Made by a program: the position numbers and the translations under genes
Shown: piece by piece, positions 1 through 35,023 of the stretch
Layout of the letters: each line of letters opens with the position of its first letter
How positions within the stretch are numbered: position 1 is the stretch's first letter
Notes under the pieces: generated by a model
Databases searched by the model: none
The model's input: only the letters and a program-made list of their open reading frames with translations
What the model was told of the DNA's origin: nothing
Assembly: GCA_016935565.1 (NCBI GenBank)
Contig: JAFGQS010000079.1
Location: 1 to 35,023, forward strand
DNA: 35,023 nt
DNA from: Deltaproteobacteria bacterium
GTDB lineage: Bacteria > Desulfobacterota > Syntrophia > Syntrophales > UBA6807
Direction of reading: 5' to 3'

Positions 1-204
1 CACCACCGCCTTCACCACCCGCAACCGGTGACGGTTGCTTTATCGATACAGTTTTCCGACGGTAGCAGCGGTCACAAAGCAGTGTAATCTAATCGTACTT
101 ATCAAGGTGAAACAATCGGGGAACGTGAATTATACTTCTTTTTGACATTCCCACCAGGAGAGCAGGAAAACTATTCAGAAGATTTTTTGTTTACTGAAGT
201 TTGA
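1..204 (+). pseudogene. possible 3' remnant of a plus-strand gene at the window edge
   Basis: This stretch lies convergent to the last T6SS-linked gene. In frame 3 it reads a proline-rich tail ending GDGCFIDTVFRR before TAG at 63-65; the GCFI motif resembles the GGCFIATA-like C-terminal tails common in deltaproteobacterial exported proteins. In frame 1 it reads protein-like sequence to TAA at 85-87, then stays open through GERELYFFLTF to TGA at 202-204. The two frames could be one gene broken by a frameshift and a stop, or an intact short tail followed by noncoding DNA. No start codon is in the window, so this is a weak call. Confidence 0.22.
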
Positions 205-964
205 GAATATAGACTTCCGCATCGTCAGCTTCCGCAAGGGGTCCGAAGAGAATCGACCGTGGTTCTCCCTGAACTCTGACATAGTAGGAGGAAGAGCCAT
301 CCAGCTGGTTATGCACGGCCCACGCTGTATGCTCATCGTCACCCACTGCCACCTTCAACCCCTGCATGGGGTATTCAAGAACGGATTTTTGTGGAAGTTT
401 ACCTGAAGGTCCGACACCGTGGGCATCTATTTCAGCACCGGACACCCCGAACATGACCCCTTTCCAGGTCGACTCAACCGGACCGACCTCAAACCACTGG
501 CCGAGCTGGGGCATGGCATAAATATCGAAACGATAATCGACAGGAACTTTTTTGAGGGGCATATTGGCCTTCGCTATGAGTTTGGCACCAACTGCAGGAT
601 TATCGATTGCATAAATTTCAGCACCCCGAAACGGCGAGGGCAATGTATCGATCGACGGCATCTGTCCCTCATGGAGGAATATAACGGGAACGCCATGTCC
701 CCTGGCCCCCTGCATGGACAGGGCAAGCATGGAAAGACCATAGCGAACGGAGGTGGAGGCAAGTTCCGTATCCGATGAAAGAATGAGCCAGAGCACGGTA
801 TCATTTTTGATGAGTTCTTCCCTGGAACCGAGCCAGGCCATCTTCTTCAGATCATCCATCCAGAAATGACCGTTGGCGTCGAGGGCATATTTCTGAGCCA
901 TGGCCATTATCTTCTGAACTTTCGTTGCATCACTGCTGAGAGAGGTTATCCATATTTTTTTCAT
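191..964 (-). CDS. uncharacterised T6SS-linked protein (last gene of the operon)
   Basis: I do not recognise this 257-residue protein. The N-terminal half (about 1-125) has alternating hydrophobic strands and helices (KKIWITSL, TVLWLIL, VPVIFLH), like a small alpha/beta Rossmann- or TIR-like fold, but no catalytic motif is evident. The C-terminal half (about 140-257) is beta-rich with many Gly, Trp and Tyr residues (WFEVGPVESTWKGVMFGVSG). There is no signal peptide or membrane segment. An AAGGA ribosome site sits about 10 bases before the ATG. It follows the DUF3540 gene after 160 bases containing a perfect hairpin, so it is probably the distal gene of the T6SS transcript. It could be cargo, an immunity or adaptor protein, or an accessory factor; none of these is shown by the sequence. 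Confidence 0.75.
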   Translation of the reverse strand: MKKIWITSLSSDATKVQKIMAMAQKYALDANGHFWMDDLKKMAWLGSREELIKNDTVLWLILSSDTELASTSVRYGLSMLALSMQGARGHGVPVIFLHEGQMPSIDTLPSPFRGAEIYAIDNPAVGAKLIAKANMPLKKVPVDYRFDIYAMPQLGQWFEVGPVESTWKGVMFGVSGAEIDAHGVGPSGKLPQKSVLEYPMQGLKVAVGDDEHTAWAVHNQLDGSSSYYVRVQGEPRSILFGPLAEADDAEVYILKLQ

Positions 965-1060
965 AGCACTCTATCCTTTTCGTTGTCTTTCTATCAGCAT
1001 TTTCCTGTCATGTTTGTTTATATGGTAAACACCAATACTATTATATGAAAATCCCCCTGT

Positions 1061-1083
1061 ATCCCCCTTTAAAAAAGGGGGAT
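1061..1083. repeat. perfect 10-bp hairpin, C/G-rich intergenic repeat
   Basis: ATCCCCCTTT and its exact reverse complement are separated by three A residues, in the 160-base gap between the last two T6SS-linked genes. The shape resembles dispersed ATCCCCC hairpins seen between genes in many deltaproteobacterial genomes. On the minus strand no T-tract follows the stem, so a strong intrinsic terminator is unlikely; it may attenuate transcription or stabilise the upstream mRNA. Confidence 0.7.
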
Positions 1084-1124
1084 CGAGATGAGATGAAGAT
1101 TTACTATCCTCGGTCATCGTAACA

Positions 1125-1769
1125 CTATCCAAGATGGATTTTTTCACCATCGATTTTCACTTTTGTCTCTGCCATCAGGCTGGAGCGCTTGCCTTTCATA
1201 TAAAGAGACTCCCTGGCAATACATCGCAGTCGCCCCACCTTTATCTGTTCCAGGTTCTCAATCCAGCGGTAGGATTCTCTGGCTTTTTGGATAAGTCTTC
1301 CGGTTATCGAAGTTACCGTTTTTGAGACAATCTTAACAGCGTCGATATCACCATGAAATACCCGGCCAAGAAAGGTAAAATCGCTGATGCTGGCCTTACC
1401 GGACTCGGAACGGAGATCCAGTTTTTTCGAATCAAGAACGATATCATGACCTTTAAGATCGAGTTTCCGAGCAGTAAAGCCCAGATCGCCATTCTTCACC
1501 GTAACGGAGACGTCTCCTTCGAACAGTATGTCAGATTGTACATCCTGCTCCCGTTCCAATACAGACAATATATATGATTTTCCATTCCGGTGAGACAAAA
1601 GGAGGACTTCATCGCTTATACGAGGTTCAAGAAGACAGCTCACTGATTTTTTGGCCTTGTGAAGCCCTCTGGATGTTTCAACCCAGAAAAAATTGTCATC
1701 CTTTATTTTTACCCGACCATCGAACAGGTCAAATTTTTCACTTTCCATATTACGGGCTGATTGTTCCAT
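1125..1769 (-). CDS. DUF3540-family T6SS-associated protein
   Basis: This 214-residue protein resembles the DUF3540 family, which occurs in T6SS clusters beside DUF4150 and DUF2169 genes; its biochemical role is not established. The N-terminal half (about 10-75) is a small beta domain (VLLLSHRNGKSYILSVLER). The remainder is a series of short beta repeats (VSVTVKNGDLGFTARKLDL, then KASISDFTFLGRV) like the stacked beta-strands of VgrG C-termini. This suggests a spike-like or spike-binding role, which is inference. I chose the ATG at 1769 because TGAGGTGAGG lies directly upstream; an in-frame GTG three codons earlier (1778) lies inside that ribosome site. It follows the PAAR-like gene by about 24 bases. 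Confidence 0.82.
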   Translation of the reverse strand: MEQSARNMESEKFDLFDGRVKIKDDNFFWVETSRGLHKAKKSVSCLLEPRISDEVLLLSHRNGKSYILSVLEREQDVQSDILFEGDVSVTVKNGDLGFTARKLDLKGHDIVLDSKKLDLRSESGKASISDFTFLGRVFHGDIDAVKIVSKTVTSITGRLIQKARESYRWIENLEQIKVGRLRCIARESLYMKGKRSSLMAETKVKIDGEKIHLG

Positions 1770-1793
1770 TATCCTCACCTCAAAAAATCTTTG

Positions 1794-2201
1794 CTATCCG
1801 CCAATCATGACCTTTGTCTGACTGGGATCCAATTGACTACCCACAGGACAATTGGCATTGTTTCCGTTATGTGCCGTCTGGCAGCCCAGATAAACGGCGG
1901 GATTACCCTCAAATTTAACTTTTGAACTGAATGATGTAAATTTAACGGGCCCCTTGATCATCCCCGAGATAAGACCACCCGCGGACCCCGCCTCATCTCC
2001 CGAGCTCTGGGGAATTTCCGTTTTTTTGGTCAGGGCTTCCTTCATACAGATCTTAACAACCATCGAAACCGTGTCGCCCCTTGCCTGATTACACATACCC
2101 ATGTTGGGAAATGGTGTCGGAATGGGACCGACGGGACTTGGCACATTACAGACATCAGGTGTTCCCATGAGTTGTCCGGCTTCCTTCGTTGACGCAAACA
2201 T
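1794..2201 (-). CDS. PAAR-like DUF4150 protein (T6SS spike tip)
   Basis: This 135-residue protein has the hallmarks of DUF4150, a PAAR-like family. PAAR proteins sit on the tip of the VgrG trimer, sharpen it, and link cargo effectors to the spike. Visible signs are the N-terminal VCNVPSPVGPIPTPFPN segment (about 17-33), the Cys and Asn residues following it, the central KFTSFSSKVKFEGNPAVYLG strand region (about 87-106), and a small C-terminal beta strand (KVMIGG). The protein ends directly after the domain, so no toxin is fused; effectors would have to bind non-covalently or via the neighbouring DUF2169/pentapeptide proteins. A GAGG ribosome site lies about 8 bases before the ATG. Confidence 0.88.
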   Translation of the reverse strand: MFASTKEAGQLMGTPDVCNVPSPVGPIPTPFPNMGMCNQARGDTVSMVVKICMKEALTKKTEIPQSSGDEAGSAGGLISGMIKGPVKFTSFSSKVKFEGNPAVYLGCQTAHNGNNANCPVGSQLDPSQTKVMIGG

Positions 2202-2231
2202 ATGAAGACCTCACTTTTCTCAATTACTCCG

Positions 2232-3152
2232 TTAATAAACCGGCTGCCATTCCTCCGCTTCGGCCAGATCAGGATCTGTTCCGTGAGCCCTATCTCTGCT
2301 GGAGCCTGTCCAGGTTGTGTCTTTTTCATGAACACGATGCAGTTTAGCTCCCGCCAGATCAGACTTTGTAAAATCAGCGAATTCAAGATTGGTGTGAGAT
2401 AGATCGGCAAAAGCCAGGTTGACCCCGACAAACTTTGTACCCCTGCATACGGCATGCGACATGATACAGGCCGTAAGATCACTGCGGGTCAGATCGGCAC
2501 GTGTCATGTCACACTCCTCAAAGAAGGACTCCCGCATGAACGCATTTCGACATGATGCGCTGTTCATGTGTGCGCGGGTAAAGTCTGCAGCATGGGCCTG
2601 TATGGTATCGAGCCCTGCATTCGTCAAGATGGCTTCCGTAAGATTGGTCTGCGTCAGATCGGCCTGTGAAAAATTCGTTTCCTTACAATTGCAGCCTTTT
2701 AAATCCGCATTTGTCATATTACACCCTGACAGATTCTGCTTGCTCACGTCGGCACCGGAAAGATCTGTTTTGACGAAGGTGGCCCCGTCAATCCGGCTCG
2801 TAGTGAAATCCATCCCGGCACAATCGGCTTCGGTAAAATCGGCTCCTGTGAAATTGCAGTCCGCTACCTTTGCATCGCCGAGTTCCAAGCGGGTTAAATC
2901 AGCACCAGACAGATCCGAAGCCGTGAGCTTTGCATTGGTCAGATCGGCCCACGACAGATCGGCATTCGTCAGTTCACAATTTGCGAATGTCGCACCGGAA
3001 AGTCTGGCTTCCGTGAACCGTGCATCTTTCAGCACTACAGCATCGAATACCGCCCCGGTAAGATTTTCACCGGACAGGTCGATCCCTGACAGATCTTCCG
3101 ATTGAATTGCCTCTCCCCTTCGAATCCGTGTCAGCAGTTCTTCTCTCGTCAT
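2232..3152 (-). CDS. pentapeptide-repeat protein, T6SS cargo/adaptor module
   Basis: About 306 residues. After a short N-terminal helix (MTREELLTRIRRGEAI) almost the whole protein consists of A(D/N)LXX-type pentapeptide repeats (for example LSGADLTRLELGDAKV), which form a right-handed square beta-helix. The last 35 residues (HEKDTTWTGSSRDRAHG onward) are not repeats. Pentapeptide proteins are structural scaffolds or protein-binding rods, and some mimic DNA. The ATG at 3152 overlaps the stop of the preceding DUF2169 gene by four bases (ATGA), so I prefer it over the in-frame GTG at 3164. This coupling implies co-production with the larger pentapeptide fusion. Whether it is an effector, an adaptor or an immunity protein cannot be told; no catalytic domain is present. 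Confidence 0.88.
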   Translation of the reverse strand: MTREELLTRIRRGEAIQSEDLSGIDLSGENLTGAVFDAVVLKDARFTEARLSGATFANCELTNADLSWADLTNAKLTASDLSGADLTRLELGDAKVADCNFTGADFTEADCAGMDFTTSRIDGATFVKTDLSGADVSKQNLSGCNMTNADLKGCNCKETNFSQADLTQTNLTEAILTNAGLDTIQAHAADFTRAHMNSASCRNAFMRESFFEECDMTRADLTRSDLTACIMSHAVCRGTKFVGVNLAFADLSHTNLEFADFTKSDLAGAKLHRVHEKDTTWTGSSRDRAHGTDPDLAEAEEWQPVY

Positions 3153-5761
3153 TTCGGCACCCACCGGGCAAGTTTGGTTCTCTTCAGGTTTGCATCCTGA
3201 AAATTGGTTTTATTTACCGTTGCCTTTAAAAACTCGACCTCGAAGAGATTTGAGCCCTTCAGATCGGTACGTACAAGTTTCGCTTTGGTCAGATCCCCCC
3301 TGAACAGGTTGATTGACGTCATGTCGGCATCGGTCAGATCGGCCCTGCTGAACTTTGCCTTTTTTGCCACAGCCCGATAGAAATCAGAACCCGGCAAGTT
3401 ACACCTCGATAGATCAGTCATAGTGAGCGTTGCGAAACGGAGAATTGACGACGTCAGGTTTGCACCCTCCCAGTTCGCCTCGGAAAGATCCGCCTTCTGC
3501 AAATCAGCTCTTTCAAGACGTGTACTATCATCGGCCCGGCTTTTGCGTAAATCCGCCTTTTCAAAATTGACAGACTTCCCCGTTGCACCCTCGAATGTGG
3601 CCGAGTGGGCCACTGTTTCCGCAAAGTTTGCATTCTGAATGTCGGCATCGGTGAAATCCGCCCGGGTGATATCGGCTCCACGAAAGTCTGTTTTCCGTAA
3701 ATCGGCAGCTGTAAAGACGGTCCATTGCGCCGAAGCTCCTTTAAAACGGGCACCCTCAAGTTTTGAATTTTCCAGTATTGCATTGTCCATGCATGCCTTC
3801 TCAAAATTGCCCTGCGAAAAATCACTCTCAGTTATATCGGCATCAGAAAGATCAGAATGAGACATATCGGCCTCGTGACCGTGAACCCTGCTGAGAAGAC
3901 AGCCTTTCAAGTACGATGATTTGAGATGCGCCCTGTCCACGACTGCACCGGTCAGCACAGCGCCGGACAGATCAGCCCCAGTAAGATTGGTACCGGCAAA
4001 ATTTACATTCTCAAGAATTGCACCCTTCAAGTCAATACCATTGAGATCCAGACGGGCCAAATCGAGGCCCGACAGATCCTTCCCGGAAAAGCTTCTGCCC
4101 TCTTCGTAGTCTTCGATAACCTTCTCCCGGGTGAATACCTCTTCCGGTTCCGGCTCAGGCCCTTCTTCCTCGGACGGCTCTTCTTTTTTCAGTTCCGCCT
4201 CCCGCTTTTCTTCCTCTTCAAGCAGTGCGGCAAGTTCTTTTTCGGCTTCTGCTCTCTCCTTTTCCATTTCGAGGAGGTATTTTTCCGTCTCGGGATCGTT
4301 GATACCCGCTTCTTGCATTTTTTCGATAAGTTCTTTCGTTGACAGGGGTTCTTTCTGTTCTAAGACTCCCATAAGCTTATTTGGATCTGCCCCCATATCC
4401 TTGAAAATCTTTTGCAGCTCAGCCTCTCCCCGGGCAAGCTCCTTCTCAAGATCCTGAAGCGATAATTCCCCCGGTGTTTCAGTGGCTGCAGGAATGGTCA
4501 GACCGGCAGCAACAGGCAGTTCTTTCATGATTTGTTCTATATCGATGCCTCTTTCTTTAAGATCATTCATCAGTGCTTTTTCTGAGGCGGCAATCTTCTC
4601 TTCCAGTTCCTTGATCATCGCTTCAGCTTCGGGATCCATAGCTGCTTTTCCAGCAGGCGGCTCCATGGGCTTGGTTATTATTGCAGGCTCTTCCTCCTTG
4701 GGCGGTTGGGATTCCGGTTCCTCAGCAGTCTCTTCCTCCTCAATTCCGGCAAAATATATGTCCCGGTAATATTCGATTGGCTTTTCCGGTTCTATGAGAA
4801 ATTCATGGACAACATAAGCGGTATGAATGTCAGTTGCATCATCATCCTGAACCTGAATCGTCGCTCTCCAGATGACGACGCCCGTCTCATGTTCGGGAAA
4901 CAACCACACCGTATCCAGGCGTGTTTTCAACTCTTTGAAAATCTCTTTACCGTTGTCTTCCTGCCGAACGAAACATCGCATTCGCAATCCCGGTAATAAG
5001 GTTTTGATGGCATATCGCTCGGGATGCATGTTCTCTACGACAATATTTTCATCCCCGGTGAAATATCCCGCAATCTGCTGATCTTCCGAGGCAGCATTGA
5101 AGTATGTCCAGTCCATATCCTCCGGGTACCAGGGCCATCGGGTCTCGAGCCATTTCCGGTCGTAGGTGCCGAGCTTGCCGGCCCGCTGCTGCCAGTCCGG
5201 TCCCAGCGGTCCGAAACCGGCTGGTTTGGGTCGGTCGGATGGGGAACCGATTAATTGGTCAGCATATTCTATGTTTGGTAAAGGGATCGTGCCTTCGGCT
5301 CCATCCGATTCAATTCCCTTTCCAAGCGTATTCCATTCATACCCGGGGCCGCCGAAGGCATTTTCATAGGTGATGTCCATCTCCGTCATGGGCTTCGGGT
5401 CGGCAATTCCTGTCGTCATCCCTGCTTTTTTTATCCAGCAGCGATCACCGAAGACGTGTAATGTTTTATTAACGGACCCAACTGAAATTCTTACACTGTC
5501 TGCCCGAACGGGCTTCCTGCCGGGGCTGAAATATTTCCCCGCTGCCAGGACCTCTCCCTTCTGCTTGGGCATAAACATATCAAGAACATCATGGTTCGAC
5601 AGGGCGGAACCGGCTGCACTCCAGAGGTCGGTCTCGTCCAGCAGTTTTTCGGTATCATCAAACGAAAAGGCACTCATGACAGTAATGGCCAGGTAATGCT
5701 CACCTTGTGCCATAAAATACTTGGGAAAAACCGAGTGTACATCCTGCTTATAAATGTTCAT
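3149..5761 (-). CDS. DUF2169 protein fused to a pentapeptide-repeat domain
   Basis: This 870-residue protein has three parts. Residues 1 to about 335 form a DUF2169 domain (ITVMSAFSFD, ITYENAFGGPGYEWN, RYAIKTLLPGLRM). The family recurs in T6SS loci beside DUF4150 and is proposed to act as a loading adaptor for PAAR-like effectors. Residues 340-545 are a highly charged Glu/Lys/Pro-rich, coiled-coil-like linker. Residues about 555-865 are pentapeptide repeats (FSGKDLSGLDLARLDL and onward). It follows vgrG by 11 bases and overlaps the next pentapeptide gene by four. The architecture suggests an elongated adaptor joining spike and cargo; that role is inference. No signal peptide or catalytic residues are apparent. 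Confidence 0.9.
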   Translation of the reverse strand: MNIYKQDVHSVFPKYFMAQGEHYLAITVMSAFSFDDTEKLLDETDLWSAAGSALSNHDVLDMFMPKQKGEVLAAGKYFSPGRKPVRADSVRISVGSVNKTLHVFGDRCWIKKAGMTTGIADPKPMTEMDITYENAFGGPGYEWNTLGKGIESDGAEGTIPLPNIEYADQLIGSPSDRPKPAGFGPLGPDWQQRAGKLGTYDRKWLETRWPWYPEDMDWTYFNAASEDQQIAGYFTGDENIVVENMHPERYAIKTLLPGLRMRCFVRQEDNGKEIFKELKTRLDTVWLFPEHETGVVIWRATIQVQDDDATDIHTAYVVHEFLIEPEKPIEYYRDIYFAGIEEEETAEEPESQPPKEEEPAIITKPMEPPAGKAAMDPEAEAMIKELEEKIAASEKALMNDLKERGIDIEQIMKELPVAAGLTIPAATETPGELSLQDLEKELARGEAELQKIFKDMGADPNKLMGVLEQKEPLSTKELIEKMQEAGINDPETEKYLLEMEKERAEAEKELAALLEEEEKREAELKKEEPSEEEGPEPEPEEVFTREKVIEDYEEGRSFSGKDLSGLDLARLDLNGIDLKGAILENVNFAGTNLTGADLSGAVLTGAVVDRAHLKSSYLKGCLLSRVHGHEADMSHSDLSDADITESDFSQGNFEKACMDNAILENSKLEGARFKGASAQWTVFTAADLRKTDFRGADITRADFTDADIQNANFAETVAHSATFEGATGKSVNFEKADLRKSRADDSTRLERADLQKADLSEANWEGANLTSSILRFATLTMTDLSRCNLPGSDFYRAVAKKAKFSRADLTDADMTSINLFRGDLTKAKLVRTDLKGSNLFEVEFLKATVNKTNFQDANLKRTKLARWVPK

Positions 5762-5772
5762 GCCTCACCCGC

Positions 5773-8610
5773 TCAACCGAGTTTGACCTTTTTACCGTTA
5801 AAATTAAATTCGCTTCCTCTGAAATTAATGCGTGTACCATCAGAGCCCACATCGACCGATTTACATGTTTTCTCACCCTGCCCTATCTTGACTCCGGCAG
5901 TATCGATCTCGACGGCTGTTTCTGCCATCACTCTGATTCTCTTTGCCGAAAGATCCATCTCGATCTGTGCTATAGGATCAGTATCTTTATTTTGTCGGAT
6001 ACTCAGTTCCAACTGATCCTTTATGCTGTCCAGTTTTACGATGCACTTTTCATTCTCCAGTCTGATTTCCGTCCCCTGTTTCTTTGCGGAATAACCGGCA
6101 TTCGGATTTCTAATCTGCATCGTACCGATAATTTTATCTGGTTTTTTAAGCTCATGAAGATTGAATTTTATCAACCCTGCCCCGGCGCTCTCTTCAATAC
6201 CTGTGACATCATCGAGAATGATCTTAGATCCGCCCATTTCAAGCTCGATCATGGGTTCCTGTTCTTTCCTGTTTATGGCAATCAGTCCCTTCCGTCCTCG
6301 AGATTCCCCGGTCAATATCAGATTCTGGCTTTGTATCGTTGCTTCTTCAAGTGCTTCGATATGGAGTTCTTCACTCGAATAAAGGTGTATGCCCTTATCG
6401 CCGGCAATATCGACATGCCCAGCCGTTGACGCAACGAGCACATCGGGCGACGCCTTGTTCAGCTTTATTAACGATGCACATCGCGGATCGATAAGACCCT
6501 TTACGAAATCATATGATTCCCATTTTCCCAGCTTTTGCGGAATATGAGAGACGAGGGCGACACCATACGAACCGGCGGTGCCGAACCCGTAGGCCCGGGC
6601 AACCAGTTGCAGATAGCGCGTGTGCTCCGTAATCCATTTCCACTTCTCCGTCAATCCTTTACCTTTCCACTTTGCGGTAAATTCCTGCGCACTCTGACCA
6701 TATTCGCTGTCATCTCTCACGAGTCCCTTCTTCTTTAAATGCTTTGCCATGGAGGACATGATCCAGCTGTCAAACATAACCCCGAGAATCGAGGGCGTCA
6801 CTGAGAGAAGTGTTTCCTGGGTCTTTGTCCAGTTCTTAAAATGCGTACCTTTATCAATGGCACCCATCCGGTGTCCCAGTTCGTCGCATTCAGCCACTTC
6901 CTGGCTCCACCGCTTGAGCAGGTTGATTCCGACCCGGGGGATCAGTGAGCCGGACATGGCACTCCAGCTGAAAGAATTCGCAATGGTGGTGCCGTAGCTC
7001 GCCATTGTCATATAATAATCGGCGCAATTTGCTTGATAATCACTCTGTGTCAGCAGTTTCGAACTACTCCCCGCCCCGCATATGATGCGGGTTTTGCCAT
7101 CGCCTGAACCGATTAAAATCCTTTCATGCCCTTCATTATCCTGCATCGATATCTGGTTGCCGCTTGCTGACTTAAAGCCGGCCCCGGTGGGATTCCCCGT
7201 GTTGATTATACTCGGTGTTTCCGGATTCGGCACCGCACCCTGGATGATCGGCCTGTCGGGATCTCCATCGATAAAGGTAAGCAGGACCTCTGTCCCCTTG
7301 TGGAGGGGAAAGTGCATGCCGTGATCGGAACCGGCATAAGGCTGGGCCATCCGAAAGTAAGCGGAGGCCTTGCCGTCTTTCCTTCCACTCACGTCCAGGG
7401 GAAGAACGACTTTGTATCGACCGTGATCATCCAGTTCGGCATATTTACCGGTCCCTGCCGCATCAACCCGGGCATTCATCGTTCCGTAGAAACGCGGCTT
7501 TTCAGTCTTCCGCTCGGGACGAAACTGGACATCGGAAGGGATGGACATAAAACCGTTCCGATAGTATGGCTGCTCCTCAACTTCGGCAAGACCTTTCTGA
7601 ATGCCTGCCAGCAGATAGCCGGTCTGACTCCCCTCATGATCGATCTCAATGGTAAGATACTGTCGATTGAAACCATCCCGATAGTGATCCTCCAGATCGA
7701 AAAGGTATCCCGGTCGTAAATAGGGAATGGTACTCTCCCCGTGAATCTGCCGCTCCTGACAGAGAAGTTCTTCCGCCCTGATCTTTGCGAGGGCATTTCC
7801 TTCCGCCATGGTTCTAAAGTGCTCTCCGTAGATATAGACATCGCCCCTCCCGTCGGGTGATACTTCAGCTGTCCCTGAAATCTCGAGAGAGGGGGTCCGG
7901 TAGTTGTAGTCCTTGAGCCGCAGTGTCCGGGGAAGCATCTTCTGCTTCAGGATAAAGGCCTTGATCACTTCCTCCCGGTGTAATTCATCCAGACCGGAGG
8001 GCGGAGAATAATACATGGTCTTTCCTTCGGGCATTTCCATGTGAGCGAGTTTGGTATCGGTGATGATGACTTTCTCCCCCGATTCGGTCTGTTCAAAATA
8101 GAAGTACATCCCTTCCCGTTCCATCCAACGGGTCACGAAGCTCAGATGGCTCTCACGGTACTGACAGATGTATTCCCACCGGGGATATTCTTTCTCCAGT
8201 TTGATTTCAAAGTCGAGGGTTGTGAGGCCGCCGTCCTTTAAGACTTCTTCAATCATTTCCGGTACCGTTTTGTTCAGGAGAACCTGGTTATGGTAGGTCA
8301 GTGAAAGCCACCACATCTTCGGCACCAGGACGGCACGGTAAAAGACGTATTCGTCTACCTCATGGAGCTGCTCAAACTGCTCCAGGATTCCGTGGAAGGG
8401 TATATCGCCCTCTTCACGAACGATGGTAAAGGTAACCGGATTTTTCAGCACCGCGGTCAGGTCAACCTCAGCATCGTGGGAGACGAGATCGATCTCGAAG
8501 TGATAACACCGGGAAAATCCCTCGGACCCCCTGAATCGGACCACCCCGAAGGTGTCTTCAGGTAAGGCTCGGGATACAAAATCGAACTTTTTCTCCGTTA
8601 GATAAGCCAT
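5773..8610 (-). CDS. tssI: VgrG spike protein with a central helical insertion
   Basis: A 945-residue VgrG, the trimeric T6SS spike related to phage gp27/gp5. Residues 1 to about 340 are gp27-like (FVSRALPEDTFGVVRFRGSEG, then YRESHLSFVTRWMEREGMYFYFE). Residues about 370-510 are the gp5-like OB fold and neck (ARVDAAGTGKYAELDDHGRY, EVLLTFIDGDPDRPIIQGAV, NQISMQDNEGHERILI). Beta-strand repeats resume from about 720 to the C-terminus (HVDIAGDKGIHLYSSEELHIEA). Between about 520 and 715 lies a roughly 195-residue Trp-rich, mainly helical insertion not expected in a continuous spike. At about 650 residues for ordinary VgrGs, this one is long. AGAGGTG precedes the ATG. It is followed by the adaptor/PAAR-like module, fitting spike assembly. 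Confidence 0.96.
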   Translation of the reverse strand: MAYLTEKKFDFVSRALPEDTFGVVRFRGSEGFSRCYHFEIDLVSHDAEVDLTAVLKNPVTFTIVREEGDIPFHGILEQFEQLHEVDEYVFYRAVLVPKMWWLSLTYHNQVLLNKTVPEMIEEVLKDGGLTTLDFEIKLEKEYPRWEYICQYRESHLSFVTRWMEREGMYFYFEQTESGEKVIITDTKLAHMEMPEGKTMYYSPPSGLDELHREEVIKAFILKQKMLPRTLRLKDYNYRTPSLEISGTAEVSPDGRGDVYIYGEHFRTMAEGNALAKIRAEELLCQERQIHGESTIPYLRPGYLFDLEDHYRDGFNRQYLTIEIDHEGSQTGYLLAGIQKGLAEVEEQPYYRNGFMSIPSDVQFRPERKTEKPRFYGTMNARVDAAGTGKYAELDDHGRYKVVLPLDVSGRKDGKASAYFRMAQPYAGSDHGMHFPLHKGTEVLLTFIDGDPDRPIIQGAVPNPETPSIINTGNPTGAGFKSASGNQISMQDNEGHERILIGSGDGKTRIICGAGSSSKLLTQSDYQANCADYYMTMASYGTTIANSFSWSAMSGSLIPRVGINLLKRWSQEVAECDELGHRMGAIDKGTHFKNWTKTQETLLSVTPSILGVMFDSWIMSSMAKHLKKKGLVRDDSEYGQSAQEFTAKWKGKGLTEKWKWITEHTRYLQLVARAYGFGTAGSYGVALVSHIPQKLGKWESYDFVKGLIDPRCASLIKLNKASPDVLVASTAGHVDIAGDKGIHLYSSEELHIEALEEATIQSQNLILTGESRGRKGLIAINRKEQEPMIELEMGGSKIILDDVTGIEESAGAGLIKFNLHELKKPDKIIGTMQIRNPNAGYSAKKQGTEIRLENEKCIVKLDSIKDQLELSIRQNKDTDPIAQIEMDLSAKRIRVMAETAVEIDTAGVKIGQGEKTCKSVDVGSDGTRINFRGSEFNFNGKKVKLG

Positions 8611-8631
8611 CTTTCACCTCTCTTGTAATTT

Positions 8632-11277
8632 CTATTCGGTTGAAAACTCCATCTTGAAAGAACCATCTTTGTTCAGATCAAGATGAACCTTTGATGGCAT
8701 ACCCTCTTCCGTCATATGCGACAGAATCTCCTGGGACATGCGTGGCATAATATTGCCGGTGAGAATGTAATCAATATTTCGTGCTCCCGTTTCTACTTCC
8801 GTACATCGGTCCGTGATCTGATCGATCACCGCAGGCGTATACACCAGTTCCATCTTATTGTTCTGCATAAGGCGATCAGCCAGTTTTTTCAGCTTCAGTC
8901 TGACGATACCTTTCATGGCATCACCCCGCAGCGTGTAAAACGGAATGGCAGTCATACGTGCCAGGAGGGCCGGTTTGAAATGTTGTGACAGAATAGGCCG
9001 GACGGCAGACATAACCACCTCATCAGGAAGCACTTCATCCCCCTGCGTCATTTCAGTGATGACGTCGGTGGCAAGGTTACTCGTGAGGAAAATAACCGTA
9101 TTTTTGAAATCAATGATTCGCCCCTCGCCATCTGACAGCATCCCCTTGTCGAAGACCTGATAGAACAGGTTCAGAACATCGGGATGTGCCTTTTCCACTT
9201 CATCAAGGAGGACCACCGAGTAAGGTTTCTGCCGCACTGCTTCGGTCAGCATCCCTCCCTCACCGTATCCAACATACCCCGGGGGAGACCCGATGAGACG
9301 GCTCACGGTGTGCTTCTCCTGAAATTCGCTCATATTGATGGTGATCACGGATCGTTCACCGCCGAAGAGAAGATCTGCAATGGTCAGTCCCGTCTCCGTT
9401 TTCCCCACGCCGGATGGACCGACGAGGAGAAAGATCCCCATGGGTTGCGCGGGGTCTTTCAGTCCCGACTTCGACGCCTTGATAACTTCACTGATCATTG
9501 CAAGGGCATGATCCTGTCCCTTTATTCTTTCTTTGAGCATATCTTCAAAATTGAGAATGTTTTGCGCCTGGTCACGTAATACCTTACCCAACGGAATCCC
9601 TGTCCAGTCGGAAACAACTTTGGCAATCACATCCGGATTGACCTCGATACGAATGAGCGGTTCATCTCCCTGCATTTTTTGCAAGGCTTTATCGGCCTTT
9701 TTCAGTTCCTTTTCCAGTTCCTTCTTTTTTTGCTTTTCTTCTTTCTCATCTCCCTGTTTATGCAGTTCATCTCTCAATTCAAGAACTTTATGAGCAGCCT
9801 CCTGTTCCTTCAGCCATCTGTCTCTAAGGTCGGCTGCCTCCCTTGTCAGGGTCTCGATTTTGTCCACTACCTCGGCTAACATGTCTTCATCAATCTTGAT
9901 TCCATTGAGACGATCTCTTTCAAGCGCCGCTTTCCCCCGTTCCAGTGCCTGGATACTGCGTTGCTTATCTTCCAGAACATCCGGCTTGGTGGTGAGATTT
10001 ATTTTTACCCTTGCACAACTGGTATCCAACAAATCAACGGCCTTATCCGGGAGAAACCGACCTGAAATATAACGGTCGGATAATTCAGCAGCCGCTGTTA
10101 TAGCATCGTCACGAACGACGACTTTGTGCGCCTTTTCATAGTTTTCCTTGAGGCCCCTCAAAATCAGTGTGGTCGTTTCCACACTCGGTTCTTCAAGTTT
10201 CACCGGTTGAAAACGCCGGGCAAGGGCAGGATCTTTTTCGATATATTTTTTATACTCGCTCCAGGTTGTTGCAGCCACGGTTCGGAGTTCACCTCTCGCC
10301 AGTGCAGGTTTCAGGAGATTTGCGGCATCACCACCTCCGGCTGAACCGCCCGCTCCGATCAGGGTATGCGCCTCATCGATAAAAAGAATGATCGGCTTTT
10401 CCGAGGCCTTCACTTCGTTGATCACGTTCTTGAGGCGGTTTTCAAATTCACCTTTGACACCCGCTCCGGCCTCAAGGAGACCCATATCCAGACTCAATAA
10501 ATTCACATCCCGCAATAAATCCGGAACGTCGCCTTCAACAATCCGCAATGCAAGCCCTTCCACAACGGCGGTCTTCCCCACGCCGGCTTCACCCACACAG
10601 ATGGGATTGTTTTTTCGACGTCGTGCCAGGATATCGATCATCTGGCGTATTTCATGATCTCTGCCAAACACCGGATCTATTTTTCCATCTCTGGCACGCT
10701 GGGTAAAATCCTGACAAAATCGGTTCAGTGCTGTCCCGTCACCGACAGGAGCCCGTTCTTCTCTTCCTGCTCCCTCCGCAGATGGGTCAGATGGCCCCGT
10801 CTCTTCTATGGAATGTTTTGTAATATTCCAGAATTGAGCTATCAGGGCCTCCCGCCCGATGCTTTTGAGAAGATCGACATATCGGCCTGAGGCAAAAAAG
10901 GTTGGTTTTGCCAGAAACGCGAGCAGAACAGCTCCCGAACGTATCGATTTCTCGCCGAGATCGATTGAAGCAATCATCCAGGCTTCCTGTACAAGTTCCA
11001 GAAGAAGGGGAGAAAAAACAGGTTTCGCGGCATTGCCGGTCTTAAACTCCTCCAGGGTTTCTTCCAGGGCTTTTTTAACCCTGCCTGATTCCATATCAAA
11101 CTGGCGGAGTATGAGTGGCCAGTCAGATTGTGGTTCATCAAGGAGTTTGACCAGAAAATGTTCAACCGTCACCTCATAATGTGTACGGGACACACAAAGG
11201 CCGGCGGCCGATTGAAGTATATTGGTGCAAAATTTGTTCAGATGAAGCAACAGGGATTTGATATCTACCGTTAACAT
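8632..11277 (-). CDS. tssH: ClpV-type AAA+ ATPase, T6SS sheath disassembly
   Basis: ClpV (TssH) is a cytoplasmic double-AAA+ unfoldase that strips contracted TssB/TssC sheath so that the subunits can be reused. The 881-residue product shows a ClpN-like N-domain (1-150), the first nucleotide-binding domain with Walker A GEAGVGKT (229-236) and Walker B-like IILFIDEAHTL, a charged coiled-coil middle domain, and the second nucleotide-binding domain with GPSGVGKT and VVLLDEVEKAHPDV. Length fits the family. I chose ATG 11277, preceded by AAGGAAG about 8 bases upstream; an in-frame GTG at 11313 would add 12 atypical residues that cover this ribosome site. It lies between tssG and vgrG on the same strand. 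Confidence 0.96.
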   Translation of the reverse strand: MLTVDIKSLLLHLNKFCTNILQSAAGLCVSRTHYEVTVEHFLVKLLDEPQSDWPLILRQFDMESGRVKKALEETLEEFKTGNAAKPVFSPLLLELVQEAWMIASIDLGEKSIRSGAVLLAFLAKPTFFASGRYVDLLKSIGREALIAQFWNITKHSIEETGPSDPSAEGAGREERAPVGDGTALNRFCQDFTQRARDGKIDPVFGRDHEIRQMIDILARRRKNNPICVGEAGVGKTAVVEGLALRIVEGDVPDLLRDVNLLSLDMGLLEAGAGVKGEFENRLKNVINEVKASEKPIILFIDEAHTLIGAGGSAGGGDAANLLKPALARGELRTVAATTWSEYKKYIEKDPALARRFQPVKLEEPSVETTTLILRGLKENYEKAHKVVVRDDAITAAAELSDRYISGRFLPDKAVDLLDTSCARVKINLTTKPDVLEDKQRSIQALERGKAALERDRLNGIKIDEDMLAEVVDKIETLTREAADLRDRWLKEQEAAHKVLELRDELHKQGDEKEEKQKKKELEKELKKADKALQKMQGDEPLIRIEVNPDVIAKVVSDWTGIPLGKVLRDQAQNILNFEDMLKERIKGQDHALAMISEVIKASKSGLKDPAQPMGIFLLVGPSGVGKTETGLTIADLLFGGERSVITINMSEFQEKHTVSRLIGSPPGYVGYGEGGMLTEAVRQKPYSVVLLDEVEKAHPDVLNLFYQVFDKGMLSDGEGRIIDFKNTVIFLTSNLATDVITEMTQGDEVLPDEVVMSAVRPILSQHFKPALLARMTAIPFYTLRGDAMKGIVRLKLKKLADRLMQNNKMELVYTPAVIDQITDRCTEVETGARNIDYILTGNIMPRMSQEILSHMTEEGMPSKVHLDLNKDGSFKMEFSTE

Positions 11278-11351
11278 GAGATTTCTTCCTTTCCAAAAAA
11301 GTTTAAAGTTCACACATGTCTTTACGACAGTGAACGATGTAACTTGAAATT

Positions 11352-12386
11352 TTAAATCGGAAAATCATTCGCGACCGGTTCCCGGAATGCGACACTCACA
11401 CCATAAGGATATTCTTTCTCAGAGAATATCCAGGTATCCCACCCAAGGCGAGACCAGTGTGAATCTCCCAGACAGACGGTCTTCACTTCCCTGGGACACA
11501 AACTCACTTCACTTTCCCAGGTGAGCGGTTTATCCAGATACAACCGGATTACCCGAGCCATCGTATTGAATTTTTGTGTATCCGGTAAGAATTCATGAAA
11601 AATATCGGCCTCAACGGGACCGATTACGATACGGAAAGCGCCCATACGATCACCGACTTCCTGCCCCACATAACTATCGACACCGAGATATCCTCCTGAT
11701 GCACCGAGAAGGAGGCGCTGATCCTCAGGAATGACTGCTTTCCGGGGAACACATTGTACAACATCCAGTGAGGGCATGTGCAGAATATCCGTCAGAAGCG
11801 TTTTCAACCCCAGTGCAGAGCGAGGGAATTGGGTAAAAAGTCCTACATAGGGAATCAGTGCCTGCACGTCAGGAATCTCGTGCCGGTGTTCTTCGATTCC
11901 GAGTCCGAGAAAACAGAATAGTCTTTCAAGATATACAGGGTCCTGCTCGTCTATAATCTTTATAAATTGTCTATACTTGCTCCAACACTGATAAAAGAGC
12001 CGGTAAAAAGGGGCATTGATAATATCCAGAAAATCACGGATGACGGTCACTTCCTGCAGCTTTTCATCGATGAGATCTTCCGTGTAAAAAGTAGGCAACG
12101 GTGAAGAAACCCCATAGAGGCCAAGGAAGGTAACCGTGAGTAAAAAATAGGGGGGGTCCTCTTGTATCTCTTCTATTAACGCAATGTCGGTATCGGGAAA
12201 ATTAAGAGATAATTGAGGCCTCACTCTGATTAATCGACCGATGGTTTCCTCATCAGGATTACCACCAAAGCTTTCGGACATCAGGCACCGCAGCATCCGA
12301 ATCGCCTGGACAAAAGAAAAGCGTTTTCCTTTCGTTACGATAGTCTCTTTTATGTCAAAGGTCTGTCGCCGACCCTGGGTGGCCAT
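11352..12386 (-). CDS. tssG: TssG baseplate protein
   Basis: TssG joins TssF and TssK to form the T6SS baseplate wedge on which the tail tube and sheath polymerise. The 344-residue product has family signatures: FSFVQAIRMLRCL near the start (about 23-35), VRPQLSLNFPDTDI (about 53-66), then FLGLYGVSSPLPTFYTEDLI (about 86-106), and the C-terminal LGDSHWSRLGWDTWIF segment. Length is normal. The gene overlaps the end of tssF by 37 bases, indicating translational coupling; GGAG lies about 10 bases before its ATG. Confidence 0.94.
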   Translation of the reverse strand: MATQGRRQTFDIKETIVTKGKRFSFVQAIRMLRCLMSESFGGNPDEETIGRLIRVRPQLSLNFPDTDIALIEEIQEDPPYFLLTVTFLGLYGVSSPLPTFYTEDLIDEKLQEVTVIRDFLDIINAPFYRLFYQCWSKYRQFIKIIDEQDPVYLERLFCFLGLGIEEHRHEIPDVQALIPYVGLFTQFPRSALGLKTLLTDILHMPSLDVVQCVPRKAVIPEDQRLLLGASGGYLGVDSYVGQEVGDRMGAFRIVIGPVEADIFHEFLPDTQKFNTMARVIRLYLDKPLTWESEVSLCPREVKTVCLGDSHWSRLGWDTWIFSEKEYPYGVSVAFREPVANDFPI

Positions 12387-14083
12387 GAATATTTTTCTCC
12401 CGTTGTGCTTTCTTCAATCACCAGGTGAGTATAGCTGTTCATACTGCTGTATACACCAAAAAAGTAGTCCATAACTGATCCGAAAAGGAACATATCTCCC
12501 GGTGACGCAAAGTAGTCCTGCCGAAGTTTCATTCGTATCTCCCGACCCCGCATCATATATCCCGAAACCAGACGATCAACGGGCATTGTTTGAACATCGA
12601 TAATTCCGTCAATGCGCCTCGTATTGGCAGCTATTTTCGTCCTGTCACGTCCTTCCGGAAAAACATAGAGACGTAACAGCTCTCTGATGTTATCTCTGTC
12701 TGCAAGAGACAGATAATTCAACGAAAGATGAGACAGAAAATGCCACAGCATATTGCTTCCTATTGGAGGCTGAATGGGAGCTGTCGGTGGCAAGATATTT
12801 CTGAATTCCATAAGTTCCGGTGATGTCTCCGTCGGTTGTGATATGTCCCCAAGCTGTATGTTTTCCGGCAGAGATGCATTGGTACAGCGCAGTGAGATAG
12901 AGAGGGTCTCGGAAGCAGAAAGTTCTGCCCAGGGCGGATAGGTCAAGCTCACGTATACTTCAGCTAATTGACTGATCTGAGAATTCTTCCAGGCAACATT
13001 ATAAACAGGAACCTCCTGCTGCTGCTGGCCAAAAAATGCAAACGGCATGTATTCCCGATGCTCAACAGTGCCCTGCACCAACCCTGTAATACTGTCTATG
13101 GAATATACTTGATAGTGTCCGTCCCGTCTGGTCGTCGGCCTTACACGATATTCCGTTTGCTGATGGTTGACCATGATCGGATCTGCGTCATGGGAGAAAA
13201 TATTAACAGCCGATGATACGAAGAGGACAAAGTTATTCGTTTGTATACGAGGGTGAGCGATCGGAATATTACTCAGTTCGAAAATAATATCAAATGCCGA
13301 CCCATCTCCTTTGTTGTACCATTTATCCAGACCGGTCAGATCAATAAAGAGAAATTTTTCGGGCAATACAAAATATTCCTGCAACAGCCGATAACCGGGG
13401 AACGATTGGCCGGGATACGGAAACAGTGCTTCTTCAGAAGAGAAACCCGCCGGCACAACTGCATCCGGCGAAAGCTCCATAGACTCGCCACCTTCCGAAG
13501 GCCTGATAATGATTCTTCTCACACAGCGGTTGAGCAAAAAATAGATATTTGATGCCTGAGAATATTCCCCGCCCAGGAAAAAGCGTATCTTTGGAACATT
13601 CCAGTTCGACAGGCTCATGCCTGCAAGTCGGAGTCTGAGGCGAATACTGGTCGGGCTTCCCGGACTTTCAATGAGCTCGGCACTATCAAGCACCAAGGGA
13701 TGTATATCCAAATCACAACACGTTTGAAATTTACACGATGTTCCCTCTACCGGAATGGAAGCAATTTCGATTCCCGATGGAATTACCATGCTCTCTTTCA
13801 GACCCGCTTTCGGTGTGAATGCAATCATCGTCGTGGCAGGAATCGGGCGAATGTAATGGGGAAAGATAAGCTGAAGCAAGCCATGGATAATCTCGGGAAA
13901 TTCATCATCCAGTTTCTGGCGAAGCATTCCTGCCAGAAAAGCAACCCCTTCCATGAGTCTCTCAACATCGGGGTCGGAAGTCTTTCCACTGAGCATGGGG
14001 GCCAGGGCGGGATGAACTTTGGAAAATTCCCTGGCCAGTTCTTTCAGATGAAAGAGTTCCTGCTGGTAATAACGGTTGAACAT
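12350..14083 (-). CDS. tssF: TssF baseplate protein
   Basis: TssF is the large baseplate wedge subunit of the T6SS, acting in a 2:1 complex with TssG at the cytoplasmic face. The 577-residue product opens with the conserved YYQQELFHLKELAREFSK motif, then the diagnostic DPDVERLMEGVAFLAG and FPEIIHGLLQLIFPHYIRP segments (about 37-80), which identify the family. The remainder is beta-rich with a C-terminal GDMFLFGSVMDYFFGVYSSMNSY strand region. Length is as expected. tssG starts inside its 3' end. Confidence 0.96.
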   Translation of the reverse strand: MFNRYYQQELFHLKELAREFSKVHPALAPMLSGKTSDPDVERLMEGVAFLAGMLRQKLDDEFPEIIHGLLQLIFPHYIRPIPATTMIAFTPKAGLKESMVIPSGIEIASIPVEGTSCKFQTCCDLDIHPLVLDSAELIESPGSPTSIRLRLRLAGMSLSNWNVPKIRFFLGGEYSQASNIYFLLNRCVRRIIIRPSEGGESMELSPDAVVPAGFSSEEALFPYPGQSFPGYRLLQEYFVLPEKFLFIDLTGLDKWYNKGDGSAFDIIFELSNIPIAHPRIQTNNFVLFVSSAVNIFSHDADPIMVNHQQTEYRVRPTTRRDGHYQVYSIDSITGLVQGTVEHREYMPFAFFGQQQQEVPVYNVAWKNSQISQLAEVYVSLTYPPWAELSASETLSISLRCTNASLPENIQLGDISQPTETSPELMEFRNILPPTAPIQPPIGSNMLWHFLSHLSLNYLSLADRDNIRELLRLYVFPEGRDRTKIAANTRRIDGIIDVQTMPVDRLVSGYMMRGREIRMKLRQDYFASPGDMFLFGSVMDYFFGVYSSMNSYTHLVIEESTTGEKYSWPPRVGDRPLT

Positions 14084-14170
14084 AACCTACCATTTCAGTT
14101 TTGTATACGTATAAATTACCGCTGCATTTCCCGGAGACTGCAGTAAATAAAAGACATAGGGGACATCCGG

Positions 14171-14590
14171 TCACACATGATCTTTGATATTTATTTTTCC
14201 ACCGGCGTCAACCACCGTTTCAAACGTAACGGGAACATTTTCTTCCCCGGATAGCCTGGCATCTATTTCAAAACGGAGTGCCAACAAATCGTCCTCTTGC
14301 GGAACAAAACTGCAACGAACCTTCGTTAACCGCGGTTCATATTTCTCAACGACATGTTTAATAATGCGTTCTATCTCATGAGTTGCACCTGAGGAAAAGA
14401 CCCCCGGCAGATCCGTAAAATCGGGAATTCCGTAATCATCGGCAATTGGTGTACTACCCTGCTTGGTATTGAGAACCCTTTGCAGGTGGTCCATGATTGA
14501 ATCGATCCGCCGCGCCGTATCGTGGCCCTCCCGTCGATCCGGGTCTTTTGCCATATTACCGATACGTTCCAATAGTCTTTCGTCACGCAT
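14171..14590 (-). CDS. tssE: TssE, gp25-like baseplate protein
   Basis: TssE is the phage gp25 homologue of the T6SS baseplate; it nucleates sheath assembly. The 139-residue product has the usual N-terminal RLLERIG helix, a DYGIPDFTDLPG segment (about 52-63) and IERIIKHVVEKYEPRL (about 74-89), where the conserved Glu-Pro-Arg-Leu motif lies, followed by beta strands (LALRFEIDARL). Length is typical. It is separated from hcp by 153 noncoding bases and from tssF by 87. Confidence 0.93.
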   Translation of the reverse strand: MRDERLLERIGNMAKDPDRREGHDTARRIDSIMDHLQRVLNTKQGSTPIADDYGIPDFTDLPGVFSSGATHEIERIIKHVVEKYEPRLTKVRCSFVPQEDDLLALRFEIDARLSGEENVPVTFETVVDAGGKINIKDHV

Positions 14591-14601
14591 AATTCATTCT
14601 T

Positions 14602-14742
14602 GGCTCAGGGCAAAAGGCTAACGGTTAAAGGTTCTTTCCCCTTGTTTTTTAAACGACACCGTTCCACAACCGGCACTGCAAGGCCAAGGGCACGGATATG
14701 ATATCAATCCCTGCGTCTTGAGCCTTGTGCCTTTAGCCTGAG
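14602..14742. repeat. imperfect inverted repeat between hcp and tssE
   Basis: The hcp-tssE gap holds an arm beginning GGCTCAGGGCAAAAGGCTAA (about 14602-14621) and a roughly complementary arm GAGCCTTGTGCCTTTAGCC just after the hcp stop (about 14720-14742), with G/C-rich sequence between. It is an unusually long spacer for this compact operon and might form RNA structure that stabilises or partly terminates hcp mRNA. The base pairing is imperfect and the role is inference. Confidence 0.4.
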
Positions 14743-14743
14743 T

Positions 14744-15232
14744 TTATTCCTTCGGTGCTTTCCAGGAATCTTCGGCCTCAATACCATCAGGCTGCCACGT
14801 CCAGATTATCTTTTCATAAGTGAACGAAACTTTTTCCATATGTTTGTATGGTTCGTTTGATGGGATAAAAGTTTCAGGATAGAAAGACTCTATGGACACA
14901 ATAATGGCATTCTGAAGCTTTGTGGTAAAGTATTTCTCTTCCGTTCCGGTCGGACTGATACGGTAAAAATCGAGTACAACTTCGCTGAGCTGTTCTCCGC
15001 TTGTCAGTGCCTGACAAAGCTTCGGCGAGCTCTTATCCATTTCTTTGGTTATTGTCATCGGCAGATGGATTCGTTTCCCCGTGGGGAGACCCGAATGCGT
15101 ATCACGGGGTATTTCAATATGGTGATTAAGGGCATATACCAGTATTGTTCCTTCACGACCTTTAATATCACATGAACCCTCGATTTTACCCTGATTCTTC
15201 CCGGTTAATGACAGATGAGACGGCATTGACAT
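14744..15232 (-). CDS. hcp: Hcp tube protein
   Basis: Hcp (TssD) forms stacked hexameric rings making the inner tube that is propelled out of the cell. The 162-residue product carries the family layout: a first strand (HLSLTGKNQGKIEGSC), the central LVYALNHHIEIPRDTHSGLPTG loop (about 32-53) with the conserved GxxxGKR-type motif, and a C-terminal KVSFTYEKIIWTW strand (about 135-147). The ATG at 15232 is chosen because AGGAGG stands 8 bases upstream; an earlier in-frame ATG (15274) would add 14 residues without a ribosome site. No toxin extension is fused to it. Confidence 0.96.
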   Translation of the reverse strand: MSMPSHLSLTGKNQGKIEGSCDIKGREGTILVYALNHHIEIPRDTHSGLPTGKRIHLPMTITKEMDKSSPKLCQALTSGEQLSEVVLDFYRISPTGTEEKYFTTKLQNAIIVSIESFYPETFIPSNEPYKHMEKVSFTYEKIIWTWQPDGIEAEDSWKAPKE

Positions 15233-15337
15233 GATTCTATCCTCCTTTTTAATAGTATATATTACAATTTTCAACGATCAGCATTGAGCAACACAGGTAG
15301 AGTTAGTGATCTGCTGCTCGCTGCTGATTTCCCATAA

Positions 15338-16822
15338 TCAATCTTTGTCCAGTTTTCCTACAAGCGAGAGGGTAAATGATGCACCCATATACTTAAAGTG
15401 GGGACGGACTTTCAGTGATACTCTGTACCAGCCGGGATCCCCTTCAACATCGGAGACAGTGATTTCCGCCTGTCTCAGCGGTCTCCTGCTCCTGACACCG
15501 GGAGATGGATTGTCCTGGTCTGCAACGTACTGGCGTATCCAGATGTTCAGTTCCCGTTCAAGATCACCCCGTTCCTTCCATGTCCCAATATTTTCCCTTT
15601 GAATTACCTTAATATAATGAGCCAGACGACTCACAACAAAGGTGTAGGGCAACTGGGTTCCAAGCTTATAATTCAACTCAGCCTGTTTTCCCTCTTTACT
15701 GGTACCGAATGTCTTGGGTTTTTGAACTGAATTGGCGGAGAAAAAGGCGGCATTGTCACTCCCCTTTCGCATTGTCAGCGCTATGAAACCTTCTTCAGCC
15801 AGTTCAAATTCTCTCCGCTCCGACACAAGAATTTCAGTGGGAATTTTTGTTTGCAATTCACCCATTGCCTCATACTGGTACATGGGAAGATCCTCAACAG
15901 CTCCGCCTCCCTGGGGTCCGATTATGTTGGCGCACCAGCGATACTTGGCAAAGCTGTCCATAATCCGAGTCGCAAATGCAAAAGCGGCATTACCCCATAA
16001 AAAAGTATCATTACCTTCCGACACGTCTTCATTATAATTAAAACTCTTGACCGGTTGTGTATCCTGTCGGTAGGGAAGACGCAGGAGAAAATGTGGCAGT
16101 GTGAGCGCGACATTCCGCGCATCCTCTGACTCTCTAAACGATTGCCATTTGATATACTGGGGTCCTTCGAAAATTGCCTTCATATCTTTCAGGTTCGGCA
16201 GATCGGAAAATTCCTCGAGGCCAAAAAAGCCGGGACCTGCAGCGGCAACAAAAGGGGCATGTGACATGGTGGCCACACTTGCCAGATTCTGCATCAACTT
16301 GATATCCTGCGGACCGGGACCAAATTCGTAATTTCCAACAAGAAGACCGTATGGTTTTCCACCGAACTGTCCGTATTCCTGAGTGTATGACAATCGGTAA
16401 AGCCCTGATTTCGTGATCTCGGGAGCATCTTCAAAGTCATCCAGCAGGTCTGTCTTATTGACGTTTAAGATCTCGACCTTGATATTTTCTCGAAAATCAG
16501 CACGATCAATCATGAATTTCAGTGACCGCCAGGCAGATTCCAGTTTCTGGTAATCCTCATTATGCAGGATCGAATCCACCTGTACTGACAATTTTCGATC
16601 GAGCTCGCCGATCATTTCATCCACCAGAGCCTGGCTGATCTTGACTCCTTCACGCCCCGGTTTGAGCAATTCATCGATAAAGGCCTGAACACCCTGTTTC
16701 GTTATCGTATAGGCTTCGTCGGTTGGTTTCAGTTTCGTCGCCTGCACAATATCATCCAGAAGTGTCGGTTCCTCAACAACCTGAGCCTCTTTCTGGGATA
16801 CTTCTTTTTTTTCTTCAGCCAT
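15338..16822 (-). CDS. tssC: TssC, large sheath subunit (VipB)
   Basis: TssC pairs with TssB to build the contractile sheath around the Hcp tube. The 494-residue product shows the classic order: LQVDSILHNEDYQKLESAWRSL-like segment (about 78-98, here VQVDSILH), YGLLVGNYEFGPGPQD (about 158-173), APFVAAAGPGFFG (about 188-200), WGNAAFAFATRIMDSFAKYRWC (about 275-297), IIGPQGGGAVEDLP, and the C-terminal DNPSPGVRSRRPLRQAEITV and PHFKYMGASFTLSLV. Length matches the family. AGGAGG lies about 8 bases upstream of the ATG; tssB ends 12 bases before it. Confidence 0.97.
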   Translation of the reverse strand: MAEEKKEVSQKEAQVVEEPTLLDDIVQATKLKPTDEAYTITKQGVQAFIDELLKPGREGVKISQALVDEMIGELDRKLSVQVDSILHNEDYQKLESAWRSLKFMIDRADFRENIKVEILNVNKTDLLDDFEDAPEITKSGLYRLSYTQEYGQFGGKPYGLLVGNYEFGPGPQDIKLMQNLASVATMSHAPFVAAAGPGFFGLEEFSDLPNLKDMKAIFEGPQYIKWQSFRESEDARNVALTLPHFLLRLPYRQDTQPVKSFNYNEDVSEGNDTFLWGNAAFAFATRIMDSFAKYRWCANIIGPQGGGAVEDLPMYQYEAMGELQTKIPTEILVSERREFELAEEGFIALTMRKGSDNAAFFSANSVQKPKTFGTSKEGKQAELNYKLGTQLPYTFVVSRLAHYIKVIQRENIGTWKERGDLERELNIWIRQYVADQDNPSPGVRSRRPLRQAEITVSDVEGDPGWYRVSLKVRPHFKYMGASFTLSLVGKLDKD

Positions 16823-16834
16823 AATATTTCCTCC

Positions 16835-17320
16835 TTAGTCTTCTATGCCGAGTTCCTTGAGGAGACGAGCCCGGGTTCCCTCATCCTGGACCAGTTCCTG
16901 AATTTTCTTTCTGAATTTAGGCACATTTCCTAAGGGTCCCTTCAAAGCTTTGAGTGCATCTCTCAAATCAATCAATTTTTTAAGTTCCGGAACTTTTTGT
17001 ACAATAACATCGGGATCGAAATCCTTCATACTCTGAAAGTCCAAATCAACGGTTAACTGGGCATCAGGGTCATCAGACAGGGAGCTTTTCACATTCGTTG
17101 TCAATCGTACATTTTGTGCCTTGAGAACATCATCCATATTATCTTTATCAACATTGATCGTCTTGCGGTTTTCGACCGGCGTTTCATCATCTCTCAAGGT
17201 AAAATCTCCCATAACCAGTACCTTTAAGGGAAGTTCTACCTCTTCTTTTGCATCCCCCGTCGCCGGCTTATATACAATATTGACACGTTCCTTGGGAGCA
17301 ACCGAACCTTCTTTAGCCAT
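16835..17320 (-). CDS. tssB: TssB, small sheath subunit (VipA)
   Basis: TssB is the small contractile sheath subunit that interdigitates with TssC. The 161-residue product contains the family motifs PLKVLVMGDFTLRDDETPVENRKTINVDKDN (about 28-58, split here by ordinary variation), DLDFQSMKDFDPDVIVQKVPEL (about 92-113) and LVDLRDALKALKGPLGN-like sequence (about 117-133, here LIDLRDALKALKG). An AAAGGAGG ribosome site sits just upstream. Spacing to tssC is 12 bases, consistent with stoichiometric co-expression. Confidence 0.96.
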   Translation of the reverse strand: MAKEGSVAPKERVNIVYKPATGDAKEEVELPLKVLVMGDFTLRDDETPVENRKTINVDKDNMDDVLKAQNVRLTTNVKSSLSDDPDAQLTVDLDFQSMKDFDPDVIVQKVPELKKLIDLRDALKALKGPLGNVPKFRKKIQELVQDEGTRARLLKELGIED

Positions 17321-17385
17321 GATCTACCTCCTTTTCATATCTTTAAATTGTTAATGAAAAAATTGAAAGTTTCTTTTTCTTAAAT

Positions 17386-18954
17386 TTATTTTGTCAGTCG
17401 TAGCGCTACGACGGGACTTATCTTGGTAATGCGATCCATGGCTTCCGTTGCCTGATCCTGAAGTTCCTTGTCCGTTTGAACCGTTAAACACCTGTATACT
17501 TCCGTAAGCGCTGAAAGAACAAGATCGGGGTCCCAGTTATCAAGATGATGTTTGTTAATGTCATCCAAAATTTCTCGGAGGTGGGGCACCGCAAGTCTTG
17601 CTTTCTGGGCATTCGTAAGCAGCCTGATAAGAACAATTCTCCACAGGAATCGAGATTGTTGTGATGTTCCACCTGACAATTTTTCCTGGATAAGTTCCAC
17701 GGCTTCTTCTAATTTTTTCTTTTTCATCAATGCTTCCGATTGTTTATAAACCTTATAAATCTCTGTTTCTTCAGAATCCGCGTGTGTTTTGCCGGGAATA
17801 ACAAAAGATCCTTTCGTTCCGCCGCTTTTATCGATGGCAATACTTTTTAACCACCCTTTTGTATCCTCATCGGCAAAGGGGGTTCCGTCCGAGAAAGACA
17901 GTTCTTCAATCCCCGGCAGGCGACTGACATATGTTGCCGTTTCCTGTACTACAACACTATGCGCTTCCTCGTAATCCAGTTCCTCAAGAGCTTCGGCAAC
18001 ATAATGACTCAGATCAAGCCAGAACAGGAATTGTCCGACACGACCTTCAGCAGATTCCAGGAGGCCTTTATATTCCTTCTTTTGATACAGGTTTTTCATG
18101 GCTTTTATAATTTCCTGCATCGGTGGCGGTATACGTGTTTTTCCATCCTCGGCAGGAGGAAGCTTTTTCACAGGCAGCCATGCAGCCAGTCTTGTCAATC
18201 GATAGCTCATTTCATTGGACGGATCGTTTTTCATGAAGATCGTCGCGGCCTGACTGAGCAGGTCCAGTCCGTTGCTCAATACTTTGTCCGGATTCTGCAC
18301 CGGTATGACATCGGTACTTTCTTCCTGTTTAATGATCTTCTCAGGTGGTGGGGGCTCGTGCCCCGGCAGGATACCTCCCTCTTGTTGTTCCGCCGTCTCA
18401 GGCCCTGCTTCGTCCTGCAGCGCCGCGATGCTCTCCTGTAATTGATGCAGGGATGGAGGATCATCCACATGTTCATCAAAAAACGATCCGATTGCCCCCA
18501 CGATTTCGTTGAGGTTGTCAACTTTTTCTTCCGTCAGCGAAAGATTCGGAGGAAGAGATTTAATAGCCGATATGATACCGTCTTTCCACCATTCAATCGC
18601 GTTCTGGCGACCTCTCATTCTTTGTATCGGGGGGAAAAGAACGTCCCAGAAAGTGTCCAGCATATCTCGATAGATGACCAGTCCTGTTTCCAGCCCATCC
18701 ACGCCCCTGGATCGCACAAGGGCAACACAAAGATAGCTTGCAACCAGAAGATGTTTTGATTTTTCCGCGATAATAGTCGTACAAAGTTTGATAACTTTAT
18801 TCCAGTCAACACCCCCTTCTGATGTGGGAGATGTGAGCTTTTCAATTTCGCTCTGCAACTCATCGTATTCAGGTTCAAAACGAACATCACTACCTGACGG
18901 ATTGTCCTGATTAATCGGTGTTTTTCCGAGTTCAATGAGTTCCATAATTTTCAC
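17386..18954 (-). CDS. tssA: TssA (ImpA-type) T6SS tail-assembly cap protein
   Basis: TssA contacts the membrane complex and baseplate and coordinates tube and sheath growth. The 522-residue product begins with an ImpA_N domain: DNPSGSDVRFEPEYDELQSE (about 17-36), then WNKVIKLCTTIIAEKSKHLLVASYL and YRDMLDTFWDVLFPPIQRMRGR (about 100-122), which identify it. The middle has a Gln/Glu/Pro-rich linker (about 190-225); the C-terminal part is helical (VasJ-like), so this is a long-form TssA. The start is uncertain: GTG 18954 or ATG 18945; neither has an obvious ribosome site. Confidence 0.93.
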   Translation of the reverse strand: MKIMELIELGKTPINQDNPSGSDVRFEPEYDELQSEIEKLTSPTSEGGVDWNKVIKLCTTIIAEKSKHLLVASYLCVALVRSRGVDGLETGLVIYRDMLDTFWDVLFPPIQRMRGRQNAIEWWKDGIISAIKSLPPNLSLTEEKVDNLNEIVGAIGSFFDEHVDDPPSLHQLQESIAALQDEAGPETAEQQEGGILPGHEPPPPEKIIKQEESTDVIPVQNPDKVLSNGLDLLSQAATIFMKNDPSNEMSYRLTRLAAWLPVKKLPPAEDGKTRIPPPMQEIIKAMKNLYQKKEYKGLLESAEGRVGQFLFWLDLSHYVAEALEELDYEEAHSVVVQETATYVSRLPGIEELSFSDGTPFADEDTKGWLKSIAIDKSGGTKGSFVIPGKTHADSEETEIYKVYKQSEALMKKKKLEEAVELIQEKLSGGTSQQSRFLWRIVLIRLLTNAQKARLAVPHLREILDDINKHHLDNWDPDLVLSALTEVYRCLTVQTDKELQDQATEAMDRITKISPVVALRLTK

Positions 18955-19042
18955 AGATATCAGAAATCAGAATTCTGGATGAAAAAAATATAGTATTCCT
19001 TTCAACTCTCTTTTCTGACTACTGGCTTCTGCCTCCCGCTTT

Positions 19043-21361
19043 TTATTGGCCCCAGCAGTCTGCAATCACTGTCGGCGTCTGCCGGGGAACCTTTTCCATC
19101 AATTTAATAACTGGTTTACTATCGGTAATTTCGTACGACACCTTAATTTCAGTGACATTCAATTCTTTCAATATTCCTTGAGCCTGATGAAAATCTTCGG
19201 GCGTAAAGGTTTTGCTGCCGTCCTTGAAGTCGGTCAGGAATAGAGGGAATCCGTCGTGTCCCGAATATTTCTTCGTCAATGTCAACCCTTCGAAGTATAT
19301 CTGGAGCGTCAAATCACCACAATCTCCCGGAGACCAGGTGAACATCTTGCCGGCCGGGTGGTTGAAATTGTCCAACCGTGTCTTCCCTTTCACACACCCC
19401 AGTTCAATTGATACTTGATACGGTTCTTTTTTTGCACTATCATTCACATCAATGGGCAGTGTCCTGATCTGAACGTTATAGTCTGGTTGCAGCGATGTGC
19501 TGACTTCGGCCCCTCTCGTTATAAAGGAGAAAAAACTATTCTCGAATGGTATACGAGCCCCTCTCGCCTTTTTAGCATAATATCCGTGTTGATTTCGACC
19601 CAGGAAGGGAGCCGCAGGTCCATTGACAAATTTCCATACCACTCCTTTTTCACTGAAGAGCAAATCAGGCAATTTTTCGGGAGCAACGCCCTGAATGCCG
19701 CCGAGAACGATATCCTCCCAGTCGTGCTGAAGAGAACATGCGGTCTCCATGCTTACATAAAAGAGCAAGAAGAGGGCCGGACCTGAAATAAGATTCATTG
19801 GAATGGAAAAATCACTTCCCGATGAGAGATAATTTTCAAATTTCTGAACCTCTCCAAAGGCAGAAAAAAACGGTGACTTGCTTTCCGAGGGTTTCAAACT
19901 GTATGGGAAAAACTCCGATGCCGCTTTGTATGCCTGACTTCTCGCAGTCGAAACGGGCAGAAGGTTTTCCAATTCAGCAAGATAGGCATTAAATGTCTTT
20001 GCGGCATAGAGCCGTTGTTCCTCACGTTCCTTATCCGTGAGAGCTTTCGCCTCCTTCACCACATCATGAACCAGCTTTTCACCTTTTTCGACGGCCCTGG
20101 TCATGATTGATGTTTCCTTTTGTCCGCTCTTCTCCTTGGCGGCATAATCAATTATGGACTTAACATCGATTATTTGCTTCACCCATTCAGGAACATTTTT
20201 CCCGTCTGCAAATGGTTTTAATTGCTTACTCATCGACTCTATGAGATCGAAATATGGATTGTGTGGTGTCGTCATTTCCGAGGCCATGTTCTGCCAATCA
20301 TCAGGACTGCCAAGGTTGAATTGTCCCTTTGAAAATGAATTCGCAAAATATTTCCAAGCCTGGAAATATTCTTTTTGATACCACTGTAAAAACTTTTTCT
20401 TCTCCTCGGTTATATCGATATAACCGGGTAATGCACCTTCAAGATAGCCGATAAATTCATTAATCTCTTTAAAGCCGTTCTCGGTGAATGCCCCGTCAAC
20501 GATAATTTTATCCCCTGATTTTTGAGAGTTATCGGGACCCCAGTAGTCATCCAATTTTATATCGCGAATCGTCACGTCATTATTAGCCCACTTAACGAGC
20601 CAGTTCAAATGTTCGCTTTTCTTGTAAATCAACTGAACAAGCTCAGTCTGCAGTTTCTTTATGTTTGATTGTGCTGTTTTTTTATCGATACCGCGGTCAA
20701 GATAATACAGGTAAATATCCCTGAATTTTTCAGCCGTCGCCGGCTGTACATTTCTATCGAGCAGTATGAGAATATCGGACAAGGCATTAATGAGATTCTG
20801 TGATTTCTTTAACTGTCCACCCTCTATATATGCCTGTGTGAGTTTTATTCTTCCTACAAGATGCTCGGCATACACCATAATATCGTTTCCCGGAGTATCC
20901 GCCGTTATCTCAGCCATTTTTTCTTGCAACATTCGATTCATCGGCTTGACAAAGCCCGTCTCAAAGAGATCGACATACTGTTTCGTAAGCCTCTTTTCAA
21001 CATCCAGTGTATTTCTCAAACCGAATCGCGGAATCCACCAGTTCTGGTTGGCATCATGCAGTTCCAGCAATTCGGTTCGAAACTTGTCCATCACAATCAG
21101 GTTATCGGATATGTTTTTCGTGAGGGCAGGAGGTTTTGAAAAATCCTGTGTAAAACCATGTAATACACTGATATTTTTCATAAAAGAGAAGGTAAGTAAA
21201 CCGCACACGGCCAACCATAACGCTACCCACGACAAGAGGCCAAGATTCCTGGTCAACTGACGCCATTTGAGAAATTCAAGTATCGGTGTAAATAAATTCC
21301 TGTCTTCGGGTAAAATACGGCGGAAAAAATCATGGAGAAAAAATCCTTTATTTGCCCCCAT
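19043..21361 (-). CDS. tssM: TssM C-terminal part (periplasmic domain of split IcmF)
   Basis: This 772-residue product is the second portion of TssM, the inner-membrane component of the T6SS trans-envelope complex. It starts GANKGFFLHDFFRRILPEDRN, the segment that normally follows the cytoplasmic GTPase-like domain; a transmembrane helix follows at about 40-60 (LLSWVALWLAVCGLLTF). The rest is the large periplasmic domain that binds TssJ, ending in the beta-rich C-terminus with the GVVWKFVNGPAAPFLG segment. Its ATG lies in the overlap with the upstream tssM part: AATGGGGGCAAATAA supplies both the stop of one and the start of the other, with AAGGA 8 bases before the ATG. Together the parts total 1164 residues, the length of one ordinary TssM. 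Confidence 0.93.
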   Translation of the reverse strand: MGANKGFFLHDFFRRILPEDRNLFTPILEFLKWRQLTRNLGLLSWVALWLAVCGLLTFSFMKNISVLHGFTQDFSKPPALTKNISDNLIVMDKFRTELLELHDANQNWWIPRFGLRNTLDVEKRLTKQYVDLFETGFVKPMNRMLQEKMAEITADTPGNDIMVYAEHLVGRIKLTQAYIEGGQLKKSQNLINALSDILILLDRNVQPATAEKFRDIYLYYLDRGIDKKTAQSNIKKLQTELVQLIYKKSEHLNWLVKWANNDVTIRDIKLDDYWGPDNSQKSGDKIIVDGAFTENGFKEINEFIGYLEGALPGYIDITEEKKKFLQWYQKEYFQAWKYFANSFSKGQFNLGSPDDWQNMASEMTTPHNPYFDLIESMSKQLKPFADGKNVPEWVKQIIDVKSIIDYAAKEKSGQKETSIMTRAVEKGEKLVHDVVKEAKALTDKEREEQRLYAAKTFNAYLAELENLLPVSTARSQAYKAASEFFPYSLKPSESKSPFFSAFGEVQKFENYLSSGSDFSIPMNLISGPALFLLFYVSMETACSLQHDWEDIVLGGIQGVAPEKLPDLLFSEKGVVWKFVNGPAAPFLGRNQHGYYAKKARGARIPFENSFFSFITRGAEVSTSLQPDYNVQIRTLPIDVNDSAKKEPYQVSIELGCVKGKTRLDNFNHPAGKMFTWSPGDCGDLTLQIYFEGLTLTKKYSGHDGFPLFLTDFKDGSKTFTPEDFHQAQGILKELNVTEIKVSYEITDSKPVIKLMEKVPRQTPTVIADCWGQ

Positions 21362-22526
21362 TTACAATATCCTTTGGTTCTTTCAAAAGTAAATCCTGGT
21401 AGAGTGCAGGATGAGGAGCACCCTCCTGATGCCCGCTGCTGAAGAAAATCCCCCTCAAGAGTGGTGTCTCCTGATACGTACTTTCCTTGAATGCACCTCT
21501 CGCAAAAGCCATGAGTCCGGGCTGTAATCGCTCGAATTCATCAGGGAATATCAGCACTCTCGGATTGACACTTTTGATACGGTTGATAAGTTCCAGTCGG
21601 ATATCTTTGAGACGACCCGACACGGTATGCATAGCCTCATCAAGAAATTCCTCGCAATCGTTCGTCAAGGTCTCGTTGAGATGGCCCATGGCCTGATTCA
21701 GGGTTCCTTCCGGCAACAGCAGGCTGAAGTCCATCATTCCATAGATCAGATCCGCCTTGGACACCATCAAATAGACGGGAAATCTTGCACCGAGGATTCG
21801 CATCAGGGCGTCGATACGCTTCCGTATACTCTGGCCTTCATCCGTCAGGACATCTCCATCGCCATCCATAATTTTATCGGCACCGACAACAACGATCAGA
21901 CCGTTTATCGGTTCCCTTTTGCGATATTTTACCAGAAGGGTCAGAAACCGTTCCCACTCTTCTCTATCGGGCCCCTCATCTATTGGTATGGTATAACGGC
22001 CGGCTGTATCAAGAACGATTGCTTCCTCGAAAAACCACCAATCACAATTTTTTGTTGAAGATATACCCGGCGTGCTGGCAACCTCCGTAAGAGGTGAGGT
22101 CAACCGTGAACTTTTAATCGCCGTGGTTTTTCCGACGCCTGATTCTCCTATCACAAGATACCAGGGCAGAACATACAGGGGATTGCCTTTCTTTTTCAGG
22201 TACGAGTTTCGCAGAAGATCTATCGATTCCTGCCACCGTAGTTGCAGGTCCTTAAGCTTTTGTCGTTCATGGACGGGGGCACCCTCTATCGCCGATTCAT
22301 CCTGATCAATTATTTGTTTGACGAATCGCTGCTCCCGGCGCCTGAAAAAATATTTCTTCAGAAACAAAAAACCCATCCATAATCCGAACAATCCAACCAG
22401 TATGGCCAAACCGACCCACCAGGGCCAGCTTTTTTTCAATACAAACCAGAAAATGATGGCGGCAAGGACACCGATAATGAAAACATACAGGAGTATTTTA
22501 AAAATTTTATAAACTATGTCCTTCAT
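21348..22526 (-). CDS. tssM: TssM N-terminal part (membrane and GTPase-like domain of split IcmF)
   Basis: This 392-residue product is the first part of TssM. Two transmembrane helices (about 10-30 and 37-57) are followed by the cytoplasmic NTPase-like domain with Walker A GESGVGKT (127-134), the LDTAGRY switch segment and VYLMVSKADLIYGM. It ends just after LLRGIFFSSGHQEG, a landmark that in full-length TssM is followed without interruption by FFL-type sequence now at the start of the next frame. The +1 shift between frames coincides with a five-G run, and removing one G would fuse the two into a continuous reading frame. Domain content alone is intact, so a functional two-piece protein is possible. 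Confidence 0.93.
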   Translation of the reverse strand: MKDIVYKIFKILLYVFIIGVLAAIIFWFVLKKSWPWWVGLAILVGLFGLWMGFLFLKKYFFRRREQRFVKQIIDQDESAIEGAPVHERQKLKDLQLRWQESIDLLRNSYLKKKGNPLYVLPWYLVIGESGVGKTTAIKSSRLTSPLTEVASTPGISSTKNCDWWFFEEAIVLDTAGRYTIPIDEGPDREEWERFLTLLVKYRKREPINGLIVVVGADKIMDGDGDVLTDEGQSIRKRIDALMRILGARFPVYLMVSKADLIYGMMDFSLLLPEGTLNQAMGHLNETLTNDCEEFLDEAMHTVSGRLKDIRLELINRIKSVNPRVLIFPDEFERLQPGLMAFARGAFKESTYQETPLLRGIFFSSGHQEGAPHPALYQDLLLKEPKDIVNGGK

Positions 22527-22614
22527 TAATTCTTTGCACCTGGCGTCATTATGTTACTACTTAATAATTACGATTCAAAAGAAACCGACCACGTTACTTA
22601 ACAAAAATTGTGTA

Positions 22615-23289
22615 TTATTTTCCAAAGAAATCGGTAATAAGTTTCTCCAAGATATTCCGGTACATCACTAATAAGATCCCGAACAGCGCAGGCGGCACAA
22701 TCAAAAACAATAGATTAAAGAATGACAATGAACTTCGGAACCCGTGCACTCCACTATCGTCCGATGAGGATTTATAGGCTCTCGGGAAAAGGCTCTCACT
22801 ATCCGACGACGCCTTATCAATCACGCTTTCATTGGACACGTATTTATAGTTTGATTCCCTGACGGCTTCAAGACGAGCTTCATCCTTTTTTTTGAAGTAG
22901 CGACCCTTAAATCCCATGGCAAGACAATAAGCATAGACCTCTCGAACTGCTTTTGCTTCAGGAGCCAGCTCGCCGAGTCTATCAAAGAATTCTTCCCCTC
23001 CATTCGTCGTGCCATAATACGTTCGCTGAAGTTGATCATGAATCCACAGGGTTTTTCCTTCCCATGATGAACACAAAATGCTCTCGTCAACCCAAGCACA
23101 GACGGCAAACCGTGCATCCGCCCATTCTTCTGCAGAGATATTTCCTTTTTTCAGTCGCTCTTCTGCAAGATCAAAGAGTGTAGTGTAATCATTTTTAACT
23201 TTCTCAAAAGCGGGCTGTTCTCTCCCCCCAATCCTGAGCAGATCCGTTGTATACGTTACGATGTCAATAAAACAATCAATTAAACGCAT
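22615..23289 (-). CDS. tssL: TssL, DotU-type inner-membrane protein
   Basis: TssL is the inner-membrane partner of TssM in the T6SS membrane complex. The 224-residue form starts MRLIDCFIDIVTYTTDLL, a typical DotU beginning, continues with the cytoplasmic helical domain (RFAVCAWVDESILCS, about 77-91; EEFFDRLGEL, about 119-128) and ends in one C-terminal transmembrane helix (FFNLLFLIVPPALFGILLVMY). There is no OmpA-type peptidoglycan-binding extension, so anchoring to the wall would need another protein. I chose ATG 23289, which has AGAGGG 7 bases upstream; a TTG at 23376 would add 29 residues that do not look family-like. Confidence 0.93.
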   Translation of the reverse strand: MRLIDCFIDIVTYTTDLLRIGGREQPAFEKVKNDYTTLFDLAEERLKKGNISAEEWADARFAVCAWVDESILCSSWEGKTLWIHDQLQRTYYGTTNGGEEFFDRLGELAPEAKAVREVYAYCLAMGFKGRYFKKKDEARLEAVRESNYKYVSNESVIDKASSDSESLFPRAYKSSSDDSGVHGFRSSLSFFNLLFLIVPPALFGILLVMYRNILEKLITDFFGK

Positions 23290-23436
23290 ATAATTCCCTC
23301 TTGAAACATTCCACCCTTTCAAGAATGCCGCATTGAAAGTGTTATCATCTTCTGTCTTTTCAGAATTTCGCCTCAATAAGCCTGAACTTTAAATCCTTAC
23401 ACTTTTAACTTGTAATTCTTAATTTCAAATTTTTGC

Positions 23437-24831
23437 TTACGTTCCTCTCAGAATCACAATATCAGCAAGAAGGTCGTCCGGTGCCGTATCCCAATAAAGT
23501 GAAATATTCTGCGAACGTTGGACATCAGACCATTGGGAACCATAATGGTCAATCTTGAAGTAAAAAGAGTTGGGTCGCCTTGGGAGGCCCGGTGGCGGAA
23601 CGAGGCTTTGTTCCAAATTAACTCCGTGAAGTGCACGAGAAATGAGGGTACCGATGTGATCAGAACTGCTTAATTTAGCTATAGTTTGAATGATTTCAGG
23701 GACGCTGTCCGGATCAATATTTGTCCTGATAACGAGATAAAATATATTACGACTATCGAAGGCATTGGCAGGAATTTCGGCTGCAAAATAATCTCCATCA
23801 CGTTTCAATCGAATGATATGTTCAGGACCGATGATAATCCTGTTGAGCAAACTTCCTATCAGGTTATGAGCCGAAGAAAAACAAGCCCATAAGTCCTGAT
23901 GATCGTAGTTTGGTAACACCTGCGTCCCGTCGAGTAATTCCCCCGTTGCGCTCACCTGCTCTGCAAATGTACTTAATTCACCAATGATTTGTCTGAGAAC
24001 ACCATAAAAAGCCCAGGGGTGAATATTCGGTGTTTCTGTGAGATGATTCAGTATTGGCACAAATCTGTTCAAAGAACGGAGAGCAAGTAAATATATTATA
24101 TATCCCGATTCAAGATCGGTCGATTGAATTTCACGGGGACTTTTATATTCTTCGAGCTGTCGACAGCGGGCTGTTACTTGATCGCGAATGTCTCGTATCA
24201 TTCTGGCTACCTCACCCGAACCGGAAACCGCAATCAGGGGAGGTATAAATTCTTGAGATAATTTGATTTCGTTACCATCGCGCTGCAGTTGAGCCAGAGG
24301 TATGAGATGATAGTTTTGCAATTCCTCCAGTTCATTCTCCCAAAAAATCTTGAGGACATAATGCAATCTCTTTACCTGGGCCCGAGGCCCGTTGCCATAC
24401 ATATCAACCATTGCTTCGGGAGTCTCAGTCGTGACAAACCGTGTCGTTACATCCGAAATATTATCTAATTGCGGAAGAACGGTAACATTCTGCGTTTCTT
24501 CATGAAATTTTCGCAAGCCCAGATAAATGGTAAACGGCCTCTCTCCTTCAACCCACGCATCATCAAATGATCGGGTTTGAATCACACAGTTAGTCGGGAA
24601 AACTGATGCAGTTCCATCCTGGAACAAAAACTCCCCTTTCCGGAGTTCAAACCGCCGGTTCGTTAACGCATCTTCGTCCACATCAAGAGTAACAACGCCC
24701 CAAAAAAAAGGATGCTGATATTCCAGGACGGGAGAAAGTAAAGACTGATTATATAAATCCAGATATTGAAAATGCTGTGGCTGTAGGAAAAGGCCCTGAT
24801 GCCAAAACAGCGGTCTTTTTGAAATCATCAT
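23437..24831 (-). CDS. tssK: TssK baseplate protein
   Basis: TssK is the trimeric baseplate protein linking the TssF/TssG wedge to the TssL/TssM membrane complex. The 464-residue product begins with the diagnostic LFWHQGLFLQPQHFQYLD (about 8-25), then FFWGVVTLDVDEDAL and the KGEFLFQDGT strand. The C-terminal half contains the receptor-binding-like domain (ELSTFAEQVSATG, RLKRDGDYFAAEIPANA, NSFYFKIDHYGSQW). Length is standard. Its ATG overlaps the tssJ stop by four bases (ATGA), so the two are translationally coupled. Confidence 0.96.
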   Translation of the reverse strand: MMISKRPLFWHQGLFLQPQHFQYLDLYNQSLLSPVLEYQHPFFWGVVTLDVDEDALTNRRFELRKGEFLFQDGTASVFPTNCVIQTRSFDDAWVEGERPFTIYLGLRKFHEETQNVTVLPQLDNISDVTTRFVTTETPEAMVDMYGNGPRAQVKRLHYVLKIFWENELEELQNYHLIPLAQLQRDGNEIKLSQEFIPPLIAVSGSGEVARMIRDIRDQVTARCRQLEEYKSPREIQSTDLESGYIIYLLALRSLNRFVPILNHLTETPNIHPWAFYGVLRQIIGELSTFAEQVSATGELLDGTQVLPNYDHQDLWACFSSAHNLIGSLLNRIIIGPEHIIRLKRDGDYFAAEIPANAFDSRNIFYLVIRTNIDPDSVPEIIQTIAKLSSSDHIGTLISRALHGVNLEQSLVPPPGLPRRPNSFYFKIDHYGSQWSDVQRSQNISLYWDTAPDDLLADIVILRGT

Positions 24832-25385
24832 TTGCCCCCACTCTGTTGAATTTTATTTGATCCCAACGAAAGGTTGATGATGAGTTCCCCTGGAATCGGC
24901 GTGTTAAAAAGCAACCACTTTTTCTTTGTAACGATTGGAATTTCGAATAGTTTCTTTATTTGATCAGAATTTAAATTAAAATAACCTGCAACCAATCCGA
25001 CCCATTTTGCATTCTCTTCCCTGTCCAGTTGAAGTGTCTTACTTTCACCCGGCTGAACAATAATACGGGTAAAACCTGCAACACTCGTATCAAAGCGGGA
25101 ACATTCAAGAAGCTTCGTTAAGCCATCATCGCTTTTTGACAATTCATTAAAGACATTCGGCTCGCTGAGCTGGAAAAGACACAGAAGAATGGTATGAGGT
25201 TTCCCGTCATAGACATTGAGATCTTTGCTCGCCTGATATGAAATTGTTATCGATTTGGGACTGTATCCCCAGACGAGATCGGAGTCGGCGGAATCGGGTT
25301 TCTTGCCGGTAGCACACGAACTGAGGAATGATGATACAAAAATGAAAAGGAACACAGCAACAAATGGAACTTTTGTTTTGCCCAC
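24828..25385 (-). CDS. tssJ: TssJ outer-membrane lipoprotein
   Basis: TssJ is the outer-membrane lipoprotein of the T6SS membrane complex, binding TssM in the periplasm. The preferred form is about 185 residues: a lipoprotein signal peptide (GKTKVPFVAVFLFIFVSSFL) with lipobox LSSC, Cys about residue 24, then a transthyretin-like beta sandwich (SKDLNVYDGKPHTILLCLFQL, TRIIVQPGESKTLQLD). The reading frame is open to a GTG at 25448, but the probable promoter at 25438-25467 lies within and just upstream of that extra part and would start transcription after it; two GTGs at 25385-25388 preceded by an AGGGGGG ribosome site fit better. It is the first gene of the T6SS operon. Confidence 0.9.
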   Translation of the reverse strand: MGKTKVPFVAVFLFIFVSSFLSSCATGKKPDSADSDLVWGYSPKSITISYQASKDLNVYDGKPHTILLCLFQLSEPNVFNELSKSDDGLTKLLECSRFDTSVAGFTRIIVQPGESKTLQLDREENAKWVGLVAGYFNLNSDQIKKLFEIPIVTKKKWLLFNTPIPGELIINLSLGSNKIQQSGGK

Positions 25386-25437
25386 CACAGCCCCCCTGCA
25401 GGTCTCTTGAGTTACCTCTATCAGCGTCGATGCGCGT

Positions 25438-25467
25438 ATTATCACCACTAAGTCATTTATGTGTCAA
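25438..25467 (-). promoter_or_regulatory. sigma70-type promoter of the T6SS operon
   Basis: On the minus strand a perfect -35 hexamer TTGACA (25462-25467) is followed after 18 bases by GATAAT (25438-25443), a five-of-six match to the -10 consensus. Transcription would begin near 25431, giving a leader of about 43 bases before the tssJ GTG at 25385. No other promoter of this quality is evident between tssJ and vgrG, consistent with one long transcript. The prediction is from the hexamers alone. Confidence 0.68.
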
Positions 25468-25553
25468 GAAAAATCTCGATTAAAAGAAAGGACTTTGATA
25501 TCGTTTCACAGACATCAAACTGTAAAATCGTAACCGATAAGCAGGCAAATAAT

Positions 25554-26465
25554 ATGAACAAATACGCAATTGATATATTCGGGCTGGGACAATGTTCCCT
25601 CGACTATATCGGAAAGGTGGGAACGTATCCCCCGGCCAATGTGAAGTGCGAATTCTCCGACCTGGTGGTCCAGGGCGGGGGACCGGTAGCAACAGCACTG
25701 GTGGCCCTTTCCCGGTGGGGTCTTTCCTGTGCTTTTTCCGGTGTTATCGGAAATGATTTATTCGGGGCAATGATAACGGAATCACTTGTAAAAGAATCTG
25801 TTGATACCATGAATGTCAGGATAAGAGAAGATTGTGATTCCCAGTTCGCCTTTATTGTAAGCGAGCCCGGCAGGGGAAGACGAACAATCTTCTGGAGAAG
25901 ACCCACCGGTCCGGCCCTTGAATCAGAGGAAGTTAATTATGAAATGATAAAAAAGGCTCGAATGGTTCACACTGACGGGCTTTTCATAGAAGCGGCACTT
26001 TCTGCCTGCAAATGTGCCAGAAAAAACGGTATCCCGGTATCTGTCGATGCCGGAACCCTGCGTGACGGAATGCTTGATCTGGCCCGGTTCAGTGATTTTT
26101 ACATAGCCTCGGAGACATTTGCATCTTCCATGGTCGGCGGGAATGATCCGTTGGAGGCCTGCTACAGGCTCTCCGAGCTCGGCCCGCGTCTGGTCGGGGT
26201 CACGCTGGGTGACAAAGGATCTGTCGCTCTCAGCGACGGAGAAATCATTCAACAGCCAGCATATCCCGTTGATGCCATTGACACAACAGGGTGCGGAGAT
26301 GTCTTCCATGCCGGTTTTATATACGGAATCCTTAAGGAATGGAGTTCCAAAAAAAGTCTCGACTTTGCAGCCTGGGCTGCAGCAATGGTAAGTTGCGAGA
26401 TGGGGGGGAGAACCGGCATCCCCTCCCCCCGACAGGTGGAAGGGTGGAAGCGGAAAAAGTCATAA
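25554..26465 (+). CDS. PfkB-family carbohydrate kinase
   Basis: This 303-residue protein belongs to the ribokinase/PfkB family, cytoplasmic ATP-dependent kinases of sugars, nucleosides or related alcohols. The N-terminal signature is GGGPVATALVALSRWG (about 40-55), with the YVVGYIG-type region as IFGLGQCSLDYIGK at the start. Near the C-terminus DTTGCGD (243-249) corresponds to the DTXGAGD motif: the last Asp is the catalytic base and the Gly-X-Gly forms the anion hole, here with Cys in place of the usual Ala. Substrate cannot be assigned from sequence. I chose ATG 25554, where the fold begins; an in-frame GTG at 25461 would add 31 residues overlapping the T6SS promoter. It is divergent from tssJ, so the two may share a control region. 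Confidence 0.88.
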   Translation: MNKYAIDIFGLGQCSLDYIGKVGTYPPANVKCEFSDLVVQGGGPVATALVALSRWGLSCAFSGVIGNDLFGAMITESLVKESVDTMNVRIREDCDSQFAFIVSEPGRGRRTIFWRRPTGPALESEEVNYEMIKKARMVHTDGLFIEAALSACKCARKNGIPVSVDAGTLRDGMLDLARFSDFYIASETFASSMVGGNDPLEACYRLSELGPRLVGVTLGDKGSVALSDGEIIQQPAYPVDAIDTTGCGDVFHAGFIYGILKEWSSKKSLDFAAWAAAMVSCEMGGRTGIPSPRQVEGWKRKKS

Positions 26466-26483
26466 TTCATTGACGCCCGAACA

Positions 26484-26628
26484 TTGATGGTTTCGTAAAA
26501 AGTCAAAAGCTCGTTAATATGTCATTCTCGCGAAAGCGGGAATCCAATAATTACAATGAGTCATAGATTCCCGATCAGGCCGGGAATGACAAAGCGGCAA
26601 AAATCCCGACTTTTTACTAACTTGTCAA
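26484..26628. repeat. 145-bp palindromic intergenic repeat, MITE-like
   Basis: The ends are imperfect inverted repeats of 21 bases (16 matches), sharing the exact core GTAAAAAGTC/GACTTTTTAC. Inside are two nested hairpin-like arms: GTCATTC...GCGGGAATCC and GATTCCCG...GGGAATGAC. This is the layout of a non-autonomous miniature transposable element, and closely similar elements are dispersed between genes in deltaproteobacteria. No coding sequence is included. It fills most of the first half of the gap between the kinase and the deacylase and could terminate the kinase transcript. Confidence 0.75.
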
Positions 26629-26656
26629 CATTGAGACTGTCTCTTCGATTTCTTTA

Positions 26657-26812
26657 TGCATAAGGAGTCACCTGACACATCTCCTCATCATGAAAAAACG
26701 GTTTCAAGACATCACACAGGAAAATTACAAATTCTTCTTTCCCACGAGATTATTCTATTTACTATTTATGTGTATAGCGCTAATCTTTATGGAAACTGAA
26801 AGAATACCATGA
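26657..26812 (+). other. possible 51-codon small membrane ORF before the deacylase
   Basis: An ATG at 26657 opens a 51-residue frame with a hydrophilic first half and one hydrophobic helix (RLFYLLFMCIALIFM) ending at TGA 26810-26812. It is in the same frame as the deacylase that follows immediately, so only that TGA separates them. No ribosome binding site is visible. It may be a real small membrane protein, a leader peptide, a relic of a longer N-terminus, or chance; apart from it and the repeat I see nothing else in this 347-base gap. Confidence 0.25.
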
Positions 26813-26821
26813 TTGCACACC

Positions 26822-28477
26822 ATGACAACGAAAGAAGAAAGAGCTGCCAACACTGTTTCGATAAATCATCATCAAACCAAAGATTACGATCTTCTCATTA
26901 CCGGTGGAATACTATACGACGGTTCGGGCAATCCAGGTCGAGAAGCTGATATTGCAATAAAAGGAGACATGGTTGAAACAATCGGCATAAATCTGAAACA
27001 AAGCAAGGCAAAAACGGTCATCGATGCATCAGGTTGTGCCGTAAGCCCCGGCTTTATTGATCCACACAGCCATACCGATATCGAACTACTTGCAAACCCG
27101 AAAGCAGAGAGCAAGATCAGACAGGGAATCACCACCGAGATCGGGGGTAATTGCGGCTTCTCTCTATTTCCACCCTCGGAAATAAACAGAGATTATCTGA
27201 AAAAGAAATACGATCTCGCCCTTGACTGGCATGATGTCAAAGGGTTCTTTGCCCAGCTTGAACGAAGAGGTATGGCACTCAATTATGGAACACTGATCGG
27301 TCACAGCGATTTACGGGGAGCTGTGATGGGATCGGCCGATCGTCGTCCGACAGATGATGAGCTGACGAGAATGGATCGGTTAATGCAGGAGAATCTTGAT
27401 GCCGGAGTTTTTGGCCTGTCGAGTGGACTGATTTATACACCGGGATGTTTTGCCCAGGAAGAGGAATTAATTGCACTGTGCCGACGGGTAGCCATTTATA
27501 ATGGTGTTTATTCCACCCATATGAGAGACGAAGGTGACCATCTCCTTGAAGCCGTTGACGAAGCCATCGGAATAGCAGAAAAATCACACGTCAGTTTACA
27601 CATTTCCCATTTAAAAATGGCGTATCCACGAAACTGGCCAAAGGTACATGCTGTTCTATCCAAAATTTCGGAAACGGAAAAGAAAGGACTGAAAATCCTG
27701 GCAGACCGTTATCCTTATATAGCCACCTCAACACTGCTCAGCGTTTTCATGCCTCCGTGGGCAAAACTGGGAACCGTCGAAGAATATCTCAAACGATTAC
27801 GTGACCCGCACTCATATAAAAAAATTTGCGAACATGTAAAAAAACAGGAAGAAAGAATTGAGACTTGGAAAAAAATTCGTGTTTCCTCAGTTTTAAAAGA
27901 AGAAAACAAACGTTTCATCGGCAAAACGATCCATGAAGCAGCCCGGGAAGTTGGCAAGGAACCGTCTCATTTTATTGTTGATCTGTTATACGAAGAAGAG
28001 GATCAGGTAGAAATGATAAATTTCTCACTCAATGAAGACAATTTCAAGCAAATTATCCTGCACCCTCTTGTCGTTGTCGCATCGGACGGTTGGGCCCTTG
28101 CGCCATACGGTATATTAGGAAACGGCAAACCACACCCCCGCTCGTATGGGACCTTTCCCCGTATGCTGGGAAAATATGTGCGTGAAGAAAAAATCATGAC
28201 ACTTGGCGAAGCGATTCAAAAGATGACATCGATAACTGCGAAAAAGTTCGGATTAAAATGGCGAGGGTTTCTCAGAGAGGGCTTCTACGCCGACATTGTG
28301 ATTTTTGACCCGAATACAGTCAATGACCGGGCAACCTGGGAGAATCCCCATCAATATCCGTCGGGCATACACCATGTGATTGTAAATGGACAGCTCGTTA
28401 TTCATGAAGGTGAACATACCGGTGTACTCCCGGGCAAAATATTAAAAAAGGAAATACCGATTCAATTTGTCCATTAG
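26822..28477 (+). CDS. N-acyl-D-amino-acid deacylase, amidohydrolase family
   Basis: The 551-residue product matches the D-aminoacylase branch of the amidohydrolase superfamily: zinc enzymes removing the acyl group from N-acyl-D-amino acids in the cytoplasm. It opens with the small beta-sandwich (DLLITGGILYDGSGN), then PGFIDPHSHTD with metal-site His82 and His84, GNCGFS with Cys111 (the bridging metal ligand position of D-aminoacylases), STHMRDEGD and SLHISHLKM with further His ligands, and ASDGW with Asp422, the catalytic aspartate. The C-terminal LREGFYADIVIFDP and HHVIVNGQLVI segments are typical. The start is ATG 26822 with no clear ribosome site; a TTG at 26813 is possible. D-allo or dihydro-type ureido substrates are conceivable alternatives. 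Confidence 0.9.
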   Translation: MTTKEERAANTVSINHHQTKDYDLLITGGILYDGSGNPGREADIAIKGDMVETIGINLKQSKAKTVIDASGCAVSPGFIDPHSHTDIELLANPKAESKIRQGITTEIGGNCGFSLFPPSEINRDYLKKKYDLALDWHDVKGFFAQLERRGMALNYGTLIGHSDLRGAVMGSADRRPTDDELTRMDRLMQENLDAGVFGLSSGLIYTPGCFAQEEELIALCRRVAIYNGVYSTHMRDEGDHLLEAVDEAIGIAEKSHVSLHISHLKMAYPRNWPKVHAVLSKISETEKKGLKILADRYPYIATSTLLSVFMPPWAKLGTVEEYLKRLRDPHSYKKICEHVKKQEERIETWKKIRVSSVLKEENKRFIGKTIHEAAREVGKEPSHFIVDLLYEEEDQVEMINFSLNEDNFKQIILHPLVVVASDGWALAPYGILGNGKPHPRSYGTFPRMLGKYVREEKIMTLGEAIQKMTSITAKKFGLKWRGFLREGFYADIVIFDPNTVNDRATWENPHQYPSGIHHVIVNGQLVIHEGEHTGVLPGKILKKEIPIQFVH

Positions 28478-28482
28478 GGAAC

Positions 28483-28704
28483 CTATTCTTTTTTCTTCTG
28501 CGGTTCTTTAAAGCAGGCATTGGGATTTATGGAATCATCATAGGCACAGCTTGGACAGTAATACAAAGGATAGACTGTTCCACACCCCGATCCAACCAAT
28601 TCAAAGTGTGCGCAGGCATAACAAAGCTTCTTATGACAGAATGAGCATTTTAACTGCATCGATGCATTATTGCATACCTCGCATACCAACTCATTGCATT
28701 GCAT
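28483..28704 (-). CDS. small cysteine-rich zinc-binding protein
   Basis: A 73-residue protein with 11 cysteines, arranged as CxxC pairs at 8/11, 20/23, 28/31 and 50/53, plus His33 and Cys41, followed by a basic C-terminus (PQKKKE). This is the layout of a treble-clef or B-box-like double zinc-binding domain; redox or iron-sulphur binding is less likely given the spacing. I do not recognise a named family. A GGAG ribosome site lies 8 bases before the ATG. It converges on the deacylase with a 5-base gap and has no operon partner. Confidence 0.75.
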   Translation of the reverse strand: MQCNELVCEVCNNASMQLKCSFCHKKLCYACAHFELVGSGCGTVYPLYYCPSCAYDDSINPNACFKEPQKKKE

Positions 28705-29216
28705 GGCAGTACTCCGGTTCAGATTAGTCTATATGTTATCATTTCTAGTTCTTCTCCAATTTAGTTGGAGAAGAGGAGCCAAGGTTTCCAGGCCCGCCCT
28801 GGCGCAACGCGGTGATTACTAAAAGTATAAGCTAAGCTTTATATTCATGACAGATCATTGACAATCTAGTAAGGTTGATCGGTCTGGGCCAGGGGGTCAA
28901 GGGTTCGAGGGTTTGTTTCCCAAAAAATTTATAAGCGCTTTCAACATTCTTTGGATTTTTACTATGCCTTTTTTGTGTGTACCCCCGGAAATTTTGTTGT
29001 CATTCCATATATCCCTTAACAAAGTTCATATGACTTTTGCCGGACTTTCAACTCTTTGTAGTTCTTTAGTCCTTCACTTGAACTCTTGAATCCTTGAACC
29101 CTCGTATCCTCTGGGATCATACCTGCTAAATTTGATACTTTGCCATAATTAATTGCATCTAATCGGGAGATGATCCTCATTTCCATACAATCACAGGTCC
29201 AAATGCCATTACACCG
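28705..29216. other. 512-base intergenic region with hairpin and short tandem repeats
   Basis: I find no convincing coding sequence here. It contains a perfect 9-bp hairpin (28751-28773) upstream of the zinc protein gene, and two facing stretches built from octamers: TCAAGGGT TCGAGGGT at about 28897-28913 and, on the other strand, TCAAGGAT TCAAGAGT at about 29083-29105. The octamers look like remnants of a dispersed intergenic repeat. No clear promoter or tRNA is seen. Confidence 0.5.
28751..28773. repeat. perfect 9-bp inverted repeat
   Basis: CTTCTCCAA and TTGGAGAAG are separated by five bases (TTTAG), about 50 bases upstream of the small zinc-binding gene on the minus strand. There is no T-tract on either side, so it is not a textbook terminator; it could be an operator for a dimeric repressor or an RNA hairpin in a 5' leader. 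Confidence 0.6.
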
Positions 29217-30233
29217 TCAAACGTCCATATAGCCCCATGTGGTATAAAAGGTCGCCCGGTCAAAGAATATCATCATTCGTCGGTCAAATTCAAATGCCAT
29301 ATAGACATCAAGTGGTTTGTTCGACGAGATACCGTGATAGAGAGCGAATTCCCAGATGTGCTTCCGCTTCAGACTCAGAGCACTCAACACTTCCTGCAGT
29401 TCAAATCCCTCTTTTCGTTTTTCTTTCCCGAATCCGATAAAGTAGGTCCGTACATCTACACTCCGGAATCCTTTATCCTTGTAAAATTCTTCAGCCCACT
29501 TGCTGAACTGGGACAAAACGCTCCGTGCTCTTTCAGACAGTTTTTCCTTATCAGAAGACTGATACGTTGGTGTTGACCTGTTCGTTGCAACATCTTTGAT
29601 CCAGTTTTCGACAATGATTTCTTTATTTTTCTGTATGACACCGACGAGTTTGTCGGACAGAAGACTCTTGTTTTTTTTTGACCGCCTTCCATCGACAGCA
29701 GCCGAGAAAGAATCTTCAATGGCCCAGTAATCCGACTTATCTTCAGCATAAGCTTTAATCGCTTTTATATTTGAATCGAATGCAAGAGCAGGTATCGTAT
29801 CAATCGGATAATACTTTGCTGCAACGGTATCACTGCCCGGTGACAGTGAACCCCCGATGTGAACCGCTTCAAAGGTCAGGAAGATCAAATCTCCGTAAAA
29901 GTAATTCGTGCAGGAATCCACATCGACAAGATCGATGATCCGTGCCTGTAATCCTGTTTCCTCCTCCAGTTCTCTGACGGCTGCCTCTTCGATACTTTCA
30001 TCGATTTCAGCAAATCCCGAAGGAAGGCACCACTGCCCCTTGTAGGGATCATTCGCCCGTTTGACGAGAAGAATTTTTCGATCCTCGACCACTATTGTTG
30101 AAACAACAGGAAGGGGATTGTCATAAAAGAATACACAGCAGGTTTCGCAATAATCCCGAAGTATGTCTTCTTCGTATTGTTGGGTAATTCCGCTCCCGCA
30201 ATAGGGGCAGAACCGTCGCTCTTTCTTTTTCAC
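29217..30233 (-). CDS. NUDIX hydrolase with zinc ribbon and RsbRD-like C-terminal domain
   Basis: This 338-residue protein combines three parts. A zinc ribbon (CPYC at 9-12, CETC at 29-32) is followed by a NUDIX pyrophosphohydrolase domain with a complete Nudix box at 73-95 (GFAEIDES...RELEEETGL), as in NADH- or ADP-ribose-type hydrolases. The last roughly 150 residues (VENWIKDVATN, GFELQEVLSALSLKRKHIW) resemble the RsbRD N-terminal domain, a helical bundle in stress-signalling and histidine-kinase proteins. The GTG at 30233 overlaps the stop of the methyltransferase by four bases (GTGA), so I prefer it to the TTG at 30266. A ligand-sensing or protein-binding role for the C-terminal domain is inference, as is the substrate. 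Confidence 0.87.
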   Translation of the reverse strand: MKKKERRFCPYCGSGITQQYEEDILRDYCETCCVFFYDNPLPVVSTIVVEDRKILLVKRANDPYKGQWCLPSGFAEIDESIEEAAVRELEEETGLQARIIDLVDVDSCTNYFYGDLIFLTFEAVHIGGSLSPGSDTVAAKYYPIDTIPALAFDSNIKAIKAYAEDKSDYWAIEDSFSAAVDGRRSKKNKSLLSDKLVGVIQKNKEIIVENWIKDVATNRSTPTYQSSDKEKLSERARSVLSQFSKWAEEFYKDKGFRSVDVRTYFIGFGKEKRKEGFELQEVLSALSLKRKHIWEFALYHGISSNKPLDVYMAFEFDRRMMIFFDRATFYTTWGYMDV

Positions 30234-31099
30234 TTTTTTCTTCGTCTGTTGAAAGGTTTTGAGCAAACAAAGATCGTATCATCTTTTGTTATGATAAAGT
30301 CGGTCCGGCCACGAGTGAAGTATTGCTGGAGCTGCATTTCAAAGAGGTCGAAGACCGCCTCAACATCATCCGTTACCGTTGTAAGAAAAAACGGCCATTT
30401 AAACCTGAAGTATTCAATGAGGGAATAGATATCACCCGGTTTAAAAACGAGAGTATTGCCATAATGAGTTTTATGTATATCTTCGAACCAGTGGGAGAGA
30501 ATACCATAACCGTTTTCAGAAGAAAAGCTTCTGATGAAACTTTCAATGGGAAGTTTTATTTCATTATTTGCTATCCCGCCCCTGACAAAGACATCTTTGG
30601 CAAAATTCATGAGTTCACTCATATTTTCTTTATTGTGAACGGTTGTAACAAGGAGCCCTCCCTTACGCAGTACCCGTGCTATGTCCGGTACGATTTCCGG
30701 AAAAAAATAGAGACAATAACTGCATATGACAAGATCAAATGATCTATCCCGGTAATCCTTCACCACCGAAACGCCTGTTGAGGTAAAACGACCTTTAATC
30801 CCCGCTGTTTCACACACCTTAAGATATGAGGATTCATAACCCGGCACAATATCCACTCCCGTTATGACAGCATCGGCATGTACCCTTCCCTTCAGCGCCT
30901 CAGTGAAAAATCCGAAACCGCACCCGAGTTCAAGGATATCTTTGCACTGCGTGAGGTTAAGTCCATCAAGGGCAACTGCACGCACATCGGCACGATTGGT
31001 TGAATGCCGCCTGATGATATCCGCCGTGAATCGATGCGCCTCAACATCAACAAAGACTTCTGCAATTTTTTTATTATTATCATTATTATTATCTCTCAT
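30230..31099 (-). CDS. class I SAM-dependent methyltransferase
   Basis: A 289-residue cytoplasmic protein with a Rossmann-type methyltransferase fold: motif I DILELGCGFGFF (about 54-65), the acidic loop TGVDIVPG, SFDLVICSYCLYFFPEIV (motif IV region, about 119-136) and ARVLRKGGLLVTTVHN. The C-terminal 110 residues resemble no domain I can name. The N-terminus begins with an Asn-rich stretch (NNNDNNKK) encoded by an ATA/ATT trinucleotide run. Substrate cannot be deduced. Its stop overlaps the NUDIX gene start, so the two form an operon and may act in one pathway. No clear ribosome site precedes the ATG. Confidence 0.85.
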   Translation of the reverse strand: MRDNNNDNNKKIAEVFVDVEAHRFTADIIRRHSTNRADVRAVALDGLNLTQCKDILELGCGFGFFTEALKGRVHADAVITGVDIVPGYESSYLKVCETAGIKGRFTSTGVSVVKDYRDRSFDLVICSYCLYFFPEIVPDIARVLRKGGLLVTTVHNKENMSELMNFAKDVFVRGGIANNEIKLPIESFIRSFSSENGYGILSHWFEDIHKTHYGNTLVFKPGDIYSLIEYFRFKWPFFLTTVTDDVEAVFDLFEMQLQQYFTRGRTDFIITKDDTIFVCSKPFNRRRKK

Positions 31100-31181
31100 A
31101 GTAAATAATTATCATCAAAGGGTGCGGGAAAGTCAATCAGTTTCACGCGCCGGGTTAACTTATAAGAACGGCTGAACAGCC

Positions 31182-31207
31182 GGGGGTCAGGTCTTGCTTT
31201 TTGCCAT
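31182..31207 (-). repeat. 26-bp RAYT-associated repeat, copy 1
   Basis: A sequence starting GGGGGTCAGGTCTTGC lies just upstream of the RAYT gene. It is exactly identical, in reverse complement, to the copy at 33508-33533 and matches the copy at 32051-32076 in 23 of 26 positions. Confidence 0.85.
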
Positions 31208-31228
31208 CCTGTGTGATACCTATCCCTT

Positions 31229-32071
31229 ATGGCACGACCGATACGCATAGAATTTGAAGGTGGTTTCTACCATGTGACCTCCCGGGGAAATACCCGGCAG
31301 GAAATCTTCGCCGACACCGAAGACTACCGGACGTTTCTCTCGACCCTTGCCGATGTGGCCGAACGCTATCGCTGGCTTGTCCATGCATACTGCCTCATGG
31401 ACAACCATTATCACCTCCTGATTGAAACGCCCCAGGCCAATCTCTCCCGGGGCATGCGCCAGCTCAACGGTGTGTACACCCAGAAGTATAACAGGCGCCA
31501 CGACCGTGTGGGCCATCTCTTCCAAGGCCGCTATAAAGCATTCGTTGTCGAAAAGGATGCCTACCTTCTCGAACTCAGCCGATATATCGCATTGAATCCC
31601 ATACGGGCGGGACTGGTTTCCTCACCGGAAGATTGGTCCTGGTCCTCCTACGGTGTGATGGCCGGTATGAGACCAAAAGAATCGTTTCTTCACACAGACT
31701 GGATGCTTGGTTTATTCTCCCCGTCGAAGGTTCAGGCCCATGAACTGTACACCTCTTTCGTTATGGAAGGATTGGATAGAGAAAATCCGTTGAAAGAAGC
31801 CAGAGGGGGACTGATATTGGGGCGCGGAACATTTATTGAAAAAGTCCAAAAGTTAATTGAAGACTCGGAAACCGGCGAGGCGGTGCGAATGGAAAAGTAT
31901 GCCGCACGTCCTTCTCTCGCGGAGATATTCGAGGGCATGGAACGAAACGAAGGTATCTATCATGCCGTGTACCGCTGGGGATATAAACTGACGGATGTGG
32001 GCAATCATATTGGACTTCACTATTCACGGGTCAGTAAGATCGCTTCAAAGGTGGCAAAGAGCAAGACCTGA
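31229..32071 (+). CDS. REP-associated tyrosine transposase (RAYT, Y1/HUH)
   Basis: A 280-residue protein of the TnpA_REP (Y1_Tnp, IS200-like) family, which cuts single-stranded DNA at REP-type hairpins using an HUH metal site and a tyrosine. The opening is MARPIRIEFEGGFYHVTSRGN; the HUH motif is in MDNHYHLLIE (about residues 52-61), the nucleophilic Tyr is probably in GVYTQKYNRRH (about 81-91), and the family block HLFQGRYKA and ALNPIRAGLV follow. The extra C-terminal helical part (about 165-280) is longer than in simple family members. It appears intact. The stop codon falls inside the right-hand repeat copy. Confidence 0.92.
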   Translation: MARPIRIEFEGGFYHVTSRGNTRQEIFADTEDYRTFLSTLADVAERYRWLVHAYCLMDNHYHLLIETPQANLSRGMRQLNGVYTQKYNRRHDRVGHLFQGRYKAFVVEKDAYLLELSRYIALNPIRAGLVSSPEDWSWSSYGVMAGMRPKESFLHTDWMLGLFSPSKVQAHELYTSFVMEGLDRENPLKEARGGLILGRGTFIEKVQKLIEDSETGEAVRMEKYAARPSLAEIFEGMERNEGIYHAVYRWGYKLTDVGNHIGLHYSRVSKIASKVAKSKT

Positions 32072-32076
32072 CCCTC
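32051..32076 (+). repeat. 26-bp RAYT-associated repeat, copy 2
   Basis: This copy spans the end of the RAYT gene, including its TGA at 32069-32071, and is inverted relative to copy 1. Differences from the other copies are three substitutions. Confidence 0.8.
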
Positions 32077-32101
32077 TCATTAAAGTCATTAAAGGAGATA
32101 T

Positions 32102-32746
32102 GTGTTGAAAGTAACGATACTATACGACAATACGGCCTGGAGGGATGATCTTATAGCCGACTGGGGGTTTGCCTGTCTGGTTGAGGCATATGGGAAAAAA
32201 ATCCTTTTTGATACCGGGGCCAAGGGTTCCATCCTTTTCGGTAATATGAAAAAGTTGAAAATTGACCCGACCTCTATTGAAGATGTGGTTATCTCACATG
32301 CGCACTGGGATCACACAGGCGGTCTTGTCGATTTTCTCAGTAAATTTAATAATATCAGACTTTTTGTACCGTCATCATATGCCGTACCCCCTCACGCAGC
32401 CAGGGAGGTCATTTCCGTTCATAAACCGATCGAAATCGCTGACAACATCTTTTCCACCGGTGAACTTAAAGGAATGGAACAGGCCCTTGTCGTTACTACG
32501 GAGAAGGGAGTGGTGGTCATCGTCGGGTGTTCTCATCCCGGTGTAAAGGAAATTGTCAATGCTGCTTCCCAGCATGGAAATATATTCGCCCTTATCGGAG
32601 GGTTACATGGATTCAATGAATTCGGAATTATAAAGAATATGGGGCTTATCTGTGCTACACATTGTACGCAGCACATCACTGAGATAAGATCACTGTATCC
32701 CGAAATCTTTGTAGAGGGTGGTGTCGGAAGGCTGATTGAACTCTGA
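32102..32746 (+). CDS. metallo-beta-lactamase-fold hydrolase, cytoplasmic
   Basis: A 214-residue metallo-beta-lactamase-fold protein with HAHWDH (about 63-68) as the dinuclear zinc motif, then GCSHPG, GGLHG and ATHCTQH supplying further ligands. It resembles the family that includes archaeal ribofuranosylaminobenzene-phosphate-type enzymes, but substrate is unknown. There is no signal peptide. Start is GTG 32102, or TTG 32105, behind AAAGGAGA. The exported relative at 33477-34313 is a clear paralogue (shared ILY, DWGFACLV, GSIL and NM motifs). It starts 26 bases after the RAYT repeat. Confidence 0.88.
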   Translation: MLKVTILYDNTAWRDDLIADWGFACLVEAYGKKILFDTGAKGSILFGNMKKLKIDPTSIEDVVISHAHWDHTGGLVDFLSKFNNIRLFVPSSYAVPPHAAREVISVHKPIEIADNIFSTGELKGMEQALVVTTEKGVVVIVGCSHPGVKEIVNAASQHGNIFALIGGLHGFNEFGIIKNMGLICATHCTQHITEIRSLYPEIFVEGGVGRLIEL

Positions 32747-32913
32747 TATCAAAACGAGAAATTTAAAAATCACAGTGAGTAATCATATCATGTAATGATT
32801 GATTGCAAACACGGTTGAGATCGTGGTACTTGTGAATTACAATACAACAAATCCCGTGTATCTCATATCAAATTTCACAACATCTCCCAAAGTATGGTGA
32901 TAAAACACTACAA

Positions 32914-33396
32914 ATGAACGAAATAATATACAAATCAATCGGCATTATTCATTCCCCCTTCAAGGACATGGAAGGGATACCGATTCAACCGACAGCATCT
33001 AAAGGTATTGCCGGAACGGCCGAGGTGAAACCTCAATACGCAGATGGCCTGAAAGATATTGATGGTTTTTCACACATCATATTGCTGTACCATTTCCACC
33101 TTTCAAACGGTCCGTTACTCCACGTTAAACCCTTCCTGGATAATACGCTACGGGGGATCTTTTCTACACGGGCACCACGACGGCCGAATTCTATCGGGCT
33201 TTCCATTGTTCGCCTTACCGGAGTTGAGAATAATGCGCTGTATATCGAAGATGTGGACATCGTCGACGGAACACCCCTGCTGGACATAAAACCCTATGTT
33301 CCGCAATTTGATCACCGTGACGTTAATAACATCGGATGGCTCTCAAAAAATGTGAACAATGTTCATAAGACGAAGGCAGACAACAGATTCAAATAA
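32914..33396 (+). CDS. TrmO-like tRNA N6-methyltransferase (TsaA family)
   Basis: A 160-residue protein of the TsaA/TrmO family; TrmO uses S-adenosylmethionine to methylate N6-threonylcarbamoyladenosine at position 37 of tRNA-Thr. Visible landmarks are IGIIHSPFKD (about 8-17), DGFSHIILLYHFH (about 49-61), FSTRAPRRPNSIGLSIVRL (about 83-101) and DIVDGTPLLDIKPYVPQFDH. Some TsaA-family members in metal-linked clusters have other or unknown roles, so function rather than fold is the uncertain part. It lies between the two metallo-beta-lactamase paralogues, with a 167-base upstream gap holding nothing evident. Confidence 0.87.
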   Translation: MNEIIYKSIGIIHSPFKDMEGIPIQPTASKGIAGTAEVKPQYADGLKDIDGFSHIILLYHFHLSNGPLLHVKPFLDNTLRGIFSTRAPRRPNSIGLSIVRLTGVENNALYIEDVDIVDGTPLLDIKPYVPQFDHRDVNNIGWLSKNVNNVHKTKADNRFK

Positions 33397-33476
33397 TTAC
33401 GGCCTTTCAATAAAAACTCCTTCTTCCAATCTTCATACGGATCGGACGATTAGCTGAGAATTGGAGGAATGGTAAC

Positions 33477-34313
33477 ATGATAGTCTCCAGTATGCGCAGT
33501 ATGCGGAATGGCAAAAAGCAAGACCTGACCCCCATTCTTTTTCTGGTTTTTGTGGTATGCATTATTATGCTACCGAGACTCGTTGAAGCCGGTGCGCAGT
33601 CTACCACGATTACTATTCTTTATAATAATGTTCCTGGGAGGACGGATTGCATAACAGATTGGGGTTTTGCCTGTCTCGTCAAGGGCAAAGAAAAAACCGT
33701 GTTGTTTGATACCGGACAAAATGGAAGCATTTTACTCCATAATATGAAGTGTATGAACGTCGATCCCGGAAGTATCGATGTCATTGTTTTGTCGCATATT
33801 CATAGTGATCACGCCGGGGGACTGGCTGAATTTTTAAAACATAGGAATAATGTGGTGGTTTATGTCCCGGCATTTTTTCCCCTGCATTTTAAACGTGCTG
33901 CCAAGACGGAAGGTGCAACTGTCGAGGAGGTGAGTAACGCGAGACAGCTGTGTAACGATGTGTCCACGACTGGGGAGATGGGATTTGGAATTCGGGAACA
34001 GGCCTTGATAGTGGAGACATCAAAAGGGATGGCAATCATCACGGGCTGTGCCCATCCCGGCATTGTCAATATCGTAAAGACGGCACAAGAACAACATAAC
34101 GACAATGTTTACATGGTCATAGGCGGATTTCACCTCTCCTCGATGTCTTCAGGTGAAATCGAGCATATTATCTCCCGTCTTCGGGAATTGGGTGTCCGAA
34201 AGGTTGCACCCAGTCACTGCACCGGAGCACAGGCTCTAGATTTATTCCGAGATACCTGGGGAAAAAATTTTATCGAGGGTGGCGTGGGTGCCATTATCGA
34301 GTTGCCGTATTAA
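33477..34313 (+). CDS. exported metallo-beta-lactamase-fold hydrolase
   Basis: A 278-residue paralogue of the protein at 32102-32746 with an added N-terminal signal: a basic start (MRSMRNGKKQ), hydrophobic core (ILFLVFVVCIIMLP) and a possible cleavage near EAGAQS. The mature part holds HIHSDH (zinc motif), GCAHPG, GGFHLS and PSHCTG, the same ligand set. It would act in the periplasm or outside the membrane. A GGAGG ribosome site lies 7 bases before ATG 33477. The signal n-region NGKKQDLTP is encoded by the third copy of the 26-bp RAYT repeat, so the repeat forms part of the protein. Its substrate is unknown. Confidence 0.88.
   Translation: MIVSSMRSMRNGKKQDLTPILFLVFVVCIIMLPRLVEAGAQSTTITILYNNVPGRTDCITDWGFACLVKGKEKTVLFDTGQNGSILLHNMKCMNVDPGSIDVIVLSHIHSDHAGGLAEFLKHRNNVVVYVPAFFPLHFKRAAKTEGATVEEVSNARQLCNDVSTTGEMGFGIREQALIVETSKGMAIITGCAHPGIVNIVKTAQEQHNDNVYMVIGGFHLSSMSSGEIEHIISRLRELGVRKVAPSHCTGAQALDLFRDTWGKNFIEGGVGAIIELPY
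33508..33533 (+). repeat. 26-bp RAYT-associated repeat, copy 3, inside a coding sequence
   Basis: Identical over all 26 bases to copy 1 (reverse complement), 2.3 kb away, but here inside the coding region of the exported metallo-beta-lactamase-fold gene, about ten codons after its start. The reading frame continues through it without a stop. Confidence 0.85.
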
Positions 34314-34575
34314 GAGATATCCCGATTAAACTATTGACGTTTCGGTCAGTCGCCCCTGATTGTACAAGTATCCGTCTGATTCTTTGATTGCTTATTATTG
34401 TTGAATCTGAATGGATATAGTGTAAGAGGAATTCAGAGCGGTCATCTCACCGGCACATTTTTTATAAAACCGCTCAGGACAGGCAACAGTTGCCGTTGCT
34501 CTGTGGCTGCGATTACGTTATCCAAGAGAGAAAATATATCAGCCTTATGTCATCCCATTTGGCCAGGAGTCAGGA

Positions 34576-35023
34576 ATGAAACTCGATACGTTGCTTGATA
34601 ATCTCAAAAAAAGAAAAGAAGAAGTATTACGGCAGGGAGGGCCGGAGAAGGTCCGAATTCAGCACGGCAAAGGAAGGTTGACGGCACGGGAACGAATAGA
34701 ACGCTTGCTCGACCCGAATACATTTTTCGAGTTCGGTATGCTCGCCTGCTCCGACATGCCCGGCATGAAAGAAAAAACACCGGCAGATAGTCTGATCACC
34801 GGTTATGGCAGTATCAGCGGACGTCGAATCGGAATCATAGCAAGCGATTTCACCGTACTGGCATCGAGCAATGCCCGAATCTACTCAAAAAAAGCAAAGA
34901 AGATCCGGGAACAAACCGTGGAAATGGGAATCCCGCTTGTCTGGTTAGGCGAATCGGGCGGTGGTCGGCTGCCCGATATACAGGGTGCAGTGGGGATCGC
35001 TTCTCTCAGTGGGGAAGGCGGAA
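34576..35023 (+). CDS. acyl-CoA carboxylase carboxyltransferase (beta) subunit, partial
   Basis: The first 149 codons of a gene that runs off the window. The product resembles the carboxyltransferase subunit of biotin-dependent acyl-CoA carboxylases (propionyl-, methylcrotonyl- or acetyl-CoA type): an N-terminal helix, then GKGRLTARERIERLLDP (about 33-49), ADSLITGYGSISGRR, GIIASDFTVLASSNA, and GIPLVWLGESGGGRLPD (about 119-135), the conserved carboxyltransferase core. Which acyl-CoA it uses cannot be told from this part. The ATG follows AGGAG by about 6 bases. A 262-base gap upstream (34314-34575) shows no other gene. Confidence 0.9.
   Translation, partial: MKLDTLLDNLKKRKEEVLRQGGPEKVRIQHGKGRLTARERIERLLDPNTFFEFGMLACSDMPGMKEKTPADSLITGYGSISGRRIGIIASDFTVLASSNARIYSKKAKKIREQTVEMGIPLVWLGESGGGRLPDIQGAVGIASLSGEGG

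Follow-up and report, generated by a model that had tools for sequence, protein, structure and literature searches.

The tssM gene of a T6SS cluster was found to be divided into two overlapping open reading frames, ORF1 (TssM-N) and ORF2 (TssM-C), in a contig of a Deltaproteobacteria bacterium (JAFGQS010000079.1; the whole stretch analyzed, 35,023 nucleotides, is called the window), and the same division was observed in two divergent relatives, the three split copies forming one clade with both halves constrained. This arrangement is probably an old and functional fission of tssM, giving a two-protein TssM in which ORF2 is most likely coupled to ORF1 and the two halves would act as one. It is a conserved and modestly surprising fission of a core secretion component, the parts of which are ordinary and the arrangement unusual.

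Domains and junction of the split tssM

The T6SS cluster is located on the minus strand in the order tssJ, tssK, tssL, tssM (two frames), tssA, tssB, tssC, hcp, tssE, tssF, tssG, tssH and vgrG, with the tss genes identified by position and family match, and the split tssM has the location of TssM, within the cluster and beside tssL (Table 1). That the two frames are complementary sections of one TssM (392 + 772 aa), as the first-pass annotation of this DNA had proposed, was borne out by the profile matches: positions 8–377 of TIGR03348 (TssM) were matched by ORF1 and positions 396–552 by ORF2, and the Pfam IcmF-related_N profile was interrupted between the ORFs, with profile positions 4–198 in ORF1 and 217–258 in ORF2. 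ORF1 matched PF14331, the IcmF-related N-terminal NTPase domain (E 1.1e-49), and ORF2 matched PF06761, the IcmF-related domain after TM3 (E 3.7e-9, above the family cut-off). Two TM segments were observed in ORF1 (TM1, about 11–29, and TM2, about 38–56) and a single one in ORF2 (TM3, about 40–58), which gives the three that TssM requires; a borderline hydrophobic stretch at ORF2 518–536 scored lower than the TM segments. The 39-residue tail ahead of TM3 is basic and predicted to lie on the cytoplasmic side, the 20 residues preceding TM3 containing 4 K/R against 2 D/E (net basic). The split site falls in the cytoplasmic TM2–TM3 loop, directly ahead of the conserved NKGxFLHDFF motif. Because the domains and the genomic place are those of TssM but the single continuous polypeptide is absent, with two overlapping frames instead in the window and in both relatives, ORF1 and ORF2 together are a split variant of TssM and not standard TssM.

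Table 1. Positions in the window of the split tssM, its junction elements and adjoining tss genes.
Feature	Position	Strand	Description
ORF1 (TssM-N)	21348..22526	-	392 aa; TM1, TM2, cytoplasmic NTPase domain, Walker A GESGVGKTT
ORF2 (TssM-C)	19043..21361	-	772 aa; tail, TM3, periplasmic part, IcmF-related domain
Overlap ATG-GGGGCAAA-TAA (ATG-N8-TAA)	21348..21361	-	14 bases; identical length and position in L008 and L009
G5 run within the overlap	21355..21359	-	C5 on the plus strand; G4 in L008, G3 in L009
AAGGA Shine-Dalgarno-like site	21370..21374	-	8 bases upstream of the ORF2 ATG
tssL (DotU)	22615..23376	-	domain match
tssA	17386..18954	-	domain match
tssJ lipoprotein	24828..25448	-	domain match
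tssK	23437..24831	-	domain match

At the junction, ORF1 ends in VNGGK-TAA, while ORF2, which is read in +1 with respect to ORF1, begins with ATG GGG GCA AAT AAA; the G5 run, the AAGGA before the second ATG and the ATG/TAA overlap that had been noticed earlier are all present there. A start/stop overlap with the upstream gene is an arrangement typical of translational coupling, and in all three genomes the overlap is accompanied by a Shine-Dalgarno-like site inside the upstream gene (AAAGGA, AAAGGA and GGGGA, each with 8-base spacing). The anti-SD energy of the ORF2 start ranges from -5.3 to -5.7 in the three split copies and beats that of several other tss genes as called in our analysis; the site is a moderate one, since 18% of the in-frame cluster positions score equally well. 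The ORF2 start position is occupied by Met in 3/3 split copies, compared with Pro in 34 and Met in none of the 45 fused TssM. Translation initiation at the putative ORF2 ATG is thus favored, as Met occurs there only in the split copies and all three have a Shine-Dalgarno-like site. RNA folding around the junction revealed no structure common to the three split copies. The length before the junction differs between split and fused TssM, and the idea that the split site is a variable linker is weakly supported, because the stretch before the junction (conservation 0.65) is barely less conserved than its flanks (0.71 and 0.67).

Relatives, constraint and distribution

Relatives were sought among same-family genomes and in a public genome collection, and two further split copies were obtained, one from the same phylum (L008, JAGHDE010000018.1) and one from the same family (L009, DSDU01000037.1). 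The known split copies are only these three, all from metagenome-assembled genomes, and L008 is a 3.6-kb contig from a bin that is 76% complete. In both relatives, the N-part and C-part lie in different frames, are split at the same codon and show the same ATG-N8-TAA layout, with protein identities to the window's ORF1/ORF2 of 79/61% in L008 and 74/55–59% in L009. The first-pass annotation had suggested comparing the junction in related genomes, and had held that a single fused tssM in all of them, with no slippage, would favor a simple frameshift; L008 and L009 proved to share both the break and the 14-base overlap, so that the nearest relatives are split and only the next ones outward are fused. 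The split position shared by two divergent relatives places the overlap far beyond chance.

Among the split copies, LWL85 dN ranges from 0.14 to 0.19 for ORF1 and from 0.23 to 0.30 for ORF2, with dS between 1.26 and 2.80 (near saturation), and the nucleotide differences are mostly at third codon positions. Strong purifying selection acts on each half. Extra frame changes were observed in L009 only, at a G8 run in tssM-C (4185–4192) and inside tssC (about 8563–8572), which may stem from misassembly, decay or local slippage.

The phylogenetic tree of 48 TssM of the phylum, comprising the 3 split copies and 45 fused ones that are each one open frame, grouped the split copies in one clade (SH-aLRT 100), the sister group of which includes fused TssM of the same order. 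ORF2 shares mostly 30–38% identity with the fused relatives of the phylum. Searches of 155 genomes from the order and class, of 395 from the whole phylum and of two more of its classes detected no fourth split copy. Three candidates for an independent split were ruled out: compared with its sister L015, L014 lacks about 56 residues (a gap of about 170 bases), the contig of L079 is fragmented and contains Ns and stops, and L080 matches only distantly, in the NTPase alone and in a different context. Among plasmid records, TssM was represented only by distant matches, with about 19–24% identity at the best places listed, and no sequence relative of ORF1 or ORF2 was found in the PDB.

The window's genome harbors a second T6SS cluster on another contig (L081), the TssM of which is fused, 1161 aa long and 36% identical to ORF2. 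Transfer or contamination is suggested for this cluster, because the nearest kin of its TssM in the tree belongs to another family (f112). Since the same genome thus has a fused TssM in its second T6SS, the split characterizes this locus and not the organism's TssM generally, a reading qualified by the estimated contamination of the draft (3.4%).

Explanations of the split and a two-subunit TssM

Canonical TssM / IcmF (TIGR03348, PF14331 + PF06761) is one polypeptide of about 1150–1200 aa, with three TM segments and a C-terminal domain that binds TssJ (PMC3213119), and in Agrobacterium its conformation changes on ATP binding through the Walker A (PMC3953482). The split variant retains the domain order, the place between tssL and tssA, the three TM segments and the Walker A, but is formed of two polypeptides broken in the cytoplasmic TM2–TM3 loop. 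T4BSS IcmF (NF038226), to which ORF1 has a weak match (E 4e-4), belongs to the same superfamily and is encoded by a single gene of a different secretion system. No report of a two-gene TssM was found in the literature searched (open-licence full text), and the nearest precedent is Citrobacter rodentium tssM1, which is broken at another place and by another mechanism than the split tssM. In C. rodentium tssM1 and Yersinia pseudotuberculosis tssM3 (PMC4256274), the frame is likewise interrupted and continues in another frame, with more than one TssM product, as is predicted for the split locus. However, the break in those genes comes after all three TM segments and loses the C-terminal beta-domain, whereas here it falls between TM2 and TM3; and their frames are joined by an A11 run, transcriptional slippage at which is needed in C. 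rodentium (PMC4256274), whereas in the split tssM no run is conserved and the downstream frame is provided with a conserved start of its own.

This precedent, in which tssM slippage with two required forms is documented (PMC4256274), is an argument for programmed frameshifting, transcriptional or +1 ribosomal, which would produce a joined TssM at the overlap besides or in place of the two proteins. With ORF2 in the +1 frame, a joined product is geometrically possible, and AAA-TAA-A is common to all three overlaps. The slippage proposed earlier at the G5 run is nevertheless unsupported, because the run length differs in the three copies (G5, G4 and G3), in contrast to the A11 of C. rodentium; no slippery site, including any recognised +1 site, is shared by the three junctions, and the conserved ATG and Shine-Dalgarno-like site of ORF2 would be superfluous under frameshifting alone. 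We consider frameshifting unlikely, although a minor frameshift product may be made. A recent inactivating indel, by which tssM would be a pseudogene in a dying T6SS, might be argued from the broken tssM seen elsewhere in the phylum (the gap of L014 and the fragmented L079) and from the additional frame changes that L009 shows in tssM-C and tssC, but the remaining core tss genes of the window are intact and the identical break occurs in three divergent lineages. A dead gene is contradicted because two open, constrained frames have been kept over near-saturated synonymous divergence, and its probability is very small. Smaller still, and close to negligible, is that of a sequencing or assembly error: the homopolymer lies at the junction itself and the source is a 196-contig draft, yet two independent assemblies carry other bases and shorter runs there with the same frame relation, and a shared homopolymer artefact is excluded because the junction bases differ among the three copies.

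The two-subunit TssM with coupled translation, which the first-pass annotation had listed among its options, gains from the conserved split in three divergent genomes and from the constraint on both halves; the coupling is what we infer from the layout of the junction. TssM-N would be a TM1–TM2 hairpin bearing the cytoplasmic NTPase domain, and in TssM-C the short basic tail, on the cytoplasmic side, would be followed by TM3, serving as signal anchor, and by the periplasmic part, which extends to TssJ in canonical systems. Judged from sequence, each half can be inserted into the membrane alone, because TM1 and TM2 lie within ORF1 and the TM3 of ORF2 is preceded by the basic tail, which fits a signal anchor with the N-terminus inside. 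Translation of ORF2 would begin from the ORF2 ATG, which is served by a modest Shine-Dalgarno site in the final stretch of ORF1; coupling to the translation of ORF1 is the most likely mode and would keep the subunits near 1:1. In the inner membrane, the two halves would come together again as one TssM within the TssJLM complex. It is likely, though with less assurance than the fission itself, that the locus provides a natural two-subunit TssM of non-covalent assembly, in which the NTPase and envelope-spanning roles are separable and the stoichiometry variable. AlphaFold2 modeling of a 575-residue TssM read-through on a 5-row alignment (window, L008 and L009) gave a mean pLDDT of 41 and a pTM of 0.21, too low for the model to be used.

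The T6SS membrane complex has TssM as its backbone, and little is resolved about how the cytoplasmic NTPase half of TssM communicates with the periplasmic one. A natural split would mean that, in this lineage at least, TssM can dispense with the covalent TM2–TM3 link, and it would offer a ready-made two-part system for assigning roles to the halves. Automatic annotation could mislabel such split loci as frameshifted pseudogenes.

Genes around the cluster

Downstream of vgrG, at window positions 1794–5761, a large protein with pentapeptide-like repeats at its end was recognized by eye, together with another pentapeptide-repeat protein and a short protein, rich in glycine, resembling PAAR-like tip proteins; these are possible T6SS tip or cargo genes. 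Two related metallo-beta-lactamase-like proteins (32102–32746 and 33477–34313) are located on either side of a small gene (32914–33396), and the pair looks like a local duplication. A protein resembling REP-associated transposases, also identified by eye, is encoded at 31229–32071, adjoining the T6SS cluster.
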